From Taiwanofungus camphoratus (taxonomy: Eukaryota; Basidiomycota; Agaricomycetes; Polyporales; Taiwanofungaceae): a DNA stretch of 64,000 nt. A program made the position numbers and the translations under genes. Numbering within the stretch: the stretch's first letter is position 1; every line of letters starts with the position of its first letter. The DNA lies in NCBI GenBank assembly GCA_003999685.1, contig CP021230.1, positions 372,001 through 436,000 of the forward strand, in the 5' to 3' direction. A model generated the notes under the pieces. It saw nothing but the letters and a program-made list of their open reading frames with translations, had not been told where the DNA came from and searched no databases. Positions 1 through 64,000 of this stretch are shown one piece after another.

Positions 1-352
1 AAGTTTGACAGGTCTCAGTATAACTTGCGGTGATACAGCAACCATAATCGCGTTGTATTACGGTGGTGCTTCCGTTGATACCCTCATGTCGTGAATTCTG
101 GTATACATGGTTCTCTTTAGCGCTTACCTTCAGGGCAGGTTCTATAACAAATGTACACAACAGTAAAATACTGAGTTGATTGTAGGTTTGATGCATCACA
201 CGTCGTCACAATCTATGGTCGAGGGACAATTGACTGATATGAATACATTTCAAAACAATACTGCACGTCGTCTCATCGTACAAACACACGACGGTTATGA
301 GCGAAGGGCGAGCTGGTCCTGTGCTGCATGACAGATCTTGCAGACCTCTCCT
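1..352. other. Left-edge stretch without a supported gene
   Basis: I see no reading frame with family character here. Part of it must be the 3' flank of the metallothionein gene that ends at 353 on the minus strand. Confidence 0.4.
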
Positions 353-676
353 TCAGCAGTTGCATACTTGCGATTGCTTGGTGCAGGCGCAGTTCTGGCC
401 GCTCCCCCCGCATTCGCACTTGCGACGATACAGATGTGTATGAGACATGACACAAAACAAGTGTAGGCATACGTACCTTGCTGGTGTGGGCCTTGTTTGC
501 ACAGTTTTGGCAGTTGCATTTGCCCTTGGGACATTCGCAACCAGTGCCCGTGGGACCACAGGCACTGAGAGGAAGCGTAATTGTAGCGGAACACAATTCA
601 TGAGATCGAGGCGCGTGCACATGCAACAGATTGAGACTTACCTGCAGCTGTTCTGGCAGGTGCACGTCGCAACCAT
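353..676 (-). CDS. Small cysteine-rich metallothionein
   Basis: A 62-residue protein in three exons: 676-642, 564-477 and 418-353. Introns are 565-641 (gtaagt..ctcag) and 419-476 (gtacgt..gcaag). The start reads MVATCTCQNSC. Fifteen of 62 residues are Cys, at 5, 7, 11, 14, 21, 23, 28, 30, 33, 42, 44, 51, 53, 60 and 62, nearly all in C-x-C or C-x(2-3)-C spacing, and there are no aromatic residues. Known metallothioneins bind Cu(I), Zn or Cd in the cytosol and buffer or detoxify metal; fungal copper thioneins are usually 25-65 residues. It has two halves, residues 5-33 and 42-62, joined by a Cys-free linker, so two metal clusters are plausible. Both splice junctions keep the Cys pattern in frame. 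Which metal it binds cannot be read from the sequence. Gene callers would miss it, since the longest exon is 88 nt. Confidence 0.88.
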
Positions 677-1187
677 CTTGGAGGATGTTTAAATGTTTAA
701 TATGTTGTTGAAGTTTAAAATCAAGTTGGTGTGAAAGAGGATTAGACAACAGACTGACGAGTGTCGACGAAATATATACGAGGCCGTCCAAGTCGTGATT
801 GACTCCGCTATGACGCACCTACCTGCGTATCTACGTTGAAATGACGGATCGGACTTAGGCTGTAACGATCCCCTGACGGAGTGGAGGTTGATCACGGTAG
901 GGGAACGTCCTAGACAGTACGAACATGAAAAATACTCTGCCATCTGTGTGCCCAGCCCCACACAGAATGCGTACGAGGCAAAAAAAGCTTCCCGTATTCA
1001 AATCGCTCAATCCAAATATACGGAGAACGATACCAATGGATATCTGCACTAAAAGCGCACCATGATGTAGATTACAGACAAGCTAGGAGTAGTCTTGGAT
1101 CTATTAACACTATGCCCTTGCTGAGATGATCTCCAGTGAAAACATGAACGAGTGTGAAAGCAAGCTCACAACAATCGGCACTGTCTA
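677..1187. other. Intergenic stretch
   Basis: Promoter side of the metallothionein gene and 3' flank of the hydrolase gene. Short frames here have no recognisable features. Confidence 0.4.
771..779 (-). promoter_or_regulatory. Possible TATA box of the metallothionein gene
   Basis: On the minus strand this reads TATATATT, about 95-100 bp upstream of the metallothionein start, a usual distance for an inducible fungal gene. No metal-response element was identified with confidence. Confidence 0.4.
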
Positions 1188-4100
1188 TCATTCTGCCTTC
1201 GTCGCTTGATTTGAGCCATGGCCCTTCCTATGCTCCGCCACAAATTGCGCGAACCTCGATCTATGCTTCTCCTGTTGGACTGCAGGATCGTCCCGGTCGT
1301 GGCTAGAGTGCTTGTCGTGATTGTGCTTGCCTGGAGTCTTCGTCAGGAAGTCCACAATCAAAGACCAGAGGTTGTTTCCGTTCATTGCATTCTCTTCCGT
1401 CAGGAACGCCTGGTCTGCGATCCTGGCCAGCCGTCGCGCTTCTTCTGTGTCCCTCCGAGAAACGATGCTACTAGGTGGCGGGTGTTCATCGGTATCTAGC
1501 GCCCAAGCCCAAGGCCAGCTTCCCGTAGTAATCAGACCCTCCTTCACGCCTTTCGGTGTGTGTGCCTTCGCTTCAGATTGAGACGCCTTGTCATCATGGG
1601 CGAGGTGGGCTTGTAGCTGAGATATATTCCTCATCGTGTCGTGTTGCGCCAGGTTGATATTACGGAGGCGTTTCTTCTCGATAGATTTGTACGTCTTCGC
1701 AAACTTCCTGGTGAACTTTGCCTGTCCATCGTAATATCGCTGTACGATCAATTCGGAAATGGTGCCAATGAGCTCTTCGGGGTATAGGAGCGCAGACAGC
1801 TCGCTCTCCGGCTCCAAGGGCCGGATGACGCCTGACGTCGACACCCGTTCTCGAATCATGATGTCCTAAACCAAGATGGTCCATCAACAGCTGCAATGGC
1901 AACAGACACATTACTCGTCACAATACATACTAGACCACTGTCGTACACTGAAGGTTCACCAGCCTTGCGCACCACGTCGTCGTTGAGAGCTGGTGATTGC
2001 GGTGTATCCTTGAAGCGAGGGCCAGCAACGTCACTGCTCTCTGGTGTTTCTCGAGCCAGAGACGGTGGTGCCTGCGGCGCGCGCCCGGTACTACGCTGGA
2101 AGAAGGAACTCGCACGCGTGACGCTCGTGCTGACTGCACGTCGTAGAGTCTTTTTCTCCGCGTCATGGTCATCGGTCTTTCCCCCGGAGGTCGCAGGACG
2201 CGCTCCCGACGAACGGCCCTCGCTCTGCATCGAACCACGACGGTGAGCGACCACGGGCGAGGAGCGTTCTGCCTTGTCCTCGTCCGCGCGTGGTGTACCC
2301 GATAAGCTCGGGGTGCTCTCCGGCGAGAACGACGTCTGCATGTGGTTCGAAAGACTAGACGGGCCCGGGAGTATGCCCGTGACATATTTGCAGAAAGTCG
2401 CGATGCCCCTGTAGCAATACTTTGCCGGCTTCGTAAAGGAAAAAAGAACAGGAAGAGTATGTGCGGCGTCTGATGGAGCCACGATCAGCGGCCAGTTTCA
2501 GATGATGGTGCATGCGCCCGCTTACCGTCCCATACTTGTAAATGGACCTTGGTAGGTCCAAAGCGTTGTTCTATACCCTGAAGGGCAGGGTACATCTGTC
2601 GGGTCTCCTCCTTCACAATATGCTTCTGTGGATGAGCTGCCTTGTGAGCACTGCCACGACAAACCGGTCAGCTCGCAGTGAAAGTGACCAAACGTAGAGG
2701 CAACGTTACAAATAAATGATCTCGTCTCTAATCACTTCTTTATCGCTCACGATAATCAACAGAGGGGGCAGTCCGCCTAGGTAAGACAACACGGAGCTCA
2801 CAAGCGGGTGAGTCAGCAGATAGTTGGGGGTGTACATCTGCACTTGTTCCTCGATCTTCAGAAGCTTGCCAGTCGCAGTGCGGAGACTGATCGTTTGGTC
2901 TCGGACAGCAGAATCCGGGACGGGCAACGCCGCTGTCGAACCCAAGTGCAATGTCTGCCCAGAGGAAGCTACAAGGAACTCATGGTCGACCCCGCGAGAC
3001 GCAGATGCATCCTGCACTGCACTGGAGGCTGCTTCTGGGTCGGCCGGTTGCTTGTCCATACGCACGACCTCGCGCACGCGACTGCGGATGCTATTGTGGA
3101 CCTGGGCGGTCACCTCGTCCGGAGGCGGCGGCCACAGGGTGCTCGGCTTGTGGAACGACAGGCCATAAGGCGGGAGCACGTCCTGGGAGCGGCAGATCGT
3201 GAGATGCGCGGAAACGCCATGCGGAGGCACACTTACGGTGTTGGTGTTGGTGTGCACACTAGGAAACGAATGTGTCAGGTCGCACCAGGGTGATATGAGT
3301 ACGCCTCCGGCAGGCATTGGCAGCCCCGTATCGCGGATGAGTTGCAGCAAGGCTATGCACATGCCGCCCCCTGCGGAGTCCCCCGCGACAACGATATGTG
3401 CGGGATCGACCGGGCAGTGCGAGGCTCCTTCAGGAGGACGAATCAAGAACAGATCTAGAAGCATGTTGAAGAAACAAGGTTGATGCTATTAGGTATGCGG
3501 CCACGTACAGGCGGCGAGTAAATCTTGTATAGCGCATGGGAACGGGTATTGCGGTGCTAGACGGTAGTTGATAGCTGTATGCACGAAATTTATCAGTATG
3601 ATAGTATGCGTAGGTGGACCTCACTCACCAAAAACGCGGCCGTTGATCTTCCGCGCATAACGTTCGATGCTGTACCTGCACAGGCGTTAGCCACTGGCTT
3701 TGTTAGGTACTACTGGGTTGCAGTGCACCTTTCTTGATCGATGCTACCAAAGTAATAACCACCTTGACAGTAAAGTGAGTCCACGTGCACGATGATAGGA
3801 ACCATCAGTCCACACCTCCGTGAGCGAACAATATGCACCGCATCTTGTCCATTTCAGGTTCATAGACCGCAGGCGCTTCTTGGCTGCTTCCATCCTTGGG
3901 CATGTCCGCCGACCTGCTCGCCTTTCGTATATTGCTAGATTTCTCCTTCTGCTGCGCTTTGTGTCGTTTCTTTGCTTCCTCCCAGTCTTTCTTTGCTGTG
4001 ATCCATTCGGCATCGATGCTGCCATTGCATGCTGCAGGTGAATGCGACAGTAATGTGGGTGAATACATACCCTCCGACGCCCCGAACTTGCCACCATTTG

Positions 4101-4745
4101 GTGCCCCCGACGACCCGTTTTGTTACCTCTTCTCCGCCGAGCGCTTTGATCAGGTACGTGGCCGCATCATCACAACATGACATCGGAACGACCAGTCGTA
4201 CGACATGGGTCCAAGGGGGTGATGGTGTACGAGTATTGGAAAATTCCTGCAGCTCCTCCACGGTATGCCTGGAGATTGCAGTACAATAAGCACACATCAA
4301 CATCAAAAACATTCAGGGCAGGTTATTATTGTGCTATAGCTCTCCGCTGAATTTGTTATGCGAATACTCGAAGCGGTTCACAGGAGACCTTCAAGGATCA
4401 TGAATGACAGGGTTAATCTAGCTCTATGCGCTCGGAGTCCTACAGACTACTTCCTCATATCTTGGACCTGTGAAAGTACTATGGAGTATGGTGAACTCAC
4501 TTAGTGGCAGCTTCGAGGAATGTCTTGAGATTACTGAGATGCCATCCTGAAGGCGAGTCGCGCTGAATGCGGCTTACCTTGACTACATGGAATACTTCAT
4601 CGTACAATAGCTCATCTTGGCTCAATTGCGTTACTCCATCACCGCGCTCCTTCAGTATTCGTTCTGCATAATGCTTCACGAGAGTGTCCAACAGCAAAGG
4701 CCCGAGTTTGAATCCTGCCTGGCTGAGGAGGGAATTTATAGGCAT
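1188..4745 (-). CDS. HSL-like alpha/beta hydrolase (lipase/esterase), large fungal form
   Basis: Twelve exons: 4745-4578, 4523-4501, 4268-4071, 4018-3816, 3762-3729, 3675-3629, 3574-3509, 3454-3237, 3182-2710, 2650-2526, 2469-1931 and 1865-1188, giving 923 residues. The spliced frame holds the hormone-sensitive-lipase oxyanion motif HGGGYYFGS (about residue 195), INYRLAPQYPFP, the nucleophile elbow GDSAGGG (about 270), a candidate catalytic Asp in IVSDKEVIRDE (about 470) and a candidate His in DDAAHTLP (about 520). Such enzymes cleave acyl esters; the substrate is unknown. After the domain come about 170 Ser-rich, probably disordered residues and a charged C-terminal segment shared by large fungal members. 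Intron 3183-3236 is 54 nt and in frame, so it was called by interruption of the conserved block between HTNTNT and PPYGLSFHK. One intron is long (232 nt, 4269-4500). The start at 4745 is the first ATG of the conserved frame. Confidence 0.85.
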
Positions 4746-6255
4746 TGCAAGCTCACACAAATGATCGAGGTGAAGATGAAAGTGAAGTGTAGAGTACCAG
4801 GCCGTGCAGTTTCATGGTCGTCGCTTTCCCGTACCCTATACGCATGTGATAGATCCTTACGCCAAGTCGCGGCAGCTCTGAAACCACGTGACTCAATACC
4901 CTGTTTTGCCTGAGCAAGTTGACCTCCTTGTTCTCTGGTCATGGATGGATGGAATCGATTTGCGTGCTACGGGCGCATAAGCACCTATGGTGCACGTCTA
5001 CTGTACTAACTATGTGTCGTATGATACTGCTGCCACCCTGTTCTCTGATCAATCTTAACACAGAGTCCAAGAATGAAGTATGTCACGTCTTCGACATCCC
5101 AAGAACAGTCGATATTGTATGGTGTATTGATATTGGCTCCGAGATCACTAGTTCAATCCGCATTGCGTTTAGGGTGTTACTCTGCCCGAACTTCTCGCCT
5201 TGGTGCGGCTTGTCACATCGAGCAACTGGTTGGGAAGTGACGAAAACCTGTTGTTCAATTTCATAGATACTTGATAGATACTAAGAATATTGAATCGACG
5301 TGTTGGTCCAATACTTCGCTACTGCTTGCAGCGCGAGATGTTTGGGGTGTACAATGCTGTACGCCTTTTTGCATTTCAAATGTTATCGTTGTCGTTTTTG
5401 ACGGGCCTCTGCTTGCTATTGTACTTTTGGTGAGATAGAGCAGGCTGCGCTATACCGTGGATATGCGCCGTACCCTGAGTGTTGCAAGACCCTCCGATGT
5501 GACTGAGGCATGCTATGGCCCGACCTATCCCTTGGTGCTACAAGTACTTGGACTATTGCACCTTGCCATCGCAACGCTCTGCGTCCATGAAATTCAATTG
5601 TACCATCATCTTCAGGCGTCCGTTCTTGAAAACGAGTAGGTATTTGATATGAATTTTGTCGTGTTATTGTTCAGATTTCTTTTCCGCAATAGATCCTGGT
5701 ATTTTAATATCATGTCTTCACATTCTGCAGCGTTGTCATTCAACCATGCACTCGGATGGTCTGCCAGTTGTAAGATTTTCTGTCTTGTCTGGGCTTATAC
5801 CATTGCTTGTGGCAAATGCATGTTAGGCGGTGAGGATCATCCCTTGCCCTACACGATGTGGCTACTTGAAGCATGGCCCAATTGAAAATACATGTGTAAT
5901 CCTTCAAGCTTTAGGTTCAAGCACGTGCGCAGTCAGTCCTCGGGATGCGATTCGGTTGTAACGCTGCTCGAGGCAATATATACACATTCCCCTTTTGTAT
6001 CCCTACTTGCTATAATCCATAGATAAGTCAACAACGTGCGTGGGCCCTTGACTATCGTAGGTCCGGCTATATTTAATATTTATTAGACATGCCAAATGGA
6101 GCGACGTCCATCAGTATGCTCAGACTTTGGAGAAGTCCCATAAGAGCATGAACCGAGATGCTTGAAGTACACGTTCCCCGGTGCCCAGCTGCAGCAAACC
6201 GACCCCAAGCATTCGTCGTTATTTGCATTCCCATCGGCAAGGGTTGTTTCACGCA
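4746..6255. other. 1.5-kb gene-poor stretch
   Basis: Short frames on the plus strand (4919-5266, 5457-5639, 5649-5885) show no motif, no introns that extend them, and biased hydrophobic composition expected of AT-rich spacer. The part near 5973-6080 has TATA-like sequence and probably belongs to the promoter of the SUR7-like gene. Nothing else supported. Confidence 0.45.
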
Positions 6256-6960
6256 ATGGGCATTCTGAACCTCAAGACCCCGCCACCCCGACCACTCGCT
6301 CGCCACCTGGAAATCTCTATCGCGACCTGTGTGGTGATGTTCATTTCGTTCCTTCTTTATCTCCTTGTTGGTCTTTCGCTCCCTATCATCAAGTCCATCT
6401 ACCTCTTCTCTATCAAGCTCAAGGCTGTCGCTGGTCAACCACCCACTGCAGCCGCGACCGACTTGCGATTCGGTGTGTGGGGTGTTTGTGCGTACAGCGT
6501 CATACCCGGCTTCCAATACTGTTATGGCCCAACTCTGGGTTACACGATACCGCAAGACATTCTCTCGCTGACGGGTTACCCTCAGCTCGTCAATGCAGTA
6601 GTGAAAGCACTGACCGTCCTGCTCGTGCTCCATCCCGTATGCGCGGCCCTCGCCTTCGTATGCATGTTCACCTCGCTGTTCCTCGAGTCGCACTGCATGT
6701 CGATCACGTCACTCGTCATCTCCGTGATCACCATCATTCTGGGCTGTTTGGTGTTTGCTGCCGACCTCGCATTGGTGATCGTGGGCAGGACCAAGGTCGG
6801 GCCGCTGACGAACTTCACGTACTATGTCAACTGGGGCCCCGGCGTGTGGATGATCCTCACCGCTGTTATCCTACTGTGGGTGGGGATGGTGTTGCTGAGC
6901 GTGGTGGTCTGTCAGTGCTGTGGAATAAGGAATAAATATGATGATGAAAACTACTATTGA
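6256..6960 (+). CDS. SUR7/PalI (Rim9-like) four-helix plasma-membrane protein
   Basis: A 234-residue intronless frame. It has four hydrophobic helices at about residues 19-42, 112-138, 149-177 and 196-219, a large first extracellular loop with the family motif G-x-W-G-x-C (GVWGVC at 73-78) and a second loop Cys at 89. It ends in a short charged tail (KYDDENYY). Known SUR7/PalI proteins sit in the plasma membrane, either in eisosome-type domains or, as Rim9/PalI, in the ambient-pH sensing complex that feeds Rim101/PacC. The short tail fits a plain Rim9-like member, but sequence alone does not separate the two roles. The ATG at 6256 was chosen because it directly precedes the first helix; the frame stays open 25 codons further upstream but that part is unlike the family. 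Confidence 0.8.
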   Translation: MGILNLKTPPPRPLARHLEISIATCVVMFISFLLYLLVGLSLPIIKSIYLFSIKLKAVAGQPPTAAATDLRFGVWGVCAYSVIPGFQYCYGPTLGYTIPQDILSLTGYPQLVNAVVKALTVLLVLHPVCAALAFVCMFTSLFLESHCMSITSLVISVITIILGCLVFAADLALVIVGRTKVGPLTNFTYYVNWGPGVWMILTAVILLWVGMVLLSVVVCQCCGIRNKYDDENYY

Positions 6961-7953
6961 TCAGGAAGACTTCGGCGTAAGTATCATTCTCTAATCATCC
7001 TCCGGCGGGAGTTCTTGACTTCTCTCAGGCAGCACGTTAAGCTTGAACATGAGCCGGATTAGAGCTCCCCAGTGTCCCCGCCTATCGCGATCGAGGCTAA
7101 CCGTCGCAGATCTATCCGATGATCTGCGCAGCAGTGTCTGGCGGTTGGCCTTCTATATCACTCACGACCTCTCACGACATTCACGGACATTGATGACCAC
7201 TCATGCCTTGCAACGACACTCACGATGACCCATGCCCCATTTTGCATGTTCACTTGATGGGCTTCTGTGCTTGCTTATTCACATCTTGGCTAGCGATGGC
7301 ACTGAACGTATCGTTATTCGGTTTACCTATCTACATACCTTACTTTATTGTGTTTTCCTGGTCATCACAGTTAGTTCTTCTGCTGGCGTATTCATTTGTT
7401 TTCACTATGCAAGTGCTGTTGTCTACATGACTCTCAACTCGTCGTGTTACGCGATGTTGTCATATTCAATAATAATGTTGCATCATTATTGGGCTCTGGA
7501 AAGTGTGACCACTTGTCAGTTCTTTCTTGAGTCCACAAAGACAATCAGAACGGCAAACATAAAGAATAAATGTCCTCTATGATGAGGATGGGCCATAGGC
7601 TACTCGATGGATTTCTGCCCCGAACGTCATATTATGCGACAGTAAACCTGTGACAACTCTCGACAAGTACAAATTGAAGCGGGAACTCAGTGATCGCTTG
7701 ATAAGAAACCTCGCGCACGGTTTATAGGCACTGTTAAACCAAATCTGCACAAAGTAACGTTCGTCGGAGCTTTTGGACGGTTAGATGTCAAAAGATCCAG
7801 GTAAAGTCAGTAGTAATGAATGATGATACAGATACACGTCGGGGACCACGACTCCCCTACGAGGCCTAATGAGATACCCACTTGGAAAGAATTAGAACAA
7901 ATCGTCTTAGTGGTACAATCGAAAGGAGATGGATGGACAACATATAACGTACG
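6961..7953. other. Spacer between two convergent genes, with a possible 3' UTR intron
   Basis: Just after the SUR7-like stop, 6977-7028 has a GTAAGT donor, a CTAAT-like branch site and a CTCTCAG acceptor spaced 52 nt, as in a local intron but outside the reading frame, so possibly a 3' UTR intron. The rest has only short AT-rich frames with no support. Confidence 0.35.
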
Positions 7954-8996
7954 TCAAAAATGACTAACTTCTACAACCTCCCTGCTTTCATTAATTTGGA
8001 CTTTGAGGCTATGCCCTCTCCACGGGGGTAGCTTCTTCTGACCGTCACTTCCATAGCCCCCTTCTGTGACACCATCTCCAAAGAAAACGTATCCCGGAAT
8101 ATAGCGGTCAACGAAGCTTAAAAGATTGGCATTATTAATTTGATGGGTGTCGACCGGACGGAATGCAACAAACGCACGCTTCGACCTGATCATCCGTCAT
8201 GCCCTTCCCACCATTCGACGACTTCATATTGTGCTCCTGCTGTAATCGCCACTTGTAGATGTGTGTATATGGATGCGATTCTTCCGGTGTTATCTGTTCA
8301 AGTATTGGTAGAAATCATCTTGCTCGCATTCACATTGGGTATACAAAGTACCTGAATGAAGGAATCGAGCATCTCCCACCAGGATAGATACCCCTGAAGT
8401 CTCTCGTTGACGTCAACGATGTCCTCCTCCCTGAAACCCCGTTTCTGAAAGAAATCCTGACCCAAGCCTTGGACAGGTTGCTGCCATCGCCGATCGATCT
8501 CCTCCAGTAATGTAGGATAGAAGCCCACGCACCAGCCCTCCAGAATCACGACATCAACAGGGGAGCGTACCAAAGCCCCTTCCTCGACACGATCACCCTC
8601 TCCGTCAAACAAGCTCTTGTCGAATCGCGGGGTTCTCACTTGGGCTACTCCGTGCACTTCAATGTCATTGATTTGCTTTAGCCTTTTGAGGATGTCGGTT
8701 CCTAGAAGTACATCATGCGTGCCCGGTTGCCCCCGCCCTCTGAGAAGGAGGTTCTGTGGGTGTGCAGTCGCCAGCGCAACAAGTCCATCATGCGGAAGGT
8801 ATAAATCGTCAATCGACAGCACTGCGACCGAGAGATTGTCCGAGGGAGATGTGAGAGCCTCGCGTACGCGGGAGGTAAGGAACGTCTTTCCGCTCCCCTG
8901 AGGGCCTTGTACTCCAACGAGGAGGGGTGGTACCATATGCCCCGCAAAGAAACGCAACCGGTAAGTTTGAAGTTGTGTCAATATATGAGAGCGCAT
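7954..8996 (-). CDS. TDA10: TDA10 / D-glycerate 3-kinase-like P-loop kinase
   Basis: Exons 8996-8352, 8293-8178 and 8116-7954 give 307 residues. The P-loop reads GPQGSGKT, followed by a Walker B-like LSIDDLYLP and later VDVVILEGWCVGF. Other family blocks are WRLQQEHNMK and FVDRYIPGYVFFGDGV near the C-terminus. Yeast TDA10 is an ATP-binding kinase-fold protein related to plant glycerate kinase; the substrate in fungi is not settled. Both introns (8294-8351 and 8117-8177) restore the conserved reading exactly. The start is uncertain: the frame is open upstream of 8996 without an ATG, so a short first exon may lie between about 9000 and 9110. Length agrees with the yeast protein (about 290). Confidence 0.85.
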
Positions 8997-9958
8997 ATGC
9001 TGTACCGCAGGGAGCTGGCTGCTTGTCTCCAAACATGATTGCAAAAAGACATGAGACAGAGCTGTTCAAAGAGTAACTTTGGCAGTTCAGGGAACCACCT
9101 ACATCACTCATGTTGCCGTCGATCCTCTCTACATTCAAAATTACTTGCTGTGTGTGATCGCGGCAGGGAAACAAGATGTGTAATTTCCTTTCCTGGAATT
9201 AGGCGCCGAGATATTGCACAACGCAAATTAACCGGCGCACCGAGACGGTGTTGCTCGTAGAATTGAACAGTGCGAAGCACAGCTATTCGATAGACAGGGG
9301 ATGTTGTAACGCATATACGGGCTGCAAGGAGTTTCGTTGTATTAGATCTGACTAACCTGCCGTTCCCTATAAGTATCTTGCAAGTGCAAATGATGATATT
9401 TCCGAAATGTCTCCGCCGCATAGAAGTCGAGAGCTGAAGAACTTTTGAGGGCCAGATCCTGACCACCAGCTACGGAGGTCCGTAAGCCAGGGAAAATATG
9501 AGGCTTTCCGCCGTATTAACAGCACTACGAGATCGCCGTTATAATACATGACGCACAATCCGAAGAGTGCTGTAGGTTGCGACCGTCCTCCCAAGTGTTG
9601 GATTTGAGTCAACTTCGTCACACTTTGCAGAGAAAAAACCTGAGTGCTAGCAGTATCACGCCATAAGAGCTCCCGGCACATGAGTAGATCAAAAAGAAAA
9701 ACTATGAAGTATTGCAATCTTTTTGAATCTGTGAAGTTGTGCATAGAGCTCAAGAAAAATAGCGTCGCCAACGGGAGTGTTCATCTCCGCCCGGATATAG
9801 CCGTTCCCCGCTTTAGATCTGTACCTCGAAGTCGTGGCAGCATCGAGCGCAGTACATTGTGCTCGAGATCTATTCCGAACATTCGTCTCACTCAGGACGA
9901 CCGCCACGACCTTGTTCGGTCTACCTATCCTCAAATATTCGAATAAAAACCAAGAAAA
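8997..9958. other. Region between divergent TDA10-like gene and RER1
   Basis: May carry a missing first exon of the TDA10-like gene near 9000-9110 and the RER1 promoter. A minus-strand frame at 9367-9771 is long but has no recognisable domain and I treat it as chance. Confidence 0.4.
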
Positions 9959-10863
9959 ATGATGTCCTCATCGGAACCCGGCACACCAGGCGTGGGCCCC
10001 TTCCACCCCGTGTCCATGCAATACAACAAGATACAACGGCAATACCAGCAGTTGCTCGACCGTGTCACACCGTTTGTACTCTATAGGTGGCTGGGATTTG
10101 TGGGAATTCTGGCTTTATTTATACTGAGGATAGTATTGGCGCAAGGGGTGAGTGATTCGTCTCAGTGCTGGAAGGAAAGGTCTGACGGATTATGGCGCGA
10201 TATAGTGGTATATTGGTTGGTCGATTGATGAGCATAACTGTATGCAGTGCTAACCGACTTTCACTCGTTGCCTATGACAGTTTGCTGTGTGTTTACTTCC
10301 TGCCCGCTTCGTAATACACAAAGTACTAAATTATGTTCTTGGCCCTCCAGACGCCCATGCAATCTACCTCCTCAATCTGCTGCTCGCCTTCCTACAACCT
10401 AAATTCGACCCTTCATTTCAAGAAGACTTGCTTGCAGATGAAATTGAGGAAGGCGGCGAAGACACGGGTGCCTCGCTGCCTTCACAACGGGACGACGAGT
10501 TCCGGCCATTCGTGAGACGGTTACCAGAGTGGCAGTTTTGGTGCGTGTTGGCGTCATTCTGCCATATTCGTATCAGAAATTAGACCCATGCGAAATCCAG
10601 GTTGTCAGCTACAAGAGCTACAGTCCTTGCTCTGTTTTGCACAATATCGGAAGTGTTCGACGTGCCCGTGTATTGGCCTATCCTCGTGATATACTTCTTC
10701 GTGCTCTTTGCACTTACGATGCGCCGACAAATACAGTATGTACTCAGTTATACTTTATCCGGCGAATACCATGAAAGCCTCATCGTCATACAGACATATG
10801 ATCAAATACAAGTACATCCCCTTCGATATTGGCCGAAAAGTTCGCTATGGTGGACACAAGTAG
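9959..10863 (+). CDS. RER1: RER1, ER-retention receptor of the early Golgi
   Basis: Six exons: 9959-10147, 10206-10215, 10281-10286, 10351-10540, 10601-10735 and 10794-10863, giving 199 residues. RER1 is a four-helix Golgi membrane protein that returns ER membrane proteins through their transmembrane segments. Conserved blocks are WYIVCYA, AFLQPKFDPS, EFRPFVRRLPEWQFW, SEVFDVPVYWPIL, MRRQIQHMIKY and IPFDIGRKVRYGG. The second and third exons are micro-exons of 10 and 6 nt: they code W-Y-I-(V) and (V)-C-(Y), residues conserved in the family, and each adjoining intron (58, 65, 64 nt) has proper GT..AG ends and a CTAAC/CTAAA/CTGAC branch site. Without them the frame cannot be joined. Confidence 0.92.
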
Positions 10864-11194
10864 TATATCGGGATCCTTGTCTGGACTGCACTTGGACGCA
10901 ATTGACACACATAGAGGGGTCGACGTCAGTATCTTGAATCACATGGGGTTTACTTACGCGAGAACTACGTGAATGTCGCACCATATACCTACCATACACA
11001 GAGTCTATCCTCGTTATAATCCCAGCCATATAGCTACCTCCAAACTTCGATACTTTAAGTAGGTTAGCATGTCAGCGACTCGTCTGCAGATCATTGCGTA
11101 AATACGGGGCTGTCAGGCCTTCGAAAAGCTCAATACTATGACTACAAACAGGTAGGAAAAACATAGCGCAAGTCCATGCCTACCGCGGATACAA
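10864..11194. other. Short spacer between convergent genes
   Basis: 3' flanks of RER1 and of the reductase-like gene. Nothing else supported. Confidence 0.4.
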
Positions 11195-12216
11195 TCACAT
11201 CAAGAACGGAACCACAGCCTTACGCTCAGGCGGGTAATCGGGGAAGCGGCTGTGGTACCACTCGTGTCCCTTGTATGCGCGCGGCAGCATCAAGAACACC
11301 TCCGAGAGGAAGAACAGATATGGTGGACTCAGGGTGGCGAGAAGCTGCGCAAAAGACGCAAACGAAGGGAACGGTGCTGCCGCCAGCGCGAACCCGAGCC
11401 ACTCGCACCATTCGCAGAAGTAATTTGGATATGATATGTAGTTGTAGAGGTACCCGTGCGGGATGGCGTAGTGTTCCTGCCTGCTCTTGTTCTTGCCATT
11501 ATTGTCTTCGTCATTGCCGCCATCTCCCCGGTCCTTAGCTTTCCCTTTTGCCTTTGCACTGCGCCGGATGTTTAGCAAAATTTCGTCATGTGCGATGTTG
11601 CCCACGAGGCCTGCAAACCACAGGCTAACCCCGGCCCAGAACAGAGGGCGCGTGAAGGCGCCGGAGAGGAAGGTCTGGGCAGCAGGTGAGGACAGGTATG
11701 TGCCCAAGAGCGAGCCGTTGACAGAGTTGAACAGCACGGCGGAGAGCGGGACTGCGATGTGCGACTTCGAGCGAGAGGGCGTGCGTAGCGGCGAAATGAT
11801 CGCGCGGTTCAAGTAGTGCAGTAAAAAGAGAGCGGAAAGAAATGTGGAGGGGTGCGTGAGGGTTAGTGGCGGTGTGCGCCCAGGTGAAAGGGGAGAGTTG
11901 ATGTAGTTGTATATGAACGCGGTTGGGGAGACTAACTCCATCACGATCCACGACTTGACGCCTTGACTCCTTACAGTGAGATGTGACCGCCAGCTTTGGA
12001 GAATTGACTCACCATCCACAAGAAATATGCTATTTTCCGACGGCACAAAACGCCCAAAGGGAGCATTGACGAAGAACGTGACTGGACAAACAAGCGGTGG
12101 AATAACCGCAAACCACATCCGTGCCGCTGTACACTCTACTGAGCATCCGGGATTCATTTACATGAGCATGTTCACGCACTGTCATACCAAATCTGTGATT
12201 CTTTGACGCTCGCCAT
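11195..12216 (-). CDS. Steroid 5-alpha-reductase-like membrane oxidoreductase
   Basis: Exons 12216-12180, 12126-12013 and 11961-11195 give 305 residues. Family signs are the LHYLNRAIISPLR block, VNGSLLGTYL, then the NADPH-binding end with HYAIPHGYLYNYISYPNYF, EWCEWLGFAL, LPRAYKGHEWYHSRFPDYP and a C-terminal AVVPFLM. Known members (SRD5A type) reduce the C4-C5 double bond of 3-oxo steroids in the ER membrane; in fungi the substrate is unclear. An unusual charged, low-complexity stretch rich in Lys, Asp, Asn and Gly (about residues 210-235) sits between the last conserved helix and the HYxIPxG block. The first exon codes only MASVKESQIWYD; it was added because both joins keep phase and give the usual YD-x-ARxWF start. 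Confidence 0.82.
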
Positions 12217-12574
12217 CCTTATAAGAAGGAGGCAGTAAGTATATGCAAGTAGTATGGTCCGACACAAGGCTTGCAACGCGCGCATTCTACATTCAGCAAT
12301 CGTCGGTGGGATCACATGATTTACGCGCTACCACGTGTATGTATACCATACTTATTGCCCCAACCACATCATGATTGCAACGAGGAACTCGTGTTAGGTG
12401 CAACGTTCAAATACACACTTATAGAGTCGGCCTCTGCTGTATAGCATTTTCTGCGCGCGGGATAGCCTTAAACCAAAGCGTTCGACGCTGGTCTCACAGT
12501 CCTTGACGTTACATTCTCTGCAACTACTGTACTCTGGCCTTAATTGTCCAAGCGTTCTGCAATTGTTTGCCGGC
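12217..12574. other. Shared upstream region of two divergent genes
   Basis: Lies between the starts of the reductase-like gene (-) and TRAPPC11 (+). No further feature recognised. Confidence 0.4.
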
Positions 12575-15500
12575 ATGAATTCATATCCGCCGGAGTTGCT
12601 CACACAGTTCGCGCCAGTTATGTTTGTTGCTGGACTTGACCTTCCTCCCCCGTCTTCTGGCGGAAAGGTGCAGGACCCGTTCATCGTGCTCTCGTATCGC
12701 CTGCGCGAGGCTCTCCTCCAACAACGCAAGGTAGCGATCTGGCAGCCCGAGAAGAACAAGACATTCCAGGTGGTTCTTGTAGACAAAGTGCGTTGCGCTG
12801 CCTCTGGGAGCTTGGTCTAGTGTATTGACATTGGTGCACGCAGAGTGTGCGCTTCCCGCCTCGCAAGCTCGTCAACCCCGATGACTCGCAGCAAGCCGGG
12901 GCGCACTCACCCCTGTCTCCTCTGACGCCAAGCTCCCCTGTGTATCCTGACGGGCTCATCGCACCGATATGGGTGCGGAAGCATACGACGCTCGTGCCCG
13001 CCGTGTTTGTACTGTTCACCAAAATTTTCGACTGGTATGTGCAGCAAAGCAGCGTGCCTCCAGATGGAGGTGATAGGGAGCGCGAGAAAGAGCGTGAGAC
13101 AGAGGAACGGAGGCGAGATGCGGAGTTGTCAACGGAACTTGCGCTGCGGAAGAAAAGCACAGGGGAGAGGGGGATCAAGCTAACGGTTGTGTTGATGGCC
13201 AGCAGACGTATGCTAGGTATGTGCACATTGGGGTAAAAGTATAAAAAAGGCAATGACAACTAGCAGACGACCCATCTCTGGACACTCGCCTGACTTACAT
13301 CCGGAGACAGAGTGGACTCGATCCCCGCGCTGCCCTGTTTGTCCTGAGTCCGGTCACACAGCCTGAGATTGGCGATTTCGTACGCAGGTAAGAGTCACCT
13401 CGCCGAACGTCTGTTAGTCGTATGCTGACGTTGCACAGCCTGCAAGAAGCACTATATGATCCCGCAATGGAATATTATACCAACCATTCGAAACGGGTGC
13501 GTCGCAAGCGCAATCGCCACTCTCAAAGCACACCATCATATCCAGTGCTCCCTCACTCCCCTGCCAGTGGCGTGGGTGCAGCTCGACCACTCAGGCCGGA
13601 AGGATGGACGGTCAGGTATGAATATAAGATGGCATGCTTTGCTGAATTCAGAGGGGAAGATGAGGTGGCGCTGAAGTACACTATCGGTGTTTGTCGTCAC
13701 GGATATCGTAGCTCACGCTCTTTGTAAGGCACTACCAGGACGCGTGTTCGACTCTAATTCTCATGTTTGGGTCTACCGCTATCCTGCCCCCTCGTACGAA
13801 GCGGTGGGCGGAAGCAAAAGTACTTGCGGATTGCATCAACCTAAAGGTACGCCTGTGTTGTGGAGTTCATGAAAATCTACCGACTGTCGAGCGTTCTAGA
13901 TATGCAAACTCTATTTGTATAACAACGAGCATTCGCTAGCGCTCTCACACCATAATAGCCACATGCGCAAATTCGCCGACTTCTCGCGGGGCTGGGGCAT
14001 TGGCGAGGAGACCTTCGAGTTTTGGAGCTGGCTCGCTCGACAGTTCGTCAAGTCCACTCTTCCTTAGATCCACATCTATATCAGATTTGAGTATGCAGGC
14101 ATCGCGTATTTGCAGAATTGCTCGAGCAAGGCACGCGTTCGTCACTTAAGATCCCCTCGCACTACGCCACACCGTTGACCGCCGCCGCTGGAATAGCTGC
14201 TCAGGCCCTGGAGAGTGGCAATCAGCGGAACCCGATGGAGGTCGATGCGATGCGTATGCCGGGCCTGAACCCGAACCAGGCACTGCAACATCCAGGGTTC
14301 TACTATTATATGGCCGCTCGGTGTACGGAGCGAAGAAGGGAACGCTTTTTGAGGGCACTCGAGGCCGAGGTGCGTGGTTTGCCTTGCATTCTGAGTGGAG
14401 TGCGAATCCAATGTCATCGTAGTCCGAGGAGCGTATAACGATGGCTTCGCCAGGATACGCCAACGAGAAGAAGGTAGATCATTTAGCGCTCATTCTTGAG
14501 GTTTGCTTTTTCTGTTTCTCCGATAAGGGTGGTCTACACCAACTTACTAACATCAATGTTCTTTTCCTAGCTATATACCAGGTCATACGAGCTGTTCAAG
14601 ACATACAATCCCGCTAGTGGTCATGGCCAAGGACGGCTGACGCTTTGGATAGCGTTTCGGATCGCACAGACCTACTACGACTCGGGAAAGTTCGATATGG
14701 CCGTCCGGTACGCGATTTAGTAACTCAGACCCTCATTGTGTTACATGACCTTCCTCTTTTAGGTTCTTCGAACGTATCGCCAAGACGTACCGTCGTGAGA
14801 GATGGGATTCCTTATTGTGTCCATTGCTGTCGACATGGTACTCTTGCGCGCAGCAAATGGGTGACACGGAGCTTAGCGTTCGGCTGCTTTTCGAGATGCT
14901 GGGTCATGGTAGCAATTTTTGATTCTGGATCATCTGAGTACCTCATGGTAAAGGTTGTCCAGGTGTCAGGACCCAGCAAGACGATCCCGATGCAACGCAA
15001 GAAGATCTGTTAGCGGTGCTGAAGGCAGGTTTCCAGTAACGTCTTCCCCGGTCATGCGAGATTGATTGTCCCATCACCATGCTGTCAGAGTACAGTGCCT
15101 TCCTGTACAGACGAAACGTTCATAGTTGACGCGTTAGATTCAGAACAAATACGTTTGTGGAATGCCAATTCTTCTGTATACCGACCTAATCGGGCAAATT
15201 TTTCCATTTTCTAGTCGACTCTTCGGTAGTCTTCTGGAAACACGAAGTCACCGTGGATGAGCCTGTAGCGTTTCAAATTTCACTTACAGGGCGGCCGACT
15301 GTCTCGATGTCATCATTGCCGTTCTCATCATTGATCATACACTTCTCTGCTGACATTCCTCCTATCACTGTCCGGCACTCACCGTTTGATGGGGAGTTGT
15401 TGGCTATCCAAAAGGTGGACCTTGGAAGTATTACAATTCCTACGGGGAGCGAAAGCGAGGGTGAGGGTAAAGAAGTTGAATGCAATCTACGATGGGGACC

Positions 15501-17441
15501 CGGTGGGATGATAATTTTCACCGGAAGCTTATCCTCAGATTCACCAGTAGTTATTAAAGTAAGGATTCATTTTCAGCGTCAAATTGAAAGAAAGCTGTCT
15601 GAATGTTTTGTTTGTATACATTTTACAGATTACCAAGCTGGTATTATGCCTTCAAGAAGGCAAGTGGTCAGTTGAGATACCCCTGCATCCTGTAAATGCA
15701 CGACACGGATCTTTTACCTCTCCAAGATGGCTGATTTCCGAAAATCCCGTACAATTCAAGCCTATTCGAAGGGACCACTATTCCACAGCAACGTAAGTCA
15801 TTCTATGTTACAAAAGGATAGTCACTTACTTTGACATATATGCTCGATCCGTAGAGTGCGCCATCGACCTCATCAAGTACATATCTCGTTGTCCCATTAT
15901 TCACCTGCTTATTTGAGTGAGAACTTTCCCATCAACATGGAAATCACCAATGAGGACGACAGAGAACTGGACGTAATTGTGGATATACTATTACAGCCTA
16001 CTGAAAGTGAAGGAACTGGTCTGTGCCTTCACGTATCCTCAAGTATACCACGTCTAACTGCTCTTTCACGACGACTCTAGTGAATTACATCAGCTTTGGT
16101 GACGAGCGGTCGTCGAGTTTGATCAAAGGCGTCGCGCTTGGCGTTCTCGCGCCCGGCGTCAGTGTGCTCAAGGCCCTCTATCTCACAAATACAGCTGCCG
16201 TTGGCGACAGAACGATCGACATTTCAGTCCAAACACGGGCAATCTCCTCGGTGGCCTCAACGAGTCCTGTTTCACCAGAGAGTCCTTCTGCCCCTATTGT
16301 AGCGGACAGGTATGAGACCTTACGGACAATACTGATACCAGTAGTAGAGCCGATCAAGGTTGAATATCAAACAGTTTACCGGCGGTCCTTAGCAGGACAG
16401 CCTGGTTTGGCGGATCTCAGGACATACACAGCTGAGTTCTGGGATGATGGTGGTGGAGGAGAGGCCGAAATCATGTCCTTAATGACTTGCTTGGCACCGT
16501 CAGGGGTGGTTGTAGAGGGTATCAAATTGAACAGACAGGTCAGGAAAACAGCAGCTTACTGTTGAATTTCATTGATGGTCTCTTCAGGATTGTCGAAACG
16601 CGAAGGTGCTTGACAGCGCGATCGACGAACACGAGGAGTCCTTCTTGACTGGTCTGTTGTCTTGAGCACATGTGATTTTTGAACAATCTGACATGTAGTC
16701 GACAACAGAATTGCTACCGGGAGATGAGATATGCGACTATTGTCGGATCAGTCTAGCCCTCGACGCGCAGTATTTACAGACCGACGCCATTGCTGGACTT
16801 GGAGCATACGAAATTTCCTGGCGGAGGTGATTTAATGTCTTAACTAGTTAAGTATCTGCTGACAGTCGACAAGGATTTTACCTGACGGAAGTCACGGATC
16901 TCTGTCTATCTGTCATTTCCCGCTGCCTCCGTTACGGCCACCGAACGATGGGCTAATCGCGCTCCTGGACGCTCCTCCCACTGCGAAATTACACAACCCC
17001 ATTCCACTCCGCTTAACCATCCGAAACCGGCATCCCACACGGTCGGCGAACATCACGGTGCATCTTGAACCGGACAATGCGGACGCATTCGTCGTAGCGG
17101 GACTGAGGAGCGGCCGAATGCCGATTCTCCTCCCAGGCGGAGAGGATAGTATTGTTTGGAAGTTGATTCCAGTAGAGTGCGGCTTTGTCAAAGTTCCGAA
17201 AATCAGAGTAGTAGATCGCAGGAAGGCGGTAGATGGGGCCCATTCTCAGAGTCCACTGGATCTGGGCACCGCCGTGGAAAGTGAAGGAGATATTGTATGC
17301 ATCGTAGATGTCAGATGGGAGGGGAAACGGCAAGCCGATGACAGGCAGCAAGGGAGGAGCAGTATAGATAGCGCGAAAGCAAGGTCCGGAGATGAAAATT
17401 CGCAGGTGAATGAACAGCCAGTTGTCCTCGTACTACCGTGA
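12575..17441 (+). CDS. TRAPPC11: TRAPPC11-like subunit of the TRAPP vesicle-tethering complex
   Basis: Nineteen exons: 12575-12787, 12844-13216, 13267-13387, 13439-13675, 13729-13846, 13900-14042, 14099-14369, 14423-14500, 14571-14707, 14763-14908, 14963-15028, 15096-15152, 15215-15558, 15629-15792, 15855-16018, 16081-16538, 16588-16651, 16709-16826 and 16874-17441, for 1279 residues. The middle carries the foie-gras domain (for example YEYKMACFAEFRGE, HYQDA, KRWAEAKVLADCINLK, RKFADFSRGWGIGEETFEFW, YYDSGKFDMAVRFFERIAK); the C-terminal third is beta-rich (gryzun type). TRAPPC11 acts in ER-to-Golgi tethering and early autophagy. The join after 15028 can also be drawn as a GC-AG intron (15025-15088), changing LKAVPS to LKSTVPS. 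All 18 introns are 47-70 nt. Confidence 0.88.
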
Positions 17442-17696
17442 TTCGTTGGTTCATGACAAGATAAGTCTGTCTTTGGGGCTGTACATAATATCATTTTTTT
17501 CGGTTTCCAACAGCTTAGTTGTACCGCAAACTTGCGGGATGTGTCCTTCAAAAGTACTATACATTCGCGAAAGCTACCGATAAGATAAACTGATCTGCAT
17601 ACAATTTAAAATTGGGTAGTTTGGGTACGATACAGAGTAGGCAGAAACGTACGTGTGTATATCATATTCCCAAGACCTGTCAGAATTCACCATCTA

Positions 17697-18404
17697 TTAT
17701 AGGTCTGGCTTGACCCATGCGGCCTGAGAAGTAACATATGGATCAGAACGGGACGACACATGTGGAACTCGATGCACTCACGTTCCATGTTATCCGCTCT
17801 GCTCCGTCATCTCCTACAGTCCTCTTCACTGTTCCTTCTGCAACGCTGGGACTGTTGACAAATCGTGCAACGCTTTGTAGCTTAGTAATATCAATATCGT
17901 AGCGTTTTGCAAGCTTATTGAGCTCCTCCATGCTGGAAACAGACTTCCGCTCTTCAAGCAGTTCGTGAAGCGATGCAGCTAACATCCGATTATGTGTGGA
18001 CTGCGAGGACCGAGCCTCCGCTTCGGATTGTTGTCGGGCCTGGAAAATGCGTTGCGTACGATCTGCTGCCTGTAACACAAAAGCGTCAGGAGGATGTATG
18101 ACAAAAGGAGAAATATCAGAAGGCCCCTCACAGGTCGAATAGTCTGCATATGATGATTCACTTTGACCGGACCCAACTGGTTCAGATTCGCCATGAACTG
18201 AGGGTCCCGCGAATCCCGCTCAATGGCTTGCACACTTGTTGAGTAACATCAACCATAGAAGAGTACTCCTCTACCTTCGTTCTTTGTCTCACTTGCTTTA
18301 GGTAGCGTTGGTCGTGGGGATGGTGCATTTTCAGTCCGAGCCCCCGTCCAATGTGGTTTAGTCTTAGGAAATTGGCGGGCTGGCTTTGACGACGCTCCCC
18401 CCAT
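17697..18404 (-). CDS. Conserved fungal protein of unknown function with myristoylation-type N-terminus
   Basis: Exons 18404-18293, 18226-18132, 18069-17782 and 17723-17697 give 173 residues. I do not recognise the family by name. The start MGGASSKPARQF fits the N-myristoylation pattern (Gly2, Ser6, Lys7) followed by basic residues. Next come a Pro-rich part, a conserved-looking ERDSRDPQFMANLNQLGPV and HHMQTIRP, a helical Gln/Glu/Arg-rich region (about 75-130), and the end ITWNAAWVKPDL. All four joins are in phase and the introns are 58-66 nt. The frame of exon 1 was chosen over two others because it alone joins to exon 2 and starts with a good ATG. Likely a soluble, membrane-tethered protein, perhaps on mitochondria or endomembranes; that is inference. 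Convergent with TRAPPC11. Confidence 0.72.
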
Positions 18405-18689
18405 CGCTTACTATAGAAAGATGTAAACAGAAGGGATCTCCTTGGCTGGGGAAGACACAATCGGCGTGTTGTGGGACTCGTAAAAGAATAAGCTCAACCT
18501 TGAGTCCTCCGCTACACGAAGTCGCGCGTGGATCATGTGACTGTCCCGCCCACTTCCGAGTTTGGTCTCCCGCCGCCCGCTTTGAGGCTTACACCCGAAC
18601 CGTGACCTTCCTCCAAAATACTGTCTCGAGCCTTCATACGACACAACTCAACAGCCTTCGTGGCTTTGAGGTTTCTGATAGAAATAACG

Positions 18690-19485
18690 ATGGCGACCCC
18701 CTCCTTATCTGGAGCACTCATATCTGAACGGGGAGTATCATCAGAAACTGCAGATGTCCAAGGGCATCACACGGATTTGGAGCCACCCTCGCAGCCATTA
18801 GTCATGCAGATTGTAGTTCGCCGGGACTTACTTGATGTCTGTGCCATATGCTATCTAGCTTGTAGGCGCCTTGCAGTTGACATTAGCGATGCATCTCAAA
18901 TCGGCGATACATTTCGTACACCTGAATTTCGTGCTGAACACGGTCTATGATAACTTTCTACTGTGATCCTGATTGTTTCACTTAGAGGGAAGGATGGGGT
19001 ATAGGTCCGTTAATGGCGCAGACTGCGCATGCTACAGCCGCGGTAGGTTCAGTTTCCGAGAGTTATCAACGTTCTGGACATTGTTCAATCTATAAAATTT
19101 ATTAGGTCCTTCATGAGACGTACAATCGTCTAGAAACCCAGGCATACCTCAATGATCTAAAAAACATGCGGAAGGTTGATTACCTAGCTCCTATGCTTCC
19201 TGATAACTCCTCTGTATTCATGATCCTGTATCCAGGTGGTTCTCCAGGTATTAATATATCCGTTTCACCCACGTCCTCTGAACATTCTTCGGACAGACTG
19301 CGGACAGAACCAGCATCGAACGCCTGAGTAGCCTCTTTTCTTCCAGTGACCCACCTATCCCGCACCATCTCTGGGTAGAGCACCCAGAGGATGTGCCTAC
19401 CTGCCTCGCCCTGGCGCCTAACCGAAGAGAGTCAAGAATAAAAAAGGCGTTGGACAAGACAGGATGCCGGTTATGGAAGAGCTGA
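18690..19485 (+). CDS. PTRHD1-like peptidyl-tRNA hydrolase 2 family protein
   Basis: Five exons: 18690-18836, 18986-19042, 19106-19174, 19236-19247 and 19297-19485, giving 157 residues. The PTH2 fold is shown by LVMQIVVRRDLLD, EGWGIGPLMAQTAHATAA, ETQAYLNDLKNMRKVVLQ and the C-terminal HLWVEHPEDVPTCLALAPN. PTH2 enzymes release peptides from peptidyl-tRNA; PTRHD1 forms are a eukaryotic subgroup whose exact substrate is less certain. The fourth exon is a 12-nt micro-exon (V-V-L-Q) between introns of 61 and 49 nt, and without it the conserved KVVL-x-T beta strand is lost. The upstream regulatory space (18405-18689) is shared with the divergent 173-residue protein gene. Confidence 0.87.
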
Positions 19486-19807
19486 TTAAAATGCATCTCG
19501 GATGGCCCTTTCCCTACATATCCGATGTGCAGAGAGACCGTGATTCCGAACCATCAGTCTCTTGTTATTGCTGTCAGGTCTATGCTATCATTGCACGATG
19601 GCTGTCTTTGGGCCCTCATTCATCAGCACACTTATAGTGCGTCTGTCGTTTAGATATCAATTGATACTCCTACACGAACATACAACGACTAATTGTCTCA
19701 GCGACATCGAAAACAACACTAATGCAATTATTCTTCGTATACGCTACCCTTCCCCAATTCATATCAGAGCCTGATGGTAGGTGGCAGAGTGACGGCAGGA
19801 CGGGCAA
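19486..19807. other. Spacer between convergent genes
   Basis: 3' flanks of the PTRHD1-like and HUB1 genes. No other feature seen. Confidence 0.4.
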
Positions 19808-20320
19808 CTAATACATCTCGAGACTCATCCCATCGTGAATCTCGTAATCCGCTAATGTAATGTGATCCTTGTATATCGTGTACCTGGGAGGAATAAAATA
19901 ACCGTCGATCGTTCATCGGAATTGAGACGTGGACGACGCACCATTTCTTCAGCTGGATCTTGGTGTGGTCCGTGCCCGTCTGTGCGGCGATGAGCTTCTT
20001 CAGGTCGCCGACCGTGTCATCTGGGCTGCACTTCACGCGTACTGTACAGGCGAGTCAGTAGTTGTATGATGGATCAGTGTTCTGATGCTTTAAAAAGCGT
20101 GTTGTAAAGCACGGACCTTTGCGTCCCAAACGATCGTTTGCAATGACCTTCTCATACAAAGTTCGTTGTGAGACATTCAGAGACGATAGACAGAATGGCG
20201 ATTTCAGATCAGCAGCACAGAGAACCGCGTAAAGGTTGTGAGTTGTAGGAACGGATCCACTAGATGTCAGGATATGATTTGAGCGATGTAAACAGAGAAA
20301 CACACTTCAATTAGAGGCAT
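19808..20320 (-). CDS. HUB1: HUB1/UBL5 ubiquitin-like splicing modifier
   Basis: Exons 20320-20306, 20147-20117, 20041-19942 and 19883-19808 give 73 residues, the usual length of the family. The start is [19 protein letters not shown], followed by [39 protein letters not shown] and [14 protein letters not shown]1/UBL5 binds HIND elements in Snu66 and Prp38 without covalent attachment, and tunes splice-site choice in the nucleus. The usual C-terminus is LELYYQ or similar, with a double Tyr; here the frame ends with a single Tyr, consistent with Hub1 lacking a di-Gly tail. The first exon has only five codons before a 158-nt intron. Confidence 0.93.
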
Positions 20321-20631
20321 GGATGATTGCGTGCGCTGCGCTCGTAAATCCTAGAGTCTCTTGAAGACTGGCGAGGTAAGTACCAAGTCAAGTCATACTA
20401 GTGGAAGCTTTGCGAAAGTACTGAAGCAGATTGATAATTACGTAATAGACACTCTGTTATCTCGATCTCTATGGGCACTCAATTGCATCGAAGCCTCCGA
20501 GTTCTGGGGCCGTACACGTCTAATGCCTCAACCTTCAATATTCTTTGATTCTAACGTGACACATAAAGCAGCACTACATCATGCACAAACGATGATCCTG
20601 GAGTCAAACATCAAACACTCCCTGCTCCTGG
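20321..20631. other. Spacer upstream of HUB1
   Basis: Promoter side of HUB1 and 3' flank of the MFS pseudogene. A plus-strand frame (20361-20687) has no recognisable character. Confidence 0.4.
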
Positions 20632-22896
20632 TCAACTCTCCTGGACAGTGGTCTTCTTGTGCTCGTCGATCCCGCCTATTTCCATAGCCACTCCCTCCTC
20701 TTGCCATTTTCTCCCTTCCCACCACACCAGGATCACCAGCTCAGAGACTACCATCAGACCTCCCCACACAGAATACATCCCACCATCGCCTATTGCCCCC
20801 TGGGTAAATTGATTGATATATCGGAATTGACAGCGACGCAACGAGCAGTTAAATCATTTGCGCGGCATCAAAGAACACACGCAACACGTACCTGCAGCGA
20901 AACGGCAGCCTCCAGCGCGACAAAAGCAAAAACGCCACGAAAGAAACTGTTAGAAGCTGCCGCGGACGACGATCGACCGGTGTTGGCGTCAACAATATAG
21001 GCGAACGCACTTGCGTACACACAACTGTGTGTCCAAAAATTGTATCGATCGTCATTCGTGATCGACAGAAAATGACGATATCATGTCACTCACATCTGTA
21101 GGAATCCAGAGAGGAACAACATCACACACACGGCAGCAATTTGGACGTGCTTCTCGCAAACCCCACCGTACGCAATGACAGCGGGCGGAAAGAATGGGAT
21201 TGCGAACGTTGTGCTCTGTAAACGCTTCTGGATGTTTTCAACACAATGATTCTCGGAACATTATTTGAGGGCGAATGTACACTTATACATACTTCTGGAT
21301 AGCTTGCTCCCCCGTTCTTCGCCTTTAACTTGCGGAACACATAGTCGGAATAACGTCCTCCCAAGATACTCCCTAACAAACAACCTGGAATGAACGGGGG
21401 ATAACATTAGTACCAAAGACAATAATAGAAGAAAGAGCTGCCATTCACCCACTCCGTAAGCAAGTGAAACCAGTCCAATCTTGAGCGCGCCGTATTGATA
21501 CTTGCGTGCCAAACTGCGTGAAGTCGTGTATGTAACGCTGCAATTGAATGTAAATAAAAGGCCTCCGACGGAATTTGGCTACGAACAGATTTGGACGTGG
21601 AAGCGAAGTGAACTACCTGATGTAAAAAGTATGGCAAAATTGTTCTTTCTACGAAGAACGTAGAATATCGGCCTGATAGGGTTGGTGTCCCCGGTGGACA
21701 GTTTCACTTTTTCGATAGGCTCGGCGGGTATGCTTGACGCTTGGGCCTCAGCATCAGTTGCTATAGCATTAGCCAAGGCATGTTGCGTCGCCCGGCCGTC
21801 ACTCGCGATAGTCGCGTCGCGCGTTCGAGCCAAGCCTGCATTCTTCTTAGCGGTCTGCTGGTCCTGCACGCGCTTGAGCACCAGCTGGTATGTAAGGCTG
21901 CGCTCGCGGCGGAACGAGTCCTTGAAGAATACAAACGAAACGAGTCAGATGCCGGTGAAGATGACCAGGAACCAGAACGTCGCGCGCCAGTTGAAGCCCT
22001 GCGTCAGGGCTCCGCCGATTATGGACCCCAATGACGGACCCAGCAGAGGCGCGCTGGGGCGCAGGAGAGCATGACACGAGCCGAAACAGCACAACGACGG
22101 CATGAGCTCTATGGTCACTGAAGGGGTGGTGTGTAACTGACCAGTAATAAATCCCCATCATGGCTCCTCTTTGAGAAGGCTCGTAGAGATCTGCCAGCGT
22201 CGCCGCACCAATCGAGAACACGGCGCTAGATCTAGCGGTGGTGGGGGTGATCAGATGCACGCTGGCGACCACATTTGCAAGCATACCCTACTGCTTGGAG
22301 ACATCTCATACCGATCAATACTCCAATTTTCTTCGCGGCGGCTGCCATAATGAGCCCGAGCAGGCAGAGCCCGAGCGATACAAGCTGCAAGACTGCATGT
22401 TACTTTCAATTTCGAGGTATCAAGCATGCATGCTCGCTGACAGCACTCCAGAATAAGGGAATTACTCCCTGAAGAAGGATATAGAGCGACAGCGTGAGAC
22501 TGAGCTCGCCACTGGTCGCATGCAGCTCAGATTCGATTTGCGTGATGGCAGCTATCCGCTTTGGCTCAGCTACTAATTTGATTTTCGGAGAGATCTTTAA
22601 GACATACAGTTATAAATGTTAGAGCTCAGCCCCGAGATCATAGACGCTGCGGAGATCATAGCAACAATTGCATACTGCCGGCCCTTCAGTAGTAGTTGCT
22701 TCAGATACAATTCATAGACGAATACACATACCTTGCGAGCTTTCGACCATTTGCGTGGGTCATCGCCCACGACTACGTGCTCTATGCTGAGTGCGGTAGA
22801 CATTGACACAGACACACCCTGACTTCGGAAGTTCGTGTCCGCGTCAGCAGGCGCTTGACTGTGGTTGGTATCTAGGTTTCTGTGCTGGCCATCCAT
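20632..22896 (-). pseudogene. Decayed DHA1-type MFS drug/polyamine transporter
   Basis: Eleven exon-like blocks: 22896-22732, 22674-22608, 22551-22442, 22384-22287, 22231-22142, 22053-21617, 21562-21449, 21384-21293, 21227-21094, 21024-20892 and 20799-20632. Their splice sites all agree, and they would code about 535 residues. Family blocks include SLTLSLYILLQGVIPLFWSA, RCLQAVGSSAVFSIGAATLADL, APLLGPSLGSIIGGAL, AYIVDANTGRSSSA and GAIGDGGMYSVWGGL. Two faults suggest it is dead. An in-frame TGA at 21947-21945 falls where relatives have a Cys or similar codon after the helix ending VIFTGI. Motif A between helices 2 and 3 is also missing: the genomic text reads A-V-S-E after FWS and then breaks off. 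A single sequence error could explain the first fault but not the second. Confidence 0.75.
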
Positions 22897-24018
22897 ACTG
22901 GTCCTATGCACTCCACGGTGGGTATTGTACGGTCGTTAACTTAGTGTATCAGTCGGGAGAAGCAGGAACATGAGTAGATCTTATAATGACTCGATTACCT
23001 CCCGTCATGATACTTATATATCACGATACTTGTTCATCACGATACCTATATATACAGTCAGCCGTAGCGGCGATTTCATGAGAAGCGACGCGGGGTGTAA
23101 CATGAGTTTTCTTATCCTCAAGACAGACAACAAACGGGGCGCCTATAGAAAGACTCGGCCGAGCTGTTTATTATTGAGCGGGATCGAAGCTGAAGATGTC
23201 TCTGTTATATGTAAGCAGATGGGCAGATGGTTCACGCTTCATGCGGAGCATTATCTATAACAACATCAGTAGGACAAACATCATCTGTGGATTGTGTGCA
23301 GAGCGGAGACGTACAGAAGAAATGCCATACCGTTTCAATATCATTACTTCAAATGTTCGATTTTAAAACCTGGTCGTCCGACCCACACATGAACCTGATG
23401 TTTAAAAGAAATTAGTCAAAGCTCCGGCCCGTCGGAAGCGGCGATATCCAGAATGAAAGAATCGGCAACTTATAAGTACGGAAACGAACTGGGACACCAT
23501 GAGACTGTCACAGAAAGGATAGTTGATAAAAGTGCCAAACGGCCGGGATACCATGGGCTTGTCACGGAAGCATGCATCATGCGCCGAAGGACATCCCAGA
23601 GAGTCCAGTCTCAGAGACCTTATTCATGCAGAGTTCCCAATGGTTCCCCTACAAAGGAGAACATGAGACTGCAGTAACTACATCCTCAACCATGACACGC
23701 AAGTTGATCGTGCTTACATAATTATTCCATATTCATAAACTTTAACTGGCTTCGGTGAAACTGCTTCAAATTGCAGCTTCAAGTTTTCTTGTCATTGTGA
23801 CGACCTTCTTCGAGTCGCAAAGCACGCCGAACGAGGTTTCTATGATGGATTGAATAACAAGTGCTCTCCGGTTTTACTTTGTTCTCTGCTGAAAGTTGTC
23901 GAGAAAAGGAACTCAGCTGATGCCGTCATTTGAGACTGCATAACCTCGGAGAGTGGGAATACTACATTATATAAAGCTGAAATCGACCCCGGTTCAATCA
24001 ACTCCAGCTGTCATCACC
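22897..24018. other. 1.1-kb spacer
   Basis: No supported gene. Two short repeated patches are visible: TCACGATAC occurs twice at about 23015-23045, and a diverged 25-nt unit (GGGAYACCATGRGMYTGTCAC) occurs twice at about 23490-23575. Confidence 0.4.
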
Positions 24019-24955
24019 ATGGGTCACCCGGACGAGCACATCTTTCCGCATGCCACTGGCCTCGCCGCCAACGCCGTCGAACGGCATCAAGAAACCCAGG
24101 ACCTCGTATTCTGGGCGGGATGGGTATGTACATCCTTAGCCCATGCTCTTCTACAATAAATCAAAACAAATCATCTGCGAAAGTTCTGTCCTTTTGTGCA
24201 AAGAGCGTGGATCGTTCTTGAGGAGAAGAACATCCCTTACCAATACAAGGAGGTCAACCCATACAAGAAGGAGAAGCACCTCCTCGGTATGTACTTGCGT
24301 CTGCACCGCTGCATTCACCCCTTCTCACCCCCGCAGACATCAACCCCAAGGGCCTCGTCCCCGCTGTCGAGTACAAGGGCAAGGCGCTCTACGAGTCGCT
24401 CGTCATCTGCGAGTTCCTCGAGGATGCGTACCCCGAGCGTGCCCCGCGCCTCCTACCGCAGGACCCCTTCGAGCGCGCGCACGTGCGTCTCTGGGTCGAC
24501 CACGTCGCCAAGGCGGTCGTCTCCGCATTCCACCGCCTGCTCCAGGCGCAGCAGGCGGACCAGCAGAAGGCTGCGCTCGACGAATACAATAAGGCGCTCA
24601 GGACGCTCGCGGAGAAGGTCAGGGGGCCGTACTTCCTCGGCGAGCAGTTCAGCTTGGTGGACGTCGTCGTCGCACCGTGGGTCATACGTGACTATATTCT
24701 CGAGGAGCATCGGGGCTACACGCGCGAGGCTGTCGGTGGCGGGTGGAAGGGGTATGCCGAAGCGCTTGAGAAGCGGGATAGTGTGTTGAAGACGCAGAGT
24801 GTGAGTCGACTTACTAATGCTTAGCGCCTGTCCCGCGCTGAAATTTTGATCTACAGGATAAGGAACATTATGAACCGATATATGGTCGATACTTGCGCGA
24901 TGAGGCACAGAGCGAGGTCGCTAAAGCCACCAGGAGCGGAAGAGGTCTTCCGTGA
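24019..24955 (+). CDS. Omega-like glutathione transferase
   Basis: Exons 24019-24123, 24184-24286, 24337-24800 and 24857-24955 give 256 residues. The thioredoxin-like N-domain has the omega/glutaredoxin-type active site WFCPFVQRAW, with Cys in the place of the Tyr/Ser of other classes. DINPKGLVPAVEYKGKALYES follows, with cis-Pro and the Glu-Ser that holds glutathione, then EFLEDAYP. The C-domain is helical, with YFLGEQFSLVDVVVAPW. Omega enzymes use the Cys for thiol transfer and dehalogenation-type reductions, and fungal members help with stress and xenobiotics in the cytosol. GC and third-codon G/C are clearly higher in the third exon than in its surroundings, as in a well-expressed gene. 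All joins are in phase. Confidence 0.9.
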
Positions 24956-25052
24956 TTCTGACTACTCTACTCGTGACAATCTCTGTAACAGCACTCTCGA
25001 TCAATGTGAGGTAATGCATGCCATCAATAAGCAAGCCCGCATGATATATATG

Positions 25053-25494
25053 ATACTATGCCTACGCCTTGAGTCGGCACCCTGACTCAGTCGGCAGTCA
25101 CACAAACCTAACGCCTGGTAACAATGAGTGATTGCAGTCGTTTTCAAGTCCGCCCGTCAACTCATTACAAAAATGACGACTCAAACATAATTAATCAAAA
25201 GCCCTTGCCACTTCGTAAATGAAACCCAGCCACGGCACTTTCGGCCATGGTGACACCGGTCGTAGCTTCACCAAAATGACAATCTTCATGAAAACTCGAG
25301 GTATCTGAATTTTTTAAACTTTGAGGCCTGTAGTATCATGACCGAGAACACATATATTGAATAACTAGTGGATCTGACAAATTCTGCGTGAGTTATAAGG
25401 ATGTGCCGACTGAGTGCTGGGTGCTTTCGCGATCAGTATTGACAATTATTCGCGCGTTCCATCAGGGTGCCGACTCAAGGCGTAGGCATAGTAT
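25053..25494. repeat. 442-bp fold-back repeat, possible degenerate MITE
   Basis: The first 33 bp (25053-25085, starting ATACTATGCC) are repeated exactly as reverse complement at 25462-25494. A second inverted pair, ACTCAGTCGGCA, lies inside at about 25085-25096 and again at about 25408-25419. No convincing target duplication flanks the outer ends, so the element, if it is one, is old or its true ends lie elsewhere. No transposase is present. Confidence 0.6.
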
Positions 25495-26463
25495 GCATCT
25501 CTTGTGCACCGCGAGATCCAGCCGCCGCACTGTACACTACAGACGTTTGCCTGCTGACTCATCGAGTAGCAAAGAGGTGGATGGCACTGACTTGGGACAA
25601 TATCCCTTTGTGGCGCCTGGAAATACGTATCAATTGTTAGAGCAAGCGATGGACGAGGAGCCAAGTGATTTCCAGGTTGACTTGTGGCGAGTGTCCCCGG
25701 AATCTAGGGTGACGGCCTCGTGCATAGGCCTCAACGAAGTGACGAACACTGTACCAGCCAGAACAGGACAATTAGTATCTCAACCGACAAAGCTCAGCCT
25801 CACGCGCATGGACTATGCACCGAAGACCAGTGCTTGCTTTGAACCAAGGCTGTATCCAGTTGTCGCTAACGGCGCCCCCGCCAGGGCGCTGCAGAATATC
25901 AGAAGCACCGTGTCTAGCCGTTCGGACGGAACAGATAGCCATAACTGTCAAAGCGGCTGTGCAGCTTTGGCACGCAGACACGAGGCGACGGAAGGGCGGT
26001 GTCAGCAGAAGACGCATGCCGGTCGCAACCGTCATCCCTCGACTTCGGCTGGATGGTCCTAGTTGTGGGGAATTTGAAAGACAGCTTCGAGAAAATAAAA
26101 GCGTTGAAGGAATCAAAGCGCTCACGTATACTTGGCAGAGAGCGAAGTCACAGAGAATGTGACATTCACAATAGCCAGTTCTTGCGGAGAAGAGAGTTGG
26201 CGTACGACTGTCGCTGATGGTCGTAGACAACGATGTGACTACCTCAAATCAACAGCCAATAACTTATTAAGACTGAAAAATAGGGGGGAGAGATCGGTCA
26301 CAGATACTCGCCATGGCAGAATATCACAATAAGATCGCTTTCTCCAAGACAGAGGGTACAGTCACGTGATTTCCTTAGATCACCTACTGGAACCAGTCCG
26401 AGGGGAAGACTGTAGCGACGCGGCACTGCTTTGGCCTCATGGGGTGCTTTGCATTCAGGAGGG

Positions 26464-26470
26464 TATAAAA
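26464..26470 (+). promoter_or_regulatory. TATA box (TATAAAA)
   Basis: A perfect TATAAAA 78 bp upstream of the ATG at 26548, the best core promoter match in the window. Confidence 0.6.
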
Positions 26471-26547
26471 AGGGTCGATATGGTGCCTTTTGAGACAATC
26501 ACTCACAACTCATCGCAATTCACTTTAACCACCACTCTCAAATCACC

Positions 26548-27459
26548 ATGGTTCCTGCGTCCCAAGCCGAACCGGTTGTAGAATTCAAGGGTATTGTGAG
26601 AGCGTTGACAGGAAACCGTAAGCCGGCGGGTATATGTTACTTGGGGACGTCAAAATGCTCACATTTTTCCCTGAACAGAACTTTTGCATCCAATACCTGT
26701 CCAGCACGTCGCGCCCCCCTACCAACCCTTCCATGCGCCGCCTTTCCCCAAGCCAATCCACAAGCCCCAGCGCGAGAGCATGAAGCATCGGCATTATACC
26801 ATAGGCGACAAAATCACACTAGTGCTCATGTTGCTCCTAGGACTATCATGGGAGCTGTCGCTTGCTGTTGCGAGGGCCATCATACCAATTTCTGTGATTC
26901 CAGCGGACAAACTGGGGCGTACCATACGTCCATCTGACCGCCGACAAGCACACACAACAATTCCGCAAAAAGCAGAAAAGGATGCGACAGCCTCGTCCGA
27001 ATCGCCTGAACACATCAATTTCAGTATTTATTCCTGGTTGGGCAGCTTGCTCAAGGCGGCGGGCCTTGTGCAGGTCCTTCGATATCTTTGGACGGTGTGT
27101 GGAAGTCTTCTGCCTATCTTTTGTATGATATTGACTCCTGAAATCCTCGATGCTTGTTGGTGTCTAACAGGAAACAGAGATTCAGGATCATCTGCCTGCC
27201 TTATCTGTCAAGGAAATCTCGATTACTCTCGCGACTCTGTTCGTCATCTGGCTGTTAGCAGCGGGTGAGGCTGAAAAGAGAAAGCAAGAAGAAATTGAAG
27301 CCAAAATAGAAGAATGGAGACAACACCGACAAGAAGAGAAAGAGTACCGAGAGCACTATCTCAGGGAATTACGTGAGTAAACATTTTGACATGACATATT
27401 TGTGTTGCTAATGAGAATTAGGCAAAGCATGGTCGGCTCACGTCAATGCAGGGCAGTGA
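26548..27459 (+). CDS. Unknown two-helix membrane protein with C-terminal coiled coil
   Basis: Exons 26548-26590, 26679-27094, 27171-27372 and 27422-27459 give 232 residues; all joins keep phase. I do not recognise the family. Visible parts in order: a short start MVPASQAEPVVEFK, a Pro/His-rich stretch, a hydrophobic helix (ITLVLMLLLGLSW) at about 60-80, a polar middle of about 70 residues, a second helix (ISITLATLFVIWLLAAG) at about 168-184, then a strongly charged helix rich in Glu, Lys, Arg and Gln (about 185-215) and the end AWSAHVNAGQ. The layout suggests a small endomembrane or mitochondrial membrane protein with a cytosolic coiled coil. It has a good TATA box, so it may be strongly or conditionally expressed. 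Confidence 0.65.
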
Positions 27460-28046
27460 CTTGATGAAGGACTCCAGCGTCAGTGGTGCTATAGTGTATT
27501 CAAGTTATGCCTCTAGTGGATAATACTCTTGACGGACGAGAGGCTTCTCTCAAATTTCATCCCGGTTGTTGTACACCTCTGTATTATATTCAAGTCGTCC
27601 TTGCATCCTTGCATCATTTATCGTAATCGCTGCTTCGATTGCTGGTTCTGAAGAGTGGGTTTTTCCTGAGGTAGGCGGTCCTCGATGGAGGCCTGCTTAT
27701 CCTGTGCTGGCAAGACTATGAAGCCCATGTTCCTATGACTGTATATCTGAGACTCAGGTCATTCTTGCGCACAGAAGATGCCGAGTCGAAAATGTCGTCG
27801 TGGGAAGGTGCATTTAATTGGCGTTTCACCTTTTGAGGTAGTTGCGAGCAAGGATAGACTAGTAATGCTACAGCAGCATATTAGAACCACCAAAGTCAGA
27901 GTCATCAAGAAGCATGCCATGTTTTGCGTCCTGCTGCGGCCAGTGAGGTCAATGTGCATGGGCACACAGCGGCTGCTGAGAGGTGTGATAAGCAGCCAAA
28001 GTATAAGGCCCCATTATGCAAATCAAGGAGTCTACATGTTCTGACC
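27460..28046. other. Spacer left of the MITE
   Basis: Short frames at 27778-28044 (+) and 27759-27965 (-) overlap on opposite strands and lack recognisable motifs. Nothing supported. Confidence 0.4.
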
Positions 28047-28270
28047 CATGAATCTCTGTAAAAAAGGATAGTCAACCGTAGTCCCCAAATTGCGCCAGGT
28101 GACTATTATGGTGACTAAATCAGGGAGCATAGTCACGCATTAGTCGCTGATGCGTGACTCTTTTCTCCAAATTTGGACAGCGGCATTCAAGAAAAATGAC
28201 TAGTCCATTGGCGCAATTTGGGGACTAGGTTTGTGACTAGATTGACTATCGTTTTTTACAGAGCATGAAT
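28047..28270. mobile_element. Complete 210-bp MITE with 7-bp target-site duplication
   Basis: Element 28054-28263 begins CTCTGTAAAAAAGGATAGTC and its other end is the reverse complement of CTCTGTAAAAAACGATAGTC, so the terminal inverted repeats match over about 22 bp with one mismatch. Both sides carry the exact duplication CATGAAT (28047-28053 and 28264-28270). The arms continue with a second inverted pair, AGTCCCCAAATTGCGCCA. The pentamer TAGTC/GACTA recurs about ten times, as subterminal transposase-binding repeats do in several DNA transposon families. The centre is a perfect hairpin (28131-28140 pairs with 28150-28159). It has no coding capacity and the sharp ends suggest a recent insertion. 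The superfamily is not certain: 7 bp is unusual, near hAT and P types. Confidence 0.85.
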
Positions 28271-28566
28271 GCTTATGCCTGCACCTTTTATGTCAAGCAT
28301 CATATGCATCAACATCCAAGAACATTGGTCATAATTTGACCATCAAATTCATTGCCAACCATTGGTGTAGCATGATTGGTGGATGGCAATTGGTTAACAT
28401 TCCCACTGACACTCAGGTGATCAACTTTGTGGTCCCCCACCAAATTGCCCCTCTATTTCAATGAGACCCAAAACTTCGGCTTTTGTTTGGAAGTCATCTA
28501 CGCCACTTAAATTTGCAGCAGTAAACGTTAAGTAGTAAACAAAATAAAACTTTAGGAGCTCCCCCT
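28271..28566. other. AT-rich spacer between MITE and mtHsp70 promoter
   Basis: No gene. Several CCATTGG/CCAATTG-like words suggest another old repeat, but ends could not be found. Confidence 0.3.
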
Positions 28567-28581
28567 GGAACCTTCCGGAAT
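28567..28581 (+). promoter_or_regulatory. Perfect heat-shock element (three alternating nGAAn units)
   Basis: The text GGAACCTTCCGGAAT contains GAA, TTC and GAA at exact 5-bp spacing, the consensus for trimeric heat-shock factor Hsf1. It lies about 120-135 bp upstream of the mtHsp70 start, which matches the gene's expected heat induction. Confidence 0.8.
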
Positions 28582-28702
28582 GCTACGTGGGCTTATTCGG
28601 TGAGAGCCGGCCGACCTTACGTAATATTACGCATTCAAAAATTTGAGTGGGAGCAATTCCGATCCTTACTCACCTCTCCTCCTTCGTTCATCCTCCTTCA
28701 CT

Positions 28703-31193
28703 ATGTTCGCTGCTGCTCGTTCCCTCCGTTCCGTTTCCCGCACTGGCAATTATGCTGTAAGTATAGGTATATGGTGCCTAAGCATCTGTTTCTTATGAGC
28801 TGTATAGGGTATTCCGCGGTCCCTGATCGCGAGGAACATGAATTCAAAGGTCAACGGTACGTGTCATTTTCCAGGTGAATTTGGGCCTGGTGCTCATGAA
28901 ACTCGATTGTTTTCAGGTCCCGTCGTTGGCATTGATTTGGGAACGACCAACTCTTGCGTCTCTATTATGGAGGGCAAGACGTCGCGGGTGATTGAGAACT
29001 CTGAGGGTGCACGGACAACACCATCGGTCGTTGGATTCACGAAGCACGATGAGCGGTTGGTCGGTCTGCCTGCCAAGCGTCAGGCAGTCGTCAATTCGCA
29101 AAACACTGTGTTTGCCTTCAAGCGCCTCATTGGTCGTCAGTTCAGCGATCCGGAAGTAAAGAAGGATATGCAACATTGGTAAGCAGTGCGTCTGGCCCTC
29201 ATCCTCCCCTTCGCTAAAGTTTCTGTGCTAGGCCGTTTAAAGTTGTACCAAAGTCTGACGGACGGCCAGCCGTTGAGGTTGATAGTGGTGGCAAGAAGCA
29301 AGTCTTCGTAAGCGCCCACCCTTGCGCAGCATACGACACTGCTCATGTTATCACAGTCTCCTGAAGAATTGTCTTCAATGGTCTTGGCCAAGATGAGAGA
29401 GACCGCAGAGCAATACCTCAACAAGAAAGTCAAGTAAGTACTGCCACGTCATATACTTCTTAAAGTCTAAAACTTCTCCATAGCCATGCTGTCATCACTG
29501 TCCCCGCGTACTTCAACGATGCGCAACGGCAAGCGACGAAGGATGCTGGTCAAATTGCTGGTCTTGACGTGTTGCGGGTGATCAATGAGCCTACGGCTGC
29601 CGCTCTTGCGTACGGTCTTGACCGTGCCGAGTCCGCCATTATCGCCGTGTATGATCTTGGTGGAGGAACCTTCGATATTTCTATCCTGGAAATGCAGAAG
29701 GGAGTGTTCGAGGTGAAGTCTACGAACGGTGACACCCACTTGGGTGGTGAAGACTTCGACATCGCCCTCGTCCAACATATCATCAACGAGTTCAAAAAGG
29801 AGCAGGGCTTGGACCTCGGACGGGACCCCATGGCTATCCAGCGTATTCGTGAGGCGGCTGAGAAGGCGAAGATTGAGTTATCGTCGACATCCCAGACGGA
29901 GATCAACCTGCCCTTCATCACGGCGGATGCCTCCGGCGCCAAGCATATCAACCTCAAGATCTTGAGGTCACAATTCGAAAGTCTCGTAGGACCACTTATC
30001 CAGCGCACGGTTGATCCTTGCAAGAAGGCGCTTGCGGATGCTGGCGTGAAGGCAAGCGAGGTCAACGAAGTTATCTTAGTTGGTGGTATGACGCGCATGC
30101 CCCGTGTGGTCGACACTGTCAAAACCATATTCGGTCGGGAGCCCAGCAAGGGTGTCAACCCTGATGAAGCTGTTGCTATTGGTGCTTCGATCCAGGGTGG
30201 TGTCTTGGCGGGCAATGTCACGGACATTCTCTTGCTTGATGTCACTCCCCTGTCGCTCGGTATGTCCATTGAGTTCCTTTGCGTGTTGTATTTCACTAAA
30301 AAGTTCATTCAGGTATTGAGACTCTCGGTGGTATCATGACCAAACTCATTCAGCGCAACACTACCATCCCCACCAAGAAGACACAGACTTTCTCCACTGC
30401 TGCAGACGGTCAGACTGCCATCGAGGTCAAGATCTATCAGGGTGAGCGTGAGTTAGTGCGTGACAACAAGCTCCTCGGCAACTTCAACCTTGTCGGCATT
30501 CCTCCCGCTCCCAAGGGTGTTCCTCAAATTGATATCACCTTCGACATCGATGCAGGTAAGTGTTAATCGTGCTCGATTTATGCCTGTATAACTAATCTCG
30601 ACTATCCTCAGACGGTATCGTGCACGTCACTGCCAAGGACAAGGCAACTAACAAGGACCAGTCGATGACGATTGCTTCATCGTCAGGTCTTAGCGACAAG
30701 GACATCGAGCGCATGGTTTCGGACGCAGAGCAGTATGCTGAGACCGACAAGGCGAGGAAATTGGTCATTGAGGAAGCGAACAAGGCCGACTCTGTCTGCT
30801 CTGACACCGAGAAGGGTAATTTGATGCGTTTTTTACTTTGTGGTGCCAATTGACTAATCGTGTACCTCTGCAGCTATGAACGAGTTCAAGGACCAGCTTG
30901 ATGCCACTGAAAAGGAGAAGGTTCAGAAGCTCGTTACTGAGCTTCGGGAGCTTGCTGTTAAGGGCCAGGCTGGCGACGCATCGACTACTGCTGACACCAT
31001 CCGCGAGAAGGTCAATGAGACACAACAGGCGTCTTTGGGTCTCTTCCAAAAGGCACGCTTCCTCTATATATATGCTATCAGCTTTGGCTGATATACTTTC
31101 CAGGTGTATGAGAAGCGCAATGCTGAAAACGCTGCTAACGAGTCGACGACCTCTGAGGAGAAGGAGAAGAAGGACGAGGAGAAGAAGGATTAA
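28703..31193 (+). CDS. SSC1: Mitochondrial Hsp70 (Ssc1-type) chaperone
   Basis: Ten exons: 28703-28756, 28808-28856, 28917-29178, 29232-29307, 29357-29433, 29484-30259, 30313-30555, 30612-30815, 30874-31052 and 31104-31193, for 669 residues. An Arg-rich presequence ([13 protein letters not shown]) precedes [11 protein letters not shown], the phosphate loop [20 protein letters not shown], the hydrophobic linker [11 protein letters not shown], and a substrate-binding domain with [14 protein letters not shown] and ITFDIDADGIV. The tail is acidic/lysine-rich ([12 protein letters not shown]) rather than EEVD, as in matrix Hsp70. It drives protein import with Tim44 and folds matrix proteins. The last intron (31053-31103) has a GC donor: no GT is available and the join LFQK-VYEKR is conserved. 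A heat-shock element stands upstream. Confidence 0.96.
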
Positions 31194-31805
31194 GTTCCTA
31201 GTCTTTATTCCCCGCTCATTCTCTGCTTCGCCTCCCTCAACACTCTGCCCTCCGCAACCCTTCATATTTTGTCACAACATCATATGGGCAGTTCGTCGTT
31301 GAGGTTTTCTCCCGCGCATCAGCATATAGAGCACTTGAAAAGTAATCTTACGCATTTATTTGGCCTTACATTATGATCACTGTCGCACAGTCTAGTTCGA
31401 TGCCTAGTATGTAGTACTCGAACAGTTCACACACCCCCGCTCAGCATTGCTCTCGATTCTCTGTATATTCTCTTCTCATTTTCATTATACTCCATGACAC
31501 CAGCAATGTATCCTAATGCGATGCATCGGCGTATGTTTGAGAGGATATGGTTGCGTGAAACACTATTGAGAGCGAGACGAGTCTCTGGTGGTATAAATGA
31601 CTTAGACGAACCACAGATTGAGTTGAACTAGGATATTCCGGTGCTCTTCACTCAGTGCCCTGCCGATGTCGTCCTCTTAGCTCTAAGTGCGCCCATATGG
31701 TTTACCACGGGACCTACTGTGGGTCCGTGACCTCGACGCATAATGCTTGCCAGCACGCATACTACGTTGTGTAATGCTTTCAAGTAACTACTTCTATCAC
31801 TCAAC
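31194..31805. other. Spacer after mtHsp70
   Basis: 3' UTR of mtHsp70 and promoter of the next gene. No other feature recognised. Confidence 0.4.
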
Positions 31806-33304
31806 ATGTCATCACCAGGCAAAGTTGGCGGTGGTTATGGGCCTGTCCGCGCAAACATCGATGTCAAGAAGCTCAATGCGTACCTCGTCGAGCACGTTGG
31901 GGTCGTCCGGTCACCTGTGGATGTAAAACAATTCAAGGTGAGTGAAGAATAGGAAGGTACTCAAATTGAAACTCATGCTTTGTATTCAGTTTGGGCAGGT
32001 ATGCCAACTCGAGGACCCGGGGCACGATAATCTAATCTATTATTACAGTCAAACCCAACGTACTTTTTGACAGATGCCAGGTGAGCACACAGTATTACAT
32101 CTATAATGTATGACTTTGACTCATGTTGCGGTAGCTCGAAGCGATTCGTTCTGCGGAAGAAGCCTGCAGGCCAGCTACTCTCGTCGAACGCACATCAGAT
32201 TGAAAGAGAGTTTACGATTCTAAGCGCATTGCACAAGCATAATATAAACCCTTCCACCTCCGCTGATACGAAAGTACCGATTCCGGAACCCATCGCGCTT
32301 TGCGAGGACAGTTCAATCATTGGGACGCCATTCTACATCATGGAGTTCTTAGACGGCCGAATATTCACAGACGCAAGGACGCCGGAAGTAACTCCAAAGG
32401 CAAGGCGCGAGTGGTCGGTCTACTCTCCCCTGGCGCGTTAGCAACTACCTGACATACGCTTCGCCAGCTGGCTGTCGGCCGTCCGTGCCCTCGCAGCCCT
32501 GTCTTCACTTTCACCCTCCGCGCTTGGCCTGACGAGCTTTGGCCCCTCTACGCCATACTTCCCGCGGCAGATCAGGTCCCTTACGAAGGTTTCACGTACA
32601 CAGGCGGGAGTCGTGGACATGGAATCGGGCGAGCCCACCGGCGCGATCCCGCGATTCGACGAGATGGTCGCATGGTATAACAAGAACCTGCCCGACGAGA
32701 ACAAGACCGGGCTGCGCATCGTGCACGGCGACTACAAGCTCGACAACCTGATCTTCCACCCAACCGAGAATCGTGTCATAGGCATCCTCGACTGGGAGCT
32801 GTGCACGCTAGGCAGTCCGGTGAGCCACTCAGTGCAATGTAGATATATGATGTCAATGACGGAGGACCCCGGCAGCTCGCCGACCTAGCGAACCTCACAC
32901 AGCCTTGGTCTATCGATCCTGCAATGTTGCCCACAGAACAACCAGGTCTGGTTGGCTTCAAGAATGTTGTCGAAGACGTGCCAGTACCACTCGAGGATCT
33001 GGAGCGTGAATTCTGCCGGCTCATGCGTCAGCCTTATCCCATCGAAGAAATGGTGTTCGCGCGCAGTTGGATGCTATTCCGCGTATGCATTCTTTTGTAG
33101 TGGTGGCTCTGTCGGTCCTTCGCTAATGGCGATGTGCAGATGGCGGTTATTGCGCAGGGTATAGCGGCACGCTACGCGCGTCGCCAGGCCAGCTCTGAGA
33201 GGGCTTTCGTCTACGGGCAGCTTTTCCCGTTGATTGGCGACTTAGCATGGGCAGCGCTGAATGACTCGAGCGCATTTGACGGCAAGACGAGATCGCGATT
33301 ATAA
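31806..33304 (+). CDS. APH-type phosphotransferase, ACAD10/11-like kinase domain protein
   Basis: Seven exons: 31806-31937, 31990-31998, 32049-32080, 32135-32413, 32468-32819, 32876-33082 and 33140-33304, for 391 residues. The APH fold is shown by [21 protein letters not shown] with the ATP-binding Lys, a Glu-bearing QIEREF, the catalytic loop [15 protein letters not shown] (H-G-D-x4-N) and the metal-binding [12 protein letters not shown]. In animals this domain sits in ACAD10/ACAD11 and phosphorylates 4-hydroxy fatty acyl groups; the stand-alone fungal form probably acts on a related acyl substrate, which is inference. The second exon is a 9-nt micro-exon (F-G-Q) between introns of 52 and 50 nt; it supplies the conserved FGQSNPTY loop. 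Confidence 0.88.
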
Positions 33305-33906
33305 TCCGGCTCGAAGGTTCAAGTTGTATCTGCTAAACATTCTTGAACAATATACCTGGGTCACGATATAATATTTTCAATGGTGTTACATCAATATATA
33401 TGTCAAGGTTGAAGGTGGTTTTGCCTCATGCCACTATTGGACATCTTGTCATGCGGTAAACTTTGAAGGCTAGCCAGCATCCTTCCTCGAATTGCTACTT
33501 AGAGGGGTTGGCCTACGCCCACCCAGTGATTCACTCAGCAGTAACATTTTAGACTCTGTAAGGTCTTCTGGCAAGTTGCACCTCAAGGAAATATGCAGAA
33601 TAGCTACAAGTAGGACTCCCAGAAAATAGAGTAATTAGTGGAGACATCTGTAGAAGAAGCAGTGATATGACTATCGGAATGACTCCTGGGCCAGACACAC
33701 CAAGAAGCCTGAGATCTCAAGCTGGGTAGATAAGAGATGCTGCTCGAGCACATTAAAAATCTTTTAATACACATAATCTTCATGATTTATAACACTGAGT
33801 GTTGTTGGGTACTAGTCTTTATTGTAATACAAACTAGACAGCATACTATTCCCCATTGCTCCGATCGAAGATGTCCACAAAATTCACCTTGATCTCAGAT
33901 GCTATG
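33305..33906. other. Spacer
   Basis: Convergent 3' flanks of the APH gene and the terpene-cyclase pseudogene. No gene or RNA recognised. Confidence 0.4.
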
Positions 33907-35593
33907 CTACTGGCAGAGAGCTTTCTTGATTAAGCGGCTGCGGATGGTGGATGAGGGAGGACTCGTGCATACAACTGTCATCTCCTTTTGGATATCCAGT
34001 GCGATTTGGCTGTTGACAAGGGTAGAATGTATGGATTGTTGTTTAGCCTTCTCGATGGCCTCTACAGCTAACGCTGTCGTTAATCCGCGGTTCCCTATCT
34101 TTGTACCAGTTCTCCCAAAGCGAAATAGTCAACCAACTTCCCATCCTCCATCTTCGCATTGAAGTGAGAGTGAAGTCTTCAAATCGATCTCATTTGCGAC
34201 CCCAGCACTTGTGCAAGCAAGCCGACGGAACGCAAGCTCCATTGAATCTCCGTTTGTCCCTATTCTCTCCTTGACTCGTTCTACGAACAGGGGCCTCAAC
34301 TCATAATGGAGAATGGGATCCTGAGAATGAGAGAAAAGTGGCGACATGAAATAGAGGAAACAGTCTGACGAATCATAGTACCGGGATCCACCAATATGAG
34401 CACGATGGAGAAGCACGTCACGGACCCAGCTATATGATTGGTGAAGCTCATGTCCTCGTCCATGAGCATGAAATAGTGTAAGCACATTGACGTTCACGAA
34501 GTGGTCTATTCGAGGTCGATTTTCGTCGAAGTATGTCTAGAACGGACATCAGTTGTGCTAGTGACAGATAGAGTGTATTTACGAACTTGTAAAATTCTAT
34601 CAGCATTCTTTCATTTCAACATTTCCTCCATCACGGAAGTGATTTGTGAGGAATCCCCGGTCAGCACTGTAAGGGCCAGTGTCCAAGTCATCGGGGAAAA
34701 TTTCATAGAGCAATGGGGCTCCTTCCCACGTTGTAACAATGAGACCATATACAAAATGATAGTACGCAATGCCTCACCTCGGAAGAAATTTCAAGTGAAC
34801 TGGAAGTCCGACAGGGTTACAAGACTTCTGCAAGACAGATCATCAATTTAATTTTTATGGCCCAAGGGACTCGGCTACTTACTGGTCCTGAGTCAACTCT
34901 AGAATCAAGAGCTGGGTGAAATTCTGCTTGCAAAAAATACCACTATCTGTAACAGACTCCAGCTGTCCTGCATTGTGTCGTAAAAAAATCAAGGCCTCTC
35001 TTCCTGGTATCCCTGAAGAGATTGCGCAACGTCCGTAAAACGCTCTCTTGTTGCTCAATGACGATTCCATGCATGCCAAGCGAACAAGCCGTCATAACGT
35101 TGTCGATCTGATCATCCACAAATACATAAGTACGAGGGTTCATAGCTGTCTCTGAGATGACGCGCTTATAGATCCCAAGATGTGGCTTTCGCTCGCCGAC
35201 AAGACTTGATGGAAAGACTTTGTCGAAATTTGACCAATCTACCGGTTTGGTGAGGATATACTCATAGTTGGGGATGGAAATGTTGGAGATCGCATATACA
35301 TGTAATTGTTCATTGCACCGGGACTTCAGATCGTCAAGGAGTGCGATCATCTCATCGTTGGATTCCATGCATTCGCGGGCTTGACGAAAAACATCGGCAA
35401 TCTCGCTCGCTGCAACGCGTTCGTAGCATTCTGCTTGGGATATACGACCACGCTCATCGTCGAACCTTGTGGTAGACAGGAGGATGTTCTTGAGAGTGCG
35501 AGCATCAATGCTTGTCTTTATCCTCGACGGCCAAGAAAAGAGAACGTCCCCGAGATCGAGAACAAGCGTCGAATAAGGCAGAGTCAAAGTCAT
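33907..35593 (-). pseudogene. Decayed HAD-type terpene cyclase (AstC/drimane-synthase-like)
   Basis: The first 200 codons from 35593 are intact and carry the HAD-like core LVLDLGDVLFSW, GRISQAECYERV, ISNISIPNYE, GERKPHLGIYKRV and YVFVDDQIDNV. Downstream lie clear pieces of the toroid half: NVNVLTLFHAHGRGHEL, SRYYDSSDCFLYFMS, SLQCEDGGWEVG and IGNRGLTTALAVEAIEKA. Known relatives of this fusion make drimane-type sesquiterpenes. Faults: a 7-A run at 34982-34988 (one base too many) shifts the frame; TGA codons at 34793-34791 and 34131-34129 stand where relatives have Trp; and a further shift lies near 34690. Splice sites between the pieces are still visible. Four separate faults make sequencing error an unlikely full explanation, so this looks like a lost secondary-metabolism gene. 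Confidence 0.8.
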
Positions 35594-36773
35594 CGTATGT
35601 TCAACAAAGGATGATGACAGAAGTTGACTGTTGACACGAAGATAAATCACGACGCATCTTACATATACTAGCAATTAGCGCATATGCTTGTGCACGATAC
35701 CGGAAGAACATATACCAATGGACTGTGTGGAATGTCGAATATACCGTCATACATTTTTAGATGACATCCTATTTTCGACGCGAGCGAAATCAAAATAATG
35801 ATACCAGCCATTCATTACTCACCAGTGCCGCACATTCACAAGATCGAGCCACCTGTACTCGCCTTTCTTGCAATCTGAGTTTTCGGCAGGTACTCCATCG
35901 AAGAACCAGGTTTCTGATGGAATGGTATTCAACAGATACACCCATGGTGAGAATAGAGTTGACATAGTATCCCAGCACTTAAAGCCTATGATAGTTAAAA
36001 CCATTCACATATGAAGCGCACCCACCACGGAGGTTATTTCGAGTGATAACCGAACAGTGGGAAAGATGGGGGACGATACCCTGAAGTGATGGTTCAAAAT
36101 ATGATACATGTGTATACATAGCGACTTCCGCGAATTAAGTCGTGAAGCCAAAAAGGAGAACCGGGTACCGCGGATTCCTATATACTGAACTGATTACCAA
36201 TTTTGCCGGGGCACCTATGTCACAGGGAAATGAATTGACCGTTCCATGTTAAAACGGTCCGTTACAGTAGTGGCAACATCAGCATTCTGAGGCGGATTGG
36301 CGCGCGCTCTTGTGGTGAATCAGAATTGTGTTGCTAGAATAAGAGTCTCAGTTCAGGCGAAAGTCGAAGAGTTTTCGTAACCTGCTCAGTGCCAACCCTA
36401 ACCCTATACCAGATGTACAAGGACTTCATATGCATATGCACTTCTGCCACTAATTTGGAGACAAGACCATGTCTTACCTGTATACAACCTTGATAATCTT
36501 GTCTGCTACACGCTGGCGAAGTCAATGAATAGAGAAATTGTACGTCATTTCCACGTTGGTCTCAGCAGGTCTATTTAGACCAGTGTTGTCTACCTTCACG
36601 TTTGTCGGTGCCACTTCCATAGCGAGCACATCGATAAAAATAATAGCAAGGGTTCCGAAGATAGCTGAGCTGTCGGATGTAACAACAAGTGTAAGGCCAC
36701 ATATTTCGCAAGTGGTCGCATGCAGCATGAGGCACATGTTTCGCAATGTGTGTATAGTTTCTGAGAAACAACT
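35594..36773. other. 1.2-kb spacer
   Basis: Upstream side of the terpene-cyclase pseudogene and 3' flank of the TMEM70-like gene. Short frames on both strands (for example 35790-35978 and 36538-36843) are unsupported. Confidence 0.4.
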
Positions 36774-37702
36774 TCACCGGATGGGTTCATTCAACAACTC
36801 TGGGTGGACATTGAAATATCTGCAAGATCCTCACATGTATTAACTGTGCGATCATCTAATGACAGGCGAATAACGACGTACCGGACCACCCTGCCTACCT
36901 CTGAGCACCGCCCTGCACCATGCTCGTCCCATGCTACCACCCATCGTCCAAGCAGCCTTCCATCCTTGTCCATAGTCTCTGCAATCGTTTCCTCCCTGGG
37001 GATCAGCCCCTGGGTCTTCCCGCGTACCGTCTCCGCTGCAGGCAGCTGGAACCCTTCCGCAAGCTCCCAAGTCGCGAACGGCCGGCTCGCGGGCACCAAA
37101 AACGCGGTGTCATACACGTATGTATTGCGTTCGTGCAGACCTAGCGTAAGCGTGGTCATCACCACGCCGCGTCCCGTCCCCGTTCCGGGGTGTCCCTCCG
37201 GCTCCAGTCTGAGCCATCGCAGCTTCGTGACGTACGGACGGCCGCACCACGCGACCAGCGCGGTAGACACGCCGCTGGTTGCCATTGCTACTCCAGCCAG
37301 CGCAAAACGGCCCATGAGGGGCAATGAGGAAGTCGTCTCCATGACAAACATGAAGGGCGTCAAAGCGAAAGTGAGCGTGAGCGAGGACAAAGAGAATATT
37401 TTGAGGCGCCGAAAAGTAGGTGCGAGAGGCCCTTCATACTCTGTCGGGAGTGCGTCGTGCCCATGAGTAGATGGCTCAGGAGCTGTCTGAGAGTCGCTTG
37501 AGCTCGACGCTGGTGTCTGGCCTGTGGGAGCCTTTGTGGCGTTGAATCTTTTCGGATAATAGAAACAAGACGTTGCAATTTCAGCGGGAGTTCGTACTTG
37601 TCGATGCGACAGACTTGCTATACATCGTCGTGAATTGAGATATGAACCTCTTCCTATGAAAAATGGTATCGGTCGTCGAACAGCGTGAATGAAAGACAGC
37701 AT
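36774..37702 (-). CDS. TMEM70-like mitochondrial inner-membrane protein
   Basis: Exons 37702-36882 and 36819-36774 give 288 residues. The N-terminus is a typical mitochondrial presequence (MLSFIHAVRRPIPFF, rich in Arg, no acidic residues for the first 45). A Ser/Pro linker leads to YEGPLAPTFRRLKIFSLSS, the family's entry motif, then two hydrophobic helices (about residues 110-130 and 135-160) and a soluble C-terminal part ending RYFNVHPELLNEPIR. TMEM70 proteins help assemble the ATP synthase c-ring in animals. The second exon was added because a GTACGT donor and TTGCAG acceptor join in phase and give the conserved FxVHPELL end. Shares a 109-bp divergent promoter region with dynactin p25. Confidence 0.78.
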
Positions 37703-37811
37703 GGCTGCCGGATGCACAACGCGACGGCTTGGGCGCTCAAGGACTTCCGATCGTTTCTTACTATCGAAAACGAATATTCAGATAAATAGTGGAATTGCAG
37801 AAACATCCTTC

Positions 37812-38619
37812 ATGGACCTTCCCATTTATTACACAAGGGCTGAGTATATTGAAACTGTACGTTGCAGCCCGTCATTCCACCAATAGTCTGAACTGACAGC
37901 GTACTTGCGTCAGGACACAGGTAACAAAGTATCTCGCCGTGCAACAATCGCCGGTCCTCAGAATATCATTCTTGGTGGAAAGACTATCATTTCGAGTGGA
38001 GCTATCATCAGGGGTGACCTGCGACGGACAGGACCAGGACATGCAGTGGTCATCTCATTGGGACGGTATTGTCTCATTGGCGAAGGCTGCGTGATGCGGT
38101 GCGTTCTTCAAAGAAAGAGTGTTGATAGATTTGTCCCCATTCTCATGTCTACTTTCTGGTGCAGCCCACCATATAAGACCTACCGAGGAAACTTCAATTA
38201 TTATCCTATGAAAGTTGGCGACCATGTGCACATCGGTGCGAACACGATTGTAGAAGCCGCCACTGTCGGCAACCACGTTGAGATCGGAAAGAACTGTATA
38301 ATTGTACCCATCTGTTCTGCTTCATCCTGAGCCCAGTTGTAGCTGATTTGCCAATGTACAGGGCAAATTCACCATCATCAAGGACTGCGCAAAGATAGCA
38401 GACAACACGGTGGTACCCCCAAATACAGTCATTCCAGCCTTAGCGCTATTCGCCGGCTCACCAGGTCCGTCCTGCGAGATGCAACACCTACGATCATCCT
38501 CTAAATACTACCCCTCAGGACGGTTTGTTGAAGATCTTCCGGAATCTACACAGGAAATAGTCGAAGCGCAGACGAAGCAATACTACACGCGGTTCCAGCC
38601 TCTCCCCACTGAGCGATGA
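37812..38619 (+). CDS. DCTN5: Dynactin subunit p25 (DCTN5), left-handed beta-helix protein
   Basis: Five exons: 37812-37856, 37914-38098, 38165-38303, 38362-38464 and 38519-38619, for 190 residues. The hexapeptide-repeat beta helix is seen in ATIAGPQNIILGGKTIISSG, VISLGRYCLIGEGCVM, HVHIGANTIVEAATVGNHVE and CAKIADNTVVPPNTVIP. The end is LPESTQEIVEAQTKQYY. p25 caps the pointed end of the dynactin filament and links dynein to endosomal cargo. The last intron is 54 nt and in frame, so it could be read through; I removed it because the family reads FAGSPG-x-FVEDLPEST without an insert, and the insert text has good donor and acceptor sites. Confidence 0.9.
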
Positions 38620-39235
38620 CAGACCTCGTCAAAAGTTTTTGATGTTTACGCACTACGTCCTTGTTCCAGCCACACGCGATACCCCCGCTATGCATGATAC
38701 CAGCAACATCCTCGAATAGGTGAGTACATACTCGGTACATTCAAGCACGATTGTACAACATACAGAAGTCAAGCCCTGATATGCGTTGAAATCATGCACC
38801 TTTATGAGCAAACAAAGTTTCATCTGATCTTCCGCTCTCGCAAATTAGTTCTACGTTAACCAATGCTGACCATAAACCTTGAATCAACAGGTCCGTGCAT
38901 ATTGACGTTCTTTTCCCCCTAATATGTAATGCTACTCAGGCTTGCCTGCGACTTACGCAATCAGGAAGAATTGATGACCATAAGGTCTCGTACTGTATCT
39001 ACACTTTTACTTATCTACGCTGTACCATTACACCTGTTCGCGACCACAACAATCCGAGAAGAGGGTAACGAATGAAGGACAATATTAGTATATGAATGCA
39101 ATGCAACAGTTGGCCACTATAGCTACTCACCGACATTGCGTACGTGAAATAATAGCAAGAACGCAGTGGAACATGAGAAAACCGGCCAGAAACGAGGAAG
39201 AAAGCAACGAAGCACATCAGATGAAAGCAACGCAA
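38620..39235. other. Spacer before the eIF4G-copy cluster
   Basis: No gene recognised. Marks the right end of the ordinary housekeeping block. Confidence 0.35.
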
Positions 39236-39451
39236 TACTAGTAGTTTATCACTATCCATTGACTTACTCGCAAGTCGAGTACGGCGCTCCTCATCCTCAC
39301 CAAGACGAGCACCCTTCATCATCGTGTCCATGAGATTGAACACCTTAGGCATATCAGTGGCCTGACGTCGCAGCTTTCGACGCCAGCTTCGAGAACAAGT
39401 TCTGCGACCCAGCACGGGTAATCGTGGACTCGCGGCTCTTGCTCTTGCTAG
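39236..39451 (-). pseudogene. Fragment of an eIF4G copy (MA3 end), continuation of the copy at 40.5-43 kb
   Basis: Reads KSKSRESTITRAGSQNLFSKL, then jumps to VFNLMDTMMKGARL and LASKSMDSDKLL. The text between them, which in the related copy spans about 170 codons (44.8-45.3 kb), is missing. It is the downstream part of the copy whose upstream part ends at about 40522; the two are separated by the nested insertion 39452-40521. The stop codons that follow the deletion join show it is not translated as an MA3 domain. Confidence 0.75.
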
Positions 39452-40521
39452 GGCTGGTCAGCTAACCGAGGGGACGGTCGATGGTTCGGATTCGATTGGC
39501 GCCCTACCGGCGCCTAAGTCACGTTTTTGATGAACTCGGTCACTGTCACTACGACAGGTGCCTGCACAACCGGAGCGGCGGCTCAGCAGCCGCCGACGAC
39601 CAAGGGAGTGAACACGCCCTTCTGTACGGTATTAAACCTAGCAGGTACATGGTGAATGCAATATATATATATACTACTATTTGATAGAAAGCTGGACAGT
39701 ACCCATAGTAAGGTGAACATGGATATAAAAACAAGGCCGCTGGTGTTCCAAAAAAGGAAAGTGCAGCGTCCGCATAATATTCGCAAGGTCGTTGTTGACG
39801 GTTCAAATATGGATGCAGACCAAATAACCGATATTTTTAGAGCAAATACATCAACATATATATCAGGAGCAGTGGTATTTCCATTTCCTGGTGAACGACG
39901 TTGAGCGCGACATCGACACGGGCACTGCACTTTCCTTTTTGGAACACCAGCGGCCTTGTTTTAATATCCATGTTCACCTTACACTGTCCAGCTTTCTATC
40001 AAATAGTAGTATATATATATATATTGCATTCACCATGTACCTGCTAGGTTTAATACCGTACAGAAGGGCGTGTTCACTCCCTTGGTCGTCGGCGGCTGCT
40101 GAGCCGCCGCTCCGGTTGTGCAGGCACCTGTCGTAGTGACAGTGACCGAGTTCATCAAAAACGTGACTTAGGCGCCGGTAGGGCGCCAATCGGCCGTATA
40201 CTCCAGCTAACCTACGGAGTTGCCTAATATGTACATTCCTGTTCTGGTTAAGCGCTTCACAGTGGCGTTCAAGTGGTGGCTAAGGTCAACTGATTGTTTT
40301 CTGACAATTCTATGCTAATTCTACTGGATAACGAATCTACTGCTAGCTAAAAATTAGGTTATGACAGTATTTCTGCTTATATTCAGCGATTTTGGTCTCA
40401 AGACACATGTTGATTTTTCAAAAGACTGCAGCATTGTGACTGAGCGCATGGCGTATACCTGATTTAGTAGTATCACATGACAGATTTGATGTTCTTAATT
40501 TGGCAACTCGGCCTTAGAACC
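39452..40521. mobile_element. 1.07-kb insertion flanked by 8-bp repeats, carrying the fold-back element
   Basis: CTTGCTAG occurs at 39444-39451 and again at 40522-40529. Removing 39452-40529 restores the eIF4G reading L-T-S-K-S-K-S-R-E, which matches the neighbouring copy apart from two residues, so the 8-bp repeat looks like a target duplication. Apart from the inner fold-back element the inserted DNA is only about 330 bp and has no coding frame; its ends show at most a weak inverted similarity (GGCTGG / GGTTCT). An 8-bp duplication would suit a hAT-type element. Confidence 0.6.
39459..40212. mobile_element. Fold-back Mutator-like (MULE) non-autonomous element with 9-bp target duplication
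   Basis: Element 39468-40203 (736 bp) is flanked by the exact 9-bp repeat CAGCTAACC (39459-39467 and 40204-40212), the target size of Mutator-like transposons. Its arms, 39468-39766 and 39925-40203, are reverse complements over about 280 bp with few differences, apart from a 14-bp extra piece near the left end. Ends read GAGGGGACGG and, in reverse complement, GAGTATACGG. Inside the arms are a GGCGCC-rich palindrome, a long CGGCGGCTCAGCAGCCGCCG palindrome and an (AT)n run. Only about 160 bp lies between the arms and there is no transposase, so it depends on another copy. Arm identity is high, so insertion is recent or the arms are kept alike by conversion. Confidence 0.85.
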
Positions 40522-40696
40522 CTTGCTAGTGAGCACACTGGTAGGCCCGAAGGTCATGGACGTGGTCTTGCTGATCTTCCCGAAGTTGGACAAGTCACCA
40601 GCTTTAGGTAGAGGCCTGGGAGCGGAGCCACCAGCGACTGCCAAACCGTGAGGACCGATTTGAGAGTGGTCACCTCGGTCTCCACCACGTTTAGGA

Positions 40697-42955
40697 CTAC
40701 CCCGAGACATGTTCATCGTACGCTGATAGGCGTCCTTCTCGCGGACTGCCTTCCTTTTTGCCAGCCTGCAATATTCATCGAATGATTAGTGATAGAACTC
40801 AAATAAATTAATAAGACTCACAGCTTCGTGAACTGCAGCAATCGTCGTGGGTGCAGTTATCGCATTACGCGGCACCCAGTTGCGTTCGCGCAGCTCAATG
40901 ACATCCTGTGGACCAGATGTCAGATTGGTTTCATCGAAGGAAACCATCGCATGAGACCAACCTGTAACATGACATGCACACAAGAATTGACATTCGGGTT
41001 CTTTGCCAGCCCCCTCATACGTGAGAAGTATACGTCCATGTGCGCACGCGCCTTCTGAGTGTCAAGGAGTCTACCGACGGTGGTCAACAGCTTGCACAAG
41101 CTCTCGATTTCTTCCTCTTCCGGATTCTCCACATTCCCGAGTAGCTTTTTGACACACTCGTGCATAATGCGTTCCGTCAGCATCTGCAACTTGAACAGTT
41201 CACCGATGAACTTGATAAGACCGAGTCCCTGTCGCTTTGCGTTTTGCGCAGCATAGTACTCGTCCAAGAAAACACTCTCTTCGGCGGTGTTGTTCTTTTC
41301 AGCGGCGGCCTTCACAGCCTGGTCCTCGCTAGCCTTTGTCGCTGCTGCTGCTGCCGCCGTAACCTCCTTTGCTACCCACCCTCGCTTGAAGTCCTTTTGG
41401 CAACGGTTGAGGAGGTACTTGCGGAATAGCTGACCGCCAGCGATCGGCTTGCCCTCCGCGCTCTTGATGCCATCGTCCTGCACTTTCGAGCTGATCTGCT
41501 CCATCATCTTATGACATAGACGAGCGTACATTTCGGACCACGTCGCCTCATCGGTAGCCTTCTCGAACACGAGTCGGATGACCTGGATGAGTGTTCGCCC
41601 ATCCCTCTCCTTCTCAGACTTGTTCGCCCATGCAATGATCTGATCAGAGATCGAATCGAATCGCTCCATCGTGAGCTTGTTCAGAAGTGCCCGGACTTTC
41701 CGGTCCACAACTTCAGGAACATCTGTATCCACTTGTTGCGGCTTCTTCCCGAGACTGTTTGGCTGCCAGCGGTTCGCGGATACCTCCAAAGGTGCGACAG
41801 GTTCCAGCAATATGCCATGTTGCGACGCAGACATCGATGCGAACGACGACCCTGGGCCAGACATGCCTGTATTCGCTCTGTTCGCATCACCGCGCTTTTC
41901 GCCACGCTTACTTCGAGTGCGGTTACTTCCCATAGGAACACCACCTGGACCACCCTGACTTGATGAACGCACCATGGGTGCCGGCCGACCAAACTGCATA
42001 CTAGTGCCAGACATGGACGTCAAGCGTGATGCCATCTGGAATCGCTCCTCACTCGACATTTTGGTATTGGCCGTAGCAAATTGGCCCATCGTGAATGGGT
42101 TCGAACCAGGCTTGTTAAAGCCAGAGATACCGAGGCCTATGGCTTGGCGAGCTACTGTGGAGGGAGGAGGGGGCATCGACGTTGCAGATGAGCGGCGGCC
42201 AGATCCACCACGCCTCACTGGGTAAGTTTGATCGGAAGGCTCAAGGCCGAAGGCGTTCAGAGGTGGTAAGGAGTCGGGCTTCTCTTTGCAGATAGCCATG
42301 AACTGGAGGAGGAAATCTCGGTCGTATCTGATCATCGTATATCGAGTCAACGATTAGTATCCCGTTGGATGAATAGAAGAAAAATACCGTACCTAAATTT
42401 GCCCTGCTTTGCGTTGACATTGAGTTCAGCATTGGGACTCATGATGCCCTCAGGGTATGAAATGCTCCACAGGTCTTTGACAAAATGCGCGGTAGCCAGA
42501 GATGAAGGCAGAGGTCGGGAGACGAATTGGTTCTCGATGCATGGAGCATCGAGGGATTCGGGTTCATGGTGCCCAGGACCTGCCAGTGCCTCCACGACAT
42601 CAATACGCGAAGGCACCTTGTCTTGTGGTTGCTCTTGGACGCTTTCATTGCCCGCTCCTACAAGAGAAGTGGTGTCAGACGAGCCATACAGTAACATGTA
42701 CACATCCGTGATCTTTTCATACAACTCAAAGGTAGCTATTGTTCGTAGTGAGGGTTAATCCGTCGCGACAAGATCGAAAAGTTTTGACTGATATACTAAG
42801 GACTTACCGCCCTTCAGTGTGACATCCGAGACAGTATGGGCACTGGGGTGATCATTGTTGAAAAAATCAGACCGTCCTAGTAAACTCGGTCGTCTTCGTG
42901 TTAATGGTGTCGGACCGTTTGGTGAACCTGATTTTCGTGACTGAGTCAAGGTCAT
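40697..42955 (-). CDS. Truncated eIF4G-like protein with MIF4G domain
   Basis: Exons 42955-42808, 42735-42393, 42327-40962, 40905-40822 and 40765-40697 give 669 residues. The middle reads like fungal eIF4G: ENQFVSRPLPSSLATAHFVK, SPNAELNVNAKQGKFRYDRD, EKPDSLPPLNAFGLEPSDQ, then the MIF4G HEAT domain at about 365-600 (VDRKVRALLNKLTMERFDSI to MLQDVIELRERNWVP), which binds eIF4A. It lacks the long N-terminal region of eIF4G. In the last exon the frame differs from the related copy at 43.7-46.8 kb, so it stops after 23 codons; the other frame stays open to 40495 and still encodes the Gly/Arg-rich segment seen in the related copy. It may be an expressed short eIF4G (dominant or regulatory) or an early pseudogene; the MIF4G part itself has no fault. 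Confidence 0.7.
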
Positions 42956-43672
42956 TGCAGTCCAATCCTCGGTCCAATGTTATGGCGATGCAGCAAAGTG
43001 CTTTTTGCGGTTGTAAAGACGTGGTAACAGATGTAACCGTGGAACTTTTGGAAAGGGGATAAGGTTAGATATCGCAGTTCGCGAGGTGGAAAGAGGTAAA
43101 GGGTACCTTATCTGCAAGCAGTACTAACACTCACATATATACCTAAGAAGAGCACTTGAGGGCGGACTCCGCAGCATAGTAGTGGGTGCCTGTATACTAC
43201 TATGTACTTGACCGGGGCGCCAGGCAATTGCCGCAGGCGCAGACGTGTGTATGGCTGAAGGGCATCGATGTTGCCCGAAAGGGCTACATTGTTGGTTCGG
43301 GAAAGACTTCCCAGTGCAAGGCCTACAAGACGACACATCCGAGACTCGCCAAGGCAGGAAGAGTATATAGACCTGTTAGGCCTTATGACTGATAGCTGTG
43401 ATATCGAATACCGTCGGTTCGAGGACGTGATGATGCACGCCGTTGCTAGCCGTTTTAATGTCGCATGTCACGATATACAGGCTGTGTCCTGAGGCATGTA
43501 ATACTGAAGAGGAATCGCGGGGATAGCAACAAGAAAGAAGGGCAATCATCGTCCACCAAGGAGAGCATCAATCTGTACATCAGCCTCATACGCGAAGATA
43601 TGCATTTAGTATCCTAAGATTCTCAAAGCAATCAATTTAAGCCCATCTTCTTCAGTCGTTGATTTTTTCTCA
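42956..43672. other. Spacer between two eIF4G-derived genes
   Basis: Upstream side of the truncated eIF4G gene and downstream side of the fusion gene. No gene recognised; short plus-strand frames at 43186-43492 are unsupported. Confidence 0.4.
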
Positions 43673-46600
43673 TTAGAAACCGAGATGAAGCTCTACCTGC
43701 AATGAAAACATTTCTTTAGCCAAAAGATACTAGTGCAGAGCGGTGCAGAGTCGCCTACATCTGCTATTCGCCTTTCAACTTCTGCATTGACTGCACTGTC
43801 TATACCTTTCAATTTCAATATCATGCTCTTATGGCATGATATACAGCCAACAATGTCCCCGTGAATCCTCCATATTCTCGAAGCCAGTATGTCATCTCCA
43901 TCCAGCTTCATTCTTCCGCATGGTGTACTGATGAGTGCATTGTGAACAAATGCACGATATTGTTGCAAATCGAGATCGAAGCGTCTGATGAGGGAATCAT
44001 GCATGAGAAAGTGACAGTCTTCACAGTACTTGTAGCTGTGGTCAAATTTGTCCGCATGGAGCTGCCAATAGCCCTCATCTGATAAAACAGACAATGCTGC
44101 ATTCTTGCATTCATCTCGATATTGTATCAAGTCAAGTAGACTCGTCGCAGGGAGATCCTTCAGTGCATTGGGAAAAGAGTGACTAGTAGTGCGGACCGGT
44201 AAGTGGTGATATAATGTCACCTTGGCAGCAGCGTGAGTCTGTTCCTTCAGTAAAAACCGACATGTAATCGCGTAGACACTGAATGGGTCACATTGTAAAA
44301 TCTTAGGATTCATAAGCGCTTTGGCATAGAACACTTGGGCCACCTCGATTTGATACTTAACCGCAGCAACCAGTACTGCTTCTATGTCTTCCGTCTTATC
44401 CAAGACAGGATCGACAGTAGGGTAGCAAATGCGAAGCAGCTGATCAAGAGTTTGTGCATCCTCGGATAGCGTGAATACGGCAAGCCCATCCTGATCATCC
44501 ATAGGAGTGTTAACAAACCCAGGAGTTGTGAAGAGTGAATCGGAGGTAAAGGAGATTATGACCCTGTGGGTGCGGAAATCTACTTCATCAGATGAGCGTA
44601 GAATCATATCTGCATCGTTTCGATTGAATGGGGAGGCAGCTTGTATAGTGCCTTTCGAGTAAAACGGAGGTGTGCCTAGTTCTTGTGGAGGACGCAATGA
44701 AGACAGGGGAGGTCTAACCATCCACTTCCTCGCAAGTCGTACACGGCGCTCCTCATCAAGACGAGCACCCTTCATCATCGTGGCCATGAGATTGAACGCC
44801 TTAGGCGCATCGATGGCGACATCGTCAAGAGTCTCCGCTGCTGGCATGAATCCCGCTTCGAATGAATCCGGTGAGCAAAGATTCTTCGACGCCGCTCGAC
44901 TGAAAAAGTCCGCCACCAACTGCGCATCCGCCTCCTTCGACTCGAGTGCCGACATGACCAGTTTGTCTACGAGACGCCATTTGTGCTCCGATGGCAGCTT
45001 GCTAAAGTAAATCTCAGCCTCATCTAGATCTCGGATGCTGAAAAACTCCTTCAAGTCTTCGTCAATCCTCGTCTTGGCCTCCTCTTCGGACATCGACGGC
45101 ACGTGAGAATCCTCGTCGTCGGAATTCGCTTCTGAAGCAGCAGGTGTAGAGTCTGCCTTGCCTTCCTCCGTCTGTAAGGGTTTCGAGCGAGGAAGGAGGT
45201 TGAATGTCCTGGGCTGAGGGATAGCCTCAGGTAGCCCAGCTGCGCCAAGATCGACGCTCGGCCTGCGACTCGGCGGTCGGCTGGACTTGGACGTCGCAGC
45301 TTCCGATGCCAACTCTGGGTTCTCCATCAGCTTGGAGAACATGTTCTGCGACCCAGCACGGGTGATCGTGGACTCGCGGCTCTTGCTCTTGTCCTTGCTG
45401 GTGAACACACTGGTAGGCCCGAAGATCATGGACGTGGTCTTGCTGATCTTCCCAAAGTTGGACAAGTCACCAGCTTTAGGCGGAGGCCTGGGAGCAGAGC
45501 CAGCGACTGCCCAACCGTTAGGACCGACCTGAGAATGATCGCCTCGCTCTCCGCCACGCTTGAACCCACCTCGAGACATGCTCAACGTACGCTGATGGGC
45601 GGGCTTCTCGTGGGCGGGCTTCTCTTTTGCAGCCTGCAATACTCATCGAATAGTTAGTGACAGAGTCCGAGTAAAATAAGTAAGACTCACAGCCTCGTGG
45701 ACTGCAGCAATCGTCGTGGATGTAGCTACCGCATCATACGGTACCCAGTTGCGCTCGCGCAGCTCAATGACATCCTGTGGACCAGATGTCAGATTGGTTT
45801 CATCGAAGGAAACCATCGCATGAGACCAACCTGTAACATGACATGCACACAAGAATTGACATTCGGGTTCTTTGCCAGCCCCCTCATACGTGAGAAGTAT
45901 ACGTCCATGTGCGCACGCGCCTTCTGAGTGTCAAGGAGTCTACCGACGGTGGTCAACAGCTTGCACAAGCTCTCGATTTCTTCCTCTTCCGGATTCTCCA
46001 CATTCCCGAGTAGCTTTTTGACACACTCGTGCATAATGCGTTCCGTCAGCATCTGCAACTTGAACAGTTCACCGATGAACTTGATAAGACCGAGTCCCTG
46101 TCGCTTTGCGTTTTGCGCAGCATAGTACTCGTCCAAGAAAACACTCTCTTCGGCGGTGTTGTTCTTTTCAGCGGCGGCCTTCACAGCCTGGCCCTCGCTA
46201 GCCTTTGTCGCTGCTGCTGCTGCTGCCGTAGCCTCCTTTGCTACCCACCCTCGCTCGAAGTCCTTTTGGCAACGGTTGAGGAGGTATTTGCGGAATAGCT
46301 GACCGCCAGCGATCGGCTTGCCCTCCGCGCTCTTGATCCCATCATCCTGCACTTTCGAGCTGATCTGCTCCATCATCTTACGACATAGACGGGCGTACAT
46401 CTCGGACCACGTCGCCTCATCGGTAGCCTTCTCGAACACGAGTCGGATGACCTGGATGAGTGTTCGCCTATCCTTCTCCTTCTCAGACTTGTTCGCCCAC
46501 GCAATGATCTGATCAGAGATCGAATCGAATCGCTCCATCGTGAGCGTGTTGAGAAGTGCCCGGACTTTCCGGTCCACAACTTCAGGAGCATCTGTGTCCA

Positions 46601-46844
46601 CTTGTTGCGGCTTCTTCCCAAGACTGTTTAGCTGCCAGCGGTTCGCGGATACCTCCAAAAGTGCAACGGGCTCTAGAGGTGCGCCCTGCTGCGAAGTTGA
46701 TATCGGTGCGGACGACGACCCTTCGTCAGAAATGCCTGCATTTTCTCTGTTCGCATCACTGCATGTTTTGCCACGCTGACTTCGAATACGACTACTTTCC
46801 ATGGGAGTACCGCCTGGACTATCCTGGCTTGAAGAATACGCCAT
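43673..46844 (-). CDS. eIF4G (MIF4G-MA3) joined in frame to a BTB/POZ protein
   Basis: Exons 46844-45831, 45774-45691, 45633-43759 and 43696-43673 give 998 residues from the ATG at 46844. Order: Ser-rich start; MIF4G domain about 89-320, nearly identical in DNA to the copy at 40.9-41.7 kb; Gly/Arg- and Lys-rich linker; MA3 domain about 547-668 (MSEEEAKTRIDEDLKEFFSI to MMKGARLDEERRVRLARKW); then a sharp change to an Agaricomycete BTB/POZ domain about 702-820 (PFNRNDADMILRSSDEVDFR, DGLAVFTLSEDAQTLDQLL, RICYPTVDPVL) with its usual C-terminal part ending VELHLGF. The MA3-to-BTB join lies inside one 1.9-kb exon with no stop. MIF4G and MA3 contact eIF4A; BTB domains dimerise or bind Cul3. The ATG choice is uncertain because the upstream eIF4G part is in another frame. 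Confidence 0.72.
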
Positions 46845-48452
46845 GGGCACTGGCCGAGAACTGCATACAGGTGCTAGACATGGACGTCGAGCATGATGCC
46901 ACCGGGAATCGCTCCTCCCTCGACAATTTTGCACTGGTAGCCTCCCGCTTCGTCTTCTCTGCCTCCTTCAGCCGCTTCTTCTCAAGCCTTTTGTTCTTCG
47001 CCTCCTCAGTCTCCATCCGCACGATTGTCTTCCGTGCAGGCGAGCTAGGCACCGTGGGCGACGGCACAGCCGTACCCTGCTTTTTCAGTGCCTCCAGGTT
47101 GACCTCTGTCCCGGTCACCGTGGTGATCTTGACGGGCTTCCGTGGAATGAAAGTACTCGCGTTCGTATTCAATCGCCCCGCCCCGCCGGGCGTGCTCACG
47201 GATGGTGTGGGAGGCCGCGACGAGACGCTACTGAGACTGGCCGTATGGGAACGTGGTGATGGAGTCGCGTGTGGCGGGTGGCCCGTACTTGGGATGGCAG
47301 GAGTCAGAGTTGGAGTTCCAGGAGTGTGAAGGGGAGGAGGGGGATTTCGTGGTGAGATTGGCATTCCAGTGTGTGGCGGCCCAGGTGGTCCTTGGGAAGG
47401 GTGGTGTTGGTGTTGCGGCGGAACGGCGTGCTGCGGGACGTGCCACGCCGGTGCATACGACATGTAGTGCTCCGGTGGCATACCAGGATACTGTGGGTAC
47501 TGTTGAAAATTGTCGTAAGCGAATGCGTAATGAGATGCATCAAAAAACACGAACGTAATACCCGGGCCATCCTGGCACCGGTGGAGGTGCATGTGCCATG
47601 CCTGCGGGCTGTCCACCGTGCGGGGGGCCCATTCGCGGGCTAGACATCCCCGCAGGCATCACTGCCGGCGCTGACCCTGGCCCTCCAGGCATACCATTCG
47701 GTCGACCGCTGACGTTCGCCCCATTCACTTGGCCGTTGAGCACCTGACGTGAATAAACCGGCGAGTGTGGGACACCGCCGGGTCCTGGCTGTCCACCATT
47801 TTTCTGCGCGCGGAATCCCCCACCAGGAACGAAGGGTGTGTAAGAATGCGCGCCTAGCTGCGAAGGCTGTGACTGATGTGGCGCAACTTGCGAAGGTGCA
47901 GCCTGTGGTGGCGGGTGTAGTAGTGATGGACGATTCGAGGGAGAGGTGATGTCAGACGCAGACTGCGAGGATGATGTAGAAGGGGCAGGTCCGCTGCTTC
48001 CTTGGAACAACTTTTTGGTGTCTATATTAGGCATCGACGGCGTCGAGGGTGCTGTCGACTGTTGTGACGATGACGATAGTGAAGAGGGTGCAGCTGAGCT
48101 TGTAGAAAGTTTGCCATTGGCCGGCGTAGAAGTAGGTGTCGCTGGCACAGAGCCAAACGACTTCACACCTTCCGACTTGATCGTCGGTACAGCAGCAGGA
48201 GAGGACGAGATAGGTGCAGCAACGTCGTTTATCGACCCGAAGGTCACAGAAGAACCTAACAGTCCATCCAAACCGCATCAACAAGGCGATCCTCACCTCA
48301 CGCTCTACTTACCCACACGCACCTGATTTTAGGGCACCCGTTGGTGTTCGAGCACCAGCTGCCACGTCTTTGAAAGAGACACCTTGGCCTAGCGCACTCG
48401 GTGACCGAGTAGAGTAAGTTGGTGGAAGCTGGGTTAAAGGGGATTGGCGCAT
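46819..48452 (-). CDS. N-terminal region of an eIF4G copy, ending at a frame break
   Basis: Exons 48452-48323, 48255-47555 and 47499-46819 give about 503 residues of the low-complexity eIF4G N-terminus: QGVSFKDVAAGAR, SEGVKSFGSVPATPTS, HSYTPFVPGGGF, YPQYPGMPPEHYMSY, MPISPRNPPPPL, LNTNASTFIPRKPVKITTV and METEEAKNKRLEKKRLKEAEK. This part holds poly(A)-binding and RNA-binding segments in known eIF4G. At about 46935 the text jumps straight to the stretch before MIF4G, losing roughly 270 codons that include the usual eIF4E-binding zone. Two bases missing near 46860, compared with the sister copy, then shift the frame, and it stops at 46819. The next frame (from 46844) carries MIF4G. A further upstream exon may start at an ATG at 48595; the phase did not fit, so I left it out. 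Confidence 0.6.
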
Positions 48453-49169
48453 CCTAATTTCGAATACAAATACACGATGTCCAATACACTCCGTACTTGA
48501 CGAGAATGATGCGCTCAGTTCTGTGGTTCACTGGACTTACTTGTAACTGGCCGGCCGTAGGAGATCAGCGATGAAGGGGACGCTGTAGGCGCCATTATAT
48601 GCTTCCTGCGCGGCGTTAGGCACTTGCCGCAAAGTTCGATCCGGTTCTGTTATCGAAGTGACCTAGAATGACGTGAGAAATATTTAGTCTCCCTGTAGAC
48701 AATTCTATCCGACACTTACATGACTATTAACACTTACTTCGTCGTGCTAGCAGCTAGAATCTAGATTCCAAAGTCGATGGCCTTGACGCCCGGTGTAATA
48801 CTCGGCCAAACATCGAGTGCGCTTTGTTGTCGATTGTTTGGCTCCTCAATTGGTAGGATAGACGGCAGACGAATTACAATAGACAAGCACTGAGTTCGTC
48901 ATATAATCTGCAATTATTATAGCCACCTGCTGGTGGTACAGGGGTAATTTCCGTTAGCTGGAGATGGTGGATAACCAAACTGCAGATCATGAGTGCTGGG
49001 CATGAATGCTGATCCTATCAATGCCAGAGATTGCTCTTGCTGGGTTATCTTCGCAGTGATAACCTCTGATGCAGCAAAGGGATTCAAGCAGGGCTGGATA
49101 ATCCCTGAGGCACCGAGGTCTTCCGTTTGATGTGCACTTCAAAAGGCAGTAGTCATGTGCGGTGGAGTA
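48453..49169. other. Upstream region of the eIF4G N-terminal copy
   Basis: Contains a possible first coding exon starting at 48595 (MAPTASPSSLISYGRPVT) followed by a GTAAGT donor, as expected for eIF4G, but no in-phase acceptor was found. Nothing else recognised. Confidence 0.4.
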
Positions 49170-49830
49170 GATCCATAACAAATGGAATGTGTTTGGTCGG
49201 AAGGCCTAATTACCAAAGACGCCAAGGACAATTCGGGCATTGTCTTGCAGCTAGCGGCAAACTGGAGAAGAAATTCCCTCTCGTACAGGACGATTAGGCT
49301 GACAGGCGGGGCGAGGACACCTAATACCTGAGCTTTCCCTATTTGCATTTGCATCGAGCCCTGCCTTGGGTATGAACCACTGTCAAGGTCTGTGATGAAA
49401 CGAGCTATAGACGAAGATAATTGAGATATAGCTTGACCACTTGTAGAGGGTGTTTTGAAAGGGTCGGGTTTCGACCGAGAAACATCAGCCATATGGCTCT
49501 GAGTGATTGCTTCGTATTGATGCCCTTGTTTCGTCATTTTTTGCATTTGCCTGCTCTTCTTCATCCTGCCGCATTATGCTATCCTCGAACCGAGCCTCCT
49601 CTTGAAGTCGCGCCTTCTCTACCTCCTGCGAGCTGTATATTTCGGCCCCTCTGTCTCCATCCGCATGTTATCCTTCGCAGGCGATTGGCACTATTGGCGA
49701 CAACCCCACAACGCCACGCTTCCAATCTTTCAGACTCACCTCTACTCCATTCGCCATCTTGATTTTGACTGTGCTGACCTGTCGCGGTACAAAACGTTCG
49801 CATTCCTTTTTGAGTCATGCAACCGCATTA
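49170..49830 (-). pseudogene. Eroded third eIF4G copy
   Basis: Scattered eIF4G-like pieces in different frames, in the right order on the minus strand: VKIKMANGVEVSLKDWKRGV (compare the KITTVTGTEVNLEALKK region of the copy at 47.1 kb), then SSIARFITDLDSGSYP, and YEREFLLQFAASCKTMPELS followed by IRPSDQTHS (compare YDRDFLLQFMAICKEKPDSL and LEPSDQT). Frames change several times and no MIF4G core follows. This copy is more diverged from the other two than they are from each other, so it is older. Confidence 0.7.
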
Positions 49831-50510
49831 GCTGTGCCCTCGTTGCGAAGGGTAGGAGTGATGCTAGCACGGTGCACAGTGACTGCATGCGATATGACCG
49901 ACCCTGCTCTTGGATGAGAGGACCGATTCAGTGCCATACGGCTGCACTATATTTACTCCGACTTGAATGAACAACGTCAACTGGATGTGTTTAATCGTTG
50001 AAAAGAGTTGGACAAAAAGTATGATTATAGGGTACTACCTTCGATACTACATACTCCCGCGAGGGTTCATTGGACAACCTACCTTCAGGCATGCTACGAT
50101 AAGTACAATGATAAGGACACGAGACTGAAGACGACATCACGGGTGCCACACAGTCAATCGGCACTATATCCTTGTATGTCTTCAAAAGGCTAACGTACCG
50201 TTTTGCGGGGCGCTAGGCGGTTGGTGGGAATATCGCTGGTCCAGATTCAACGACTACAGGACAACGAAGTGAAGGTCAAAACTTGATTGCAGCATATGCA
50301 TGTGAGGAGAAATCCACATGTGTGGTGGGAAATCTGGGTCCGAATCGAACCTATCCCCGTCAGAATTCAAAGGTCCCCGTAAGTTTTCAAGGGCAATACT
50401 TAGTGTTGGCAACCAATTCGATAGGTAGGTTGAAAGCTACGACCTGTATTGTAATACAAACTGTTTTGTTACCGCATTCGTCACATCGGTATTACTCGCT
50501 CTCCGAACAT
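49831..50510. other. Spacer at the edge of the eIF4G cluster
   Basis: No gene recognised; 3' flank of the PPM1-like gene on its right side. The plus-strand frame 50283-50642 overlaps the PPM1 end and is a shadow. Confidence 0.4.
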
Positions 50511-51851
50511 TCAGTCAACGTAGTCTTGTGTTTGCTCCTTCGGCCTGAGTCCCCAAGTCTCCCACTGTGCCTCGAAGCTTTTCGAGTCGCTGGGAAGCTT
50601 GACGCCCCATGTGATGGCGTAATGCTCAAGCACGAGCTCTAGCTCTTCGACTTCGTCAAGCATCTCGAGGTGCGCAATCCTGCGCATTATTGAGAAGGGT
50701 GTGAGCAGTGCCTGGTGATGTTATGCTTACCTCTCCTGCTCAGATGGACTGATGTGCGCTCTGCGGATCTCGCGAAGCGTCAATGCCTTCGCTGTTGTGA
50801 ACCCATGTTGCAGGAAGCGACCCGGTAGGGAAGCAAGCATGGGGAACGGATCCACACCAGGAAGAGAGACATTGCGTGCCTTGCCAACCATGACTCAGAA
50901 ACAGTAATCCGGCGTTCCAACCGACGTCCTCACCTTGAGGTTGTCTCGCATAACCTTGCCAAATGCGTCGCCTAGACCAAACATCTCGTAGACAATCCCA
51001 CCAAGAATGCCGCAAGAGTTTTCGCCGTCGGGCAGAGGTTTCGAGAAGTAATCGACGAACCACTCAATGAGCGCGGACGATGCTGCAAGTGGCATATAGA
51101 CGAGTACGCATTCGAAAAGAAGAAGAGTCGGGTGATTTGGAGACAGAAGCGGATGCGAAGAGTCTGAAGCTGCAGATGATGGAGCCGCAAGCAGGGAAGT
51201 TAGTGCCTCTGAGGGTGGAAGTCGGAGATCAGTAGACAGCAGGTGGTAGACTGGTGCATGAAGGCTTGTTCCACCGTTTGCTTTGTGCAATAATCAGACT
51301 ACAGCACTCCACTCGGACACAACATGAGACGAACTAAGCTTGACGTCCTCCGGCCTTCCCAAGACCGCACTCAACTCCTTGCTCTTCCGGATCGCCATGG
51401 CCTTCTTCGTTGTGACTTCCGGAAAGTCGAATTCGAAGTATGCCTTAAGAGACTCCTTTCTCTTTCCCGTCTGCCTGGAGGACGATTTATGACCAAATGA
51501 GCGCGGAAATTGTCCAGAAACACGCACCGCAATCCGCCAATAGCGCGTATCGCTTCCGGCACCCAGACTAACGATCTGACATTGTGTACCCTCTTGCTCA
51601 GCGAGCTCCAGCCACTGATCTACAAGCTCGTCTATGCCCTCTGCACGAACATATGTTCCGATATTGATCAATGGCGGGCGGGGAGGCTGGAGGTGGGCGC
51701 GAGGAACGAAGTGTCGGATGAAATGGTCGTCGAGATAGTGTTTCTGGACTGCCGAAAGACGGGCGAGGGCAGCATCTGAATCAGTTTGACGGACGGCAGC
51801 ATCGGAGTCGTGTTGATTGGGAGCATGGCGGTGTTGAAGAGGAGGCAGCAT
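50511..51851 (-). CDS. PPM1: Leucine carboxyl methyltransferase (PPM1/LCMT1)
   Basis: Exons 51851-51528, 51470-51335, 51280-50934, 50879-50731 and 50679-50511 give 374 residues. Class I methyltransferase features: PPLINIGTYVRAEGIDELVD, the SAM loop IVSLGAGSDTRYWRIA, FEFDFPEVTTKKAMAIRKSK, LLLFECVLVYMPLAASSALI and DPFPMLASLPGRFLQHGF, then the C-terminal SPSEQERIAHLEMLDEVEEL. The enzyme methylates the C-terminal Leu carboxyl of the PP2A catalytic subunit and so guides B-subunit assembly. A Ser/Pro-rich insert (about residues 185-205) between conserved blocks is not in the yeast protein. All five exons join in phase. Its start is 289 bp from the divergent TIM22 gene. Confidence 0.92.
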
Positions 51852-52140
51852 GTTGCTCAGCTATGAGCGATAAAACAGAAACAAGCTTGAAGGTTTTGCT
51901 CGAAAACGGAAATATTGATTACGTAAAGTTGATGAAATAAGGCGGGATCCAAAATTGACGCGCAGTCGTTCTGAGTTGAAGACATAGGCCAAACATTAGC
52001 TTCTGATGTTAACTCAGACCGGCTGGCTCCGAGTTTCCAAAATCCTGACATTCTGCAAGCTGGCGAGTTACACCGCTTGTGTGCGGGTTTTGCGCAGCGT
52101 ACTCTCTGAGCGACCGTATTCCAACTTGGCCGCCTCCAAA

Positions 52141-52876
52141 ATGCCATTTCCTCCACTGGTAGCACCGGTCTTCCCGGCAGGGAGAGAGCCCCTTCCTCCC
52201 GGGATCTCAGAGGATGAACGCCAGCAACTCATGCAGGCGAAGAAGTACCAGGAGTACATGGTGATGGGCATGGAGTCGTGCATAACCAAGACGGTCATCG
52301 CAGGCGTCGGAGGTGCGTCCACTCGTGCTTGCTAGGCCGTGAGTTGCGACATCTTTTAGAAGCCTTCACGCGTGGACAGGTTTCGGCATCGGCGCATTCA
52401 TCTCGCTCATGAGCTCGTCGTTCGCGTACGAGGACCCGCTGCTGCGCCAGGCGCACGCGGAAAGGAGCACGGGGCAACGGGCCTCGGAGATCTTCAAGGA
52501 GATGGGGCGCGGAATGTGGCGCAGTGGCAAAGGCTTTGGCAAGGTCGGTGCGCTGTTCGCCGGGATCGAATGTGTGATAGAATCGGTCCGTGTACACCTT
52601 GTCTTCCACATAGCCCATACGCTGAGAGGCCATCTGCATTTACGCAAACAGTACCGCGCAAAGAACGACATGGTCAACCCTGTCGCAGCGGGCTTTATTG
52701 CGGGTGGCGTGCTCGCCCGGAATGCGGGGCCCAAGGCGGCCTTCGGCGGTGGCGTGGCCTTCGCTGCCTTTTCAGCGGTAATAGATCTGTTTATACGGAG
52801 AGAACCATCAGAGTGAGTCTTGGTAGTGTTGCGATGTCTCTACACCTCAACTGAGTCCTGATACAGTGATGACTGA
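52141..52876 (+). CDS. TIM22: TIM22, channel subunit of the carrier translocase
   Basis: Exons 52141-52312, 52380-52585, 52652-52812 and 52867-52876 give 182 residues. It has the Tim17/22/23 fold: MESCITKTVIAGVGGFGIG, SLMSSSFAYED, WRSGKGFGKVGALFAGIECV, IESYRAKNDMVNPVAAGFIA and KAAFGGGVAFAAFSAVIDLF, with four helices and GxxxG-type packing. TIM22 inserts carrier proteins into the mitochondrial inner membrane. The Cys in MESC and that in GIEC are the pair that forms the structural disulfide in yeast Tim22. The last exon is only 10 nt and adds the acidic end SDDD; reading through the donor instead would end after two more residues, so this tail is less certain. Divergent from PPM1. Confidence 0.93.
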
Positions 52877-54662
52877 GTGTGTCCACTACCACGACTGAGG
52901 GGATCTGTAGACTATATTATTGCGGGATAGTATGTATACCTCTGTGTTAATCGGCCACCCTGCTTTGTCCAATCTTCATTGCTATCATTGACATGGAATC
53001 TAGCACAGTTTAGGGTTTGTACTGTGCCGAAATGAGTCGGAAGTCACGGCAACAACCGTAGTGTCCGTGGTAAGTACTCTTATTTGTACAAATCCTCTTG
53101 CACTCGGACAATTTGTCGGGCCGTTCGCGTTTGCATGAGCAACCCCAAAGCACATCGTTGCATTTGAGCGTCTCCAAATTTCGAGATGCAGGTCCTGTGT
53201 ACCTGAAAGCTGTCACTTCTTCCAGAAGTTCGGTCATGTCACCGTGAATCTTTCCTGAATGGTGTCACTTCCCGGCGTTATCGGATCCTTAGATCCTCCA
53301 TTCGTTACTGGGGAGACTGGGGGGTTACATACGCTGCCTGTTCTCCTACCGTTAAGCCTCAACAAAACACCCGAAATTTCTGGAATCTCCCAACACCTTG
53401 GCTGCCGACTGCAACGTACGCGCGATAGCTGGAATTGAAGGTGCGACGACCATGCATCGGTAACTGTGCCACAGGAAATAAGAAAGGAATTTCTCCATTT
53501 CACTGAAATCTGAAGCCACTCGTATTGTCTTGCCGAGGAAGAACACTTCCAGCACACAGACGGTATCGTGGTACGCTGACGCCATGGTCTAGGCATGTGT
53601 ATAGCCTGGATCACAAGGGCGAGTTCCGAGTCTCGGTCAAGGGCCCCTTCGTCCAGGGTACTTACCTCGTCATCTGCCCACAGGTCATTTTATATGTGCA
53701 CGTGTGCTGTGACTTTCAGAAATCGGATCTGCCGGACACAAATATCTATTGATGCATTCCCTTGTCGATCAGATGCCAGACATGCACAGGTCATGAACGT
53801 GATGTTGCTGAGTGCCGGGCGGTGGTACGTGGCTGAACGACCGTCGGGATTCAAGCAGTGTTTGAATGAATCCCTTTACTTACTTTAGGCCAGGTACAAG
53901 CATGCACATGACAGCCCTCTGTTTATGGCTGACCTCGTGCGCAATTGTGGTAGACATTTTGCGTGCTTTATGCTCAACTTTCTACGTAGTTGGAATTTTG
54001 AATCTAGGTCGTTAATTTAATGATCCGGTGTAATTCATGACATATCTGATTAGATCTACATGAAATTATGAATGTCAACAAATCAATCCTTCGACTGAGG
54101 TGGCCTAGGTATATGGCAAAGGCGGAAGATTTATCCCTGCTTGTGAGCATTTTGAGACGATGCTGAGACGCATGCGGCTCTGCACTCGTGTATTCCGCAG
54201 CTCAGCCGAGCTCGGACTCTTTTTCCCCCTCTTGACAAACGTGACTGAGGATTTTCGCGTGTCAGATTTTTTGCGGTGCTAAAAAATGTCTTCATGCCCC
54301 GTTTTACACAACTGAGTGACCCTCGCCATAAGTTTTTCTCGATTCTTCCGATTTTGGAGGAAAAATCGAAATTGTCACGTGCTCGAACCAGTCTTTCAAG
54401 CTTGACGGAATGTTTTCCTATTGCATATGGTCTCCGCTTGCAGTCTCTTGCAGTCTATTCTTCGGTGACAATCCGAGAAAGGGCGGTGTAAATCTCGGGC
54501 CCTGATCCGTGCACGCTGATTCGTACAAGCCTAAATACGCCCAGGCACAGGCATCGGGTGTATTTGAGCCGCAATACACCGCAACTCACACCCCTTTGTG
54601 CGCCATTCTGAAAATCTTCCCATCCTCCTTGCTCTGGCCCGCGACAAAGGCGACCACTTTCA
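52877..54662. other. 1.8-kb gene-poor stretch
   Basis: Frames at 53234-53614 (-), 53525-53888 (+) and 54455-54997 (-) lack recognisable motifs. The last few hundred bases are presumably the arrestin promoter. Nothing else supported. Confidence 0.4.
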
Positions 54663-57350
54663 ATGCCACATGCGAAGCAACCCAGCAAGACTTCGCTGGA
54701 TATCCGCTTGGCCGAGTCGGTGGTATTCTTGCGTGCTGGAGATGCGACCGGCAGATACCGCAGTATCCTGGCCGATGCACCACCGGGCATGCTTCGCGGG
54801 CTGCTGACCCTGACGCTCGCGAAACCGACGAGGATATCGAGCATAGAGATCGAGCTCGTCGGGAAGACGAGCACAGCATGGCCCGAAGGTGCGCACGTCC
54901 AGCATAGTTCTCCGAGTGGCAATACTGACTGCCTGCGCAGGTGTCGGTGCGCGACGCTCGGAGATCTCAGAGGAGCACGAGGTATACTCGCAGTCATATG
55001 TGCTCTTCCGTGCTGGGTCGGGCTCGGTACCCTTCAGCAACCGTCGCACACTGTCAGTCGGCCCTGGACTCGCTCTGGACCACGACGACGATGACGGCTC
55101 CGATCACTCGAGCGAACAGCCTCATGATGAGCGCAGAGGACGGGATTCCGGCGCACCACTTGCACCATTGAACAGACACCCGCGCCGGCATCAGAGTGTC
55201 GACCAGACACACTTCCAGCGTGGGTTCGTCTCGCATCGTGAGAACGATCGGGTTCCGGTCTCCCCTCACTCGCCTCTATACTCTCCGCCGTATTCCCTCG
55301 AATCCGCACAATTTCCTTTGAGTCCGAGCGCCTCCATCTCCCAGCGCATGGACACGGTCGTGGAGTCGCCCGTGGGTGAGTCACAACTATCACAAGACTT
55401 TGAAGAGTTTAGGAGGACGCTCAGGAACGAGTTCGAGACAGATCATAACGGTACATATCATACACATGATCATCACGAGCATGATTGACAGTCTCTCGCA
55501 GGTTCACCTTCAATACGACCTGTGCGATCCCATTCCCGGCAGAATGGCTCCTCGGCGTCCAGTCTACGGCAGGATGGCCTGTACTCCCATCGCCCTAGCC
55601 TGGACGACGAGCGGCCGGAGTTCCAGCTGGGCAGCAGCACTGGCCCGGCTCAGCTCCGCTCCCAATCGCGCTCCACAGTGGACCACCATGGGCGAGAATC
55701 CTCGCGGTCGTCGGACGTGCGGGATCCAGGGGCGGCCGACGAGCGCGGGCGGAAGAACAAGCGGTTCAGCTTCGCGAGCGTGTCGAACGCGCTGCTGGAC
55801 GTGGTGCGGGACCACGTGCGCTCGCGCTCGCGCTCGTCCGCGCTGGATCTAGAGGGAGACGTCACGCCGCCGAGGGGCCGCACACGGGAGCGGTCGCTGG
55901 AGGGGGAGGAGCACGAGGAGGACATGCCGCATCACAAGGACTGGCCTACACTAGGGCGTGTAGGAGAGGTCCTGGGGCTGGAAGCGGACGACCACAAGGA
56001 GAACGGTGACGGGTGGAAGGAATTTCGAAAGGGTGTGTCTTGCTTCGTTCAAGGTCGCATCGCCCACCTCTTACACTTCGTCTGCAGGTGTCTACACATA
56101 TCCGATCTCTTTTGCCATCCCAGCGACGTCTCCGCCTAGTCTGCATTGCGACTACGGCTCTGTGACATGGAAGCTCAAGGCTTGTGCGCACCGACCGGGA
56201 ACGTTCACTAGCAAGCTCACCGCAGCGCATGAGATTACGCTTGTCGCTTGCCCCTCCGAAGACGACACGGAGGAGAGCGAGAGCATCATTGTCGAGCGCC
56301 AATGGGACACACAGATGCAATACCTGATCACCATCTCCGGGCGTAGCTTTGCAATCGGTGGCGTTATGCCCGTCAGCATTACATTCATGCCATGGACAAA
56401 GATGAAGATACATCGTATCTCCGTTATGCTGGAAGGTAGAAGCATTTACCTCGTATGTGTTTAGCAATTATCCTGACGATGCCGAAATTTTCTACACAGA
56501 ACGGGTCGATTATTGGACGCAATTCAAGCGCGTCGTGCGTTCCGATCCTGTGGTCCGAGTAGCTCTCCTTTCCCTCAAGCCTACCTTAAAAGACGGGCTG
56601 GCAATCTTACCCTTGAACCCTGACGAGCCGAAGGCCTTCGAGCGCTCCCCATTCTCCGACTTGGTTAGACCTGGCGATGACATCGGGGAGTACGCATCAA
56701 ACCTCATGGGTCCTGGACCCTGGATCATCCGCAAGGATGTACAACTCCCGAAGTCCGGCGAGAACAAGTTACACTTCACGAACAAGAACAGGCGGAGCAA
56801 CATCTCAGTCTCGCATATCCTCAAGATCGTATTTCGCGTCGAGCGTGGAGACGACAGTGCCGTTGACCCACAGACAGGGAAACGCAAGTTGTTCGACATC
56901 GTTGTCCAGACCCCGGTTCACATTCTTTCGGTCAGTATTTGTTTTCTGTGTGCGATTCCCTGATAGTTGCAACTTCTCTCGTAGCACCTCTGCAATTCTG
57001 ACTACTTGTCCCTCCCGCCGTATTCTCGGTCATCAGAAGGTCCCTTTCCTCACCATACATCTTTCCACAACGCTTCCCCAGGAAGTAGTAGAGTCTATTT
57101 GAGTGGCGACCTCTCCATTCATTCGTCACTCTTGGCCGGGGCTCGCCGACGCATAGACCGCGTACCTTCAGGTTTTTCTGTTGACTCTGCATCTGCATCT
57201 GATCATAGTCCCTTGAGGACTGTCGTCAGCAGCCCAGTGCTCTCCAGGCAAGACTCCATTTTTGACCGCGGCACACATTTCGAAAGACTTGTTGCTGGGC
57301 AGGAGAGCGAGGAGGGCGAAGCACCTCCAGCATATGAGGAAGTTGCATAA
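54663..57350 (+). CDS. Alpha-arrestin (ART-type ubiquitin ligase adaptor)
   Basis: Six exons: 54663-54888, 54941-55450, 55502-56032, 56088-56435, 56500-56930 and 56985-57350, for 803 residues. The arrestin N-domain starts SLDIRLAESVVFLRAG, with GLLTLTLAKPTRISSIEIEL. A very long Ser/Arg/His-rich insert follows (about residues 120-420). Then comes the arrestin C-domain with VYTYPISFAIPATSPPSLHC, YGSVTWKLKACAHRPG, FAIGGVMPVSITFMPWTKMK and ILKIVFRVERG. The tail carries an LPPY ([LP]PxY) and, at the very end, PPAYEEVA, a PPxY motif. Such PY motifs recruit the Rsp5/NEDD4 ligase, so the protein should direct plasma-membrane transporters to endocytosis. The insert holds many SP/RxxS sites, fitting phospho-control. 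All joins are in phase. Confidence 0.9.
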
Positions 57351-60300
57351 AGTCCCAATTTTCACTAAACCTGTTCGAGTGAGTGTTACATATTTTACGG
57401 TCCACTGCCGGCTATTTAAGTAATTGTTCAGTAGATTGGTTGACTTGTATCCATGAGCTCACGATATCCACGCACCAGCTATATAGCCTATGTTCCACCA
57501 CCTGTTTTCATATGCTGCAGGCGTGCATTTTACATCACTTACTAATCTCACTGGGCATTTACAATAACCACTTTGTAGAGATTATAGATTCATAGAAATG
57601 GACCATTGTATCAATCAAGAAGTTCGTTCTATTACATACTGCCGTATGCATGCTCGTAGAAGACAAGCCCCACCGACTAAGAAGTATGCATAGTTCAGAG
57701 CCGTCCATCTACTTGCCATCCTCCAAGCTCTCTGTCGAGACAGGCCGCGCGACAGACTATGATTCGAAATACGCACTGTACAAGCACAAAGCGCAGCACC
57801 AATGCTTCTTCATGCTCCTGTATTATTCAAGCCTTCCTGGTGCATGATGTCGGTGATGTAGATATCTGACGGTGGGTACTGGATGTCAAATACTGTTTTT
57901 GCCAGTTCACTCACGGCAGGGTGCACCCCACTTGATCAGTAAGCCAGCTTGAGCGCTGCAGTGCGATGGCTCAAGGACATCGTGAGCCACCTTGGAAGGT
58001 GTTACTAAAAAGACCGGTCACATTTCAACGCAGCAAGCTTCACGGCAGACACGGGCCAATTGATGAAGCTCAAAGAGGCATAACATATCGATGTAAATAT
58101 GGTCAATGTGCCAGCAACTTGGCTAAGCTCCCCAAGCCAATGAAATATTTTTGATGTGTGGCACTACATAGCAACCTTGCAAAGAGATTTTGCACATGAA
58201 AAATTATCCTTATTCAAAGAGTAAGAACATGTACAAAGGCTAAGTAATCATGACAAATGTTGCTACAGGCATTTTATATGAGAAAGCATATTCTATTCTA
58301 GCTCAGTCCTGCACTTGTTTTACCTTGGCTACTGAAATAAGCTTTACACAATACTATTCATAGGTTCACCAGTATGCAAGGGTAACAAATGACAATTTTG
58401 GATACTTGATGATTATGTAAGGACCACATATTTTGAAGCATGTGAAAGACTATAAGACACATATATAGTCAGAGGGGTGAGGGGTGCTCAGAGGGAAGAC
58501 ATTTCATATGCTGCAGCAAACAAGATAGTCATAGAAAATTTCATCAACAACATCAGACAAAGTAGTAATAAGGCCATATTCTGTACACAATAACAGACAA
58601 AAATTATAAGACATTTCAAATCAACAGTAGTTGAATTCACATAAATATAAGTACATGGGCAGGAGCACACTAGCATGGGCATTTTCTGTCTTGACAATGT
58701 CTGGTAGGAAAAGGTGCTACTGCATATCCTACAAATGTTTGGGCAGAGCCATTTCATACATCAAATTCAGATGATATGGAGACTTGATGAAGGTGCCAAC
58801 CAGGTAAGCAATTTAGTTTATCATTGCAATCAATCAGAGATATTGAAAGGATTGTAAACTGGATACATAGTCAATGGCCAACAGCACCCAGAATGTGATT
58901 GCCATAGTGCAGGATGCAAAGCAAGATATTGTTGACAACAAAGCAGAGATATGTTGATTCAATAATAAAATATATACAAATCATACTGATGAGAGAGCAC
59001 TACAAGGGAGTGCAGCCTGACAGACAAAAGTATGACTATAATAGAATAGACCTCAGATATCAATAGGTCTATAGGAGAGAAGTCAACTTTCTACTGGAAT
59101 AATCAGACCTGCTGCTGCTGGACCCAAGGCACTATCATGTCATCCTCCTGTAACAGTGTAAGATGAGGGGAGTCAGCAGCTTAAGTGAGTAACTACTAGT
59201 GGTATAAGTGGGGATGGTTGATCTGTCAGATAGGCAGGGTGTGAGTAATCAGGAAGTAGAGCTGTACATTCATAGTGTAAGGGAAAAGAAAAACAAATAA
59301 GTCCAGGACCCTATCAGCTGATAATACAAAGTTTGAGTTGAGAATTTGAATTAGGGAGTGAGAGCAAAAGAGATAGAAGGGGGAATATTTGATCTATTTA
59401 GTGACTGTGCTACAAATTGGGAGAAAATCTGATTGTATACTTTACTTATTATCTCAAGATAATAAGGACTGTGGTTGTACAACAATTCTGATTATTCCTT
59501 TTATTCTGTGTCTTGTCATTGTCTGTTAATCATTATCCTCTAAGGACAATTATAAATATGCCATTGTGTTATTAATCTTATTGTTTGAACTTCACTGTAT
59601 CTATTTTTCTTTTGTTATGTTACTTTTGTGTTTTAAAATCCCATTGTCTAAATATTCTCACACTTTTAGTATATAAAGGCTGAAAGAGAGAGAGAGAATC
59701 CCCTTCTTAGACATGTTCTGCTCTGAAAGTACTAAGCTAGTCAGTCAATAGTCTAGTCTATTAGTACATACTGTTGTACTATTAATAAATCTCTGCTTTA
59801 CCATTAAAGATCCAGTCAGTGCACTGGTAAGTCTGAAGTCAAAAAGATCTTGACTATCAGTAAGTCAGAAACCTTCAGAGAAAGGTCTTGACTTAGATTT
59901 CTACTCTTCTAAAAGCCTACCTTTCAAAACTCACTGGAAAATATCTGACTTGGATCAGTATATATATAGGATCCTTTCACTGAGGAGACTTTCTTAGTTT
60001 CATCCTTTTCATTTATCAACCCCTTATACTATGACCTTAGTACTAGAAATATACCGTGCTTTACTCATTCCTTTATAATGCAAAAAGTCTGTAAGCCTTT
60101 TGAGACCACATAGGACTTGTGGTTGAAGGCTTAGAGGATTGCAACTTGTTGTCACCACCATTCCTCCTTGTCACCTTTGCTATACACTGTACCCAGCCAC
60201 CTGCAGTGCCCTCTAGGATGTACCCTGGCAACACTAGAATAAAGCTTTTAAAAACCAAACCCATCTTAGTTCAGAAAGACAGAAACATTCAAACCACACT

Positions 60301-60463
60301 GGTTTGAAGACAGGGTCAGTGTACTCACTAGGACCAGTACTGACCACCATGGACTATTGACAACCCTTCAATTTAGACTATAAACAAGGAGAGCTGGATC
60401 ACACGGCATTTGATTGAAATCTTCCCACATTGGAAGGAGTATTGGACCAGGTAAGAGTGCAAC
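57351..60463. mobile_element. AT-rich transposon graveyard with old LTR remnants
   Basis: From about 57.9 kb base composition falls sharply in GC and no host gene is seen. The block 59149-59330 resembles 60776-60966, the right part of the intact LTR, in the same orientation but strongly diverged, so it is an old copy of the same LTR family. Another piece, about 59540-59830, looks like an LTR in plus orientation: a TATAAA at 59672-59677, a GA-rich stretch, and AATAAA at 59784-59789. The internal parts are too eroded to name. This is fossil material from several insertions. Confidence 0.55.
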
Positions 60464-60966
60464 TGTTACCGGGAGGTTCATCCTGGTAATGCTGCAGAAG
60501 CTTAGAGCGATGTGCAGCGAAGGGTCGAGGAGGAACAGCAGCGACGACAAGCCACGTTCCTCAGTAGTCTTCAACTACAAGCCCTATGTAGTCGTGATAG
60601 TCTTTATAGGCTCCTTGTGGGTGCAAGAAGATGTGTAAAGAAAAGCATATATTGGTACTAATACGTAGTACACTTCGGAATGAATGAACAAAGAGAATAT
60701 GACTAGGGAAACCTCCAGCGGAGGGTCCCCCCTTTATACTGCTATCACCGACCCCCAGGTATAGCTAAGCAGTCCCCCCAGAGACAGCGTAAGGTGAGAG
60801 GAGTCAGCGGCCCGAAAGTACATAACTACCATGGTGTAAGTGGGGATGGTCAGCCTGTCAGTCAATCTGGGTGAGTAATGCATGGAAGGGATGCTGCGCA
60901 TCCATGGTGTGACAAACAAAGGAAAAGAAAAAAAGTTTTAGTCTCTAGCCCTACCCGTCGGTAACA
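60464..60966 (-). repeat. 3' long terminal repeat of the chromovirus
   Basis: 503 bp bounded by TGTTACCG...CGGTAACA. The base group on its left (GCAAC, 60459-60463) would be the target duplication; the partner copy lies outside the window and cannot be checked here. Confidence 0.8.
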
Positions 60967-63900
60967 CTACCCCTGTCTCCCTTCAGGTGTCACCCCGACG
61001 TCTACCTTCACGACCTGGTAGCTTCCTCGTCAGGCTGCTTCGTTCCACTGATTTTGGACCAAGCGGCCCCTGCCTTGAGGCATTGGTCAGTGTTGTGGTC
61101 ATCAGCGTAACAATTTAGACAGCAAGACAGAACGAAAGGCTCAATGGCCGGCTCCCCCAATCGTGGTCGGTGGATGCAGTCGGTGGCAACATGATTGAGG
61201 CTCATACAGAATTCACAGGCCCCAGCCCATCAGTTCAAGGGGCGGCACTCGGGATGAAGACAGACCGTCCACTCGTCCTGAGTGGAGGGGGCCGGGCATG
61301 TAATGATGGAGGAGGGCGGTAGGAGATGCTCGAGGGCGGAGACAACGTCAGTGCGAAGGAGAAAATTTAGATGGGAGCGTGTCGCGTTACAGGCCTGCCA
61401 GTACGATATGCCAATTTCCTGGATGGGGCTGGCCCACCACTTAGCTTCGTTGTGTTCCCCCTTCTCCCTCTCCCCTCTGTACCCCCTTATTATCTGATCA
61501 AGGTGTAAGACAACCTTGGCTTGGTGCCAGAAGATGGCAACCTGGGCCACAAGATTGGGCCAGACGATGAGGGCGATGTCCACTGCTGGATGTAGTTGTT
61601 TGTTGGCCAGCACCCATCTGAGGTGGTCGGCAGGGGTCAGGAAGTCAGTGGCGAGGCCAGATGTTGCTTGGTGAGGTAGGGGGACAACAATCCCCTCAGC
61701 AAAGTTGGGGAGATTCTGCGGTCCCCGAAGGAAAGGATTCAGGGTGCAGGCATTCCCCACGGTGAGGATGGAGGTGACAAGGTGGGCTCAGGCAGCATTG
61801 GTTCGATGGGACATGATGGGAGGCGGCCTTAGAATGCTGCAGAGTTGCTTTCTGCAAAGTAGTTGAATGGTTGCCAACTGGGTTGATGCCTAGGTGGTTT
61901 GCCTTCTTATATTGCCTCAGCAGGTCAGGGGAATGCTGCAGATCGTCTTCCTTCTGCCAGATGCTGGCAGAAACCGGCCATCTCTTCCATTTGATGAGGA
62001 ACTCCCACTTCCCATGTCGGGCATGATGCCCGTGGAGGGCCTCAACTTCGTACTCTTTTTCCCCTTCAACCAGATCAGGTGGTGGTTTCAGAAAGTTGGG
62101 TCCGTGTTCTGCTGTTTCCCTGTATGGGGTGAGCAGCGATGCATGGAACACCAGGTGAATCTTTCAGGTTCTCGGGAGCTGTAGCTTGTACGTTAGTGGC
62201 CCCTTGGCTTCTGTGATTTTGAAGGGTCCAAGCCGCTTTGGGTCAAATTTCTGACTTATTGTTCTTAGCCAGAGGTTTGTGGCTTCTAGCCAAACCTTGT
62301 CACCTTCCTGGAAAGGTTTCCAGGGAAAAGGGGTTCGTTCCTCCATCAGCTTCTGGGCTAGCTCTTGTGCTGTGAGGGCCTCTTTGTGGGATTCAGAGAT
62401 CTGGGTCAGGTGGTCTTGGAGTGCGAGGTATTTGTCAGAGGGTCGTGGAGAGCTGATGGCCTTCGGGTCATACCCCATAGTGAGCTTGAATGGTGATTTC
62501 TTCCTTTCAGCATGTGGCACCTGATTGTGTGCAAATTTGAACTTGGGGATGTGTTTGACCCAGGTGTGGGGGTCATTTGCGCATAGGATCCTCCAGGCCA
62601 CTTCTAGTTCCTGGTTGACCTGTTCTGTACTCCCATCTGATTGGGGGTGGTGGGTGGTGGACATTGCTGCCTTGACTTCTGTCAGCTTACACCATTCTCG
62701 AAATGCGGCCACCGTGAACTGTGGCCCTCAGTCAGATATCATCCAATCAGGTAGGCCATATCGCCTATATACATTGAGGTGTAGGACCTCTGCCGTCCCT
62801 ACTGCATCTATGTTTTTGGTGCAGGGTATGAGCACAATGCCCTTGGTGAGTTCTCTGTCGACCACTACCATGAGCGCATTGAAGCCCTGTGACTCTGGTA
62901 GATCAGTGATGAAGTCTACCAATATGTGAGAGAATGGCCTTGAATTTGGTTCTGTGGGGATGGCCATCAGGAGGGGTTTTGTGAGGTGTGTGTTGATCTT
63001 GCTCTCCTGATATTTGGTGCACCCCTCAACGTATCTTTCGATAAATGAAGACATTCCATGCCAAAACCAGTCCCTTCGGGCGATGGCCATCGTACCTTGT
63101 GCCCCTGGGTGTGCCATGGCTGGTGTGTCATGGCAGAGTTGAATGACTTCTCAGTGCAGGTCATCGTCAGGGAGTACATAAACTTGGTTTTTGTATAAAA
63201 TTAGTCCCTCCTGAATGTCCCAGTCTGCCAGTTTTGTGTGCGTAAAGCCTGTGCCCTTAAATGGTGGTACCTTTCCCCGTTTTAAAGTGTCAATCATCTC
63301 GATGACCATCCTGTCATGACTATGACATTCACATATCTTTTCAATGATTGCAGTGTTGGTGGCATTGACAAAGAGGTCTGTTGGTAGCAGAATGACACCT
63401 TCGTTGTCATGCTCCCCACCAGGGTGGTCAGGTCACTGGGAGAGTGCATCGGTGACTATGAGTTGACTGCCTTTTTTGTTCAGTAGTTGCAAGTCAAATT
63501 GCGACAGGAATAACTGTCATCAGGCCTGGCATCGGTTGAGCCGTTGTGCTTCTCGGAAATAGGTGAGGTTCTTGTGGTCGGTGATCACTGTGACTGGGTG
63601 TCCACTTTCCTTAAGGTGGTGACGCCATTCCTCAAGTGCTCGAACAATGGCCAGCAGCTCTCTGTCATATACTTGGTAATTCCGCTCTGCCTCTTTCAGG
63701 CTCTTTGAGAGGAAGGCTATAGAGTGTAGCCGCCCTTTCTCATCGAGTTGTTGAAGCACCACACTGGTGGCTACCAGAGAGGCATTGGCCTCAATGGTGA
63801 AAGGTTTGGATGGGTCAGGCATGCGTAGGATTGACATGCTCTGGAAACACTGTTTGAGCTCAGCAAAGGCCTCCTGGCAGGCTTCAGTCCAGTCCCACTC

Positions 63901-64000
63901 CACATGCTTCTTTTTGATCACATTCAAGGGGTGAGCGATGTGGGAGAAGTTGTAGATGAAGCGTTGGTAGTAGTTGGTGAGGCCTATAAATCGTTCTACA
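60464..64000 (-). mobile_element. Ty3/gypsy chromovirus, 3' part, running off the right edge
   Basis: Fossil LTR retrotransposon in minus orientation. The 3' LTR is 60464-60966 (503 bp) with inverted ends TGTTACCG and CGGTAACA; a purine-rich tract (60967-60985 on the minus strand) adjoins it. Going up in coordinates from the LTR: a small extra coding remnant with a Cys/His pattern and a hydrophobic-helical segment (61008-61760), the chromodomain (about 61950-62150), integrase core and N-terminal zinc region (about 62164-63180), and the RNase H domain (about 63520-63800). Reverse transcriptase, protease, gag and the 5' LTR lie beyond the window. Coding parts fall in several separate frames, with about half a dozen breaks in what is visible, so it is broken and inactive. 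It is moderately old, but younger than the AT-rich remnants to its left. Confidence 0.88.

Follow-up and report, generated by a model that had tools for sequence, protein, structure and literature searches.

Does an open reading frame (ORF) that passes without interruption from the 3' half of an eIF4G gene into a BTB/POZ domain encode a new kind of translation protein, or is it debris left by a rearrangement? The question is raised by the minus strand of a 64,000-nucleotide stretch of the Taiwanofungus camphoratus genome (33.2 Mb in 15 contigs), referred to below as the window (C11:372001-436000). An initial annotation proposed that the locus encodes a MIF4G-MA3-BTB protein linking contacts of translation initiation with dimerisation or ubiquitin recruitment. 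The reading that we prefer, with modest confidence, takes the ORF for a chimera left as a by-product when a cluster of eIF4G duplicates was rearranged, either a pseudogene or a nascent gene.

The single stop-free exon leading from the eIF4G linker through MA3 into BTB, as first described, is indeed present. A minus-strand ORF of 649 codons (45642-43693) holds both RLARKW and SPFNRNDADMI, and Pfam recognizes in it an MA3 domain (residues 191-290, 38.6 bits, cut-off 23.2) followed by a BTB domain (residues 344-437, 23.6 bits, cut-off 20.5; 25.1 bits in a second scan). The exon upstream scores 152.4 bits for MIF4G (cut-off 30.8). In neither of the two ORFs searched did Pfam report a W2 family at E up to 1. 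Our spliced model (Table 1) joins four exons, each of a length divisible by three, across GT-AG introns into 999 codons ending in VELHLGF and a stop, which predicts a protein of 998 amino acids. The first two introns of the model correspond to introns 4 and 5 of intact eIF4G; for the last exon, a pattern search of 19 BTB paralog loci returned no ending resembling VELHLGF. The start is a guess, the ATG at 46844 being the first past an in-frame stop at 46970-46968.

Table 1. Features of the eIF4G-BTB locus and neighbouring eIF4G copies, in window positions
Feature	Position	Strand	Basis
eIF4G copy C	39140-42953	minus	42635 to 42953 is an extension by eye
Modelled last exon, VELHLGF and stop	43673-43696	minus	Splice model
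Putative last intron (GTAGGC...CTAA...GCAG)	43697-43758	minus	Sequence signals alone
Long exon: eIF4G linker, MA3, junction, BTB	43759-45633	minus	ORF, Pfam, splice model
BTB/POZ domain (PF00651)	44332-44613	minus	Pfam
Breakpoint, end of eIF4G homology, ATG at 44721-44719	44713-44721	minus	Alignment to copy A
MA3 domain	44773-45072	minus	Pfam
Intron equivalent to eIF4G intron 5	45634-45690	minus	Comparison with copy A
Exon equivalent to eIF4G exon 5 (84 nt)	45691-45774	minus	Comparison with copy A
Intron equivalent to eIF4G intron 4	45775-45830	minus	Alignment, splice model
Modelled first coding exon, linker and MIF4G (Pfam match 46571-45831)	45831-46844	minus	ORF, Pfam, splice model
Coding loss and 2-nt deletion in copy B	46857-46939	minus	Alignment to copy A
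5' part of eIF4G copy B (copy A residues ~53 to 509)	46940-48423	minus	Alignment to copy A
eIF4G relic D	48764-49814	minus	49492-48968 by tblastn, remainder by eye

The origin of the eIF4G half becomes apparent from its surroundings; the initial annotation had covered neither the intact gene and the sister copies nor the frameshift and the lost 5' portion described below. A profile search of the genome for MIF4G returned six places, five of them above cut-off, and three of the six are an intact eIF4G gene (copy A) and two further copies, B and C. Copy A, the best of these places, lies to the right of the window in locus L007 (positions given for A, for example 5096-6027, are positions in that locus); about 44 kb separate it from MIF4G in copy B. 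With exon borders placed by hand from GT-AG sites and frame continuity, it reads as six exons encoding 1512 amino acids. Exon 4 opens with YDRDFLLQF, which we take to be the eIF4E-binding motif; PF12152 gives a partial match of 20.8 bits, under its cut-off of 27, in exon 4 of both A and C. Mapping A onto the minus strand of the window reveals relic D, copy B, which forms the eIF4G part of the chimera, and copy C. MIF4G scores in the genome search were 172.6 bits for A, 154.9 for C and 153.6 for B, and the SRxxFMLQ motif, which human eIF4G keeps, is altered in B and C.

Copies C and D are both broken. The 5' end of copy C is shortened; its eIF4E-binding motif and MIF4G are present, a frameshift lies at 40762, at the start of exon 6, and the equivalent of A 7638-8147 is gone, taking most of MA3 with it. 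In its place stand about 1.1 kb without eIF4G similarity, which include inverted repeats of 181 nt. The two arms of this repeat (39493-40192) are 100% complementary and separated by 338 nt, and the whole looks like a small mobile element. Relic D has about 35% protein identity to eIF4G and an internal stop; it carries a motif resembling the eIF4E-binding motif, YEREFLLQF.

Other repeated or related DNA occurs nearby. A distant eIF4G-like paralog with about 33% identity lies on the same contig (C11:314.7-316.3 kb; L031 3650-5252), its MIF4G and MA3 matches falling below the Pfam cut-offs. Within the window, minus-strand ORFs at 50514-51860 seem to resemble a leucine carboxyl methyltransferase. 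Two flanking loci (L008 803-4667 and L009 1205-5335) have stretches of 1.0 and 1.3 kb in common at 86-87% identity; these probably represent a further duplicated family, or a mobile element, in the neighbourhood of the eIF4G cluster.

Copy B itself has suffered several disabling changes relative to its intact parent, namely a lost start region, a frameshift and a truncated end. It begins at about residue 53 of A, whose start region is missing. Its 5' part is 94% identical to A and stays open to 46819, out of frame with MIF4G. At 46939, 867 coding bases (A 5096-6027) are gone with the frame kept, a loss that takes in intron 3 and the eIF4E-binding motif. Upstream of MIF4G the frame is then shifted by a deletion of 2 nt at 46858. 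At the BTB breakpoint the last nine eIF4G codons are missing. The smaller indels, four in the 5' part and two in MIF4G-MA3, are all multiples of three, and a further 2-nt gap at 48440 lies in a poorly aligned region.

Were the frameshift spliced out by a young intron, B could be one long gene whose protein, N-terminal eIF4G followed by MIF4G, MA3 and BTB, would lack the eIF4E site. A 55-nt GT-AG candidate of normal length (46868-46814) would bypass the frameshift, and the 5' part has a ratio of non-synonymous to synonymous changes (N/S) of 0.39 of neutral (24N:26S, plus one change that on its own would create a stop in A's codon); here and below the neutral expectation is built from the observed substitution types, with sites taken as independent, some of which conversion may have reset. 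That candidate is, however, one of 86 GT-AG combinations enumerated, none of them convincing. Among the 22 filtered combinations listed, three are of normal length, at 55-64 nt, and in none of them was there a branch-site match; neither A's first ~50 codons nor its promoter can be recognised in B. We regard such a gene as highly improbable.

At the junction, no eIF4G homology was detected past about 44714, where the alignment score falls below the mean of shuffled sequence (P 0.87). When the 83-base linker is shuffled, it stays open in 44% of cases; with a factor of one third for the frame, an in-frame stop-free join is expected by chance about 15% of the time, and the joining of the frames is thus not beyond chance. 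No second copy of the BTB-plus-linker DNA (43674-44713) was found in this genome.

The ATG at the breakpoint raises the alternative that two separate units adjoin here: an eIF4G copy, dead or truncated, and a BTB gene translated independently from this ATG, with its promoter inside the copy. It opens 321 codons up to the putative last intron and stands, in the same frame, 30 residues before PF; in eight BTB paralogs examined by eye the likely ATG lies some 8-19 residues ahead of PF in PFxxxDAD. Against this, the ATG pairs in the alignment with a methionine codon of eIF4G itself, and its position -3 is not a purine. Moreover, two BTB modules occur in one ORF in L013 and L023, and also, by common open frames, in L019 and L021, so that the BTB of the window may be the second module of a two-module gene that lost its first. 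A separate BTB gene appears quite unlikely to us.

The BTB part on its own gives an ambiguous picture. A genome search returned 33 BTB places, the window included. Outside the window the best of them shows 46% identity across residues 2-139, and one paralog aligns across residues 2-292 at 32% identity. When 19 paralog modules from BTB loci were compared with it by column and by tree, the BTB of the window kept 56 of 85 conserved columns and ranked 15th of the 20 sequences (30-71 of 83-88 in the paralog modules), by which it seems neither clearly decayed nor clearly kept. It is three residues short and has lost most of the SPFFxDMFxLP stretch, of which SPFFxDMF is also lost in a few paralog modules, and its terminal branch (0.99) is the longest of the 20 by a narrow margin. 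GC3 is 0.441, below the range of 0.497-0.629 for 21 paralog segments; these span less of the protein and do not each represent a different gene. GC, at 0.453, is lower than the 0.48 of two flanking stretches. This composition hints at relaxed constraint, though it may be old. The frame remains stop-free through 294 codons. A PDB sequence search with the BTB part returned no match at E up to 1, and in a single-sequence structure prediction it lies mostly under pLDDT 50; MA3 is predicted in the same run as helices, with block pLDDT of 57-84.

A working chimeric gene would make the 998-residue protein, whose MIF4G-MA3 would bind eIF4A without eIF4E and whose BTB domain would dimerise it or recruit a Cul3 ligase to the initiation complex or to eIF4A. 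The initial annotation held that Ka/Ks near 1 in both parts would speak against a fusion protein. The dN/dS of MIF4G-MA3 in B is 0.22, not near 1, yet the broken copy C gives 0.24-0.28 overall, nearly the same value, and we therefore dropped dN/dS alone as proof of selection. N/S in MIF4G-MA3 of B is 0.35 of neutral (40N:51S), under all 3000 shuffles, and 0.34 (28N:36S) in those of its blocks that have diverged from A. The linker before MIF4G differs from the MIF4G-MA3 stretch (P 0.005), at 0.90 of neutral (42N:20S). For the modelled N-terminus (46844-46628), approximately the first 72 residues, the value is 0.94 (32N:16S), as for neutrally evolving sequence. In copy C, N/S is 0.38 of neutral in MIF4G (13N:18S) and 0.61 in exon 6 past the frameshift (14N:10S, P 0.13); being less constrained than B in exon 6, C is a partial control only. 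Changes private to B in A 6341-7572 number 17N:15S (P 0.04 against neutral) and those private to C 18N:11S (P 0.25). Supposing equal change along a strongly constrained A lineage and a neutral B, the observations have P 0.006-0.03 for the whole MIF4G-MA3 stretch and P 0.014-0.048 for the diverged blocks, and B has no stops where 2.3 are expected (P 0.08).

Taken as they stand, these figures show that copy B was under constraint for part of its history. Exon 6 looks better preserved in B than in C, which favours a longer period of usefulness for B. Together with the unbroken frame, the eIF4G-like splice sites and the predicted helices of MA3, this is what a working chimera has in its favour. 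Past constraint alone, however, does not establish present function, since MIF4G is constrained to a similar degree in copy C, where the 3' half is destroyed and no MA3 can be made. Neither a start nor a promoter was identified for the chimera, the ATG at 46844 has no purine at -3, and the neutral first ~72 residues, the low GC3 of the BTB part and its largely missing SPFFxDMF stretch likewise weigh against a working gene, which we consider unlikely.

The distribution of identity along copy B offers a different explanation for its well-kept domains. Compared in 60-base steps, B matches A at 92-100% across A 3701-5020 and across MIF4G (6341-7120), and at 98-100% in MA3 (7781-8200); identity falls to 77-80% in 6101-6340, 68-88% in 7121-7420 and 85-97% in 7421-7780. 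Across the 139 codons of the block around MA3 (L007 7781-8200) there are two synonymous differences and no non-synonymous ones. Of the synonymous sites, 2 of 90 differ in this block, compared with some 35 of 142 for the diverged ones (A 7121-7780 and 8200-8257; Fisher P 1.6e-6); for MIF4G the count is 13 of 170 (P 6e-5). These P values are optimistic because the block borders were picked after the profile was seen. The three copies are also related in a patchwork: C equals A in 6101-6340, and B equals C in 7100-7185, including intron 4, which follows the pattern of the exon, with B and C alike throughout and 20 of 56 aligned bases different from A; intron 5 is mixed. Because selection on a protein does not freeze synonymous sites, exchange of DNA with A is the simplest cause of the near-identical domains. 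We infer that the patches are gene conversion tracts, and the intact look of MIF4G and MA3 in B would be largely due to DNA-level exchange with the intact eIF4G.

The preferred reading, a by-product of rearrangement, draws together copies, breaks, a breakpoint and a patchy identity that are plain to see. On this account B is an old extra eIF4G copy from which the start, the region of the eIF4E-binding motif and the nine final codons were lost, and whose 3' end became fused to a BTB gene that by chance continued in frame. Gene conversion with the intact eIF4G some 44 kb away and with the sister copy C would have overwritten the MIF4G and MA3 of B. Such overwriting could keep both domains free of stops and similar to those of the functional gene even if the joined protein were under no selection. 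Support comes from the intact A nearby, the broken C and D, the frameshift and loss in B, the synonymous patches, the neutral N-terminus, the MIF4G scores of B and C below that of A, and the low GC3 of the BTB part. Counted against it are the constraint on MIF4G-MA3, the upkeep of exon 6, the indels in multiples of three and an open BTB domain over the Pfam cut-off. On balance, probably no selected chimeric protein is made. The domain content and in-frame join of the initial annotation stand, but its new protein of translation and ubiquitin does not sit well with a truncated, frameshifted copy among damaged copies; the chance by-product that it offered as its own alternative fits better, given a B whose domains appear overwritten by exchange.

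MIF4G and MA3 are common to the chimera and canonical eIF4G (copy A, human eIF4G1 and eIF4GII, yeast p150), the positions of introns 4 and 5 are those of copy A, and 2vso, 1hu3 and 8huj are matched by sequence in the PDB; unlike canonical eIF4G, the chimera lacks the start region and the eIF4E-binding motif, is frameshifted upstream of MIF4G and has its last nine codons replaced by a BTB gene. DAP5/NAT1/eIF4G2 is an eIF4G relative without an eIF4E site and with a C-terminal W2 domain. If translated from 46844, the chimera would likewise be MIF4G-MA3 without that site, but it has no W2 by Pfam, and it is no orthologue but a recent duplicate, now damaged, of the eIF4G nearby. Its BTB domain scores over the Pfam cut-off, as in the BTB/POZ family of this genome, but is joined to eIF4G and divergent (46% best identity).

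Human IBTK, a BTB adaptor of Cul3, is reported to ubiquitinate eIF4A1 without degradation and to promote cap-dependent initiation (PMC11090508). The likeness to the chimera is one of concept alone, a BTB protein that contacts eIF4A; since IBTK acts on eIF4A1 in human cells, the functional idea is not absurd, and this counts for a working chimera (PMC11090508). One could go further and imagine a young gene, an eIF4E-independent MIF4G-MA3-BTB protein of 998 residues that docks on eIF4A and controls initiation through dimerisation or Cul3 while conversion refreshes its eIF4A-binding half, a scenario that strikes us as distinctly improbable. The statement that no eIF4G-BTB protein has been described agrees with the open-licence literature searched, in which no paper combined eIF4G, BTB domain, fusion and fungi. 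No such fusion appeared in titles and abstract openings on eIF4G, BTB and Cul3 among the matches listed, and MIF4G, MA3 and BTB co-occur in one listed cricket transcriptome paper.

If expressed, the chimera would connect the eIF4F machinery with a BTB module, a combination unusual in nature, and a transcript starting near 46844 would give a DAP5-like MIF4G-MA3 product without eIF4E binding and with a BTB tail. Even as a by-product, the locus provides a clear example in which an essential gene has decaying copies of itself close by and exchange of DNA can mimic selection on a damaged copy, and it advises caution in the automatic detection of new fusions and in the reading of dN/dS among duplicates.
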